Positions 1-45,670 of a DNA stretch of 45,670 nucleotides are shown here, piece after piece. Origin of the DNA: Chloroflexota bacterium (GTDB lineage: Bacteria > Chloroflexota > Anaerolineae > Aggregatilineales > Phototrophicaceae); the NCBI GenBank assembly GCA_011523515.1, contig WTGO01000092.1:1-45670 (forward strand), read 5' to 3'. The notes beneath the pieces are model-generated. The model searched no databases, was not told where the DNA came from, and saw only the letters and a program-made list of their open reading frames with translations. Made by a program: the position numbers and the translations under genes. How positions within the stretch are numbered: position 1 is the first letter of the stretch; each line of letters opens with the position of its first letter.

Positions 1-2
1 GC

Positions 3-77
3 ACCGATTTGCCCTGCCGCTCCGCCTGCAATGTATGGCTATCGACCGCGCAAAAGTTGGGGGAGGCGGCAGCATGA
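3..77 (+). CDS. 3' end of an unidentified upstream gene (partial)
   Basis: An open frame enters from the left edge and stops with TGA at 75-77. This stop overlaps the ATG of the siroheme methyltransferase at 74 (ATGA), the usual sign of translational coupling in an operon. Only 24 codons are visible, ending in Leu-Gly-Glu-Ala-Ala-Ala, and I do not recognise them. By context it could be another siroheme or sulfate-assimilation gene, but that is inference. Confidence 0.35.
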   Translation, partial: TDLPCRSACNVWLSTAQKLGEAAA

Positions 78-871
78 AGACAGGCACCGTTTATCTGGTC
101 GGCGCCGGTCCGGGCGATCCGGATCTGATCACGCGCAAGGGCGCGCGCCTGCTGCGGCAAGCCGATGTCGTCGTCTACGACCGGCTGATTCCCTTTGAGC
201 TGCTGGAAGAAGCGCGGCCCGATGCCGAGCTGATCAACGCCGGCAAGCAGCCGACGCGCCACCGATTGGCGCAGGCGGACATCAACGTGCTGCTCATCGA
301 ACGCGCGCTTGGCGGCAAAGACGTCGTCCGGCTCAAGGGCGGCGACCCCTTCATATTCGGGCGCGGCGGCGAAGAGGCGCTGGCCTGCCGCGAATTTGGC
401 ATCCCCTTTGAAGTGGCGCCGGGCGTTTCCAGCGCCTTCGCCGTGCCCGCCTACGCCGGCATTCCGCTGACGCAGCGGGGTATCAGCAGCGCATTCACTG
501 TCATCGCCGGCTATGAGGACCCAACCAAAGCCGGCAGCAGCATCAACTATGAGGCCGTGGCAAAGCTCGGGGGCACGATTGTCATTTTGATGGGTGTCAA
601 GAACTTGTCCGCCATTACTCAGCGTCTAATCGAAAACGGCTTGAATGCCAGCACGTCCGCAGCTGTCATCGAATGGGGCGCCACCCGACATCAGCGCACA
701 TTTGTCGGTACCGCCGAGCACATCGCCGCCATCGCCAGGCGCCGGGATATTATGCCGCCGGCCATCACCGTCATTGGCGAGGCGGTGCGCTTACGCGAAG
801 CCGGCGTGGCCTGGTTTGACTTGCTGCCGGCTGCAGCAATCAACCACGAAATCAACGAAGCGTCAGCCTGA
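74..871 (+). CDS. cobA: Uroporphyrinogen-III C-methyltransferase (SUMT)
   Basis: Transfers two methyl groups from S-adenosylmethionine to uroporphyrinogen III to make precorrin-2, the precursor of siroheme and cobalamin. The 265-residue protein shows the family signatures: VGAGPGDPDLIT near the N-terminus, VRLKGGDPFIFGRGGEE near residue 90, and the GVSSAFAVPAYAGIPLT stretch. It is the methyltransferase alone, with no CysG-type dehydrogenase/chelatase domain. I chose ATG at 74 rather than 35 because GGGAGG lies just upstream and family homology begins there. It sits 65 bp ahead of a siroheme-dependent reductase, so its main job here is probably siroheme supply. Confidence 0.93.
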   Translation: MKTGTVYLVGAGPGDPDLITRKGARLLRQADVVVYDRLIPFELLEEARPDAELINAGKQPTRHRLAQADINVLLIERALGGKDVVRLKGGDPFIFGRGGEEALACREFGIPFEVAPGVSSAFAVPAYAGIPLTQRGISSAFTVIAGYEDPTKAGSSINYEAVAKLGGTIVILMGVKNLSAITQRLIENGLNASTSAAVIEWGATRHQRTFVGTAEHIAAIARRRDIMPPAITVIGEAVRLREAGVAWFDLLPAAAINHEINEASA

Positions 872-936
872 ATTTGGCGCAATTTTGAACCGAGAAATGA
901 ATGCAACAGGAATGAGGCGGAAAGGCAAGGGGTAAC

Positions 937-3183
937 ATGACTAGCTGGAAAGAGGTTCTAAGGGATGAGATACCCGCCGAAATGGGCAATCTCATCGACA
1001 TCTATGAGGCGCAGATGGAATTGCGCAAGCAAGGTAAGCTGGACGACAAGGTCTTCGCCGAATCCCGCTTGCGCAAAGGCGTCTACGGCCAGCGCTACGA
1101 CAACGGACAGCGCCATGATGGCGTGCGCACGCGCGAGCTGACTTTTCCCTCCGCCGACATCGTCAAAGGGCCGGATACGCTCTGGGACGCCCCGGGCATG
1201 CAGCGCATCAAGATTCCCTACGGCGGCTTGACCGCTCGGCAGCTCGAGGTCCTGTCCGAGCTGGCCGACGAGTATTCAGGCGGCATCCTGCATATCACCA
1301 CGCGGCAGGACATTCAATTGCACTACGTGCATATCGACGACACGCCCGATTTGATGCGGCGGCTGGCGGCCGTCGGCATCACCACGCAGGAAGCCTGCGG
1401 CAACTCCGTGCGCAATATCACCGCTTGCTCTCTGGCCGGCGTCTGCCACGACGAGGTCTTTGACGTCAGCCCCTACGCCGATGCCATGACGCAATTCCTG
1501 CTCGGGCATGATGATGTGCAGGACTTCGGGCGCAAGTTCAAAGTGGCTTTCTCCGGCTGCGCGGGCCACGCCTGCGGCCTGATGAAGATGCACGATCTGG
1601 GCTTGCTGGCGCAAACGCGCGAGATCGACGGCGAGACCGTGCGCGGTTTCACTGTCTTCGTGGGCGGCGGACTCGGCACCGTGCCGCATCAAGCCAAAGT
1701 CCTGGCCGATTTCGTCACTGAAGCGCAACTGCTGCCGCTGACACAGGCGGTGGCGCGGGTTTTCGCCCGCCTCGGCGAGAAGAAGAACCGCAACCGCGCG
1801 CGTCTGAAATTCCTGGTGGCCAAGCTCGGCATCGAGGAATTCCGCGAGCTGGTGCAGGAAGAACTGAAAATCGTGCCGCCCGACGAGCGCCACACCGACT
1901 ACATGGAGGGGCTGGACGACTTTGTCTATCGGCCGGCCAAAGCCGGCATGGCGCTGAATGGCGCCGCCCTGCCCGATGGATTTGGCGAGTGGTATCGCAC
2001 CAATGTCTATCGGCAGGTCCAGCCGGGCTACAGCACCATCACGCTGCATACGCCGCTGGGCGACTTCACCGCCGAACAGGGATTTCAGCTGGCCGATATT
2101 GCCCGGCGCTACGTGGGCGACAATATCCGGCTGTCGGTGGAGCAGAACTTTGTACTGCGCTGGGTGGCCGATGCCGACCTGCCCGCCATCTATCGCGACC
2201 TGCAGGCTATCGGTCTAGCGGACGCCGGCGCCGGCGCCATCGTCGACATCACTTCCTGCCCGGGCACAGATACTTGCAAGCTCGGCATCGCTTCGTCGCG
2301 CGGCCTGACCGCGGAGCTGCGCACGCGCTTGATCGAGAAGATCAACCTGCTGCCCGATGCCGTGCGCGATCTCAAGATCAAAGTGAGCGGCTGCTTCAAT
2401 TCTTGCGGCCAGCATCATGTGGCCGACATCGGCTTTTTCGGCAACAGCCGCCGCTCCGGCAATCACAAGATGCCGCATTTCCAGGTGGTGCTGGGCGGGC
2501 AATGGCGGCAGAACGCCGGCAGCTACGGCTTGGCGGTCGGCGCGGTGCCGGCCAAGTGCGTGCCCGATGTGCTGGAAGCCCTGACCGAGCGCTACGTCGC
2601 CGAACGCGCCGCGGACGAAACTTTCCAGACCTGGGTCAAGGAACTTGGGCGCAAGGAGATCAAAGCCATGCTGCAGCCCTTCACCAAGCTGCCGAGCTTC
2701 GAAGAGAACCCATCTTACTTCAGCGATTGGGGTGATTCACGCGTATACACCATTGACGATATCGGCGTTGGCGAATGCGCCGGCGAGGTGGTCTCGCTCT
2801 TCTCGATGGAGATTTCCCGCGCCGAATCGACGCACTTTGAAGCGCTGCTGGCGCTGGACGACGGCGACTACACTACCGCCGACCACAATGCCTATAAGGC
2901 GATGGTGCTGGCGGCGCGCGCGCTGGTGCGCACCAAATTCCTGGATGTCGGCGACGATTACAACGACATCGTGCACGAATTTCGCTCGCGCTTCTACGAT
3001 ACCGAGCTGATCTATGACCGCTTCGCCAAAGGCAAATTCGCCCGTTATCTGTTCAAACGGCATGACGCGGCGCCGGCGCGTATCAACGAAGACTACGCCC
3101 ATCAGATCATTGATGAGACGCAGCTGTTCATCGAGAATGTACACAGCGCCGAGCAGCGCATCAACGGTGTCATCGTCAACTGA
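937..3183 (+). CDS. Siroheme/[4Fe-4S] nitrite/sulfite reductase, ferredoxin type
   Basis: Six-electron reduction of sulfite to sulfide or nitrite to ammonia, in the cytoplasm. The protein has 748 residues and two ferredoxin-like/siroheme half repeats. The second half carries the cluster-siroheme motif C-x5-C ... C-x3-C at Cys441, Cys447, Cys486 and Cys490. The first half also has cysteine pairs in the equivalent places (Cys164/170 and Cys208/213). A helical extension of about 170 residues follows the reductase core (from about residue 575) and has no motif I recognise. AAGGGG lies 5 nt before the ATG. The neighbouring siroheme methyltransferase, sulfotransferase and C-S lyase favour a sulfite role, but nitrite cannot be excluded from sequence. 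Confidence 0.9.
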   Translation: MTSWKEVLRDEIPAEMGNLIDIYEAQMELRKQGKLDDKVFAESRLRKGVYGQRYDNGQRHDGVRTRELTFPSADIVKGPDTLWDAPGMQRIKIPYGGLTARQLEVLSELADEYSGGILHITTRQDIQLHYVHIDDTPDLMRRLAAVGITTQEACGNSVRNITACSLAGVCHDEVFDVSPYADAMTQFLLGHDDVQDFGRKFKVAFSGCAGHACGLMKMHDLGLLAQTREIDGETVRGFTVFVGGGLGTVPHQAKVLADFVTEAQLLPLTQAVARVFARLGEKKNRNRARLKFLVAKLGIEEFRELVQEELKIVPPDERHTDYMEGLDDFVYRPAKAGMALNGAALPDGFGEWYRTNVYRQVQPGYSTITLHTPLGDFTAEQGFQLADIARRYVGDNIRLSVEQNFVLRWVADADLPAIYRDLQAIGLADAGAGAIVDITSCPGTDTCKLGIASSRGLTAELRTRLIEKINLLPDAVRDLKIKVSGCFNSCGQHHVADIGFFGNSRRSGNHKMPHFQVVLGGQWRQNAGSYGLAVGAVPAKCVPDVLEALTERYVAERAADETFQTWVKELGRKEIKAMLQPFTKLPSFEENPSYFSDWGDSRVYTIDDIGVGECAGEVVSLFSMEISRAESTHFEALLALDDGDYTTADHNAYKAMVLAARALVRTKFLDVGDDYNDIVHEFRSRFYDTELIYDRFAKGKFARYLFKRHDAAPARINEDYAHQIIDETQLFIENVHSAEQRINGVIVN

Positions 3184-3209
3184 CCGCCCGACGCCGACGC
3201 AGAGAACTG

Positions 3210-3234
3210 TAGGGGCGAGCCTTGGTTCGCCCGC
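3210..3234 (+). repeat. Intergenic palindromic repeat, copy 1
   Basis: TAGGGGCGAGCC then GGTTCGCCCGC, an imperfect inverted repeat (GGGCGA/TCGCCC). It belongs to a family found only between genes in this window. Confidence 0.7.
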
Positions 3235-3247
3235 GACTAACCAAATA

Positions 3248-3274
3248 TAGGGACGACCCGATGGGTCGCCCGCA
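3248..3274 (+). repeat. Intergenic palindromic repeat, copy 2
   Basis: TAGGGACGACCC then GGGTCGCCCGC. Same orientation as copy 1 and 13 bp after it, with a different but still self-complementary core (GACCC/GGGTC). This shows compensatory divergence between copies. Confidence 0.7.
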
Positions 3275-3296
3275 ACTGACACATCGTGAGGCATAT

Positions 3297-3893
3297 ATGA
3301 CAACAGTACCCAAGCGTCTCGGCGTCAAATTTAGCTTGAAACACACGCCCCAAATGCAGCCGGACGACATCCTGCCGATATTTCAGCGCTGGATTCAAGA
3401 GCATACCGTTCCCGGCATGCTGATCGATGTCATCGACTACAAACATGTGCCCGAAGGCCCGGGCATCGTCCTGGTCGCCGATGAAGCGGACTACGCCTAC
3501 GACCTCGGTGAAGGGCAGCCCGGCCTGCATTATGTGCGCAAGCGCGACCTGCCTGACAGCCTGCCCGCCGCGCTGAGGCTGTCCTTCCACCATGCCCTGC
3601 TCGCCGCCCAGGCCCTGGAAGCGGAAGCGCCCGGCGACCTCAACTTCGACTTCACGACGGCCAAGATCAGCTTCCTCGACCGCATGCATTACCGCAACCT
3701 GCCGGAAGCCTTCGCCGCAATCCACGCGGAAATCACTGAGATCGTGGGCGAGATTTACGGCGCGGAGGTGGAAGTTACGCGCGTCAATGACGACCCGCGG
3801 CGATTATTCGCCCTGCGCGCCACAATTGCAGCCGGGCAAGTTGATGTCGACGGCATTTCCAGCCGCCTGCGCGACAGTCTCCAGACCGCTTAG
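3297..3893 (+). CDS. Conserved-looking protein of unknown function between sulfite reductase and sulfotransferase
   Basis: 198 residues, soluble, with no signal peptide or membrane segment. I do not recognise the family with confidence. Visible features are a KHVPEGPGIVLVADEADYA stretch near residue 50, an acidic helix-rich middle, and a mixed alpha/beta C-terminus. The start at 3297 is chosen because earlier in-frame starts lie in the palindromic repeat, and GTGAGG precedes this ATG. It ends 6 bp before the Stf0 sulfotransferase, so the two are probably co-transcribed. A link to sulfur or nitrogen reduction is suggested only by position. Confidence 0.75.
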   Translation: MTTVPKRLGVKFSLKHTPQMQPDDILPIFQRWIQEHTVPGMLIDVIDYKHVPEGPGIVLVADEADYAYDLGEGQPGLHYVRKRDLPDSLPAALRLSFHHALLAAQALEAEAPGDLNFDFTTAKISFLDRMHYRNLPEAFAAIHAEITEIVGEIYGAEVEVTRVNDDPRRLFALRATIAAGQVDVDGISSRLRDSLQTA

Positions 3894-3899
3894 CCGCGG

Positions 3900-4637
3900 A
3901 TGCGCCCCGGCAAGTCTTATTTTATCTGCTTCACCGTCCGCAGCGGCAGCACACTCCTGTCACAGCTGCTGGCGGACACGGGCATCGCCGGCCGGCCCAA
4001 AGAGCGCTTCTATCACAACATCACGCCGGAAGCTCCGCGTGGCGATACCATCCCCGACTACCGCGCTTACGTCGAGCGCGTACTGGCCGCTGATACCACC
4101 CCCAACGGCGTCTTCGGCAGCAAGGTCGGTGGCGGCTACTGGAATGACTTCGTCCGACGGCTGCGCTCAATCGACGGCTGCGCGGACTTGCCGCTCAGGG
4201 GCGCCTTGCATCGTTTCTTCCCCGATCTGCATTACCTGCACCTGACGCGCCGCAACAAGGTCAGGCAAGCCGTCTCGCATTGGCTGGCGATTCAGACCGA
4301 CCGCTGGAGCTCCGCGGATGCCGCGCGCAACCCGGAACCGCGCTACGACTTCGCCGCCATCGACCATCTGCTGCAAGAAATCATCATACGCGAAGCGGTC
4401 TGGGCCGAACACTTCAGCGAGCACGGCATCCAGCCCTATGCAATCACCTACGAAGACTTCGTCCAGCATCCGGCGGAGACAGTCTGCGCCATCCTTGAGT
4501 ACCTCGACATCGAGCGTCCCGCGGACTTCACGCCGCCCGCGCCGGCTTACCAGCGCCTCAGTGACGACCGGTCGGAAGTGTGGTTGCAGCGCTTTCGCCG
4601 CGAAAAGCAGCGCGACTTCTGGACCGAATTCTGGTAG
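3900..4637 (+). CDS. Stf0-family sulfotransferase
   Basis: Predicted to transfer the sulfuryl group from PAPS to a hydroxyl of a carbohydrate or lipid-linked sugar; the family's characterised member is mycobacterial trehalose 2-sulfotransferase. 245 residues. The PAPS 5'-phosphosulfate loop is FTVRSGSTLL (residues 11-20), followed by GRPKERF; a basic LTRRNKVRQAVS segment fits the 3'-phosphate-binding strand. The start is 6 bp after the preceding stop. The acceptor cannot be deduced. It lies inside a sulfur-metabolism block, which fits PAPS being available in this cell. Confidence 0.85.
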   Translation: MRPGKSYFICFTVRSGSTLLSQLLADTGIAGRPKERFYHNITPEAPRGDTIPDYRAYVERVLAADTTPNGVFGSKVGGGYWNDFVRRLRSIDGCADLPLRGALHRFFPDLHYLHLTRRNKVRQAVSHWLAIQTDRWSSADAARNPEPRYDFAAIDHLLQEIIIREAVWAEHFSEHGIQPYAITYEDFVQHPAETVCAILEYLDIERPADFTPPAPAYQRLSDDRSEVWLQRFRREKQRDFWTEFW

Positions 4638-4967
4638 AACTCCGGTACCAGGTGTGGTGACTGTCCGTGATAGTACGACCACGGCATGACCATCTATTAT
4701 TCTGAGTAGAACCAAGTTAATCGTGCGAAAATTTAATGGAAGTCTATTCAAGAGTGGGCGAGCCAAGGCTCGCCCCTACAATCATACGATTATTTTGGCA
4801 GTTTCTTTCTTACTGCTGCGATTCTCATTACTTTGTTGGAACTACTTGTGTGCCTCTGTGGCAAAAGACTTTGTGTCTTAACCGCCCGGCAAAGCCGCCC
4901 GTGCAACGGGGCAGGTCATCGGTTATATTTCTAGGCGTCCTGTCCGCGCACCGTAGAAAGCCCGCCT
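4638..4967. other. 330-bp intergenic region
   Basis: AT-richer than its surroundings, with no credible ORF and no tRNA fold. It holds one minus-oriented copy of the palindromic repeat (4754-4779) and low-complexity text such as CTCTGTGGC and CTTTGTGTCTT. Similar decayed text recurs near 31660. TTATAT near 4923 could be a -10 element for the aminotransferase, but no good -35 is visible. Confidence 0.6.
4754..4779 (-). repeat. Intergenic palindromic repeat, copy 3
   Basis: TGGGCGAGCC-AAGG-CTCGCCCCTA, the reverse orientation of copy 1. GGGCGAGCC and GGCTCGCCC form a near-perfect inverted repeat. Confidence 0.7.
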
Positions 4968-6149
4968 ATGACCGAATACAACTTCGACGAAATTATCGAC
5001 CGGACGCGACATCATAGCGCGAAGTGGTGCGCCTTCGACAGCGATTGCCTGCCCATGTGGGTGGCCGACATGGACTTCCGCTCGCCGCCCGCCGCCATCG
5101 ACGCCATGATCGAGCGCGCCCGCCACGGCGTTTTCGGCTACACTATGGACCCGCCGCAGCTAAAGGAAATGATCGTCGAGCGCATGGAGCGCCTCTACGA
5201 TTGGCGCATCACGCCCGAGGATGTGCTGTTTTCGCCCGGCCTGGTGCTGGCGCTCTGCGCGACCTGCAGCGGCTTCGGCCAGCCCGGCGACGCCGTGCTG
5301 ATACAGACGCCCGTCTATGGGCCTTTTTTCAAAGCGGCGACCAGCAATCAGAAGTTTTCCCTGTCCATCGACATGCGGTACGTCGCCAATGGCGACCATC
5401 ATTTTCACTACGAAAATGACTACGACGCCTTTGAAGAAGCCGCAAGCAAGCCACAGACATCGATCCACTTGCAGTGCAATCCACAGAACCCGGCCGGCTT
5501 CCTCTATTCGCGCGCCGAGCTGGAGCGCGTCGGCGAGATCTGTCTCAAGCACAATGTGCTCATCGTCGCTGACGAGATCCATTCCGATTTAATCCTGGAA
5601 GGCAAGCATATCCCGATGGCCACGCTCTCCGACGAGATCGCCCAAAACACCCTGACCATGATCGCGCCCAGCAAGACCTTCAATTTGGCCGGCCTGGCGT
5701 GCTCGGTCTTGATCGCGCAGAACAAAGAAATCCGCGAGACGACCGCCGCCGCCCTGCAAGCCATCAGCGCCCACGTCAACATCATGGGCTATGAAGCCGC
5801 CATCGGCGCTTACAGCGGCGGCGAAGAATGGCTGCGCCAGGCGCTGGCTTACCTCAAGGACAATCGCGATTACGCGCTCGAATACATCCGCCGGCACATG
5901 CCGCAGATCAAGACCACCGTGCCGCGATCGACTTACCTGCTCTGGATGGATATGCGCGGGCTGCCGATTGAGGGCGATGTTTCGGCCTTCTGCCGAGAGA
6001 CAGCCGGCGTCGCGCCCAGCCCGGGCGAATTCTTCGGCGAAGCCGGCGAGGGTTTCGTGCGACTGAATTTCGGCTGCCCGCGCTCGACGCTGGTACAAGG
6101 CCTGGAGCGGCTGCGCGCCGCGGTCGATCAGCTGGCCGTGACCGCATAG
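4968..6149 (+). CDS. MalY/PatB-type PLP C-S lyase (cystathionine beta-lyase-like aminotransferase)
   Basis: Fold-type I PLP enzyme that probably cleaves cystathionine or cysteine conjugates to release thiol or sulfide, pyruvate and ammonia. 393 residues, the usual MalY/PatB length. Seen: MWVADMDF near the N-terminus, LQCNPQNPAG, VADEIHSDL, and the PLP lysine in SKTFNLAG (Lys236). A simple aminotransferase cannot be excluded, but the MWVADMDF start is typical of MalY/PatB. A nucleoside hydrolase starts 15 bp downstream on the same strand, so the two may share a transcript. Confidence 0.88.
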   Translation: MTEYNFDEIIDRTRHHSAKWCAFDSDCLPMWVADMDFRSPPAAIDAMIERARHGVFGYTMDPPQLKEMIVERMERLYDWRITPEDVLFSPGLVLALCATCSGFGQPGDAVLIQTPVYGPFFKAATSNQKFSLSIDMRYVANGDHHFHYENDYDAFEEAASKPQTSIHLQCNPQNPAGFLYSRAELERVGEICLKHNVLIVADEIHSDLILEGKHIPMATLSDEIAQNTLTMIAPSKTFNLAGLACSVLIAQNKEIRETTAAALQAISAHVNIMGYEAAIGAYSGGEEWLRQALAYLKDNRDYALEYIRRHMPQIKTTVPRSTYLLWMDMRGLPIEGDVSAFCRETAGVAPSPGEFFGEAGEGFVRLNFGCPRSTLVQGLERLRAAVDQLAVTA

Positions 6150-6164
6150 CTCGGGAGCAATCGC

Positions 6165-7136
6165 ATGACGCGTCCCTTCTTGATCGATACCGACGCCGGC
6201 TCCGACGACGCCGTCGCCGTGCTGATGGCGCTGCGGCACAGCGATGTCGATGCGCGCGCCATCACTGTGGTCGCCGGCAACGTGCCGCTCGACCAAGGCG
6301 TGGTGAACTCGCTCTATTTCGCCGAGCTCTGCGCTGCCGATGTGCCGGTGTTCGCCGGCGCCGATCGCCCGCTGCTGCGCGAATACGTCTCGGCCGACTG
6401 GTTCCACGGCGCCGACGGCCTGGGCGATTGGGGCGACCGCTATCAGCCGCGGCATTCGGCAGCGAGCGAGATACACGCTGTTGACGCCATCATCGAGTCG
6501 GCGCGCGGGGCGCCAGGCATCGTGCTCGTCACCCTGGGCCCGCTGACGAATATCGCGCTGGCGCTGCGCAAAGCGCCCGATATCGCCGGCCTGGTCTCGC
6601 GCTGCGTGGTGATGGGCGGCGCCGCCTGCAGCAACGGCAATGTGACACCCGCCGCCGAATACAATATCTGGTGCGACCCGGAAGCGGCGCGCATCGTCTT
6701 TCGTTCCGGCCTGCCGGTAGAGATGGTCGGCTGGGAATTCAGCCAGGGCGACTTTGTGCTTTCGCTGGACGATATCGAGGCGGTCCGCGGCATCGGCACA
6801 CCCTGCGCTGACTTCGCGATAGACTGCAATATCAAAGGCATGAAGGGCTACGAGATACAGACCGGCGAAATCGGCATCTCGCTGCCCGATGGCGTAGCCA
6901 TGGCCGTCGCCATCGACCCGAGCATCTGCACCGCCAGCAGCCAGCACTACGTCGATGTCGAATGCGACAGCGAGCTGACGCGCGGTATGACGGTGGTGGA
7001 CAAGCTAAACCTAAGCGACGATGTTCGCAATGCGCCGGTCTGGCGCGAAGTGAACGCGAACCCCAAGAAACCGCTGATTTGCTGGGATCTGGACGCCGGC
7101 CGCTGGAAAGAACTCCTCTATCAGCTGCTGCGTTAA
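6165..7136 (+). CDS. Inosine/uridine-preferring nucleoside hydrolase family protein
   Basis: Hydrolyses the N-glycosidic bond of ribonucleosides to give ribose and free base, for salvage. 323 residues. The calcium-binding signature DTDAGSDD sits at residues 8-15. TLGPLTNIALAL and the VMGGA segment are further family hallmarks, and EYNIWCDPEAA contains the conserved Asn/Asp. An xpt purine phosphoribosyltransferase at 15737 could use purine bases released by this enzyme, although the two genes are not linked. Base preference is not evident. Confidence 0.9.
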   Translation: MTRPFLIDTDAGSDDAVAVLMALRHSDVDARAITVVAGNVPLDQGVVNSLYFAELCAADVPVFAGADRPLLREYVSADWFHGADGLGDWGDRYQPRHSAASEIHAVDAIIESARGAPGIVLVTLGPLTNIALALRKAPDIAGLVSRCVVMGGAACSNGNVTPAAEYNIWCDPEAARIVFRSGLPVEMVGWEFSQGDFVLSLDDIEAVRGIGTPCADFAIDCNIKGMKGYEIQTGEIGISLPDGVAMAVAIDPSICTASSQHYVDVECDSELTRGMTVVDKLNLSDDVRNAPVWREVNANPKKPLICWDLDAGRWKELLYQLLR

Positions 7137-7187
7137 CATGCGCAACTGCATTGCCGCCCCCACGTAGAAACAGTTACAGCATGTGGG

Positions 7188-7238
7188 TAGGGGCGACGGA
7201 ACCGCAGTGTCTACGCGCGGCGGCGGGTCGCCCACAAC
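7188..7238 (+). repeat. Intergenic palindromic repeat, copy 4 (long spacer)
   Basis: TAGGGGCGAC at 7188-7197 and GGGTCGCCCACAAC at 7225-7238 are the two arms of the repeat family, separated by about 27 bp instead of a few. This copy may carry an insertion or be two halves of different copies. Confidence 0.5.
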
Positions 7239-7282
7239 GTGATCCGTCCGCGAATTTCAACATCTGCACAGGAGCCGCAATC

Positions 7283-7636
7283 ATGGCGCACGAGCCGCAA
7301 AAGCCCAAGAATCAGCGCGATTGGGTCGAGGAAATGGAGGTCGCCGGTCATGAATTGGTCGACCGCGTCAAGAGCCTGGTGGCCGAGGGCAACGTCCGCC
7401 GTCTCATCATCCGCAACGCCAACGGCGAGATTCTGATCGAAGTGCCCATGACGCCGGCTGTCGTCGTCGTCGGCGCGGCCGCCATCATCAATCCGGTCCT
7501 GGCGATTCTGGGCGCTCTGGCTGCGCTGATCGCGCGCCTCAAATTCGAGATCATGCGCGTCGAGACCATCGACGAAGACGCCGATACCATCGAGATTCCC
7601 AGTGACGATGTCACCAACATAACGCCGGACGAGTAA
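7283..7636 (+). CDS. DUF4342 domain protein
   Basis: 117 residues. The N-terminal WVEEMEVAGHELVDRVKSLV segment followed by GNVRRLIIRNANGE and EVPMTPAVVVVGA matches DUF4342, a small family of unknown function. A hydrophobic stretch (about residues 56-82) could be one or two membrane segments, and the C-terminus is acidic. AGGAG at 7270-7274 precedes the ATG at 7283. It is transcribed alone between two palindromic-repeat copies. Confidence 0.75.
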   Translation: MAHEPQKPKNQRDWVEEMEVAGHELVDRVKSLVAEGNVRRLIIRNANGEILIEVPMTPAVVVVGAAAIINPVLAILGALAALIARLKFEIMRVETIDEDADTIEIPSDDVTNITPDE

Positions 7637-7691
7637 TTCTCGCTGACATCGCACTTCCGACCATTGCTCACTGGCATTCGCATCGTACACC

Positions 7692-7717
7692 ATAGGGGCG
7701 AGCCTGGGCTCGCCCAG
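7692..7717 (+). repeat. Intergenic palindromic repeat, copy 5
   Basis: ATAGGGGCGAGCCTGGGCTCGCCCAG. GGGCGAGCC and GGCTCGCCC are perfect 9-bp arms, the cleanest copy in the window. Confidence 0.75.
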
Positions 7718-7797
7718 CCGCATCGGCCTCGCGATCCTGTCTTTGAAATGCATCACTCCCTGCACACTTTCCTGTAGGACGAAGACAAAATCTGGGC

Positions 7798-7803
7798 TAT
7801 ACT
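7798..7803 (+). promoter_or_regulatory. Candidate -10 element for dnaN
   Basis: TATACT about 85 bp before the dnaN ATG. No convincing -35 hexamer lies 16-18 bp upstream, so this is a weak call. Confidence 0.35.
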
Positions 7804-7887
7804 ATGGCGATATAACAGATGCGCAAAATCGGCCGGCTGGCTCCCTTGGGCGGCCCGGCCGCGCTCAGCCACACCGCGAGGTAAACC

Positions 7888-9012
7888 ATGATTGTTAGCG
7901 TCCTGCAAGAGAACCTGGCCAAGAGCCTGAATATCGTCACCAAAGCGGTCGACAGCAACCCGCCCCTGCCGGTGCTGGCCAATGTGCTGCTGGAAACCGA
8001 GGATTCGCGACTCAAGATTTCCGCCACCAACCTCGAACTGAGCATCACCATGTGGATCGGCGCCAAAGTCGAACAGAGCGGCAGCATCACCTTGCCCGCC
8101 AGAACTTTCAGCGAACTCGTCAGCAGTCTCTCGCGCGAACGGGTGGACTTGCGCCTGGATGCCGCCACGCACACGGTGCATCTGCGCTGCGGCGTGCAGA
8201 CCTCAAACATCCGCGGCATCGACGCCGACGAGTACCCGCCCATCAACCACAATGAAAGCGCCAACTTGCAGCTTGAGGGCGAGACCCTGCGCGAAATGAT
8301 CTTGCAAACCGCTTTCGCCGCCGCCCGCGAGCAGAATCGCCCCATCCTGACGGGCGTCTACTTGCAGCTGGAAGGACAGACGATGACCATGGCCGCCGCC
8401 GATGGCTACCGTCTGGCCGTGCGCACCGCTGGCATCAGCGAGACCTTCGACGAAAAGCAAGACATGGTTGTGCCGGCCCGCACCATGAACGAGATCGCCC
8501 GCATCATCGAAGACGACCAGGAAATCGGCATTGCCTTGCCGGCGCAGCGCAACAGCATTACCGTGTTCGCGCCCAACGTACAGATCTCCTCGCAGCTGCT
8601 CGAAGGCCGCTTCCCCGATTTCGCCTCCATCATTCCGCGCGCCTTCGTCACCTCGACCGTGCTTTATACCAGCGACCTGCTGCAAGTCTGCCAGCGCGCC
8701 GAGATCTTCGCCCGCGACAACGCCAACAGCGCCAACCTGAGCGTCAAGCCGGCGCAGAATCCCGGCGAACCGGCCGAGGTGCTCATCGTCGGCAAGAGCG
8801 CCGAGCGCGGCGACAGCGAAGGCATGTTGGACGCCACGGCCGAGGGCGAGCCGCTCGATATCTCCTTCAACATCCGCTATCTGATTGACGTGCTGCGCGT
8901 CATCAGCGAAGAACGGGTCGTCTTCCAGAGCAATGGCCCGGAGAATCCCGGCGTGCTCAAGCCGGAAAATCGCGATGACTTCACGCACGTCATCATGCCC
9001 ATGAGCAAGTAG
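7888..9012 (+). CDS. dnaN: DNA polymerase III beta subunit (sliding clamp)
   Basis: Ring-shaped processivity clamp that tethers DNA polymerase III to the template. 374 residues, normal length, with three clamp domains of about 120 residues. Typical features are MIVSVLQENLAKSL at the start, NPPLPVLANVLLE, AADGYRLAVR at the domain 2 loop, and a C-terminal FTHVIMPM closing strand. It is flanked by a DUF4342 gene and a PNPOx-like gene. The frequent partners dnaA, recF and gyrB are absent from the window. Confidence 0.96.
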   Translation: MIVSVLQENLAKSLNIVTKAVDSNPPLPVLANVLLETEDSRLKISATNLELSITMWIGAKVEQSGSITLPARTFSELVSSLSRERVDLRLDAATHTVHLRCGVQTSNIRGIDADEYPPINHNESANLQLEGETLREMILQTAFAAAREQNRPILTGVYLQLEGQTMTMAAADGYRLAVRTAGISETFDEKQDMVVPARTMNEIARIIEDDQEIGIALPAQRNSITVFAPNVQISSQLLEGRFPDFASIIPRAFVTSTVLYTSDLLQVCQRAEIFARDNANSANLSVKPAQNPGEPAEVLIVGKSAERGDSEGMLDATAEGEPLDISFNIRYLIDVLRVISEERVVFQSNGPENPGVLKPENRDDFTHVIMPMSK

Positions 9013-9069
9013 AAGTAAATGCAAAAGAGTAATGAGAAATACGAAACCGCCCCCCATCCCCGGCCCTTT

Positions 9070-9089
9070 CCCGCCATCTCTATGGCGGG
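9070..9089 (+). terminator. Hairpin after dnaN
   Basis: CCCGCCAT-CTCT-ATGGCGGG forms a perfect 8-bp stem with a 4-nt loop, 58 bp after the dnaN stop. No T-run follows, so it may slow polymerase or stabilise mRNA rather than act as a classical intrinsic terminator. Confidence 0.45.
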
Positions 9090-9203
9090 CATCCCGAATC
9101 ATCAGGAAAGGGTGACTCGCTGTTGCGAGCGGAATATCCAGCGAAATTCGCAACGCTTACTTGGAGTTGCTGAGAAGCGAGCGAAATCAAGCCTGCCGTT
9201 ATC

Positions 9204-9704
9204 ATGATCCAGCCGGCAAACGCGCGCCGCGTCCGCCCCAATATGCCCCACTACGGCGTCATGCCCGAGCAGGTCGACGCCATGCTGAGCTGGGATTGGG
9301 TCGAGCGGCAAATGCACGAGGCGCGCAATTACTGGGTTTGCACTGTCTGCGCGGACGGCCGGCCGCACAGCGTTCCGGTGTGGGGCGCCTGGATCGATGG
9401 CGTCTTGTACTTTGGCAGCGACAGACTGGCGCTGAAGGCGCGCAATATCGCACGCGACAGCCGCATCGTCCTGCACCTCGGCAGCGGCGACGAAACCGTT
9501 ATCTTCGAGGGCAAGGCGGCGGAAGCCCGGGTCTCGGCATCGCAACTGCAGCGAATCAGCCGGCGCTACGTCGAGAAATATGAACTCGACCCGCAGTTGG
9601 CGGAGTCAGACGACTTACTGCTCCGCGTCATCTCGCGCAAAGTCATGGCTTGGCTGGAAAAGGACTACCCGGCAACCGCTACCTACTGGCTATTTGACGT
9701 TTGA
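9204..9704 (+). CDS. Pyridoxamine 5'-phosphate oxidase-like FMN/F420-binding protein
   Basis: 166 residues with the split-barrel flavin-binding fold. The pattern TVCADGRPHSVPVWGAWIDG followed by LYFGSD is the hallmark of the PNPOx-like/F420-dependent oxidoreductase superfamily, and RDSRIVLHL is its next strand. It lacks the PNP-specific C-terminal region of true PdxH, so vitamin B6 synthesis is unlikely. The substrate and the choice between FMN and F420 are unknown. Its 3' end overlaps the convergent ARMT1-like gene by 22 bp. Confidence 0.8.
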   Translation: MIQPANARRVRPNMPHYGVMPEQVDAMLSWDWVERQMHEARNYWVCTVCADGRPHSVPVWGAWIDGVLYFGSDRLALKARNIARDSRIVLHLGSGDETVIFEGKAAEARVSASQLQRISRRYVEKYELDPQLAESDDLLLRVISRKVMAWLEKDYPATATYWLFDV

Positions 9705-10906
9705 GGCTTGAACTGAATCACGCCCCGTTTGCCGTTGACGCGCCAATCGGGATCGACCCGGTTCAACGCGGCCGCCGTCTCGGCCGTGGGCAAGCCGACG
9801 ATGGGATCGCTCTTTAGCGTACGCAGGCAGAGCACAGGCGCGTCCAGGTAATCCAGAACATCGGCAAAGGGCGTATGGGCGGGCCAGAGTGCATCGCCAA
9901 CCGCCCGCCGGTAATTGGCGTCGCCTTTGATGACTACCAACTGCACAGCCGTGAAGGGTTGGCTGAGGCCGGCGGCACGATCCCACAAGAAGCAACTGCT
10001 GTTCCAGTAGGGATGCGGCAGAAATCGCAAACGCCCAGATTGCCAGAAACCTCGCAAGCGTTCCGCCAGCACCGCGCTGCGATCGCCCCGGCGCGCCATC
10101 TCGCGCAGCAACATCCAGACATCTTCCACCGTAGCGTCGCTGACGAAGGTGGGATGGGCTTTGAGGCAGATCACTACCCAAGGCGTCACATGCCGAAGCA
10201 AGCAGTCGGTCAAAACAAGGTCCATCGCCAATTCAGAGCCCGCGTTGTCCGCCACGACATAAACTGGCTCGCCGCTCTGAAAGTCGGTCGGCGAAATCCG
10301 TGATTGAGAGAGATAAGCGGCCAAGGAGTCGCGATCGTCCACCAGCAAGTCGTCGGCGCTGATTTCGGCGCCCCGTTCGCTGGCGGGGGCGTAGCTCAGG
10401 TCGATGCGATTGCCCCAAAGCGCGAATTCGACGGCGCGGCGCAGTTCGCTATCGGGCGAGCCGCCCGGGTCGCAGGCGCGTTCAACGAGCTGCCAGAGCG
10501 CGTCGCTGCGTAGTTCTTCCAACTTCTTGGGCAGGAAGGGATCGCGCCTGGTTTCAGCCCAGCGCGCCGCTTCCATCAGGCAGCGGTAGGCGTAGGTCTC
10601 GGCGAAGAACCACTCGGCGTTTTGCCAGGTCGGCGGGCTACCTACAATTTCATGCTGCCTTTTGATTGCGGCCGCCCACTCCGCCTGATCTGGCGTGGAT
10701 TTGGGATCGAGCCCGGCAATTGGCGCGCCGCCGGCCAGCTCATCACACAGCTTTTGCAGGTTGTCCTTTATGCCGGCGGGGTAATCGGCATTGAGCGCGA
10801 TCGTCTCGTCAATGATCGCCGGCAGGCGCACGCGCATCGTGTTTTTGGCGAAGGCGTTGCTGACGTCCGTGCGGATTGGCGCTGGCCGCGCGCCGGGCAG
10901 GCTCAT
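9683..10906 (-). CDS. ARMT1/DUF89-family metal-dependent damage-control phosphatase
   Basis: 407 residues. DUF89 enzymes dephosphorylate damaged or surplus phosphometabolites such as fructose-1-phosphate and related sugar phosphates. Seen: LWGNRIDLS, the metal-binding DNAGSELAMDL (Asp-Asn-x-Gly-x-Glu type), KGDANYRR, and RTLKSDPIVGLP near the C-terminus. These match the ARMT1 subgroup. The N-terminal RLPAIIDETI segment also fits, which supports the full-length start. The actual substrate is not predictable. Confidence 0.82.
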   Translation of the reverse strand: MSLPGARPAPIRTDVSNAFAKNTMRVRLPAIIDETIALNADYPAGIKDNLQKLCDELAGGAPIAGLDPKSTPDQAEWAAAIKRQHEIVGSPPTWQNAEWFFAETYAYRCLMEAARWAETRRDPFLPKKLEELRSDALWQLVERACDPGGSPDSELRRAVEFALWGNRIDLSYAPASERGAEISADDLLVDDRDSLAAYLSQSRISPTDFQSGEPVYVVADNAGSELAMDLVLTDCLLRHVTPWVVICLKAHPTFVSDATVEDVWMLLREMARRGDRSAVLAERLRGFWQSGRLRFLPHPYWNSSCFLWDRAAGLSQPFTAVQLVVIKGDANYRRAVGDALWPAHTPFADVLDYLDAPVLCLRTLKSDPIVGLPTAETAAALNRVDPDWRVNGKRGVIQFKPQTSNSQ

Positions 10907-10933
10907 GGCGTGACTCCGTAGGCAGCGTGTCGG

Positions 10934-12532
10934 CTAGGCGTCGCGGAAAATCGTGACGAAGCGGCGCGGTTCATCGCCCACGCTGGCCGATTGCATCTGC
11001 GCCTGGCGCGCCAGTTGATGCTGCCGTTTGCGCACCTGCGAGGCTTGCGGCTTGAGATTGATGTAATCCTCGCCGGCGCGAATGCGGTTGATCGCCCGCT
11101 CCGCCTCCATGATGGCGTCGCCGAAGCGATCGGGGTCGTCGCGCCCGTTCAAACGGAAGAGGTCGACCAGGAAATTCTCCATCTGAGTCACCGTATTGGC
11201 GCGCAAGACATAAATCGAGAGGCCGCGCTTTTCGCCGTCCGTGATCAAGCGCGGGCGCCGGCGATAGTGCGTTTTTAGCGTGACGATTGCTTCCGCCTCG
11301 CCGAAGTCATCGGTGAGCAGGAGCGGTACGGCCAGGCGGCGGGCGGCCTGCTCCAGCCGGTTGCGCGCGACGCCGTAAGCGTAGACGCTGATCGTGCGCA
11401 GTTCGCGCCGGTTCTGCTGCGCGACATCGTCTTTCATTTCGTTGCGTGTCTTGCCATTCGCGCGATTGCCGCGCACGACATGCGCGCCCTCGCCAGCGCC
11501 TTCGCGCGCGGGCGCCGAACGCGACTCGGCCTCGTGCAGGTAGTCGCTGACGTTGATTGTGCCGGTCGCGTCACGCTCGCGCAGCTCCGCCGGCAGCGGT
11601 CGGTTGCGCAAAATCGCGTCCACGGCCGAGGCGACATCGGGATGCACCACCAGCCGATCGCGCGCCTGGATCTCGATCATAATGTCGAAGGTGGGCGCCG
11701 TCCGCCTTTCCAGCACAACTTTCTGCGTGCCGCGCCGCCGCGCCTCATCGTCCGATAGCGTCACGGATTCGATGCCGCCGATGAGATCCGACAGCGTGGG
11801 GTTGAGCATCAGGTTTTCCAGGGTATTGCCATGCGCCGTGCCGATCAGCTGGACGCCGCGCTCGGCGATGGTACGCGCCGCCACCGCTTCCAGCTCGCGA
11901 CCGATTTCGTCAATGACGATCACTTCCGGATTGTGATTCTCCACCGCCTCGATCATCACTTCATGCTGGCGATCCGGCTGCGAGACTTGCATGCGCCGGG
12001 CTCTGCCCACAGCTTGGTGCGGAATATCGCCGTCGCCGCCGATCTCGTTGGATGTATCCACGATGACTACGCGTTTGTCGCGCGCGCGCACCCGCGCCGC
12101 CTCGCGTAACAAGGTCGTCTTGCCGACGCCGGGCGGACCCACGATTAACACGCTCTGCCCCGACTCGATCAGGTCGGCGATGATGTCGATTGTGCCGTAA
12201 ACCGCCCGGCCGATGCGCACGGTCAAGCCGACGATCTTGCCGCGCCGATTGCGGATCGCCGAAATGCGATGCAGCGACCGCTCGATGCCGGCGCGATTGT
12301 CATCGTCAAACTCGCCCAGCTCCGCGACTAACTGCTGCAAATCCGCCTCAGTCACTTCGCTCCTGGATAGCTGATGTTCGCCGTCGGTATATCGGGCTGC
12401 CGGGAGTCGTCCCAGGTCGAGAACTATTTCCAGCAGTTTGCTTGTCTTGCCGTACTCATCTATCGCGCTGCGTATACGCTCGGGCAATACGCCCCGCAGA
12501 ATCTCGAAATCGTCAGTGATATGTGTGTCCAT
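10934..12532 (-). CDS. R3H-domain AAA ATPase, Ycf45/SpoIIIAA-like
   Basis: About 532 residues from the preferred ATG at 12532; an in-frame ATG at 12562 would add 10. Order of domains: an N-terminal helical part resembling SpoIIIAA, a P-loop ATPase with Walker A GPPGVGKT (about 132-139) and Walker B VIVIDEIGRE (about 205), an Ala/Gly-rich linker, and a C-terminal nucleic-acid-binding R3H region with the Arg-x3-His core RKRQH (about 501-505). The family occurs in cyanobacteria, chloroplasts (Ycf45) and Chloroflexota. A single-stranded nucleic-acid role is inferred from the R3H domain. It lies 27 bp upstream, in map terms, of the ARMT1-like gene and may be its operon partner. Confidence 0.82.
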   Translation of the reverse strand: MDTHITDDFEILRGVLPERIRSAIDEYGKTSKLLEIVLDLGRLPAARYTDGEHQLSRSEVTEADLQQLVAELGEFDDDNRAGIERSLHRISAIRNRRGKIVGLTVRIGRAVYGTIDIIADLIESGQSVLIVGPPGVGKTTLLREAARVRARDKRVVIVDTSNEIGGDGDIPHQAVGRARRMQVSQPDRQHEVMIEAVENHNPEVIVIDEIGRELEAVAARTIAERGVQLIGTAHGNTLENLMLNPTLSDLIGGIESVTLSDDEARRRGTQKVVLERRTAPTFDIMIEIQARDRLVVHPDVASAVDAILRNRPLPAELRERDATGTINVSDYLHEAESRSAPAREGAGEGAHVVRGNRANGKTRNEMKDDVAQQNRRELRTISVYAYGVARNRLEQAARRLAVPLLLTDDFGEAEAIVTLKTHYRRRPRLITDGEKRGLSIYVLRANTVTQMENFLVDLFRLNGRDDPDRFGDAIMEAERAINRIRAGEDYINLKPQASQVRKRQHQLARQAQMQSASVGDEPRRFVTIFRDA

Positions 12533-12596
12533 GTACTCGGCAGCTGTCCTCCGCTGATGCACTATTGGTCGCTTTGGCAGTCAGTCCCCGTTCAGA

Positions 12597-13562
12597 TTAG
12601 CAAGACAAGGTCGCCCGCCCGGAACCGGATACCGCTTCGGCGCTGAACTTAACCATGGGCAAATTCGCCGCCGGCTTCCGCCGACCCCTGGCGCTGATGT
12701 CAACCCGCTCGAACGATGCCTGGCGCACGCCGGCCGTCAAGTGCTTGACCATCACCGCCTGCTCCAGCTGTGGGGCGAAACCCAAATCAAGGACCGCATT
12801 TTCCAGCCAGCCCTGATAACCGCGTACGCAGATGTAGATCGGCAGCTTGCGGCAACGGTCTATCCGCTGCAAGGCGGCCGCCAGGATCTTGGGCGCTTCA
12901 CTCAGCACTTCCGGATGCACAAAGGGCAGCAGGTAGACGCCATGCTTGCCCTCGGAATAGGCAAGATAGGCTTCGAGCTGACCATCCCGGCGATAAACCA
13001 GTCCTTGCATATCTGGCGACGGTCCCATGACCGACTGCATGATCCGCGGTATGGTGCAGCCCAAGAGCGCCGCGATGCCAATCTCATCGTTCTCGTCTTC
13101 CGGTGTGACTATCAGCGAGGACGGCGTCATGTCGCCGGCTACGGGCGCTCGCTGCCAGACTACTTGCCGGCTGTATACGGCATATCCGGCCTGGCGCATC
13201 GTTTCGAACAGCCGATGGTTCAAGTCCGCCTCGCCCACCAGCGTCTGCGCGCCGCTGCGGCCGGCTTGCTCCGCCATCGAATCCAGCATGTGAAGCCAAA
13301 TGGTATCACTCTCGGATTCGGCCAGTTTCGGCGCCAGAACCACTAGATGCGCGTTGGATTCTCCCTGACGATAGCGAAACTGCCCGACGACATCCTTGCC
13401 GTCCACATGCGCCAGAAGTGTATGCAAACCGCGAGGAAATACGATATTCGATAGCAAGGCGCTGTATTGTCCGCGCGCGTCTTCGATCAAGCCGAGCTCG
13501 CTGTGCAATATGATGGCGTTCTGCTTGAGACGCAAGGTCAAAGGCAGATCCATTAGTTTCAT
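12597..13562 (-). CDS. GNAT-like protein of unknown function
   Basis: About 321 residues starting at MKLMDLPL; a start 9 codons earlier at 13589 is possible. The first half has the strand and helix pattern of an acetyltransferase fold (residues 60-130, with the LLAHVDGKDVVGQFRY beta-hairpin), and the second half appears to be a second degenerate copy. A clear acetyl-CoA P-loop (Q/R-x-x-G-x-G/A) is not visible, so catalysis is uncertain. It ends about 65 bp before the R3H ATPase start on the same strand and may be co-transcribed with it. Confidence 0.65.
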   Translation of the reverse strand: MKLMDLPLTLRLKQNAIILHSELGLIEDARGQYSALLSNIVFPRGLHTLLAHVDGKDVVGQFRYRQGESNAHLVVLAPKLAESESDTIWLHMLDSMAEQAGRSGAQTLVGEADLNHRLFETMRQAGYAVYSRQVVWQRAPVAGDMTPSSLIVTPEDENDEIGIAALLGCTIPRIMQSVMGPSPDMQGLVYRRDGQLEAYLAYSEGKHGVYLLPFVHPEVLSEAPKILAAALQRIDRCRKLPIYICVRGYQGWLENAVLDLGFAPQLEQAVMVKHLTAGVRQASFERVDISARGRRKPAANLPMVKFSAEAVSGSGRATLSC

Positions 13563-13971
13563 GGCATGGGTGCCGGTCTGGCTAACCATCTCGTCCTCAA
13601 ATGGACATTGCCGACGATACGCTGCACGCTCATTGTATCATTTTCGGGCGACATGCGACAACGCGCGGCGCTGCCGAACAAGCTGAATCACGACCCGCCC
13701 TTGGTCAACCGGCCGTCATTTGACAGGGGCCAGCGTGCCATCCCGCTCGCGTCAAGCCGCCGCCGGACGCAATATATCGAAGGCGGGCGTCAGAATCGGA
13801 GTTGGAATTTGCCGGCGCCATTCGCCGGATTGAGACCTCACGGAGCATGTATTTGGGATATAATTGGGATAAAGTGGGAAAAGCTAAAGCATTCTGTTAT
13901 TTTCTTCCGCTATAATGCTAAATTAGTGTGTATACTTGAAATTATAGGTAGCGGCACAGGCAATCCGGCTG
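13563..13971. other. 409-bp divergent intergenic region
   Basis: It separates the minus-strand GNAT-like gene from the plus-strand regulator remnant. The left part is GC-rich with no credible gene. The right part (13840-13970) is strikingly AT-rich and contains two TATAAT hexamers (13859-13864 and 13911-13916) and a TATACT (13931-13936). None has a good -35 partner at 16-18 bp. It probably holds the promoter of the regulator. Confidence 0.55.
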
Positions 13972-14615
13972 TTGGAAAACGAAAGAATCAGAACGAAGCC
14001 TCTCAGCAGTATCACGATCAACAGCCTTCATACACTGAAGGTCTATTTCGACCCGCTGCGTACGCGAATCATGCATGAACTGGCGCACGAGCCGCGCTCG
14101 GCGCATCAAGTCGCGGAATCACTGGGCGTGCCGTTCACGCGGCTCTACTATCACATCAAGATGTTGGAAAAACATAACCTGATTCGCGTCGTTGACGTGG
14201 TGCAGTTGGTCGGCGCCATCGAAGAAAAGTACTATCAAGTCAGCGCGCGGCAATTCACCATAAGCCGCGATTTGCTTAGCTTTGATGCGGTCGGTAGAAC
14301 GACAGCCTCGAGTATATGCTGGACGGCGTGCTCGGCTCCTCGCATCGCGATATACGCAAAAGCGTTGCTGATGGCCGGATCGATCTGAACGCGACGCCAC
14401 CACATCCAAACTCATTGCTCGCGCGCAAGTTTCTGCTGCGCTTAAGCGATGAGCAAGCGACACATTTCCAGCGCGACCTGGATGAATTGCTGCTCAAGTA
14501 CCAGTCATACGAAACATTCACCGCCGCCCCCTACTATTCATGTCTGCTCGCGCTTTACCGCAGCAGCGTCCCCTATGAGACCTTCGACGACTCCGACTGC
14601 ATCGAAACCGAGTGA
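13972..14615 (+). pseudogene. ArsR-like winged-helix regulator, frameshifted
   Basis: The N-terminal part (frame of 13972, TTG start) holds a helix-turn-helix: LKVYFDPLRTRIMHELA, then RSAHQVAESLGV, FTRLYYHIKMLEKHNLI, as in ArsR-type repressors. Around 14295-14298 the sensible frame shifts by one: the first frame becomes unlike protein, while the third frame continues as NDSLEYMLDGVLGSSHRDI and runs to 14615. Together they would give about 214 residues. There is no slippery heptamer at the junction, so a one-base deletion or an assembly error fits better than programmed frameshifting. The start codon is uncertain; the first in-frame ATG (14071) would cut off part of the DNA-binding domain. Confidence 0.6.
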
Positions 14616-14680
14616 CCCCTAACAAGCCGCAGCTTTCCTTGTAGTATTTGCGCAAACGAAACCATACGAGAGTACGACTC

Positions 14681-15742
14681 ATGGATCGATTGCGCGTTGC
14701 CTTCATCGGGACCGGAAGAATTTCTGATTTGCATGCGCTCGCCTATCTGGACGACGAGCGCGCCGATATCGTCGCTGTTTGTGATCGCAGCCTGGAACTC
14801 GCGCAGATGCGCGGACGCCGCTGGGGAGTCGCCGAAGAGCGCATCTTCAGCGACTATCAGGCGATGCTGGCGCTGCCGGATATAGACCTGGTGGAGATTT
14901 TGCTGCCGCATCACCTGCACTATCAGGCGACGCTTGATGCGGTCGCGGCGGGCAAACATGTCTCGGTGCAAAAGCCGATGGCGCTGTCGGTCGCGCAAGC
15001 CGACGAAATGGTAGCGGCGGCCGCTGGAGCCGGCGTCATATTCAAGGTGTACGAGAATTTCATATTTTATCCGCCGGCGCAGCGAGCCAAAGCGCTGATC
15101 GACAGCGGCGAAATCGGCGACCCGCTAACCATTCGCATCAAGAGCAATTCCGGCATCAGCCCTACCGAATGGGACGTGCCCAACTCGGCCAGAGCCTGGC
15201 GTTTCAATTCGGAGGAGTGCGGCGGCGGCCCGCTGGTTTTTGACGACGGCCACCACAAATTCGCGCTGGGCTGGCACTTTATGGGCATGGCGGAGGAGGT
15301 GCACGCCTGGATCGGCAGCACCGAAATCGAGCCGGGTTTGCATCTGGACGCGCCGGCGATCGTATCGTGGAAATTCCCGGGCAATCGCTACGGGTCTCTG
15401 GAAGCGGTGTACTCGCCCGATCTGGTGCTGGACACGCAGCATTACGCGCAAGACGACCGCGTTGAGATCACCGGCAGCAAGGGCGTGATCTGGGTGACGC
15501 GCGGGCACGGCAAAATGATGGATGTTCCGCCGGTCATCCTTTACAAAGATCGGCGGACGAGGACCTTCTCTGACATGCCGGTGGGCTGGGAGCACAGCTT
15601 CATCAATTCGACGCGTCAATTCATCGACGCCTACTTTGCCGGCGAGCCGCCGCAGCTTACGGGCGCAGACGGCCGCGAGGTGCTGCGCTTTGCCCTGGCC
15701 GCGCAGGAATCCGCCCGCCTGGGCCGTGCCGTCAAGCTATAG
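14681..15742 (+). CDS. Gfo/Idh/MocA-family NAD(P)-dependent oxidoreductase
   Basis: 353 residues. The N-terminal Rossmann fold has VAFIGTGRISDLHA (GxGxxx), and VEILLPHHLHYQATLDAVAA followed by KHVSVQKPMAL supplies the conserved Lys-Pro (the usual EKP is QKP here). The C-terminal alpha/beta domain has FDDGHHKFALGWHF, whose His residues fit the substrate site. These enzymes oxidise or reduce sugars, inositols or related polyols, but the substrate is not evident. ATG 14681 is preferred over an upstream in-frame start because homology begins there. The stop codon shares the palindrome CTATAG with the convergent xpt stop. Confidence 0.87.
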   Translation: MDRLRVAFIGTGRISDLHALAYLDDERADIVAVCDRSLELAQMRGRRWGVAEERIFSDYQAMLALPDIDLVEILLPHHLHYQATLDAVAAGKHVSVQKPMALSVAQADEMVAAAAGAGVIFKVYENFIFYPPAQRAKALIDSGEIGDPLTIRIKSNSGISPTEWDVPNSARAWRFNSEECGGGPLVFDDGHHKFALGWHFMGMAEEVHAWIGSTEIEPGLHLDAPAIVSWKFPGNRYGSLEAVYSPDLVLDTQHYAQDDRVEITGSKGVIWVTRGHGKMMDVPPVILYKDRRTRTFSDMPVGWEHSFINSTRQFIDAYFAGEPPQLTGADGREVLRFALAAQESARLGRAVKL

Positions 15743-16330
15743 CAGCCGGGCTTGGTCGCCGCGGACGGTGATGGTGTCGCCTTCCATACTGGTGATGCTG
15801 GCCAGCGCGTGAATCGGTACGTCGTACTTCTCTTGCACGGCGCCGCGCCCGCCTTCGAAGGTCTTTTCGACCACGACGCCGACGCCCGCCAGGTTGGCTC
15901 CGGCGCTGACGACAATGCGGGCCAAGGCCAGCAAGGTAAGGCCGGTCGCCAAAAAGTCGTCGATGATGAGCACATTTTCGCCGGCGTGCAGAAACTCAGC
16001 CGACACGAGCAGCAGCGTTTCGCCGCCCTTGGTATGGCTGGGCGCGGTTTCCAGGAATACCGGACCCGACATGGTGATCGGCTTCTTCTTGCGCGCGTAG
16101 ACGACCGGCACATCCATGGCGATGCCAGTCATCAGCGCCGGCGCTATGCCGGATATCTCGGCCGTCAATATGCGATCGATCCGGGTATCGGCGAAGCGCT
16201 GGGCGAATGATTCGCCCATGCCGGCCATCAGCTGCGGATCCAGCTGATGATTAATCAGGCTGTCAACTTTCAGGATGCCGCCACCCAGGTTGATGCCTTC
16301 AGCGCGGATACGTTCGATCAGTGTCTGCAT
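15737..16330 (-). CDS. xpt: Xanthine phosphoribosyltransferase
   Basis: Converts xanthine plus PRPP to XMP for purine salvage. 197 residues, standard length. Seen: ILKVDSLINHQLDP near residue 20, YARKKKPITM, and the PRPP-binding motif VLIIDDFLATG (120-130). Its role could complement the nucleoside hydrolase at 6165. No purine riboswitch is evident in the 230 bp upstream; that stretch holds the azlD remnant instead. Confidence 0.92.
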   Translation of the reverse strand: MQTLIERIRAEGINLGGGILKVDSLINHQLDPQLMAGMGESFAQRFADTRIDRILTAEISGIAPALMTGIAMDVPVVYARKKKPITMSGPVFLETAPSHTKGGETLLLVSAEFLHAGENVLIIDDFLATGLTLLALARIVVSAGANLAGVGVVVEKTFEGGRGAVQEKYDVPIHALASITSMEGDTITVRGDQARLL

Positions 16331-16371
16331 AAGCCATGTCCCTCAAATCCCAGCGGTCCTGGCGCCGCCTG

Positions 16372-16514
16372 TCAAGCGACGAGCGCGCGCCACAAGAAGA
16401 AGCCGCCCATCCCGGCAGGTTGACGCGGCCGACAATCGCCAACGGCGGATAGCGCGCCAGATAGGTCACCAGCATCATGCCGATGATGAGGTAAAGCTCT
16501 TCAACCCGCCTCAT
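16372..16514 (-). pseudogene. azlD: azlD remnant with internal deletion
   Basis: From ATG 16514 the translation MRRVEELYLIIGMMLVTYLA ... PPLAIVGRVNLPGW resembles the N-terminus of AzlD, the small partner of the AzlC branched-chain amino-acid exporter. After the Gly-Trp the frame loses sense, but the neighbouring frame reads MGGFFLWRALVA and stop (TGA at 16372-16374), which resembles the AzlD C-terminus. About 140 bp remain of an expected ~320 bp, as if an out-of-frame deletion removed the middle. No azlC is nearby. This is homology judged by eye. Confidence 0.55.
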
Positions 16515-16564
16515 GCATCCCGCCTCGGTCGCAGCGGCCCGGGGCGGCTCGCTGCATTCTCCGG

Positions 16565-17062
16565 TTAGCCCTGCGCCAAAACGCGCGTAATCTGCTCGAG
16601 ATGGTCCAGATCGTGCAAGCCGACCTGCATGGCGGCGTCCGTCATGGTGAAGCTGTTGCGTTCGGGATGGACACCATCGCGCTCCCACTGCTCCGGCGTC
16701 AGCCCGGCGAGGAAGGCGATGAAGCGCGCGCGAGAAGCCTTCAGCGCGGCTAGCGCTTCCGCCAGGTCTTCAGCCTGATAGTCCCGTTCAATGGCCATAG
16801 CCTCGTGGTCGTATGCCGGCAGCTGCGGCTGCGTCTGCGCCTGCATCATCTGGGCGCGGCTGTAGAAGATCTCGTCAAAATCGCGCAGGTGGCAGACAAT
16901 TTCGACGATGGACCAACCATCCGGCCCATCGCGCAGCGCGCGCGCCTGCGCGTCCGTCACATCCTGTAGTATGTGCTCCAGAATGTCACAGGATGTCTGC
17001 ATCGCCCCAATATGGCGCTCGCGCACCTGTTGCCAACTGGTCTGCTTTCTTGTCATGCGCAT
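16565..17062 (-). CDS. DinB/YfiT-like four-helix bundle protein
   Basis: 165 residues. DinB-superfamily proteins are metal-binding four-helix bundles; characterised members act in thiol transfer or are stress-induced. The metal-ligand histidines are recognisable in IVEIVCHLRDFDEI (about residue 57) and GLHDLDHLEQI near the C-terminus. A start at the second ATG (17056) is possible. Specific function unknown. Confidence 0.78.
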   Translation of the reverse strand: MRMTRKQTSWQQVRERHIGAMQTSCDILEHILQDVTDAQARALRDGPDGWSIVEIVCHLRDFDEIFYSRAQMMQAQTQPQLPAYDHEAMAIERDYQAEDLAEALAALKASRARFIAFLAGLTPEQWERDGVHPERNSFTMTDAAMQVGLHDLDHLEQITRVLAQG

Positions 17063-17153
17063 TTGCCTCGCTCGCGATTCGCGTCACCAGCAGACATTGT
17101 AGTGGGTCTTTCGCGCCGATGCTATATCGCGGCCGCTCATAGTCAGCGACACA

Positions 17154-18074
17154 TCAGCGGACCGCCCAGAGCTTGACCAGGTTATCACCCGCGGCTGAGA
17201 CCAGCATCGTGCCAGCCGGGTTGAAGTCCAGCGCCAGCACGGGCCGGCTGTGCCCGTCGAGCGCCGCCAGCTCCCGCAGCGTTTCGGCGCGCCAGATACG
17301 CAGGGCATGGTCGCGTCCGCCGCTGGCTAGCAACACGCCGTCGGGCGAAAAATCCAGACAGTCGACGCCGCCCGCGTGAGCGGGTATGGCGCGCGTCGCG
17401 CCCCTGTCTTCGAGGCGCCACAGGCGGATCGTCATATCCTTGCTGGCCGATGCCAGCAGCGCCGCCCCGGGCTGCAGCGCCAAATCGCGAATCCAGTCAT
17501 CGTGCTCTCCCAGCAACTGCTGCGGAAACCCGGCCTGTATACGCCAAATGCGAATTTGCCGGTCGCGCCCCCCTGAGAACAGACGTGTACCAGTGGCATC
17601 AAAGGCCAGCGCGGTCAGCTCATCCTCATGCCCTTGCAGCACGGCCAGCAGCGCGCCCGAAGCAGCGTCCCAGAGCCGGATCGAATGGTCGCTGGCGCCG
17701 CTGGCCAGCAAGCGGCCATCCGGGCTAAACGCGAGCGCCTCCACCGAACCGGAATGACCGCGCCAAGTCCGGGACTCGGTGACGGCGCCATCCGCCAGAG
17801 ACCACAGCTTTACAGTCGTGTCCGCGCTGCTCGACGCCAGATAGCGACCATCCGGGCTGAAAGCGATGTCCTTGACCGGCGCCGTATGCGCGGTCAACCG
17901 CCGGCTAGGCGCTCCGCCGAAGCCGTCCGCGTAAAGGGCGATGCCCTCGCCGCCTGCGATCGCCAGCATATCGCCGCGGGGCGACCAACGCGCCTGCGCG
18001 ATCCAGCCAAATTGCACCTGCCCCAGGCAGCGCAACGCCGCCACATTGTCGCGCGTAATCCGCCGATAGTTCAC
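17154..18074 (-). CDS. Single-domain seven-bladed WD40 protein
   Basis: 306 residues made almost entirely of WD40 repeats. I count seven: a degenerate first blade (QARWSPRGDMLAIAGGEG) and six clear ones with GH/AH-x(n)-FSPDG-x-LASG-x(n)-LW patterns, ending in NLVKLWAVR. Seven blades make a closed beta-propeller, so this is a complete scaffold with no enzymatic or membrane domain and no signal peptide. It probably mediates protein contacts in the cytoplasm. Partner unknown. Confidence 0.88.
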   Translation of the reverse strand: MNYRRITRDNVAALRCLGQVQFGWIAQARWSPRGDMLAIAGGEGIALYADGFGGAPSRRLTAHTAPVKDIAFSPDGRYLASSSADTTVKLWSLADGAVTESRTWRGHSGSVEALAFSPDGRLLASGASDHSIRLWDAASGALLAVLQGHEDELTALAFDATGTRLFSGGRDRQIRIWRIQAGFPQQLLGEHDDWIRDLALQPGAALLASASKDMTIRLWRLEDRGATRAIPAHAGGVDCLDFSPDGVLLASGGRDHALRIWRAETLRELAALDGHSRPVLALDFNPAGTMLVSAAGDNLVKLWAVR

Positions 18075-18128
18075 TGCTCCGCCTTGGCTAGTCCGGTCGT
18101 ATCGCGCTGGTATGAAGCTACGCGTTCC

Positions 18129-18142
18129 GGCATTATAATGCC
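18129..18142 (+). promoter_or_regulatory. TATAAT -10 inside a perfect 14-bp palindrome
   Basis: GGCATTATAATGCC is perfectly self-complementary and contains a consensus -10 hexamer (18134-18139), 31 bp before the thioesterase ATG. A dimeric regulator binding here would block RNA polymerase. No good -35 is visible 17 bp upstream. Operator function is inference. Confidence 0.45.
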
Positions 18143-18169
18143 CTGCGTCCCAAGTAAACGAGAGGCGCT

Positions 18170-18667
18170 ATGAGCCAAATCACCACCGCGCTGGCGGAAG
18201 TGCGACAGCTGGAAAAATTCTACGAGCGCGCGATCCCGAGCGAATTTCTCGACGAGAATGACCACGTCAATGTGCAGTATTACCTGCGCCTGGTCGAGCA
18301 GGGCCTGGGCGCGGTCTTCAATCAGGTCGGCCTGGGGCAAATATATGCCGCGGCCGATCCCTATGGCAATTTCGCGTTGGAGCAGCACATTCGCTACCTC
18401 GCCGAAATCCTGGTCGATGACCGCGTCAGCGTTTACATTCGGCTGATCGATCTCTCGCCCAAACGCGCCTACTTCATGGGTTTTCTCGTCAACGAGACGC
18501 GCGAGAAGCTTGCCGCCATCGTGGAAGTGATTATGATGAATGTCGCCATGTCGCGGCGGCGCGGCGCGCCCTTTCCGGCGACGCCCTATGCGCGGCTGGC
18601 GGAACTCCTGGCGCGGCACGAGCGACTGCCCTGGCTGGCGCCGGTCTGCGGCGTGATGCGCGCCTGA
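18170..18667 (+). CDS. Hotdog-fold acyl-CoA thioesterase-like protein
   Basis: 165 residues. The motif LDENDHVNVQYYLRLVEQG (about 27-45) is the catalytic-helix region of 4-hydroxybenzoyl-CoA thioesterase-like hotdog proteins (consensus D-x-x-x-H-x-N-x-x-Y). HIRYLAEILVDDRVSVYIRL fits the following strands. It likely hydrolyses an acyl- or aroyl-CoA; substrate unknown. It is convergent with the SGNH gene, with only 4 bp between the stops. Confidence 0.78.
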   Translation: MSQITTALAEVRQLEKFYERAIPSEFLDENDHVNVQYYLRLVEQGLGAVFNQVGLGQIYAAADPYGNFALEQHIRYLAEILVDDRVSVYIRLIDLSPKRAYFMGFLVNETREKLAAIVEVIMMNVAMSRRRGAPFPATPYARLAELLARHERLPWLAPVCGVMRA

Positions 18668-18671
18668 CGCC

Positions 18672-19880
18672 TCAGCTCGGCAGCAGATTCTGCAGCGCCA
18701 GCCAGCCCGCCATCAGCTCGGCGAAGACTTGATTGCCCAGCGGATTCAGGTGCAAGTCATCCTCGTAGTAGAGCAGCTTGTTAGCGCCCGCCCGCCCCTG
18801 CAAATCCGCCAACGCATCGTAACAGAGCAAATCCAATTCGGCGCAGAGCGCCAACATCGCCAGCCGCGCGCTGGCGATCCGTTCGAGCTCGGCGCCCATC
18901 GCCGCAGCCGTATGCTTCTCGTAGACCTCTTCGCGCGTGGGCACGATGACGACCGCCAGCCGGCCGTCCCAGGTCTCGATCAGGTCTTGCGCCATCGAAA
19001 AGGCGGCGCGCGAGATTTCCAGCCCGGCCTGATTGGCGGCGCGCTCCATGTCCATCGCCTGCGGCTCATATGTCTGGCCGAATTGCAGACGCTCGCCGCT
19101 GGGGAGCGTCAGGACGTAGCGATCCTCAAAGCCTTGCGCCACCGGATCATCGTAGTTGCGGCGTCCGGTAACGATGGTCTCCAGAACGGCGTAGAGCGCC
19201 GACCAGGAGCGCAAACTTCCCTCACCGTCGGCGCCAGCCGCATCATCCGGCGGATGCGTCGGCGGATCAAGCGGATCAAGCGCGCCATTCGCGATGAATA
19301 GCCCATAGTCGTCATTGAAGTCGTTGCCGAAGAATTGCCAGATGACTAGAGGCGGCTGGTAAAACTTGCCAAAGTCGCGCAAGACCAGCCAATGGCTGTG
19401 GCTGCCGGTGACGGGCAAACCCAGATTCACCAGCCCCAGGCCTGTATCGGCTTCCAGGCGCGTCACCCAGCAATCGCTGCGCTCGGTGAAACAGAAGGTG
19501 AAGGAGTCTCCCAAAACGACGGCGTCAACAAAGTAATCAACGGGGCGATTGCGAAAGCCGACGCCGCCGCCCGGCCACAGTTCGTTCGTGCTGACGTGGA
19601 ATTTGAGCCGCGGTGTGCCGTACTGCGGGGCATTGACCAGGCCCGGCTGTAAGATGAAATAGTGGTCCGGATTGCGGATCCAGGCGCGGTCCCAGGGCTT
19701 GGCGAAAGGCGACCCTGTTACCGCGATATTGACCATCTCTTGCAGACGCGGCGGCAGGGCCGGGCGGAAGACGCGCAGGCCTAATTCCAGCGTGGCGACA
19801 ATCACCAACAGCCACAGGGCAATGATGCCCAGCCATCTGCGCTTTCGCCGTGGTGAGCTGTGGTTGCTTCCGGTCGGCAT
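18672..19880 (-). CDS. Membrane-anchored SGNH/GDSL hydrolase-like protein
   Basis: 402 residues. A basic N-terminus and one hydrophobic segment (about 16-34) suggest a signal anchor with the domain outside the membrane. SGNH blocks are visible: VVLGDSFTF (Ser126, block I), FFGNDFNDD (Gly-Asn-Asp, block III) and YYEDDLHLNPLGN (Asp-x-His, block V). The family includes esterases and O-acetyl transferases acting on glycans. Substrate unknown. A 60-residue Asp/Pro-rich insertion (about 180-240) separates blocks III and V. Confidence 0.78.
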   Translation of the reverse strand: MPTGSNHSSPRRKRRWLGIIALWLLVIVATLELGLRVFRPALPPRLQEMVNIAVTGSPFAKPWDRAWIRNPDHYFILQPGLVNAPQYGTPRLKFHVSTNELWPGGGVGFRNRPVDYFVDAVVLGDSFTFCFTERSDCWVTRLEADTGLGLVNLGLPVTGSHSHWLVLRDFGKFYQPPLVIWQFFGNDFNDDYGLFIANGALDPLDPPTHPPDDAAGADGEGSLRSWSALYAVLETIVTGRRNYDDPVAQGFEDRYVLTLPSGERLQFGQTYEPQAMDMERAANQAGLEISRAAFSMAQDLIETWDGRLAVVIVPTREEVYEKHTAAAMGAELERIASARLAMLALCAELDLLCYDALADLQGRAGANKLLYYEDDLHLNPLGNQVFAELMAGWLALQNLLPS

Positions 19881-19947
19881 GCCTGCTCGCCTGGTGATCG
19901 TGATCGGTGCGGAAAGGGACGATTGGCGTCTGGCGCAGCTCAGCGCA

Positions 19948-21036
19948 TTACAACTCGCGTGGATACGAGGTCATGACATCGATGCCATCGTCGGTGACCA
20001 CGACATTATCTTCTATCCTCACACCGCCGAGGCCGGGGATGTACACGCCCGGCTCAATGGTGAAGACCATACCCGGCTCCAGAATTTGCGCGTTGCCCTC
20101 AACGATATTGGGCAGCTCGTGCACGCTCAAACCCAGGCCGTGCCCCAGTCGATGAATGAAATACTGGCCCAGCCCGGCCGCCTCGATCACAGCACGCGCG
20201 ACCTGGTCGACTGCCGCGCAAGTCACGCCGGGACGGGCAAATTCGCGCGCGGCTCTGTTGGCGCCGTAGACGGCAGCGTACATGGCGCGCATCCGCGTGG
20301 TCGGCTCGCCGTAGCAGAAGGTGCGCGTGATATCGGCCGGATAATCGTTATAGGTCGCGCCGAAGTCGATCAGCAGGAATTCGTTCTCGCCCCAGACGCG
20401 GTCGGCCGTATTGCCGTGCGGCAAGCCGGTTTTCTCCCCGCTGAGCACTGTCAGGAAAGCGTGCCCGTGCGAGCCGCGCTCGAGCATTTCCGCGCCCAGC
20501 TTGTCGGCGATTTGCCGCTCGGTCAGGCCCGGGCGCGCCCAGGCCATCGTCGCCGCCAGCGCGGCTTCGCTGATGTCGATGGCGCGCTGCATATTGGCGA
20601 CCTCGGCCGGCGCTTTGCGCGCGCGCAGGTTCAGGAAATCGTCGCCCACATCCAGCGTATTCACCGCGGGCAAGCCCGCCCGCTCCAGCGCGCGCCATTC
20701 AAAGAAGCGCAGGGTTTGCCCATCCAGCGCGCAGCTCGTATCAGCCGGCAGCAAGGCGGCGACGGCGTCGCTGAACGCGCCTTCGTAACCCGACTTGTCC
20801 GTCCATGCGAAACGGCGCGCTTCCAATTCCGGGCGCGCCTCCAGCTTGGCCACTTCCAGCTCCGGGATGATGAAAGACAGCCCCTGTCGGCTGTACAGAC
20901 CGAGGATGGGGCGTTCTGACAAGTGGAAGTGCAAGCCGGTGAAATAGACCATATTCTCGCCCGGGACAAAAGCCACCAGGTCCGCTTCGCTTTGGTCCAG
21001 CAGCTGATTCAGCCGCGCCTGATAATCGATAGCCAC
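19948..21036 (-). CDS. M24-family Xaa-Pro aminopeptidase/dipeptidase
   Basis: 362 residues: an N-terminal creatinase-like domain, then a pita-bread catalytic domain. The dinuclear metal ligands are visible: Asp in LLIDFGATYNDYPADITRTF (two Asp), His in HRLGHGLGLSVHE, Glu in FTIEPGVY and Glu in VRIEDNVV. It cleaves peptides with proline in the second position. Of the PepQ/PepP type; exo- versus dipeptidase cannot be separated by eye. It is 67 bp upstream of the SGNH gene on the same strand. Confidence 0.9.
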   Translation of the reverse strand: MAIDYQARLNQLLDQSEADLVAFVPGENMVYFTGLHFHLSERPILGLYSRQGLSFIIPELEVAKLEARPELEARRFAWTDKSGYEGAFSDAVAALLPADTSCALDGQTLRFFEWRALERAGLPAVNTLDVGDDFLNLRARKAPAEVANMQRAIDISEAALAATMAWARPGLTERQIADKLGAEMLERGSHGHAFLTVLSGEKTGLPHGNTADRVWGENEFLLIDFGATYNDYPADITRTFCYGEPTTRMRAMYAAVYGANRAAREFARPGVTCAAVDQVARAVIEAAGLGQYFIHRLGHGLGLSVHELPNIVEGNAQILEPGMVFTIEPGVYIPGLGGVRIEDNVVVTDDGIDVMTSYPREL

Positions 21037-21211
21037 AATGCCCTCCCTTTGCGCCGGAGCCGATGCCTAGAGTGTAGTTCAAAACCCCGCTCGCCGTCCA
21101 GCAAAGAGCGATCGCCAACGCCATGCGGCGTCGACAGCAATTCGCAATCTGTCAATCGTTTGTCAGGCTGTGATATAAAGGCGATTCCGTGAGCGCCACA
21201 GGAGCGATGCC

Positions 21212-22117
21212 ATGCGCCTGGATTATCATCTGCTTGACGTATTCACCGACCGCCAATTCGGCGGCAATCCGCTGGCAGTCTTCCCGCAGCCGCCGCCAGG
21301 CCTGTCGCCGTCCCTCATGCAGCAGCTCGCCCAGGAGTTGAATCTGTCGGAAACGACTTTTGTCTTGCCGCCGGCCAATCCCGCCCACAACTGGCGCTTG
21401 CGCATTTTCACGCCAGCCGCCGAGCTGCCGATGGCGGGACATCCCACCGTGGGCACGGCCTACGCGCTCGCGCATCTGGGGCGCCTCGGCCAGCTGGAAG
21501 CGCAAACGAAGATCGTCTTTGAACTGGGCGTGGGACCGATCAGCGTTACGATTCACGCCGACCGGCACGATAAACCGGGCGCCGTCTGGATGCGGCAGCC
21601 GCTGCCGCAGTTCGGCGAGGTCTATCACGATCGGCGCGCCATCGCAGAGTTGCTCTCGCTTGACGAAAGCGATCTGCGCGCCGACGCGCCGCTGCAAGTC
21701 CTCAGCAGCGGCTTGCCTTTCCTCTATGTGCCGGTCGCCAGGTTGTCGGCGATGGCGAGAATCCAACTGCGACCTGATCGCTGGGGGGCGCTGCTGGCCG
21801 GCAGCGACGCCCAGAATGTCTTCGTGACGACGACCGAAACAGTCGCGGCGTCCTCAACCGCGCACAGCCGCATGTTCGCGCCGGCGCTGGGCATCGGCGA
21901 AGATCCGGCGACGGGCTCAGCCGGCGGACCCTTGGCAGCGTATCTGCTGAGGTACGGCTTGACCGAGTCGGACGAGATGATCAGCGAGCAAGGCTTTGAG
22001 ATGGGCCGTCCCAGCACCATCCGCATGCGTGTTCAGCGGTCGGGAGACGAGATCACGGGCGTGGCCATCGGCGGCAATTGCGTCATGCTGGGCAGCGGAT
22101 CGCTCACACTTGAATAG
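21212..22117 (+). CDS. PhzF-family isomerase/epimerase-like protein
   Basis: 301 residues with two similar halves, as in the diaminopimelate-epimerase fold. The N-terminal [16 protein letters not shown] and [12 protein letters not shown] (catalytic Glu) are PhzF signatures, as are [17 protein letters not shown] and [18 protein letters not shown]. No phenazine genes are present, so it is one of the many PhzF homologues of unknown substrate. Confidence 0.88.
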
Positions 22118-22137
22118 CCGAGGCCGTCGGGCTGATG

Positions 22138-22146
22138 TGCTAGAAT
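22138..22146 (+). promoter_or_regulatory. Extended -10 promoter element (TGCTAGAAT)
   Basis: TGC followed by TAGAAT, 26 bp before the zinc-ribbon gene. The same nonamer occurs before rpsB (28222-28230) and, on the minus strand, before the esterase-like gene (26353-26361). No clear -35 is visible here. Confidence 0.45.
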
Positions 22147-22172
22147 GAAGCTGAAACGAGGCGGCGGGAAGC

Positions 22173-22547
22173 ATGGCGCCAAGCGACCTGATAGACCATT
22201 TTGACGCGCGCGCGGTCTTCCGCGGTTTGCTCGATGGCGAGGACTACCGCAACCGCGTGGCCGGCAGTTGCATCTATCGCTGTCCCCGCTGCGCCCACCG
22301 CATTCGTTTTCGCTGGCGCAGCTTCTACCACGCCAACGTTCGCTCGCCATTCCCACGCAGACTGCGCCTTATATTCGACGATCTGACGCCCGACCTGCCC
22401 GCCGACGACCAGGGCTGCATCGATTTCCATTGCCCCAAATGCAAGGCGGCCACGCGCATCGTCTACAGTGCCCACGACTATACCAAAATCGCCTACCACT
22501 TTGATATTTACGCGGCGTTGGTCGGCGCCGGGAAGACAGGAAAATGA
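22173..22547 (+). CDS. Two-CxxC zinc-ribbon protein of unknown function
   Basis: 124 residues. Two Cys-x-x-Cys knuckles, YRCPRCAHRI (about 36-45) and FHCPKCKAAT (about 88-97), would together bind one zinc ion. Strands such as RIRFRWRSFY and ATRIVYSAHDYTK surround them. No known family comes to mind. The stop overlaps the start of the next gene (ATGA at 22544-22547), so the two products are probably made in similar amounts and may act together. Confidence 0.72.
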   Translation: MAPSDLIDHFDARAVFRGLLDGEDYRNRVAGSCIYRCPRCAHRIRFRWRSFYHANVRSPFPRRLRLIFDDLTPDLPADDQGCIDFHCPKCKAATRIVYSAHDYTKIAYHFDIYAALVGAGKTGK

Positions 22548-24262
22548 AAAATCTGCTGGCGACCCTGCACGATTGCGACCCGGGCATGCTGCCGGCGCTG
22601 GCGGATGTCTGGAGCGTCGACAGCAAGAGCCTGAGCAAAGACGAGCTCATCCGACAGCTGCAGCGCGCCATGCTGAACCCGCCGCAAGCTGAAGCGGCCT
22701 GGGACAAGCTGGATGAGCCGGCGCGGACGGCGCTGCAATTGTTGGTCAGCAGCGCGCAGAGCCGCATGAAAGTGGGTCAGTTCGAGCGCTTCTACGGCGA
22801 GATTCGCAAGCTGGGCCGGGCGCAAATCAAGCGCGAGCAACCGCACATGCAGGGGCAGAGCCTGGCCGAAATGCTCTATTACCGCGGCTTCATCGGCGAA
22901 GGCTTTGACAAAGTCGATGATCACTTGATCGGCTTCATCTATGTGCCTAGCGATTTGATTGAGGCGCTGCCGCTGCACAAGACCAGCTTTGGCGAACTGG
23001 CGGCGGACTACGCTCCCGCCGGCGACGAGCTGCCTAGAATCGGCCTGGTTGATGATGTCGACGAGGTCATCCCGGCCGACACGTCCATTGTCGACGACAT
23101 GACCACACTGCTGGCGATGCTGCAAGCCGAGCCGCGTAAAGTCGAGGACGAGCGCTTTATAGCGGTGGCGTCCGAGTCCATCAAACCGCAACTGCTGCGC
23201 CCCAGTGAAACGCGGCTCGCTTTCATGTTGGGCGTCGGCCTCAGCGCCGAGTTGATCGCCCGCGAAGATAACAAGGCGCAGCCCAAACGCGGCGAAGCGC
23301 GCGCCTGGCTGCAAGCTTCGCGCGCCGCTCAGATTCAAACCCTGGCTCGCGCCTGGCTGAAGAGCCGCAGCTATCGCGATATGTGGCATATCCCCGGGCT
23401 TTACCCGGATGATTCGGGCTGGTCCTACGATGCGGCAACGGCGCGCAATGCCGTCATGGAGCTGCTGGGCGATTTGCTGCCCGAGCAGGGCTGGGTGTCT
23501 ATCAACGATTTGATCGAGATCATCAAAGAGTTTGAGCCGGATTTTCAGCGTCCCGACGGCGACTATGACCGCTGGTATATCCGCAACGACGCCGGCGAAT
23601 ATCTCAGCGGCTTCGAAAGCTGGGACGCGGTCGAAGGCTCGCTGATCGAGTTCTATATCGTGGGTCCGATGCACTGGCTGGGACTGGTGGACATCGGCGA
23701 GGATGTGCTGCGGCTGACCGCTTACGGGCGCGCCTTCCTGGGGCTGAGCGAGTGGCCGCAGCTGCAAGAGGTTACCACGCGCATCAATGTGCGCAACGAC
23801 GGCCAGCTGCTGGCGTCGCGGCGCGTCAACCGTTTCGAGCGCTTCCAGCTGGCGCGTTTCGCGCGCTGTGCCGGCGCCGCCGACCCCTACGCCTACACGC
23901 TGGACGCGCCCGGCATACAGCGCGCCGCTGCACAGGGCATTACGACTCAGCACATTCATGCCTTCCTCACACGTCAGCTGGAGGGCAAGCCTATCCCGCT
24001 GCCCATCGTCAAGCTGCTGCGCAACTGGCAGGACGGCGCCAAGACCACGGTATCCTTCGAAGCGCTGACCGTCTTGCGCACTACCGCTGAAGGGACGCTG
24101 GAGAAGATTTTCGCGATCCCCGCGCTGCGGCGTTATCTGGGCGCGCGCCTGGGCCCCATGGCCTGCGTCGTGCGCGAGGGCCAGTGGCAGACGCTGCGAA
24201 CCAGGCTGGGCGAGCACGGAATCGAGGCGGATATCTCCCGATTGCCTGTCGATGAGCAATAG
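22544..24262 (+). CDS. Helicase-associated (XPB/Ssl2 N-terminal-like, Helicase_C_3) domain protein without a motor
   Basis: 572 residues. The repeated winged-helix-like segments (LIRQLQRAMLNPPQAEAAWD; DEPARTALQLLV; the C-terminal FIVGPMHWLGLV-like strand; RTTAEGTLEKIFAIPALRRYL) resemble the helicase-associated domain found N-terminal in XPB-like helicases. I see no Walker A, DEAD/DEAH or other helicase motif, so this is a free-standing accessory domain. It is translationally coupled to a zinc-ribbon protein, which suggests a two-part nucleic-acid-binding unit. Family placement is by recall. Confidence 0.62.
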   Translation: MKNLLATLHDCDPGMLPALADVWSVDSKSLSKDELIRQLQRAMLNPPQAEAAWDKLDEPARTALQLLVSSAQSRMKVGQFERFYGEIRKLGRAQIKREQPHMQGQSLAEMLYYRGFIGEGFDKVDDHLIGFIYVPSDLIEALPLHKTSFGELAADYAPAGDELPRIGLVDDVDEVIPADTSIVDDMTTLLAMLQAEPRKVEDERFIAVASESIKPQLLRPSETRLAFMLGVGLSAELIAREDNKAQPKRGEARAWLQASRAAQIQTLARAWLKSRSYRDMWHIPGLYPDDSGWSYDAATARNAVMELLGDLLPEQGWVSINDLIEIIKEFEPDFQRPDGDYDRWYIRNDAGEYLSGFESWDAVEGSLIEFYIVGPMHWLGLVDIGEDVLRLTAYGRAFLGLSEWPQLQEVTTRINVRNDGQLLASRRVNRFERFQLARFARCAGAADPYAYTLDAPGIQRAAAQGITTQHIHAFLTRQLEGKPIPLPIVKLLRNWQDGAKTTVSFEALTVLRTTAEGTLEKIFAIPALRRYLGARLGPMACVVREGQWQTLRTRLGEHGIEADISRLPVDEQ

Positions 24263-24269
24263 TGTTGTC

Positions 24270-25094
24270 TCAATCGTCTCTGATGCCCAACTGATAGACC
24301 TTGTTCTTGCTCCAGCCGGCTGATTTGGCCACATCACGGGCCGCCCGCGAGAGCGCCTCGCCCGCCGCCAGCCGTTCGTTCAACGCGGCGCGCACTTGCT
24401 CCGCAGTCCAAGAGGCGTCGTCAGGATCCGCGCCGGCGATCACCAGCGTGACTTCGCCGCGCGGATTATCGGCCGCGAAATGGTCGCGCAACTCCCGGGC
24501 GCTGCCGCGATAAAATCGCTCGAACTTCTTGCTCAGCTCGCGCGCTACGCAGACGCGCCGTGCCGCGCCCAAGACCTCGGCGATCAGCGTCAGCGTATCA
24601 GCCAGTCGGTAGGGGCTCTCGTACGCCACGATGGTTTCACGGCCGTCTTTCAGGCTTGCCAGCCGCTCGCGCAAGGCGGCGGTCTTTCGCGGCAGGAATC
24701 CCACGTAGCGAAAACTGTCGGTCGCCAGCCCCGAGCCGATCAGCGCTGTGGTGACGGCGCAGGCGCCGGGCAGCGGCACGACATCATAACCGCCCTCAAG
24801 CGCCGCCGCGATCAGCTCGAAGCCGGGGTCGGAAATACCAGGCGTGCCGGCGTCCGAGATCAGCGCGACATCGGCGGTCTCCAGCGCAGCGAAGATTTCA
24901 TCAAGCTTGGACAGCTTGTTGTGCTCATGGTAGCTCGTCATCGGCGTATTGATGTCGAAGTGGCGCGTAAGGACGCGAGATCTGCGGGTGTCTTCAGCCG
25001 CGATCAGCGCCGCCTCCCGCAAGATACGCAAGGCGCGCAGGGTGATGTCCTCGAGATTGCCGATGGGAGTCGGCACGATGAAAAGTGTGCCCAT
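24270..25094 (-). CDS. rsmI: 16S rRNA (cytidine-1402 2'-O) methyltransferase
   Basis: Methylates the 2'-OH of C1402 in the ribosomal P site, using S-adenosylmethionine. 274 residues from ATG 25094; the frame is open further upstream but homology starts at MGTLFIVPTPIGNLEDITLR. Seen: AAEDTRRSRVLTRH, YHEHNK, SDAGTPGISDPG, and YESPYRL, all RsmI signatures. Its start is 16 bp beyond the stop of the esterase-like gene on the same strand, so it may be read from that promoter. Confidence 0.95.
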   Translation of the reverse strand: MGTLFIVPTPIGNLEDITLRALRILREAALIAAEDTRRSRVLTRHFDINTPMTSYHEHNKLSKLDEIFAALETADVALISDAGTPGISDPGFELIAAALEGGYDVVPLPGACAVTTALIGSGLATDSFRYVGFLPRKTAALRERLASLKDGRETIVAYESPYRLADTLTLIAEVLGAARRVCVARELSKKFERFYRGSARELRDHFAADNPRGEVTLVIAGADPDDASWTAEQVRAALNERLAAGEALSRAARDVAKSAGWSKNKVYQLGIRDD

Positions 25095-25110
25095 AAGCGC
25101 CTGAGCGGGC

Positions 25111-26316
25111 TCAGCCGGGCGGGAAGACGTGCGCCAGCGCTTCCGGCAACACGCTCTTGAAGGCGGCAAGGCTGTGCCCGCTGCCCAGCTCGACAAAGCG
25201 ATATTGCAGCCCCGGGTCGTGGCTCATGCGCCGCTCTAGGATGCCGCGCAGCGCCAGCGCCGGCTGGTAGAAGCGCAAATCCTGCTCGTAGCGGCCGACC
25301 GACTGGAAAATCCGGTTGGGCAAGATGGGCGCGTCTCGGAAGCGCTGCGCGTAGGATTTCAGCAGCTGCACTGCCGGCTCGCGACCCAAGGGCGGCGAGA
25401 TGACGATAAGGTGGCCGAAAATGGCTGGATTTTTGAGCGCCGCGTGTATCGCCGCCACCGCGCCTTCGCCGACGCCGCCCAGCCCCAGGTCGAGCGGCTC
25501 GATGCGATGTTCGGCCTGCAAGAAAGGCAGCAATTCGGCCGCGATCAGCGCGTAGTGTTTGTCATTGCCGACATATTCGGCCACGCGCTGTGATTGCGAG
25601 CCGCTGGCCAACATGGCGATGATGATAGGCTGCATGCGGCCGTGCTTGATCAGCGCGTCAGCGATATAGGGCACTTCCAGCACATTCACCGCCCACTGGC
25701 CGTCCATCAGTACCAGCAGCCGGTAATTCACCCCGTCGCTAGCGTCATATCCGGGCGGCGTATACACCCACAGGTTGCGGTTGCTGAAGCCCAGCTGGGC
25801 CGAACTGAAGCGGTGGCGATAGACGCGGCCGCGCGGCACTGTCGTCATAGCCGCCCAGTTGGGAAAGGGCCGAGCCCGCGGCATCTGCAGCACCGAGCTA
25901 TCGACCTGGCTGGCGCTAACGGACAACGCGTTGAGCGCGTCCGCCTGCCAGAAGCGGCCGACGCGGTCCATCAGATCTATCTCTTGCGCCAGGGGCGTGC
26001 CGGGATCGTCAATGGCGAACATATAGTCGACCAGCGCGTCGCGCTCGAAATAGCGCTGGAAATACCAGAGCGAGGTGTCCTCGAGCCGCGCCATATTCTC
26101 GAAGGGCGGGTCGCGATTGATGATGTCGAGATTCAGCGCGACATTCTGCGCTGTCCAGGAGTCGTATACAAAGGTCGCTTTGTCGCGCTCCACCCAGGGC
26201 CATTCATCGTGCGTGGTCAGCAATTCATCCGCCAATTCCTGCCGATCGCCGGCGTCAGGCGTCTGGTAGATCTCGCACAAAAACTGGATGAACGAATCCC
26301 ATCGGCAGGTCGCCAA
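25111..26316 (-). CDS. Enterochelin-esterase-like alpha/beta hydrolase fold protein, nucleophile replaced by Gly
   Basis: 401 residues from a TTG start at 26316 with GGGGAG upstream; the next in-frame Met is about 75 codons in. The N-terminal 150 residues resemble the lid/Ig-like part of Fes/IroE esterases. The catalytic domain has RNLWVYTPPGYD, LLVLMDGQ, LVVISPPL-like strands, and GSGHSLAAF with the expected His. At the nucleophile elbow, where G-x-S-x-G is expected, the sequence is GVGEG: the Ser is Gly283 (GGC, one base from AGC). It may be non-catalytic, or the true nucleophile may lie elsewhere. Confidence 0.7.
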   Translation of the reverse strand: MATCRWDSFIQFLCEIYQTPDAGDRQELADELLTTHDEWPWVERDKATFVYDSWTAQNVALNLDIINRDPPFENMARLEDTSLWYFQRYFERDALVDYMFAIDDPGTPLAQEIDLMDRVGRFWQADALNALSVSASQVDSSVLQMPRARPFPNWAAMTTVPRGRVYRHRFSSAQLGFSNRNLWVYTPPGYDASDGVNYRLLVLMDGQWAVNVLEVPYIADALIKHGRMQPIIIAMLASGSQSQRVAEYVGNDKHYALIAAELLPFLQAEHRIEPLDLGLGGVGEGAVAAIHAALKNPAIFGHLIVISPPLGREPAVQLLKSYAQRFRDAPILPNRIFQSVGRYEQDLRFYQPALALRGILERRMSHDPGLQYRFVELGSGHSLAAFKSVLPEALAHVFPPG

Positions 26317-26352
26317 AAGCCTTCTCCCCGCGGCGCTCCTGTGGACACAATC

Positions 26353-26361
26353 ATTCTAGCA
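26353..26361 (-). promoter_or_regulatory. Extended -10 promoter element for esterase-like gene
   Basis: On the minus strand the sequence reads TGCTAGAAT, about 37 bp before the TTG start. A TTCCCC lies 17 bp further upstream and could be a weak -35. Confidence 0.4.
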
Positions 26362-26527
26362 CCGGCGCTCGCATCGGGGAAACCCAGAGGCAAATCACCG
26401 CGCAAGTCGGACGACTGGAACTGGGCAAAAGGAACAAATCCTGACCAGCCGGCGCCGCGATGGGGTATGATGTGCGCGGGGCGGACGCTCCCGCTCATTA
26501 CCACCGCACCAGTGAAGGGCGCAGCCA

Positions 26528-26932
26528 ATGCCGACACGCTATATCTACTCATTCACCGAACCCATCAACCCCGAAGAACTCCGGTGTCTGCTGGAGCAGA
26601 CTGCTTGGGCGAATCAGCGCGGCCCACTGGACATTCAGCAGATGCTGGATCGCAGCCAGATTACGCTGGGTGTCTGGCATGAAGATCAGCTCATCGGATT
26701 CTCCCGCGTGCTCACGGACGATCGCTATCGAGCGCTAATTGATGACGTTGTAGTCGACAGCGCCTACCGCGAGCAAGGAGTCGCCTCGGAAATGCTGGAC
26801 CGAATTCTCAAGCGCACGCAGCATATCGAAATTGTAATGCTCGATTGCAGCTCTCAACTGGCCGAATTCTACGGCAAATTCGGCTTCGAGCACAAAGGCG
26901 GCGCATCAATGGAGCTGCGCAATCGGCGCTAG
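26528..26932 (+). CDS. GNAT-family N-acetyltransferase
   Basis: 134 residues. The core is recognisable: LIGFSRVLTDD (strand 3-4), LIDDVVVDSAYREQGVAS with the Arg-x-x-Gly-x-Ala acetyl-CoA loop (motif A), and LAEFYGKFGFEHKG near the C-terminus. Substrate unknown; small-molecule amines are typical. Confidence 0.85.
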   Translation: MPTRYIYSFTEPINPEELRCLLEQTAWANQRGPLDIQQMLDRSQITLGVWHEDQLIGFSRVLTDDRYRALIDDVVVDSAYREQGVASEMLDRILKRTQHIEIVMLDCSSQLAEFYGKFGFEHKGGASMELRNRR

Positions 26933-27038
26933 TGATCAGCCACGCGCCCGGCTGGCAAGTGCCGGTTATCGCTGCCCTGATATTCAGCTATCATCTCAAG
27001 CTGTCCGACCAGCCGAATGCGGGAAACGCCGATAATCC

Positions 27039-28157
27039 ATGAGCGAATTGCGCTTCAACCCCAACCTTAGCCCCTTCGCGCGGCAGGACGACAGTCCTTC
27101 GGCGGAAGACCGCCTGCAAGCGGAGCAGCTGCAGCCCGTCCATCGCTTGCAGAACAATGAGAATCCGCTGGGGCCGTCGCCGCGGGTCGTGGAGGCCATT
27201 CGCGAAATCGCGCCGACGCTGGCGGTTTACCCCAGCTATTCGGACATCGAGCTGCGGCGGTCCATTGCCGGCGTGATCGGGCGCGGACTCAGACCGGAGC
27301 ATATCTTCACCGGCTGTAGCGGGTTCGAAGCGCTGGAGTTGATCACCCGCGCGTTGCTCGCCCCCGGCGATGAAGTCATATTGTCCTCGCCAACATTCGC
27401 CGGCGCCTACAAAAAAGTCAGCGCGCCGCTGGGCGCTGAAGTGATCGATGTGCCGCTTGAACCGCGCACATTCCATTATCGACCCGAGGCAGTGCTGGAC
27501 GCCATCACCGAGCGCACCAAGCTGGTCTTGCTCTGCAACCCTAATAACCCGACCGGCACGGTAATCAGCGCGGAGGCCGTCGCGACGCTGATGAGCGGCT
27601 TGCCCAAGCATGTGCTGGTGGTCGCCGACGAGGTCTACGGCCACTTCGTCGACGATGCCGCTTATCCCGATTCACTGCGCTACGTGCTGGACGGCCGTAA
27701 CATCGTCATCGTGCATAGTTTCTCCAAAGCATACGGGCTGGCAGGATTGCGCCTGGGCTACGGCATTGCCCGGCCCGATATCGCCAATACCATCGCCGGC
27801 TTGCATCGTGGCTTCCACCAGAACAAGCTGGCGCTGGCGGCCGGCATCGCTGCTTGTGGCGACCAGGCGCACCTGCGGCATGTCGTCGAAACCTTGCGGG
27901 CGGAGGCGCGCTGGGTCTGCCGGCAATTCGACCGGCTGGATATCCATTACTGGAAGCCCGCGGCCAATTTCATCCTCTTTGAAACGCGCATCCCGGCGGA
28001 TGACTTGCAGGCGCAATTACAGAAGCGCGGCTTGCTGCTGCGCGGTCAAACGCGCAACGGCATGATCTACGCTATGCGCCTCAGCCTGGGCGCGCGGGAA
28101 GCCAACCAAGCCTTCGTAACGGCCCTGGAAGACATTCTAGGCGCAGCGCCCGACTGA
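27039..28157 (+). CDS. Histidinol-phosphate aminotransferase-like PLP enzyme
   Basis: 372 residues, fold-type I. Seen: RLQNNENPLGPSP (substrate-binding strand of HisC-like enzymes), LLCNPNNPTGT, VADEVYGHF, and the PLP lysine in HSFSKAYGLAGLRLGY (Lys230). HisC makes histidinol phosphate from imidazoleacetol phosphate, but the family also includes aromatic aminotransferases. No other his genes are in the window, so the physiological substrate is open. Confidence 0.85.
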   Translation: MSELRFNPNLSPFARQDDSPSAEDRLQAEQLQPVHRLQNNENPLGPSPRVVEAIREIAPTLAVYPSYSDIELRRSIAGVIGRGLRPEHIFTGCSGFEALELITRALLAPGDEVILSSPTFAGAYKKVSAPLGAEVIDVPLEPRTFHYRPEAVLDAITERTKLVLLCNPNNPTGTVISAEAVATLMSGLPKHVLVVADEVYGHFVDDAAYPDSLRYVLDGRNIVIVHSFSKAYGLAGLRLGYGIARPDIANTIAGLHRGFHQNKLALAAGIAACGDQAHLRHVVETLRAEARWVCRQFDRLDIHYWKPAANFILFETRIPADDLQAQLQKRGLLLRGQTRNGMIYAMRLSLGAREANQAFVTALEDILGAAPD

Positions 28158-28201
28158 TCGGTTATCGTTCGCCAAAGCCGCGGTTCCCCGCAAAGCAATC
28201 A

Positions 28202-28230
28202 TTGCCCTTGGCCTGTCCCTATGCTAGAAT
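28202..28230 (+). promoter_or_regulatory. rpsB-tsf promoter
   Basis: TTGCCC (28202-28207), a 17-bp spacer, then TAGAAT (28225-28230) with an extended TGC. This is the best sigma-70-like promoter in the window. Transcription would start near 28237, leaving a leader of about 140 nt before rpsB. Confidence 0.7.
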
Positions 28231-28236
28231 CCGCGC

Positions 28237-28375
28237 GCGGCATCAGGCGTCTTTACGCGCTTGGCCGAATCCCACACATCGGGACTCGCGGTGGGTGTTG
28301 TCCGCCCGGGCGGATTGTCACCGGAGGCTGAACGATGTGCGAGCTGAAAACACCGATTATCCAAGGAGATTTGTA
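28237..28375 (+). promoter_or_regulatory. Structured rpsB 5' leader
   Basis: Two hairpins are visible: CCCAC (28271-28275) with GTGGG (28291-28295), and the perfect palindrome TCCGCCCGGGCGGA (28301-28314). They are followed by a Shine-Dalgarno GGAGG and a 13-codon ORF that overlaps the rpsB start. Autoregulation of rpsB by S2 through its leader is known in other bacteria; whether this leader does the same is inference. Confidence 0.45.
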
Positions 28376-28376
28376 A
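28335..28376 (+). CDS. 13-codon leader ORF overlapping the rpsB start
   Basis: ATG at 28335 is preceded by GGAGG (28323-28327, 7-nt spacer). It encodes MCELKTPIIQGDL and stops at TAA 28374-28376, which overlaps the rpsB ATG as TAATG. The rpsB Shine-Dalgarno (AAGGAG, 28363-28368) lies inside it. Ribosomes ending here could restart on rpsB. Too short to judge by homology. Confidence 0.45.
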   Translation: MCELKTPIIQGDL

Positions 28377-29269
28377 TGCCATCAGCAGTACGAATGCGGA
28401 CCTTGCTCGAGACGGGCGTGCATTTCGGGCACCGCACCAACAAGTGGAATCCCAAGATGGACGAGTTCATCTTCACGCAGCGCAACGGAATTCACATTAT
28501 AGACCTGCAGATTACGCTAAGGAATCTGAATAACTTCCACGACATGATCGCCAATATGGTGTCGGGCGGGGGCTCGGCACTTTTTGTCGGCACCAAGCGG
28601 CAGGCGCAGGAGATCGTCCAGCGCGAAGCCGTCCGCTGCGGCATGCCCTATGTCAACTATCGCTGGCTGGGCGGTACGCTGACCAACTGGAAGACCATCC
28701 GCAGCCGCATCGATACCTTGAAGCAGCTGGAACAGCGCCGCGATGCCGGCGAGTTCGACCGCCTGACCAAGAAAGAAGGCCTGGTGCTGGAGCGCAAGAT
28801 CGCCAAACTGCAGCTGCGCCTGGGCGGCATCCGCGAGATGCAGCGCACCCCGGATCTGCTCATCGTTGTCGATGCCGAGCGGGAATACACCGCCGTCAAG
28901 GAAGCGAATATCCTGAAAATTCCTGTCCTGGCGCTGGTCGATACCAATGCCAATCCCGACACGGTCGACCACATCTTGCCCGCCAACGATGACGCCATGC
29001 GCTCCATCCGCCTGCTGATCGGCGCCCTGGCCGATGCTGTGCTGGAGGGGCATAACTTGCGGCAGTCGGCCGGCGACGATGAAGAGGAAGAGCAATTCTT
29101 CCCCGATGCCTACGACGAAGAAATGGCCGACGAAGACTTGTTGGGTGAATCCACGCTGGCGAAACTGCGCGATGCCAAGCTCTTCGCAGACGAAGATGCG
29201 CAAGCCGGCGATAGCGCCGACGAAAGCGAAGCCGGCGAGCCTACAGAAAAAGCCCCGGCGACTGAATAA
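28376..29269 (+). CDS. rpsB: 30S ribosomal protein S2
   Basis: Small-subunit ribosomal protein. 297 residues, with the conserved core (VHFGHRTNKWNPKM, IIDLQ, FVGTKRQAQEIV, YRWLGGTLTNW, PVLALVDTNANPD) followed by an acidic extension of about 60 residues rich in Glu/Asp, as seen in some phyla. The start is fixed by AAGGAG 8 nt upstream and by the MRTLLETGVHFGH beginning. It is first in an operon with tsf. Confidence 0.98.
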   Translation: MPSAVRMRTLLETGVHFGHRTNKWNPKMDEFIFTQRNGIHIIDLQITLRNLNNFHDMIANMVSGGGSALFVGTKRQAQEIVQREAVRCGMPYVNYRWLGGTLTNWKTIRSRIDTLKQLEQRRDAGEFDRLTKKEGLVLERKIAKLQLRLGGIREMQRTPDLLIVVDAEREYTAVKEANILKIPVLALVDTNANPDTVDHILPANDDAMRSIRLLIGALADAVLEGHNLRQSAGDDEEEEQFFPDAYDEEMADEDLLGESTLAKLRDAKLFADEDAQAGDSADESEAGEPTEKAPATE

Positions 29270-29303
29270 GACCCGGCCCAACACGACGGAGACATAACCA
29301 GAA

Positions 29304-29909
29304 ATGGCAGTTACTGCAAAAGAGGTAAAGGCACTGCGGGACAAGACCGGCGCCGGTCCGCTGGATTGCAAGAAGGCGCTGGAACAGCACGGCGGCGACC
29401 TGGTTGCGGCGGCCGAATTCCTGCGCGAGAAGGCGCTGAAAGACGGCATCAAGCTGCAAGGCAAGGGCCGCAGCGCCAACGAGGGAGTCATCGGCAACTA
29501 CCTGCACTTTGACCAGCGCCTGGCCGTCATTGTCGAGGTCAATTGCGAGACCGACTTCGTGGCGGCGACTGATCAATTCAAGTCATTCGCCAAAGACATC
29601 GCCATGCACATCGCCAATATGAACCCGCAATACGTCAAGCGTGAAGATGTGCCGGAAGCGCAAGTAGCTGCCGAGAGCCGGCTGCAGATGGAGCGCGCCC
29701 TGGGTGAAGGCAAGCCGGAACACATCGCCGAGAAGATCGTCGCCGGGCGCCTCAACAAGTGGTACGAGGAGATAGTCTTGATGGAGCAAGCCTTCATCAA
29801 AGACGATGACAAGACCATCACGCAATACTTGCAGGAGACGGTGGCCGAGGTCGGCGAGACCATCAATATCGGTCGTTTCCAGCGTTTCAAGGTCGGCGGC
29901 GAGAATTAA
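29304..29909 (+). CDS. tsf: Elongation factor Ts
   Basis: Guanine-nucleotide exchange factor for EF-Tu. 201 residues, the short form with one core subdomain copy, as in actinobacteria, cyanobacteria and Chloroflexota, rather than the ~280-residue E. coli form. TGAGPLDCKKALEQ (normally TGAGMMDCKKAL) contacts EF-Tu, and VNCETDFVA is also conserved. GGAG precedes the ATG. A strong terminator follows. Confidence 0.98.
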   Translation: MAVTAKEVKALRDKTGAGPLDCKKALEQHGGDLVAAAEFLREKALKDGIKLQGKGRSANEGVIGNYLHFDQRLAVIVEVNCETDFVAATDQFKSFAKDIAMHIANMNPQYVKREDVPEAQVAAESRLQMERALGEGKPEHIAEKIVAGRLNKWYEEIVLMEQAFIKDDDKTITQYLQETVAEVGETINIGRFQRFKVGGEN

Positions 29910-29917
29910 GCTCATGC

Positions 29918-29945
29918 GTGGCCGGCGCGGGCCCGGCCTGGCCAC
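29918..29945 (+). terminator. GC-rich hairpin after tsf
   Basis: GTGGCCGG pairs with CCTGGCCAC-type bases (8 pairs including one G-T), with a GC-rich inner part. It starts 9 nt after the tsf stop, has no T-run, and precedes the stronger terminator at 29966. Confidence 0.5.
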
Positions 29946-29965
29946 AGGCGCAGGACGAGATGACG

Positions 29966-29998
29966 AGGGATTGGTCGCTGGCTGATCCCTTTTGTTTT
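29966..29998 (+). terminator. Intrinsic terminator of rpsB-tsf
   Basis: AGGGATTGGTC (29966-29976) pairs with GGCTGATCCCT (29980-29990) over 11 positions (three G-T pairs) around a 3-nt loop, followed directly by TTTGTTTT. This is a textbook rho-independent terminator. It ends only 11 nt before the next ATG (30009). Confidence 0.8.
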
Positions 29999-30008
29999 GG
30001 GCGGGGCG

Positions 30009-30689
30009 ATGACTCCAATTGAGCGCGATTGGCGAATCCGCCAACACATTTATGAGGCGCTGGTGGCGAGTGGCCGCGCGCCGGATGCGTCGGCAATCGC
30101 CGAGCGCTTCTCCATTACGCGGCGGGACGCGCGCCACTCGCTGCGGCGGCTGCGCGATGCCCATGCGCTGGTCATGCAGCCCGGCGGCGACGCGGTGCTG
30201 ATGGCGCATCCGCTATCGGCAGTGGAGACCGATTATCGCGTATTTGTCGACGGCGTCGCGCTCTATGCCAATTGCGCCTGGGATTCGCTGGGCATCCCCG
30301 CCATGCTGGGCCGCGACGCGGCCATTGCTGCGCGCCACCCGCTGACAGGAGACGTGCTGCGCTACTCTATCGACGCCGGGCGCCTGCGCAGCGATGGCGA
30401 ATTCCTTGTGCATTTCGCCCACCCTTTTCGCCAGTGGTATGACGACATTGTAGAAACGTGAGCGGGAATTCTGCTCTTCCGGTCGGAAGACGAGATCGCT
30501 GAATGGCGTCGAATCCGGGGGCGCGAAACAGGCGCGGTGTTACCATTGATGAAGGTTTGGTCGCTGGCGGAGCGCTGGTACATTGACAGGATGTCTCCGG
30601 CGTACCGCGGCGGCGACGCCCAACGCGCCCAAAGCCTCTTCCGCGCGCTGGACTTGACAGACGATTTCTGGCTTTTAACATCGGGATAA
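30009..30689 (+). CDS. MerB-like organometal lyase with in-frame UGA, candidate selenoprotein (Sec151)
   Basis: Reading through TGA at 30459-30461 gives 226 residues. The N-terminal winged helix (about 9-50) is followed by the MerB core. YANCAWDSLG holds Cys89 and Asp92, spaced like catalytic Cys96 and Asp99 of MerB. GIPAMLGRDAAI and HFAHPFRQWYDDIVET lead into the TGA, and after it the same frame continues as AGILLFRSEDEIAEW ... VWSLAERWYIDRMSPAYR ... DDFWLLTSG to TAA. In MerB the second catalytic cysteine, Cys159, precedes the HVHFFAS strand; TGA occupies this place, 62 residues after Cys89 (63 in MerB). A SECIS-like hairpin follows. MerB cleaves carbon-mercury bonds; whether this protein acts on mercury or another metal is unknown. 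Alternative: a nonsense mutation. Confidence 0.82.
30459..30461 (+). other. UGA codon predicted to encode selenocysteine
   Basis: An in-frame TGA between Thr150 and Ala152 of the MerB-like protein. TGA is an ordinary stop elsewhere in the window (for example at the ends of the sulfite reductase and S2-neighbour genes), so genome-wide recoding is unlikely and local Sec insertion is the better explanation. Confidence 0.78.
30470..30495 (+). promoter_or_regulatory. Candidate bacterial SECIS element
   Basis: TCTTCC (30475-30480) and GGAAGA (30485-30490) form a perfect 6-bp stem capped by GGTC (30481-30484). A 2x2 internal loop and a further TCT/AGA stem (30470-30472 with 30493-30495) lie below. 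The apical loop starts 19 nt after the TGA, within the usual bacterial range of about 16-37, and begins with G. E. coli fdhF has a GGUC-containing loop about 18 nt after its UGA. Confidence 0.72.
30654..30681 (+). promoter_or_regulatory. Candidate pyrH promoter
   Basis: TTGACA (30654-30659, perfect -35), a 16-bp spacer, then TAACAT (30676-30681). It lies inside the last codons of the MerB-like gene, so the hexamers also encode Leu-Thr and the C-terminus. The match may be chance. Confidence 0.45.
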
Positions 30690-30739
30690 CCCACATGATC
30701 CGCGACTTGTCGACGTCAACTTTGGAAAAAGGAGCGACC

Positions 30740-31468
30740 ATGAGCCTGAGTGGCGAGCTGCCCTATCAACGCGTGCTCTTGAAGCTGAGCGGCGAAGCGC
30801 TGGCCGACGACAGCGGCGCCGGCCTCGACCCGGAGAAGGCAGCCTACATCGCCCAGCGCGTCCGCGAAGTCTACGAGCTCGGCATCCAGGTCGCCATCGT
30901 CATCGGCGGCGGCAACTTGTGGCGGGGCGAGCCCGCCGCCAAGCTGGGCATGGACCGCAGTACCGCCGACCACATGGGCATGATCGCCACCGTGATGAAC
31001 GGCCTGGCGCTGCAAGACGCCATCGAACGCCTGGGCATCGTCACGCGCGTCCAGACCGCGGTCGAGATGAATTCCATTGCCGAACCCTACATTCGCCTGC
31101 GCGCCATCCGCCACCTTGAGAAGGGGCGCGTGGTCATCTTGACCGGCGGCATCGGCAGCCCCTATTTCACCACCGACTCGGCCGCCGCCTTGCGCGCCAG
31201 CGAGATCCACGCCGATGTCATCGTCAAAGCCACCAAGGTGGACGGCGTCTATTCGGCCGATCCCATGCGCAACCCCGACGCCCGGCGCTACCGCCGACTG
31301 GATTACCAGCAGGTGCTCGATCAGCAGCTGCGTGTGATGGACACCACAGCCTTCACGCTCTGCCAGGAAAACACCATGCCCATCATCGTGCTCGATTTCT
31401 GGAATCCGCGCGATCTGGTCAAAGCGCTCTCGGGCGATGCCTCGGTCGGCACCGTCATCAGCGGTTGA
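30740..31468 (+). CDS. pyrH: UMP kinase
   Basis: Phosphorylates UMP to UDP; hexameric amino-acid-kinase-fold enzyme. 242 residues. LLKLSGEAL, VIGGGNLWRG, RSTADHMGMIATVMNGLAL, ILTGGIGSPYFTTD and ATKVDGVYSADP are all PyrH signatures. ATG 30740 is chosen for its AAGGAG (30728-30733) and homology; an in-frame ATG at 30695 is less likely. The order rpsB-tsf-pyrH is widespread in bacteria, but frr, which usually follows, is absent here and the MerB-like gene is interposed. Confidence 0.97.
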   Translation: MSLSGELPYQRVLLKLSGEALADDSGAGLDPEKAAYIAQRVREVYELGIQVAIVIGGGNLWRGEPAAKLGMDRSTADHMGMIATVMNGLALQDAIERLGIVTRVQTAVEMNSIAEPYIRLRAIRHLEKGRVVILTGGIGSPYFTTDSAAALRASEIHADVIVKATKVDGVYSADPMRNPDARRYRRLDYQQVLDQQLRVMDTTAFTLCQENTMPIIVLDFWNPRDLVKALSGDASVGTVISG

Positions 31469-31830
31469 GCCGGCGAAGGCTGCTTGTCGTAGTTAGCGCG
31501 CAAAGCCTGCAATTTAGAGAGCTTTCTCTGTGCTCTCAGTAATTCCACGTTAGTCATGCAAAAGGCGGCTTGAAGTGTTGGGCGAGCGTGGTCGAGCCAC
31601 CGACTCGACCCTACAACCGTTCGATGAGTTTGGAGACTGCTCTTAAACGGCTGACATACTTGGAACTACTTCAGTGTCTCCCAACGAATTATTTTGTACG
31701 AGGTTCGCCTAAGCATGATTTGGGCTGAAACCTGCACCTGCCTCCAGCCGCGTCCGTTTTGCGGCCACATCTCCAAGTGATACACTCAATAAACGACAAG
31801 ATCCGTTTGCGCTTCGCCTGAGAGACGAGC
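31469..31830. other. 362-bp intergenic region with repeat and weak promoter
   Basis: No credible ORF or RNA gene. A GAGAGC/GCTCTC hairpin (31517-31537) sits 48 bp after pyrH without a T-run. A repeat copy is at 31577-31614. TTGCGG (31759-31764) and TACACT (31781-31786), 16 bp apart, could drive the glycosyltransferase. Confidence 0.5.
31577..31614 (-). repeat. Intergenic palindromic repeat, divergent copy 6
   Basis: TTGGGCGAGCGTGG, then TCGAGCCACCGACTCGACCCTACAA. The ends match the minus-oriented family, while the middle carries a second inverted pair (GTGGTCGAG/TCGACC-like). Confidence 0.55.
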
Positions 31831-33234
31831 ATGAGCAAGAAGATCGCCGTCTTTTCCATGACACCGCTCTTCCCAGAGCTGGCGCTGGGCGGCGCGCAAA
31901 AGCAGCTGAAAAAAGTCGCGCTGCATCTGGGCGAGCTGGGCCATCAAGTGACCGTCCTGTGTACGCAGCGGCACGATCTCATGCAGCCCTTCAAGTGGCA
32001 CGCCAACGTCGACATCCTGCCGGCGCTGCGCTTCAAGCAGCCCTACCCCGAGCCCTACTTCACCCCGATTTATCACATCGCTAACGCCATGCGCAAAGTC
32101 GGCGCCGCCATCGCCCAAGCCGATGTGCATTACAGCCATGACGGCGGGCTGATCTTCCCGTATGTCTACCAGGACAAACCGACGGTGATTTCCCTGCGCA
32201 GCATACTGTTCGCCGAGACATTGCAGAGCGCCCTGCTCTTCCAGGGCGACGAGTGGATTCTGCCCTCCGAGCATACGCGCGCCTCGTATGCGGCGGTGGT
32301 CGGGCAGTTCGCGCCGGCTGTGGGCGAGCGTATGCATACCATCCACAATGGCTTCGACTGGGGACACTTCCGCTACACCAAGCCGGGGGCGATCTTCCAG
32401 GTCATCCCGCCGGAGACCGCCGAGCATCCGACTCTGCTGTTTCCCCACCGGCCCGACCCGGCCAAGGGCATAGACGAGGTGATTCAAGTGGCGGCGCGGC
32501 TCAAACGCGACTACGGCTGGGATGACCTGCGCGTGCTGGCGCCGTTTTGGTTGGATGCCGACAGCGAACCCAGTCAGCGCGACTATTACAACGGGCTGCG
32601 GCGCGAGATCAGCGCTGCCGATCTGGACGATCACTTTGTCTTTCACGACTGGATCGGCGACTCGCTGATTGCCGAGTATTACAGCCTGGCTGACGTCACG
32701 CTCTGCATCGGCAGCTATGTGGAGACCTTCGGCAATACGCCCTTTGAGTCGCTGGGTTGCGGCACGCTGCCGATTATTTCACGGGTGGGGCCCTACCGCG
32801 ACCTGCTGCCGGACGAGCATATCGCCCGGGTCGATTACGGCGACATTGAAGCGACAGCGGCCATCGCGCACGAGATACTGAGCCAGCGCCGCCGCGCATC
32901 ACCCACGACGCTGCGCTACCTGCAATCGCACTTCTCGCAGGGGGCCATGGTCGCGGCCTACGCCGACCTCATATTGGGCGCCAAGAAGAAACCACTGCTG
33001 CGCTATCGCCTGCCTCAACTGGCGCATGACACGCGTTATCGACTCGCGCCCTGGTGTTACATCGCGCCGGAGCGGGGCGTATTCCACGACTTCCGCGCTG
33101 ACTTCCAGGCGGATGCCGACTTGATCCGCGCGGCGCAGTCGTATCCGAACGGATTCAGCGGCGGCTCATTCGCGGCTGAGCAGCTTCGATTCTGGCTGGA
33201 CGAGGGCTACGTTACTCCGCTGGTCGAGCGCTAG
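31831..33234 (+). CDS. GT4-type glycosyltransferase
   Basis: 467 residues, GT-B fold. The N-terminal MTPLFPELALGGAQKQLKKV is the acceptor-side glycine-rich loop, and the C-terminal domain has LLFPHRPDPAKGIDEVI and the GT4 catalytic-site pattern E-x7-E in ETFGNTPFE followed by SLGCGT. It transfers a sugar from an activated donor to a surface glycan or natural product; specificity is unknown. The ~80 residues after the GT core have no recognisable motif. It overlaps the convergent PpiC gene by 23 bp. Confidence 0.85.
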   Translation: MSKKIAVFSMTPLFPELALGGAQKQLKKVALHLGELGHQVTVLCTQRHDLMQPFKWHANVDILPALRFKQPYPEPYFTPIYHIANAMRKVGAAIAQADVHYSHDGGLIFPYVYQDKPTVISLRSILFAETLQSALLFQGDEWILPSEHTRASYAAVVGQFAPAVGERMHTIHNGFDWGHFRYTKPGAIFQVIPPETAEHPTLLFPHRPDPAKGIDEVIQVAARLKRDYGWDDLRVLAPFWLDADSEPSQRDYYNGLRREISAADLDDHFVFHDWIGDSLIAEYYSLADVTLCIGSYVETFGNTPFESLGCGTLPIISRVGPYRDLLPDEHIARVDYGDIEATAAIAHEILSQRRRASPTTLRYLQSHFSQGAMVAAYADLILGAKKKPLLRYRLPQLAHDTRYRLAPWCYIAPERGVFHDFRADFQADADLIRAAQSYPNGFSGGSFAAEQLRFWLDEGYVTPLVER

Positions 33235-34123
33235 CCGCGGCGAACGCGTTCAGCACCCCCAGATTCAGCCGGATTTCGGCCCGCTCGACCTGCGCCTCGA
33301 GCCATAGCTGAAAGATGTTTTCGGCGACATGAGGCAGGCGACCCGGCTCGATCTTTCGCTCGGCCCGGCCGACCACATGCAGGATGTGGTAGCCCAGCCG
33401 CGTCGCTATTGGACCCGCGATTTCGCCCGGCTGTTGCGAGAAAGCCGCAGCGCCCAGCGTGGGGTCCAGCAGCTCGCCGCGGACAAACCAGCCCAGGTCG
33501 CCGCCGAAGGCGCTGGTTGACACGTCAACCGACAGCTGGGCCGCCAAACGCGCGAAACTCTCGCCCTCAACCAGCCGCTGCAGCACGCGCGCGGCATCGC
33601 TTTCCCGCGCGACCAGAATATGCCGGGCGCGTACGTGTTCCACCTCGTCCCGCAAATGGGCAGTGACGAAATCTCGGACCGCCTTGCGCGCAAATTGCAG
33701 TCGCATGGCCGCCCGGAATTCCGCTTCAGTATAGAGGTTTTCGCTCAGCCAGACCCGCCAGCGCCCCGCGCCCAGGTTGTCGCGCAGGCTCGCAATTTCG
33801 GCATCGATGATGTGATCATCAACTTCGAGCGCATTGGCCGCCGCGAATTGCAGAATGAGCTCGGCTTCGATCAAATAACGCAGGACATCAACGGCCAGGG
33901 CGCCGGGATCGGCAGCGGTAGAGAAGGCCGCTACGCGCTGGTATTCGGCCTCGAATAGCTCCGGCTTGATATCGCCGCCGTTGACGCTGGCCATCGCCTC
34001 CCACAGCTCGACTTCGGTAACGGCGGCGCCGTCCGACGCCTGGATGGAGACCAATCCCCAAGCCCACACGAGGCTAAGCAAAATGCAAGTTAACGCAACG
34101 CGCTTGATCGGCAAGTTGAGCAT
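33212..34123 (-). CDS. Exported PpiC/parvulin-type peptidyl-prolyl isomerase (SurA/PrsA-like)
   Basis: 303 residues. An N-terminal signal peptide or anchor (about 8-29, KRVALTCILLSLVWAWGL) suggests an extracytoplasmic location. A SurA-N-like helical region is followed by a parvulin domain: VRARHILVARESDAARVL, FGGDLGWFVRGELLDP, and GPIATRLGYHILHVVGR. It probably assists folding of secreted proteins. It is not lipidated, as there is no lipobox. Confidence 0.87.
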   Translation of the reverse strand: MLNLPIKRVALTCILLSLVWAWGLVSIQASDGAAVTEVELWEAMASVNGGDIKPELFEAEYQRVAAFSTAADPGALAVDVLRYLIEAELILQFAAANALEVDDHIIDAEIASLRDNLGAGRWRVWLSENLYTEAEFRAAMRLQFARKAVRDFVTAHLRDEVEHVRARHILVARESDAARVLQRLVEGESFARLAAQLSVDVSTSAFGGDLGWFVRGELLDPTLGAAAFSQQPGEIAGPIATRLGYHILHVVGRAERKIEPGRLPHVAENIFQLWLEAQVERAEIRLNLGVLNAFAAASARPAE

Positions 34124-34389
34124 TATGGGTCCTCGACAGTGACTCGACGAATACCGATCATTATGCGCCCAATGCGCTAATCGGGCAAGTCGTCAGCGAG
34201 ACGGCTGCGGGCGAAACCTTTAGCCGCAAAGGCGGCAGACTGGAATAACCCACGAAGGGCGCATATCTTCTCGAAACGTGCTCGGAATTTTTTTTGCGCC
34301 GTTGTGGCGAGAGTAATTTGCAGTGACTGCGTACCCTTAATTGAGCGTGTTATACTGCTACCAGGACGATCGATCGAGGCTGGGCGAAT

Positions 34390-35268
34390 ATGGCGGTGAT
34401 CACCGAGTTGATTGATGCCGGGCTGCAATTGAAGCAGCAGGGTAATCTTCGCGGCGCCATCGAACACTTCCGGCAGCTGCAAGCCACCTACCCGGGCAAC
34501 GCGCGCATCCTCTTTGAGCTGGCCGGCGCCTGGCGCGCCTTTGATGTGCCTGAACAGGCGCTGCCGCTCTATCGCGAATTGCTGGCGCTACCCAAGGGGC
34601 AAGGCTTGCCGCCCAAGGATATGCCGCGACTGTATACACATCTGGGCGCAACCTTGCTGGCCTTGGGCGAAATTGACGAGGCGCGCGATACCATCGAAGC
34701 CGGCCTGCGCTTACACCCCGGTTACCGCCCCTTGCGCGCCTGGCGTATCCTCAGCCTGCGCCGCGGCGGCGATCCCGAATTAGCGCTGCTGGACGCGCTG
34801 GAGCTGATGTTGGAATCGCTGGCGCCATCGCGCTGGGACATATTTGAAGACGACATCGTCGCGGCGGTCAAGCAGATGCGCGCCGACCTGGCGGCGGACG
34901 AGTCGCTTTTGTCTACGTCAGCGACCGAAGACGAATCAGCCGCGGCTGACGAATCCCGCGCCGCGCCCGAAACCGGCACAGCCGACAGCGCCGCCACGGT
35001 CCCCGATACACAGCCCATCGCAGTCACTGACGAGGCCGACGCCCCGGCCGAGGTGGACATCTCGGTGAATGTGGTCAAGCCGGCCGCTAAACGAAAGCAG
35101 CGCGGCAAGCGGAAGGCGACGAAAAAGCAGGCGCCGCAGATGGGCAAGAAGGCGGTCCGCATCGACATCGTGGACGACAAGGTGACAGACAGCGCGCCGG
35201 AGCGGCCACCAAAGGACGAGCCACCGGCCGAGAGCGGCTCGCTAAAGATCCCGATTGACCCCGACTAG
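34390..35268 (+). CDS. TPR protein with low-complexity basic tail
   Basis: 292 residues. Residues 1-150 contain about three tetratricopeptide-like helix pairs (GNLRGAIEHFRQLQATYPGN; FDVPEQALPLYRELLALP; GEIDEARDTIEAGLRLHPGY). The rest is disordered: an acidic Ala/Asp/Glu stretch, then a basic Lys/Arg patch (KRKQRGKRKATKKQ). No signal peptide. It is probably a cytoplasmic adaptor. TATACT at 34351 is a possible -10. The TAG stop overlaps the convergent ABC-F stop by 4 bp. Confidence 0.72.
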   Translation: MAVITELIDAGLQLKQQGNLRGAIEHFRQLQATYPGNARILFELAGAWRAFDVPEQALPLYRELLALPKGQGLPPKDMPRLYTHLGATLLALGEIDEARDTIEAGLRLHPGYRPLRAWRILSLRRGGDPELALLDALELMLESLAPSRWDIFEDDIVAAVKQMRADLAADESLLSTSATEDESAAADESRAAPETGTADSAATVPDTQPIAVTDEADAPAEVDISVNVVKPAAKRKQRGKRKATKKQAPQMGKKAVRIDIVDDKVTDSAPERPPKDEPPAESGSLKIPIDPD

Positions 35269-36914
35269 CCCTCGTCGAGCGCGATGCCGCCCTCGCGCAG
35301 GCGCCAGACTTTGGTCGCGATGCGATCGATGAACCAGCGGTCATGCGTCGCCGCCAGGATCGCGCCAGGGAATTGCAGCAGCGCCCGCTCCAGCGCCTCC
35401 AGGCTCAGCAAATCCAGATGGTTGGTCGGCTCATCGAGCAGCAGCAGATTGGCGCGGCTGTGAATCAAGCAAGCGATGCCCAGTTTGCGCCGCTGGCCCA
35501 AACTTAATTCCTCCACTCTCTTGTCGGCCAGATGCGCGTCGCGGAATAGACCGCAGCGGTGCAGCAGGGTCAAGAGTTTATCCGTCGATTCATGCTGGAT
35601 GGCGCGCAGGACTTCGACAATGTTTTGCTCTTCCGCAAAGGATTCGCCAGTCTGATCGAGGTAGCCCAGTTTCGCGCCCGGCATGACGTTGACTCCCCCG
35701 CAGGTCGGCGTCTGCTCGCCGGTGATCAAGCGCAGCAGGGTCGTCTTTCCCGCGCCGTTAGGCGCGACCACCGCGACGCGCTCGCCCTTGCGCAAGGTAG
35801 CGTCGACGCCCGCGAATAACCGCAATTCACCGAAGCGCATCCCAAGGGATTGCAGTTGGACGGGCTCCATGCTCGTCAGCGGCAGGGGATTAAAATTGTA
35901 CTCGATGTGCCAGACGTGACGCGGATTCTCCAGCCGGTTGGCTTCGAGCGTTTCCAACTGCTGCCGCGCCGAGCGCACGGCTTTGCTCACGGTTCGCGCC
36001 ACTTGCTGCCGCGCCGCGAACTTGATGGCTTTGTCGCCATCGTCGGGGCGTTTGGCTTTGCGATGGCCGTGCGCCTCCTTCTGCATCTGCATGCGCAGCG
36101 CCTTGATGTGATTGACCTGGCTGTGGTAGGCGTCGACATCTTGCTGATACTGCGCCTCTCGCTGCGCGCGATAGTCGTCATAATTGCCGTAGTAGGTCGT
36201 CAGGCTGCGCGTCACCGCCGACAAGTCGAGTATTTTGGTCGCCACGCGACTGATGAAGTGGCGGTCATGCGTGATCATCAGCAGGGCGTGGGGATAACCC
36301 TGCAGGTAATCCTCCAGCCATGCCAGCCCGGCGAAGTCCAGATGATTGGTCGGCTCATCCAGGATCAGCAGATCGGGCGCCTGCAGCAGCAACGCCGCCA
36401 GGCCGACCCGCGTTTTCTCGCCGCCGCTGAGCGACATCACCAGCCGCGCCGGGTCAATATGCCCCAAGCCCAGCCCGGCGAAGATACGCTCGCGCCGCGT
36501 CTCCAGCGTGTAGCCGCCGCGCAGCTCGAACTGTGATTGCAGCGCCCCGTACTCGGCCAGCGCCTCGTTAAGATCGCCCCCCAGCGTCAGCTGCTCCTCC
36601 AATTCGCCCAAGCGGCGGCGCAGCGCGCTCAGCTCACCCAAGCTGTCCTGGATGTACTGGCTCACGCTGATCGAACGCGCAATCTGCAATTCTTGCGGCA
36701 GGTAGCCCAAGACGGCGCCCGGCACGACGCATATATCGCCCGTCTCGCGGCCCAGGATCAAGCGCGCCAAGGTCGATTTGCCCACGCCGTTTTCGCCGAC
36801 CAGCACGGCGCGGTCACCGCGGTTCAAATTCAGGTTGACCGCGTCGAGGATCAGCTTGGCGCCGTAATACTTCTGCAGGCCGCTAACGCTCAAGACCTGT
36901 GATGTCATCGGCAC
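35265..36914 (-). CDS. ABC-F family ATPase (EttA/Uup/Vga-like)
   Basis: 549 residues with two ATP-binding cassettes and no membrane domain, as in ribosome-associated ABC-F translation factors. Cassette 1: GENGVGKS, LSGGEKTR, LLILDEPTNHLD. A basic linker of about 80 residues (YHSQVNHIKALRMQMQKEA ...) is the P-site tRNA interaction motif region. Cassette 2: APNGAGKTT, LSLGQRRKL, LLLLDEPTNHLD. Which subfamily, and whether it protects against antibiotics, cannot be told. The start may instead be the third codon, ATG 36908. Confidence 0.92.
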   Translation of the reverse strand: MPMTSQVLSVSGLQKYYGAKLILDAVNLNLNRGDRAVLVGENGVGKSTLARLILGRETGDICVVPGAVLGYLPQELQIARSISVSQYIQDSLGELSALRRRLGELEEQLTLGGDLNEALAEYGALQSQFELRGGYTLETRRERIFAGLGLGHIDPARLVMSLSGGEKTRVGLAALLLQAPDLLILDEPTNHLDFAGLAWLEDYLQGYPHALLMITHDRHFISRVATKILDLSAVTRSLTTYYGNYDDYRAQREAQYQQDVDAYHSQVNHIKALRMQMQKEAHGHRKAKRPDDGDKAIKFAARQQVARTVSKAVRSARQQLETLEANRLENPRHVWHIEYNFNPLPLTSMEPVQLQSLGMRFGELRLFAGVDATLRKGERVAVVAPNGAGKTTLLRLITGEQTPTCGGVNVMPGAKLGYLDQTGESFAEEQNIVEVLRAIQHESTDKLLTLLHRCGLFRDAHLADKRVEELSLGQRRKLGIACLIHSRANLLLLDEPTNHLDLLSLEALERALLQFPGAILAATHDRWFIDRIATKVWRLREGGIALDEG

Positions 36915-37038
36915 TCCGATTGCTGCAGGCTGGCCGTTTCATTCTGCTTGCCAAACCCTGCGCATTCAACCTACAGTTCAGGCGGCGCTTTACGTAGAAT
37001 GGGCTGAAGGCGAGACTTATCCACCTGTGAGGCACAAT

Positions 37039-37224
37039 ATGCCGGTCATTCTAGCTCACGGCGCCTTGGGACCATTTGACGAGATCATCTTTATCGGCAT
37101 CGCCGTCATATTTCTGGGCATGATGGGCCTCAGTTGGCTGCGCAGCCAGGCGCTGGAAGAGGATGAGCCGGAGCCCGGCGAGCCCGTCGCCGCGCCTGAC
37201 GCGGAACACTTCGAATTGGAATAG
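37039..37224 (+). CDS. Small single-pass membrane protein
   Basis: 61 residues. One hydrophobic segment (about 18-38, IIFIGIAVIFLGMMGLSWL) is followed by an acidic Glu/Pro-rich tail of about 20 residues. GAGG lies 8 nt before ATG 37039; GTG 37027 is less likely. Its stop overlaps the Shine-Dalgarno (AGGAG) of the VOC gene. Function not recognised. Confidence 0.65.
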   Translation: MPVILAHGALGPFDEIIFIGIAVIFLGMMGLSWLRSQALEEDEPEPGEPVAAPDAEHFELE

Positions 37225-37233
37225 GAGCGCTTG

Positions 37234-37623
37234 ATGAGACTGGAACATATCGCCTTCAACGTAGCGGACTCGGCGGCTGTAGCGGCCTGGTACGAAGAAA
37301 ACCTGGACATGCGCATCGTACGCGCCTTCGCCGAGCCGCCCTATATTCATTTCCTGGCCGACAGCGCCGGCAAGAGCCTTATCGAAATCTACAGCAATCC
37401 GCTGGGCGAGTTCATCGACTACCGCCAGCACCACGCCGTGACCTTTCACCTGGCCTTCGCCGTTGACGACATGGACGCGACGCGCGAACGCCTGGTGGCC
37501 GCGGGCGCGGCGCTTGACGGCGACATCGACAACCGCGCCAACGGCGACCGGCTGGCTTTCCTGCGCGATCCCTGGGGCATCGCCATCCAGCTGGTGCAGC
37601 GCGTGCGGCCCATGATCGACTGA
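37234..37623 (+). CDS. VOC (glyoxalase/bleomycin-resistance fold) protein
   Basis: 129 residues. Paired beta-alpha-beta-beta-beta units: MRLEHIAFNVADSAAVAAWY, then HFLADSAGKSLIEIY, HLAFAVDDMDATRERLVAAG, and FLRDPWGIAIQLVQRV. Metal ligands appear to be His5, Glu near 50, His near 69 and Gln near 117, consistent with a metal-binding VOC enzyme of unknown substrate. AGGAG is 6 nt upstream of ATG 37234. Confidence 0.85.
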   Translation: MRLEHIAFNVADSAAVAAWYEENLDMRIVRAFAEPPYIHFLADSAGKSLIEIYSNPLGEFIDYRQHHAVTFHLAFAVDDMDATRERLVAAGAALDGDIDNRANGDRLAFLRDPWGIAIQLVQRVRPMID

Positions 37624-37630
37624 TGGCGAC

Positions 37631-37924
37631 ATGGGCCTGAAGATCGACTTCGACCTGCGTACGCGAGGCGAGGAATTGCCGGATGCCTTCCTGGATCCCT
37701 ACGAATTGGAGCTGATGTTCGATAATACGCGCCGGTCGCTGGGGGCCGCGCTGGAGCGCAAGTTTGGCGCTGTGGTCTGCGCCGAGCATGCCCAAGCGCC
37801 CAGCTTCACCATCAGCGGCGTCTACGACAATGAAAACGAAGAAATGGACATCCGCTACCACGTCGATACCTGCTGCCAACACTTCCTGCTGCGCGTCATG
37901 CAGATTCTCAACCAACGCGCCTGA
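37631..37924 (+). CDS. Small conserved-looking protein of unknown function
   Basis: 97 residues, acidic, with no signal or membrane segment. It contains three Cys: one in VVCAEH and a CC pair in [11 protein letters not shown], with His nearby, so metal binding is conceivable. The start is 7 bp after the VOC stop and its stop is 26 bp before dtd, so the three are probably one transcript. Not recognised. Confidence 0.65.
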
Positions 37925-37950
37925 AGGGCCGCGGAAGGGAGCCAATCACT

Positions 37951-38400
37951 ATGCGAGTATTGCTGCAACGGGTGAGCGCCGGCACGGTGACGGTGGATGG
38001 GAAAGTCAGCGGGCAGATCGCCGCCGGCTTCGTTGCGCTGGTGGGCGTGACCCACGCCGACACGCTGGCGGAAGCGGAAAAGCTGGCGCAGAAGACCGCC
38101 AATCTGCGCGTATTCAGCGACTCGGCAGGCAAGATGAACCGGTCGCTGCTGGATATCGGCGGGGGCGCGCTGGTCGTATCGCAGTTCACGCTCTACGCCG
38201 ATGCGCGCAAGGGCCGGCGCCCCAGCTACGTCAACGCGGCCCAGCCGGAAAGCGCCGAGCCGCTGGTGCAGGCGTTCGCCGACTACCTGTCACAGGCGGG
38301 CGTGAGTCAAGTCGAACAGGGCGTCTTCGGCGCCATGATGCAAGTGGCCATCCACAACGATGGGCCCGTGACCATCATGCTGGACAGCGATCGGCTGTAA
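37951..38400 (+). CDS. dtd: D-aminoacyl-tRNA deacylase
   Basis: Removes D-amino acids (and glycine) mischarged on tRNA. 149 residues, standard length. The two active-site motifs are present: [10 protein letters not shown] (SQ-x-T-L) and NDGPVTIML (N-x-GPVT, the cross-subunit Gly-cisPro). [17 protein letters not shown] is the typical start. It is last in the run of small genes starting at 37039, before a terminator. Confidence 0.96.
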
Positions 38401-38426
38401 TCGCACACTGAAGATTCGACGCAATC

Positions 38427-38456
38427 AAAAAAGGGCGACCCGTCTCGGATCGCCCT
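38427..38456 (-). terminator. Bidirectional terminator between dtd and amt
   Basis: AGGGCGA (38432-38438) and TCGCCCT (38450-38456) form a 7-bp stem, with two more G-C pairs beyond a mismatch and a 5-nt loop. On the minus strand it is followed by TTTTTT, so it works best for amt. On the plus strand the T-run is weak (CGTT). Confidence 0.75.
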
Positions 38457-38488
38457 CGTTATGTCCTTGCTGAATGCGCCGAGCTGCT

Positions 38489-39925
38489 TTATTCGTCGCC
38501 TTCCTCGCGCAGGGGCAGCACGTTGGGCCAGACCGAAGCGTGATGCTCGTAGGCGTCTATGCCGATGCGGTCCGCTTCCGGATCCACGTGCAGGACCTCC
38601 ATGCGGTTGAGCACTGTGAACATAATGAAGCTGGTTATGGTGACCCAGATAGCGATCACCACGACGCCGACCACTTGCGCGCCCAGCGTATCCAGGGTGC
38701 CGCCATCCAACAGGCTGGGAGCGCCCAGCGCTTGCGAACCCACAATGCCGATCATCAGTGTGCCGAAGGCGCCGCAGGCCCCATGGACCGAGAAGGCGCC
38801 GACCGCATCGTCAATTCTAATGGACTCCACAAAGCGCATTGAGTAGACCAGGACCGCGCCAGAGAGCAAACCAATCACGATTGACCCGATAGGCGTGACA
38901 AAGGCGCAGCCCGCTGTGATACCAACCAAGCCCGCCAAAGAGCCATTTAGAATGAAGCTCATATTCCAGCCGCCAGTCAGCCAATGCTTGAGAAACATCG
39001 CGCCCAGCGCCCCGGCCGCGGCCGCCAGCGTGGTATTTACAGCGACCAGACCCATTTGATTGACGTCCCCCGCGCCCAGGGTTGAGCCGACATTAAACCC
39101 GTACCAGCCGAACCACAGGATGAAAGTACCCAGCGAAGCCAGCGCCAGGTTAGACGCTTCTGGTGGGCGGCCCCATTCGCGGCCCGCGCGCGGCCCCAAG
39201 ACATAAGCGCCTATCAGGGCCACGATGCCGCCCGTCATATGCACGATCGTTGAACCGGCGAAGTCAATGAAACCCTGCGCCGCGACCCAGCCGCTGCCCC
39301 AGGTCCAGAATACGACCACCGGATAAATAATCGCGCCCAGAATCGCGCTGTAGATCAGCTTGCCGACGAAGTTCGTCCGCTCAGCCATACCGCCGGTGGC
39401 GATGGTCGCGGCGGCGCCGGCAAAGGCAAACTGGAAGAAGAAAGCCACCAGCAGCGCGCCGTCGCCCGCGCCGGTGCCGTCAACCCCGCCCAGCAGCAGC
39501 GGTATGTTGAGCGGCGTCAAGCTGCCGGTTTCCATGCCGGCGTCATAGGTGCCGTAGGCGATGCCATAACCGACGATGAAAAAGACAATACCAGTGACAC
39601 AGGCATCCATGAAGTTTTCGGCGAGCGAGTTCACCACCCCTGTCTCGCGGATCATGCCGCCTTCCAGCATGGCGAAGCCAGCCTGCATGAAGAAGACCAG
39701 GAAGCCGGCTAAAAGAATCCAGGTTTGGTCCAGGTTGTCCTGCACCTCCGCGGCGCTGATCGCATCCGTCATCATCGCTTCAGCCGCTGCGTCTTCGGCT
39801 GGGGGATCGTCTTGTGCAATTGTGCCAAAGCCGAAGCTGTAAAGGATCACAAGACCTAAAAATATGGAAATGAGCCGATAGATCATGGTGCGCTTATTGC
39901 CGATTCCCATTTTGCGTTTGTTCAT
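38489..39925 (-). CDS. amt: Ammonium transporter
   Basis: Amt/Rh/MEP channel for ammonium uptake. 478 residues from ATG 39925 (AGGTGAGG upstream). A signal-like segment (about 13-35) and an acidic linker precede 11 predicted membrane helices. Seen: WILLAGFLVFFMQAGFAMLE, FVVG-like FFIVGYGIAYG, the pore region with FAFAGAAATIATGGMAER, and DDAVGAFSVHGACGAFGT with the conserved pore His. No glnK lies next to it, which is unusual, because the two genes are commonly paired. Confidence 0.94.
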   Translation of the reverse strand: MNKRKMGIGNKRTMIYRLISIFLGLVILYSFGFGTIAQDDPPAEDAAAEAMMTDAISAAEVQDNLDQTWILLAGFLVFFMQAGFAMLEGGMIRETGVVNSLAENFMDACVTGIVFFIVGYGIAYGTYDAGMETGSLTPLNIPLLLGGVDGTGAGDGALLVAFFFQFAFAGAAATIATGGMAERTNFVGKLIYSAILGAIIYPVVVFWTWGSGWVAAQGFIDFAGSTIVHMTGGIVALIGAYVLGPRAGREWGRPPEASNLALASLGTFILWFGWYGFNVGSTLGAGDVNQMGLVAVNTTLAAAAGALGAMFLKHWLTGGWNMSFILNGSLAGLVGITAGCAFVTPIGSIVIGLLSGAVLVYSMRFVESIRIDDAVGAFSVHGACGAFGTLMIGIVGSQALGAPSLLDGGTLDTLGAQVVGVVVIAIWVTITSFIMFTVLNRMEVLHVDPEADRIGIDAYEHHASVWPNVLPLREEGDE

Positions 39926-40166
39926 TTCCAACCTCACCTGGACTTCAGACGCCTGCTTTCAGTACATAACTTATCATATCTAAGCGCTGCCCAGGGCAAA
40001 ATTGCAATAGTATCCCAATTCCCCGCGCTTGCTTTGGCAGTTTTTCACAAAGCCCACGCCAAGTCGCCAAATAGCCAAGCGAGACGAGGCGGTGAGCTAG
40101 CGCGCCCGAGCCATTTGAGTCATTAAGAGGAAGAGGCTATCCGCCGGCTTGAGGCGGCGCGTCGAT
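39926..40166. other. Non-coding gap between araB and amt
   Basis: 241 bp, with both flanking genes on the minus strand. CCGCC/GGCGG (40141-40157) makes a short hairpin just after araB in its direction, without a T-run. TATGAT on the minus strand near 39978 is a possible amt -10. Nothing else is seen. Confidence 0.4.
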
Positions 40167-41813
40167 TCAGTCCAGCGCTTCGTGCTTGATCGCCTTCAAG
40201 CGTTTCATCACATCGTTGGCGCCGCGCCCGAAGGCGTCGTAGAGCGTCTTGTACTCTTGGAAGAGTTTGTCATAGACCACCTGGTTGCCCGAGATGGGCG
40301 TGACGACGCCGGCTTTGAGTTTGCCCATCTTCGCCGCCGCCGCCTGAATATCGGGATAGATCTCCGCCGCCACCGCCGCGTGCATAGCCGCGCCTAAAGC
40401 CGGCGCCTGCGCCGAGCCGGACAATTTGAAGGGACGCCCGGTAACATCGGCGAAGATCTGGCAGAGCAGCGCGTTCTTCTCGGGCAGTCCGCCCGCCGCC
40501 ACCAGCTCGTTAACGGCGACGCCTTGCGCATCGAAGGCGTCGATGATCTCGCGCGTGCCATAAGCCGTGGCTTCGATGAGCGCGCGGTAGATATCGGGGG
40601 CGCGGGTGGCCAGGTTCATGCCCAGCATCAAGCCCGTCAAGTCGACATCCACCAGTGTGCTGCGGTTGCCGTTCCACCAATCCAGCGCCAGCAAGCCATG
40701 CTGGCCCACACGCTGTTTGGCGGCTTCCCGCTCGAGATATTCGTGCAAGCCGAGACCGGCGCGCTCCGCCGCCCGATGATATTCCGGTGGCACGCTGTGG
40801 TCGACGAACCAGGCGAAGATGTCGCCCACAGCGCTCTGGCCCGCTTCGTAGCCGTAGAGCCCGGGGATAACGCCGCCCATCACAACGCCGCACATGCCGT
40901 CGACCTCGCCCAGCTGCGTCGATGACAAGATATGGCAGCAGGAGGTGCCCATCACCATGACCATGACGCCGGGGTCGGTCGCTTTGACGGCCGGCGCGGT
41001 GACATGCGCGTCGACATTGGCGACGGCGATGGCGATGCCCGCCGGCAAGCCCATCAAGTCCGCCATTTGCGGCGTGAGCTCGCCGGCTTTCGACCCCAGC
41101 TCGGCGAACTCTCTTCCCACCTTCTCGTCCACAACATGCTCAAAAGCGGGGTCGAGCGCGCGGAAATAGTCGCGGCTGGGGAAGTCTCCATCTTGCACCA
41201 TGGCTTTGTAGCCGGCTGTGCAGGTATTGCGTGTCTCCACGCCGGTCAGCTGCCAGATCACCCAATCCGCCGCCTCGACAAAGCGGTCGATCTGGGCGTA
41301 GATATCGGGGCGCTCTTGCAATATCTGCAGCAGCTTGCTGAAGAACCATTCGGACGAGATTTTGCCGCCGTAACGCGGCAGCCAACTCTCGCCCATTTGC
41401 CGCGCCGTTTCGTTAATCTGGTCGGCTTGACGCTGCGCCGCGTGATGCTTCCACAGCTTGATGTAGGCATGCGGCTCGTCCCGCATTTCCTCCAGGAAGC
41501 AGAGCGGCGTGCCATCGACCGTGGTTGGCATGGGCGAGCTGGCCGTGAAGTCAATGCCGATCCCCACAACATCGGACGCGGCCGCGCCGCTCTCGCGCAG
41601 CACAGCGGGTACCGTGCGCGCGAACACGTCGATGTAGTCCTGCGGATGCTGCAGCGCCCAATCCGGCGGCAGCTTGACGCCCGAGGGCAACTGCATATCC
41701 ATCACACCGTGCGGGTAATCAAAGACGGACTCGGCCACTTCGGCGCCGTCGCGCGTGTCGACCAGAACCGCCCGCCCGGATAAGGTGCCGAAATCAAGAC
41801 CAAGTGTGTACAT
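40167..41813 (-). CDS. araB: Ribulokinase (FGGY carbohydrate kinase)
   Basis: Phosphorylates L-ribulose to L-ribulose-5-phosphate in arabinose use. About 548 residues from MYTLGLDFGTLSGRAVLVD; in-frame starts up to 41843 exist. Seen: GIGIDFTASSPMPT, AGYKAMVQDG, MVMGTSCCHILSS, YGYEAGQSAVGDIFAWFV and VAAGGLPEKNALLCQIFADV, matching ribulokinase more than xylulokinase. No araA, araD or transporter is adjacent, so this is an isolated gene here. Confidence 0.9.
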   Translation of the reverse strand: MYTLGLDFGTLSGRAVLVDTRDGAEVAESVFDYPHGVMDMQLPSGVKLPPDWALQHPQDYIDVFARTVPAVLRESGAAASDVVGIGIDFTASSPMPTTVDGTPLCFLEEMRDEPHAYIKLWKHHAAQRQADQINETARQMGESWLPRYGGKISSEWFFSKLLQILQERPDIYAQIDRFVEAADWVIWQLTGVETRNTCTAGYKAMVQDGDFPSRDYFRALDPAFEHVVDEKVGREFAELGSKAGELTPQMADLMGLPAGIAIAVANVDAHVTAPAVKATDPGVMVMVMGTSCCHILSSTQLGEVDGMCGVVMGGVIPGLYGYEAGQSAVGDIFAWFVDHSVPPEYHRAAERAGLGLHEYLEREAAKQRVGQHGLLALDWWNGNRSTLVDVDLTGLMLGMNLATRAPDIYRALIEATAYGTREIIDAFDAQGVAVNELVAAGGLPEKNALLCQIFADVTGRPFKLSGSAQAPALGAAMHAAVAAEIYPDIQAAAAKMGKLKAGVVTPISGNQVVYDKLFQEYKTLYDAFGRGANDVMKRLKAIKHEALD

Positions 41814-42048
41814 AAGGTCGCCTTTCATCGCTCGCTGCGCCAATCCCGTCTATTGTCGCCAATCCGTCCCTGTTCCGCAAATCCGCCCCAGCACCCTGAA
41901 ATGCGCCAGCGCAGTGTACAGATTCCCATCTATTACTGGCATGATTGTGGTACGATTGACGTATTGATTCGACGAAAGCGCGAACGCTCCTGACCGTTGC
42001 GTCGTCACGCGTCGCTGCTCCAGCGCCTAGCTAGAAAGATCAGAAACA

Positions 42049-43416
42049 ATGACGGCAAATGGTTTCCCGCCAGGGCCGACCGAGATGGGCGAAGGCGTTT
42101 GGCAGAATTACTTGTTTTATCGCCGCTTCTTCAAAGACCCGCTAAACTTCGTCACGCGTTGGATGGAGACTTATGGCGATGTCTGGCACTTCATGATCGG
42201 CGAAACGCACAATTATTCGGTCGCCAATCCAGATGTCATTCATGAATTCTTCGTGCGCCAGTCGAAACGTTTCATCAAGGGTCCGGCCTATACCAATAAA
42301 AAGACCGGCTTGGCTCGTTTCATGGGCGAGGGCCTCGTCACGAGCAACGGCGACTTCTGGAAGCGGCAGCGGCGTCTGGTGGCGCCGGCTTTTCATGCCG
42401 TCCGCGTCCATGCCTATGCCGATACCATGGTCGACTATACCTTGAAGCGCCTGGAAAGCTGGCGCGATGGCGAGGTCCTCGATGTGGACGAAGAGATGAT
42501 GCAGCTCACGCTGACGATCGTCGCCCGCACGCTCTTCGACGCCGATGCCTCGAGCACGGTCAACCAGGTCAAGCGGGCGGTCGCGGTCGTGCAAAAGGCC
42601 AACAACACCGCCAGCATCCTGCCCTATTGGATTCCGACTCCGCTGCGGGCGCGCTCCTGGCTGGCCAATAACGCGCTGAACAAAATTGTCTACGGCTTCA
42701 TCAATGACCGGCGTGTAACCGGCGAAGATCGCGGCGATCTTTTGTCGATGCTGCTGCTGGCGGAAGACGAAAACGGCGAGCGCATGACTGACCTGCAAGC
42801 GCGCGACGAAGCCGTGACGCTCTTCCTGGCCGGGCACGAAACCACCGCCAACACGCTGAACTGGACCTGGTGGCTGCTGGCGCAGTATCCTGAGGTCGAA
42901 GCCAAGTTGCATGCCGAGCTGGATTCGGTGCTGGGCGGACGCCCGCCCAAGCTGGAAGACCTGCGCCGCCTGCCTTATACCGACATCGTCATCAAGGAAG
43001 CGATGCGGCTCATGCCGGCCGTCTGGTCCGTCAGCCGAACAGCCGCGGAAGACACGGAAGTTTGCGGCTATCCCATGCCCAAGGGCACGACCGCGCAAGT
43101 CATGATCTATCTGCTCCATCGTCATCCCGAGTACTGGAAGCGACCGAAGGATTTCCTGCCCGAGCGCTGGCTGGAGCCCGAGATCGAAAACATGCACAAA
43201 TACGCCTACCTGCCCTTCGCCGGCGGTCCGCGCGTCTGCATCGGCAACAGCTTCGCGGTCATGGAAGCCAATCTGCTGCTGGCGACGATTGCCCAGCGCT
43301 ATCGTTTAAGATTGATCGACGGCGTCGAGATCAAACCCGCCGCCTTGATTACGATGTTCCCGCGAGACGGTCTGCCCATGCGGCTGGAAGCGCTCGAGAA
43401 TGGCGCCAGGGCATAG
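42049..43416 (+). CDS. Cytochrome P450 monooxygenase
   Basis: 455 residues, soluble bacterial P450. I-helix AGHETT (261-266), ExxR in KEAMRL (Glu317, Arg320), PERW meander, and heme loop FAGGPRVCIG with the thiolate Cys397. The overall pattern (FPPGP start, LDVDEEMMQLTLTIVARTLF) resembles CYP4/CYP102-like fatty-acid or terpenoid hydroxylases. No ferredoxin or reductase domain is fused or adjacent. Substrate unknown. Confidence 0.93.
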   Translation: MTANGFPPGPTEMGEGVWQNYLFYRRFFKDPLNFVTRWMETYGDVWHFMIGETHNYSVANPDVIHEFFVRQSKRFIKGPAYTNKKTGLARFMGEGLVTSNGDFWKRQRRLVAPAFHAVRVHAYADTMVDYTLKRLESWRDGEVLDVDEEMMQLTLTIVARTLFDADASSTVNQVKRAVAVVQKANNTASILPYWIPTPLRARSWLANNALNKIVYGFINDRRVTGEDRGDLLSMLLLAEDENGERMTDLQARDEAVTLFLAGHETTANTLNWTWWLLAQYPEVEAKLHAELDSVLGGRPPKLEDLRRLPYTDIVIKEAMRLMPAVWSVSRTAAEDTEVCGYPMPKGTTAQVMIYLLHRHPEYWKRPKDFLPERWLEPEIENMHKYAYLPFAGGPRVCIGNSFAVMEANLLLATIAQRYRLRLIDGVEIKPAALITMFPRDGLPMRLEALENGARA

Positions 43417-43452
43417 TCGCTTTGACAATGCAGCGGGCGCAGAGGAGATGTG

Positions 43453-43479
43453 CAGGGGCGACATTGTATGTTGCCCGCA
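43453..43479 (+). repeat. Intergenic palindromic repeat, copy 7
   Basis: CAGGGGCGACATTGTATGTTGCCCGCAG. The arms GGGCGACAT and ATGTTGCCC pair with one G-T. Confidence 0.6.
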
Positions 43480-43498
43480 GTACCTCGACTTCGCAGAC

Positions 43499-43525
43499 GG
43501 GCGATTCACAGAATCGCCCCTACAA
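43499..43525 (-). repeat. Intergenic palindromic repeat, copy 8
   Basis: GGGCGATTCACAGAATCGCCCCTACAA. GGGCGATTC and GAATCGCCC are perfect 9-bp arms. It faces copy 7 head-to-head. Confidence 0.7.
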
Positions 43526-43598
43526 CGCGCCTGTTTATTTTGCAGCATTTACTCGGATCTAGTTCTGTTGTTAAGATGGATGAAATAGGAGTACGCCC

Positions 43599-44576
43599 AT
43601 GCTCGACTTGACCAAAAGACTGGTAGAAACCTGGGGACCGCCCGGCTACGAACACCGCATCCGCGATCTCATCCGCGAAGAAGTGGCGGACTCGGCGGAC
43701 GAAATCACGGTAGACGGCTTGGGCAATCTCATTTGCCGCGTGGGCAGCGGCGGACCCAAAGTGCTGATGGCCGCGCACATGGACGAGATCGGCTTGATGG
43801 CCAATTATCAGGAACCGGAGAGCGGCTACCTGCGCTTCACCAACCTGGGCGGCTTGCGCGCTGACACGCTCAACGGCAACCGCGTGCAATTCGAAGACGG
43901 CGCCATCGGCGTCATCGCCGCGCAGAACGGCGCTGGCAAATCCTTGAGCGACTTTTACATTGATGTACAAGCGGGGGGAGACGGCAACGCCACACCGGTT
44001 GGGCAGCCAGCCGGCTTCATGCGCGAGATGCAGGTGCGTGGCCAACGCATCATCGCCAAGTCGCTGGACGATCGCATCGGCTGCGTCGTCGCCATCGAAG
44101 CCATGCGCCGGCTGGGACGCCAGACACCGAACGAACTCTACTTCGCCTTCACAGTGCAGGAGGAAGTCGGCTTGCGCGGCGCCAAGACCGCGGCGCAGGG
44201 CGTGAAGCCGGATATCGGCATCGCCATTGATGTCACCGGCAGCGGCGACCAGATCCGCGGGAGCAAGATGCTGGTCAAATTGGGCGGCGGCGCGGCCATT
44301 AAAGTGCACGACCCCGGCCTGATTGTGCCATTGCCGATCAAAAACTGGATGATTGAACGCTGCGAAGCCAATGGCATTCCTTATCAGCTGGAGCTCTTGT
44401 CCGGCGGCACGACCGACGCCTCGGCCATTCAGATGGCGGATGCCGGCGTACCCAGCGGCTGCATTTCCATCCCCACGCGCTACCTGCACACCACCAGCGA
44501 AACAGTTGATATCGGCGACGTAGAGGCTTGCATCGACTTGCTGGCCGGCTTGCTGGCCAACGACATCAACATCTGA
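43599..44576 (+). CDS. M42-family aminopeptidase / endoglucanase-like metallopeptidase
   Basis: 325 residues. Dinuclear metal site: AAHMDEIG (His60, Asp62), SLDDRIG (bridging Asp), VQEEVGLRGA (Glu188/189), AIDVTGSGD, and RYLHTTSE (His). This is the M42 TET-peptidase pattern; the family is also annotated as CelM endoglucanase, but peptidase function is better supported. AGGAG is upstream of the ATG. It ends 9 bp before the quinone oxidoreductase. Confidence 0.9.
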   Translation: MLDLTKRLVETWGPPGYEHRIRDLIREEVADSADEITVDGLGNLICRVGSGGPKVLMAAHMDEIGLMANYQEPESGYLRFTNLGGLRADTLNGNRVQFEDGAIGVIAAQNGAGKSLSDFYIDVQAGGDGNATPVGQPAGFMREMQVRGQRIIAKSLDDRIGCVVAIEAMRRLGRQTPNELYFAFTVQEEVGLRGAKTAAQGVKPDIGIAIDVTGSGDQIRGSKMLVKLGGGAAIKVHDPGLIVPLPIKNWMIERCEANGIPYQLELLSGGTTDASAIQMADAGVPSGCISIPTRYLHTTSETVDIGDVEACIDLLAGLLANDINI

Positions 44577-44585
44577 GCAGCGCTG

Positions 44586-45560
44586 ATGAAAGCGGTTCTT
44601 TGCCACGCCTTCGGCTCGCCGGACGACCTGACTCTTGAGGATGCGGCCAGCCCGGACGTGACCGCCGGCGCGGTCAAGATTCGCGTGCGCGCTTGCGGCG
44701 TCAACTTTCCCGATGTCCTGATCGTCCAGGGGCTGTACCAGCTAAAGCCGCCCTTCCCCTTCAGCCCCGGCCTGGAAGTCGCCGGCGATGTCATTGCAGT
44801 CGGCGCGGGAATATCACAGCCGCGCGTCGGCGACCGCGTCATCGCCACCATGATGTACGGCGGTTTCGCCGAAGAAGTAGTCGTTCCCGCCGCGCTGACC
44901 TTGCCCATGCCCGCGGAAATGACCTATCAGCACGGCGCTGGCTTTCCGCTGGTCTATGGCACGGCGCACCTTGGCTTGGTCCATCGCGCTAAGCTGCAAG
45001 CCGGCGAGACGCTGCTGGTTTTGGGCGCGGCCGGCGGCGTCGGCTTGGCGGCGGTCGAGCTGGGGACGCTGCTGGGAGCGCGCGTCATCGCCGCAGCCAG
45101 CACGCCGGAGAAACTGGCGCTGGCGCGGGCATACGGCGCGACCGACACGATTAACTATACCAGCGGAAACCTGCGTGACCGTGTCAAGGACTTGACCAGC
45201 GGGACCGGCGCCGATGTCATCTTTGATCCCGTCGGCGGTGACCTTTTCGATCAAGCCGTGCGGCGCATCGCCTGGGAAGGGCGCTACCTGGTCATCGGTT
45301 TCGCCAGCGGGCGCATCCCGTCCTTGCCAGCCAATATCGCCCTGCTCAAAAACGCCTCGCTGGTAGGATTATTTTGGGGCGCTTATCTGCAGCGCAATCC
45401 CGCCGTCATCCGCGACTCATTCACTCAGCTCTTGAATTGGTATGCCGCCGGCGAACTCAAGCCGCATATCCACAAGACCTTTCCGCTGGAAGAAGCGCCC
45501 GCCGCCCTGCGAGAGCTCATGGAGCGGCGCGCGCTGGGCAAGGTTTTGCTCACTGCATGA
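44586..45560 (+). CDS. Zinc-independent NADPH:quinone oxidoreductase-type MDR
   Basis: 324 residues. Medium-chain dehydrogenase/reductase without the structural and catalytic zinc cysteines. GVNFPDVLIVQGLYQ, PGLEVAGDVIAVG and VGDRVIA are typical of quinone oxidoreductases; LGAAGGVGLAAVELG is the NADPH-binding loop. It reduces quinones or activated alkenes. It closely follows the M42 peptidase and may be co-transcribed. Confidence 0.9.
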   Translation: MKAVLCHAFGSPDDLTLEDAASPDVTAGAVKIRVRACGVNFPDVLIVQGLYQLKPPFPFSPGLEVAGDVIAVGAGISQPRVGDRVIATMMYGGFAEEVVVPAALTLPMPAEMTYQHGAGFPLVYGTAHLGLVHRAKLQAGETLLVLGAAGGVGLAAVELGTLLGARVIAAASTPEKLALARAYGATDTINYTSGNLRDRVKDLTSGTGADVIFDPVGGDLFDQAVRRIAWEGRYLVIGFASGRIPSLPANIALLKNASLVGLFWGAYLQRNPAVIRDSFTQLLNWYAAGELKPHIHKTFPLEEAPAALRELMERRALGKVLLTA

Positions 45561-45570
45561 GGCGCCTTCG

Positions 45571-45589
45571 GTAGGGGCAGCCCCTCCCC
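45571..45589 (+). repeat. Intergenic palindromic repeat, truncated copy 9
   Basis: GTAGGGGCAGCCCCTCCCC, the left end of the family with a shortened right arm. Confidence 0.45.
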
Positions 45590-45612
45590 AACAGTCTGCG
45601 CGAAAATCTGTT

Positions 45613-45670
45613 CTAGGGAGTGTCTATATTTTTGGATATGTCATACTAAAGGGATGAGCCAATGTCCTTA
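45613..45670 (+). other. Possible left edge of an insertion sequence or next gene
   Basis: AT-rich sequence starting TAGGGAGTGTCTATATTTTTG, then AAAGGG and an ATG at 45654 (MSQCP...). GGGAGTGTC-type starts are common at IS ends, but the element would lie outside the window. Confidence 0.25.

Follow-up and report, generated by a model that had tools for sequence, protein, structure and literature searches.

The gene at positions 30009-30689 on the forward strand of the window (the whole 45,670-nucleotide stretch of contig WTGO01000092.1 from a Chloroflexota bacterium, assembly GCA_011523515.1) encodes a 226-residue MerB-like protein that is almost certainly a selenoprotein, with selenocysteine (Sec) predicted at residue 151, where one in-frame TGA is read through. 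Sec at this codon is as sure as sequence alone allows, and the reading rests on a conserved TGA, a conserved frame behind it, a covarying SECIS-like hairpin, the presence of the Sec machinery, and cysteine at the same site in relatives of the same branch in whose genomes selA is not matched. The family would thus represent a MerB-family selenoprotein distinct from SaoL, set apart by profile score and listed motif, in which Cys89 and Sec151, assisted by Asp92, probably break carbon-metal bonds, with carbon-mercury the most probable target.

The frame consists of 150 codons, the TGA (30459-30461, codon 151), 75 further codons and a TAA stop (30687-30689). In sequence alignment the TGA falls on the catalytic Cys159 of MerB, and the codons for Cys89-Ala-Trp-Asp92 (30273-30284) provide the equivalents of MerB Cys96 and Asp99. 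The initial annotation had described a single TGA followed by 75 open codons, a C-x-x-D motif at Cys89 and Asp92, and a distance of 62 residues from Cys89 to the TGA, all of which hold on re-reading the frame; its placement of the TGA at Cys159 is likewise supported by the alignment, and the predicted fold is that of MerB. An open frame behind a TGA is not evidence in itself, as the window contains 56 similar stretches (stop-to-stop stretches of at least 80 codons ending in TGA, followed by at least 50 open codons), and the observation is taken as real because the TGA and the downstream protein are conserved, not because the frame is open.

Membership in the MerB superfamily is indicated by both profile and structure. 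The Pfam MerB catalytic domain (PF03243) covers residues 69-191 (30213-30581, forward strand) with the TGA inside it, at 95.9 bits against a gathering cut-off of 27, and a structure search with the predicted model recovers the MerB fold (PDB 5c17 and 3f0o), to which the part behind the TGA contributes strands and helices modelled at high confidence. The N-terminal part (30009-30209, forward strand) appears winged-helix-like, on the basis of weak helix-turn-helix matches below cut-off and of the predicted structure. Compared with characterised MerB, which has Cys159 where the window gene has a Sec codon, identity is low (17-21%), the C-terminus continues past the aligned part to a conserved FW, and no mer operon is recognised around the gene. 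The NCBI cut-offs for MerB are missed as well (NF009710, 49.3 against 193 bits; NF033555, 40.9 against 200 bits), and no model in the NCBIfam library of June 2026 exceeds its own cut-off on the window protein.

In MerB, according to the accessible text of PMC4525700, the mercury ligands are Cys96 and Cys159, and Asp99 helps in proton transfer and in release; Cys89, Sec151 and Asp92, which match these residues by position, would have the same roles. SelB would bind the hairpin and deliver Sec-tRNA at UGA151, the Cys89 thiolate and the Sec151 selenolate would capture the metal from R-Hg or a comparable organometal, Asp92 would donate a proton to the leaving carbon with release of R-H, and the metal would remain on sulfur and selenium until removed by cellular thiols. 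A selenolate, which is ionised at neutral pH, is a stronger ligand for mercury; it also binds Hg(II) very tightly, which could slow release. If the product is a selenoprotein, carbon-metal lyase activity is its likely function, with mercury as the most likely metal by homology. The metal is likely handed to thiols or selenols and not to mercuric reductase, since the window genome has no MerA over cut-off (best match 333.6 bits against 454.45) and no mer neighbour is recognised. Such an enzyme would place catalytic Sec in a protonolysis lyase, outside the redox roles usual for bacterial selenoproteins.

The strongest alternative, although an unlikely one, is a true selenoprotein with a MerB fold that cleaves no carbon-metal bond and instead uses Cys89 and Sec151 for redox chemistry, for binding or sensing a metal(loid), or for lyase action on a substrate without metal. 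Genomic context lends it some weight. The gene lies between tsf (elongation factor Ts; 29304-29909, forward strand) and a pyrH-like gene of the amino acid kinase family (30695-31468, forward strand; ending in TGA and assigned to UMP kinase from its position), a placement that relatives of the window lineage retain. Clustering of 780 neighbour ORFs from 80 loci and the window places rpsB, tsf or pyrH near the gene in 25 of the 80 loci and in the window, and yields otherwise one lineage-specific upstream gene in four Acidobacteriota loci and clusters of few loci, with no operon partner common to many loci. The loci with the rpsB-tsf/pyrH neighbourhood are close relatives (L047-L070 and L082), and Sec-dependent read-through might affect pyrH expression if the transcript is shared. 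Among 39 close same-strand neighbours a Pfam scan returned 44 families, of which the 25 listed include only GFO_IDH_MocA twice; judged on these 25 of 44, the scanned neighbours include no recognised mer gene, and the assignment of the gene to a mer operon was rejected.

The distribution of MerA points the same way. MerA exceeds its cut-off in 3 of 34 genomes tested, two of them carrying the TGA form (G171 and G286), which makes 2 of the 22 class genomes with that form. G171 carries both forms: the Sec form on contig C89 and, on contig C140, a Cys-form MerB-like gene roughly 100 bp away from MerA. Given these few MerA matches and the separation of Cys and Sec forms in G171, the Sec family seems to occur outside mer operons. 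The G171 genes (C140:192557-194525 and the Sec form on C89) offer a natural pair for comparison. Separately, sub-cut-off MerA matches in G117 (C39:55392-56744), G186 (C198:3515-4864) and G019 (C81:13191-14531) each contain one in-frame TGA and may be selenoproteins, pseudogenes or errors.

Features of the protein bear on both sides of this alternative. The winged-helix-like first part counts in its favour but also belongs to the MerB fold itself, and CxxC occurs in some Cys-form relatives, such that the Asp99 position is Cys in L021, L148 (a Paraburkholderia plasmid) and L149 (a Sphingomonas panacis plasmid, where a DUF302 gene follows next). Against it, all three MerB catalytic positions are kept, with Sec or Cys at the third; CxxD is found in 80 of 80 named-genome loci, partly by virtue of a search pattern that contained NC[AGV]WD, and is likewise present wherever a class locus extends over the site. 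The carbon-metal lyase reading is preferred over a non-cleaving selenoprotein.

The initial annotation had also mentioned SaoL, the MerB-like selenoprotein known from the Sec-assisted organometallic (SAO) system, and identity with SaoL is a second alternative, which the comparison leaves very improbable. SaoL is a MerB-related selenoprotein like the window protein, is listed as such in the consulted part of PMC13188914, and its model (NF040728) does match, at 1.2e-9. The match, however, reaches 38.3 bits against a cut-off of 140 and stops at position 135 of a model of 159 positions, before Sec151; none of 151 genomes of the phylum exceeds that cut-off; and the motif listed for SaoL in that part of the review is CU, where the window gene has TU. 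The eight window neighbours scanned with Pfam include one two-ATPase ABC protein without permease, no transporter permease or substrate-binding protein, and no recognised SAO partner (SaoB, SaoC, SaoT, SaoP and others). SaoL membership was accordingly rejected on the NF040728 score, the motif and the end of the match before the Sec site, and the suggested link did not hold.

In the portions consulted, two reviews (PMC13188914 and PMC9312934) list one MerB-like selenoprotein, which the newer, PMC13188914, equates with SaoL and its CU motif; the main texts of PMC2398784 and PMC5029168 do not mention MerB, nor does it occur in the available text of the deep-Sep paper (PMC12013277). Searches of main texts in the open PMC literature showed no Sec-containing MerB besides SaoL or the 'alkylmercury lyase MerB-like protein' of review tables; an earlier description may exist elsewhere.

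A third and highly improbable explanation takes the TGA as an ordinary stop, giving a 150-residue protein followed by a decaying remnant. It agrees with the behaviour of gene callers. Searches of the protein database with two queries gave 292 and 448 homologues, and among the 238 distinct proteins in the best 120 of each, 232 end at the Thr directly before the Sec site, although the stop codon itself is invisible in these protein records. The truncated database protein of the window gene itself (P0002) is one of them; the initial annotation had expected a standard annotation to end at residue 150. Among the other listed proteins, four are full-length with Cys at the site (P0029, P0122, P0123 and P0179) and two (P0026 and P0124) diverge ahead of it.

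Conservation argues strongly against an ordinary stop. In the named-genome collection, the best 80 of 166 confirmed relatives each have exactly one TGA, at the same aligned position (80/80), with the family motif after it; the scan used two patterns, one of which demanded a Cys codon at the site, and although Cys forms were thus allowed, none occurs among these 80. By record title the 80 comprise 47 Chloroflexota, 11 Acidobacteriota, 7 Gemmatimonadota, 4 Verrucomicrobiota, 2 each of Thermomicrobiota, Fidelibacterota (Marinimicrobia) and Planctomycetota, 1 each of Calditrichota, Myxococcota and Pseudomonadota, and 2 without phylum, these labels for ten phyla being titles of metagenome-assembled genomes (MAGs) in which binning errors are possible. 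In a survey of the class, 27 of 298 genomes gave a match, with an aligned TGA at 23 loci in 22 genomes; L021 (genome G270) is a gene of the same kind with Cys, and the other matches are canonical, distant MerB-like or unclear (L019, cut at an edge, and the fragmentary L023 and L028 stayed in the alignment, and L025 and L026 gave no match). Downstream of the TGA, dN is below dS in 10 of 13 pairs tried, that is, in all that gave a comparison (among the remaining three, one was identical and one had no dS), and the high-confidence modelling of this part as strands and helices of the fold likewise speaks against a decaying remnant. A sequencing error is very unlikely to be the source of the TGA, because it recurs in relatives that come from other assemblies.

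All full-length relatives that were read carry either TGA or Cys at the codon-151 position, so that this check proposed in the initial annotation does not refute it: TGA in the 80 named-genome relatives and the 23 class loci, and Cys in L021, L035-L037 and the four full-length database proteins. Thr precedes the Sec codon in 92 of 95 aligned rows, giving a Thr-Sec pair. In a quick tree with long branches, used only for placing the window gene, that gene falls inside a starred clade of 77 rows in which L021 is the one Cys form, and the Cys forms L035-L037 and L145 group with L022 just outside it, at an unstarred support of 88. On a Rubrobacter radiotolerans plasmid (L150; NZ_CP007515.1, 2468-2934) a member of the family has decayed: annotated as a 90-residue merB, it has TGA at the Sec site and is frameshifted on either side.

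Further support for Sec insertion is provided by a SECIS-like hairpin directly behind the TGA (30475-30490, forward strand), with stem UCUUCC/GGAAGA and loop GGUC (30481-30484), delineated by folding, covariation and model rules. With 6 pairs and a UGA-to-loop spacing of 19 nt, it satisfies the bacterial SECIS rules given in the consulted part of PMC13188914, namely a loop of 3-9 nt, an upper stem of 4-16 bp, a UGA-to-loop distance of 16-37 nt and G at the first two loop positions. Most members have CUCUUCC-GGUC-GGAAGA or a near variant right after the TGA, and 84 of 94 sequences have the GGUC loop at the equivalent position, 7 of the 10 exceptions having GUGA. In the sublineage L063 and L065-L070, FREE replaces FRSE and GUGA replaces GGUC as the loop, a natural variant of the element.

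Covariation was assessed over 7 columns in these 94 sequences (91 distinct; a 95th row, the second U of L015, was an accidental match and was left out). Pairing cells amount to 90.1% against 86.6% in shuffles, and changes on both sides occur at 5 of 7 pairs; none of 500 shuffles attains the pairing share or the two-sided count, 9 of 500 attain the count of further pair types, and shifting the partner strand by 1-3 columns lowers pairing to 48-66%. This covariation is a further point against an ordinary stop. Folding energy by itself does not single out the hairpin (z = -1.45 for the window; mean z = -0.57 over 85 sequences); the convincing signals are covariation and codon choice. The latter is strongly biased at the hairpin, where Arg is encoded by CGG in 82 of 92 cases (23% elsewhere in the same genes) and Ser by TCG in 83 of 85 (33% elsewhere). 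Because of this bias, and because the Cys forms L021 and L035-L037 differ, with FES, FAS or FSS at the site and the loop sequence missing, the F-R-S-E family motif is probably the imprint of the RNA element. FRS is retained in three other Cys forms, P0029, P0122 and P0123, which are perhaps recent converts from Sec to Cys.

The window genome (4.15 Mb, 144 contigs, 94.9% complete) encodes the capacity to make and insert Sec: the genome search proposed in the initial annotation found selA, selB, tRNA-Sec (selC; anticodon tca) and selD all over cut-off, and selD has its own in-frame TGA, in SCAGUAAK. Together with the conserved TGA and the Cys-or-TGA homologues, these genes support the original proposal that the codon is Sec. 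The case parallels bacterial selenoproteins with an in-gene SECIS, such as formate dehydrogenase and SelD, in its alignment of UGA with Cys, its hairpin spacing and loop rules, and its company of selA, selB, tRNA-Sec and selD.

Across the phylum, selA is matched in 35 of 35 TGA-form genomes identified. Within the class this comprises 22 of 22, of which 21 are over cut-off and one (G104) is a partial gene where the contig stops; elsewhere in Chloroflexota selA is over cut-off in 13 of 13, these being the genomes identified and no census, with some weak matches (e.g., G312, G325, G330 and G430) left aside. By comparison, selA is matched in none of the four genomes with Cys forms of the same branch (G270, G316, G333 and G371, the last three belonging to one family), and the selD of G270 has no TGA. 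No uniform pattern holds for genomes whose Cys forms are canonical or more distant: selA is found in G150 and G428 and in neither G083 nor G556 (G150, G428 and G083 carry a canonical Cys MerB). Of the 22 TGA-form class genomes, 20 have selD over cut-off (all but G104 and G109), and tRNA-Sec exceeds 60 bits in 19 (G085, 48.3; G104, 47.3; G186, 41.4); outside Chloroflexota, selA is over cut-off in 26 of 30 genomes (not G601, G606, G614 and G617). Such gaps may be explained by MAG incompleteness. Co-occurrence within the class is weak evidence, because Sec capacity is common there (selA over cut-off in 246 of 298 genomes). SelB at E <= 0.001 is a useless marker, matching every one of the 298 genomes as well as the 14 controls, and curated cut-offs were therefore applied (SelB, 239 of 298); tRNA-Sec at E <= 0.001 likewise matches all 14 controls, and scores of 47-51 resemble ordinary tRNAs, G146 scoring 50.5 yet having no selA.

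A reading of UGA as another amino acid such as Trp is scarcely credible, for although a frame open under TGA = Trp would appear identical, an aminotransferase gene (end 28157) and pyrH (end 31468), both full Pfam matches, terminate at TGA, which led us to reject general recoding of the window genome, the genome has the full Sec machinery, and the relatives read show Cys, never Trp, at the site.

In addition to the single-Sec family, MerB-like genes in three other genomes of the phylum have a TGA in place of each of the two catalytic cysteines (UxxD/E and the Cys159 site). G418 has three such paralogues (L041/L127, L143 and L146), G307 has one such gene (L039), and G362 has L046, a weak, short match. 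The GGUC loop is present at the second site in all five genes, with a compensating U-A pair in L039; L046 has GCUGCU-GGUC-AGCAGC also behind its first TGA, and the first-site hairpins of the G418 copies are plausible at most. All three genomes have selA, L128 is the nearest single-Sec relative of the G418 copies, and the L041 model (pLDDT 91.4) retrieves MerB chains in all 11 structure-search matches at E <= 0.001. These genes are a new observation, and a Sec/Sec active site is predicted for them.

Altogether, these results sketch, tentatively and with confidence just short of even, an unnamed and widespread selenium-dependent organometal lyase family spanning some ten phyla, independent of mer operons, which would demethylate methylmercury or other organometals through a thiolate-selenolate pair and of which one branch would be double-Sec. 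The family would have been missed because gene callers cut at UGA, leaving 232 of the 238 listed proteins to stop at the likely catalytic residue, and because merB surveys seek Cys159; the survey in PMC8261052, in its accessible text, checked homologues for this residue among others. One active site thus occurs naturally in Cys/Cys, Cys/Sec and predicted Sec/Sec forms, a series that could serve to test the effect of selenium on carbon-metal cleavage. Discussions of mercury-selenium chemistry usually concern the poisoning of selenoenzymes; in this family, selenium appears to be an intended component of a MerB-type active site. If the proposed activity is true, the family would constitute an additional environmental route of organometal breakdown, one that merB surveys can miss.
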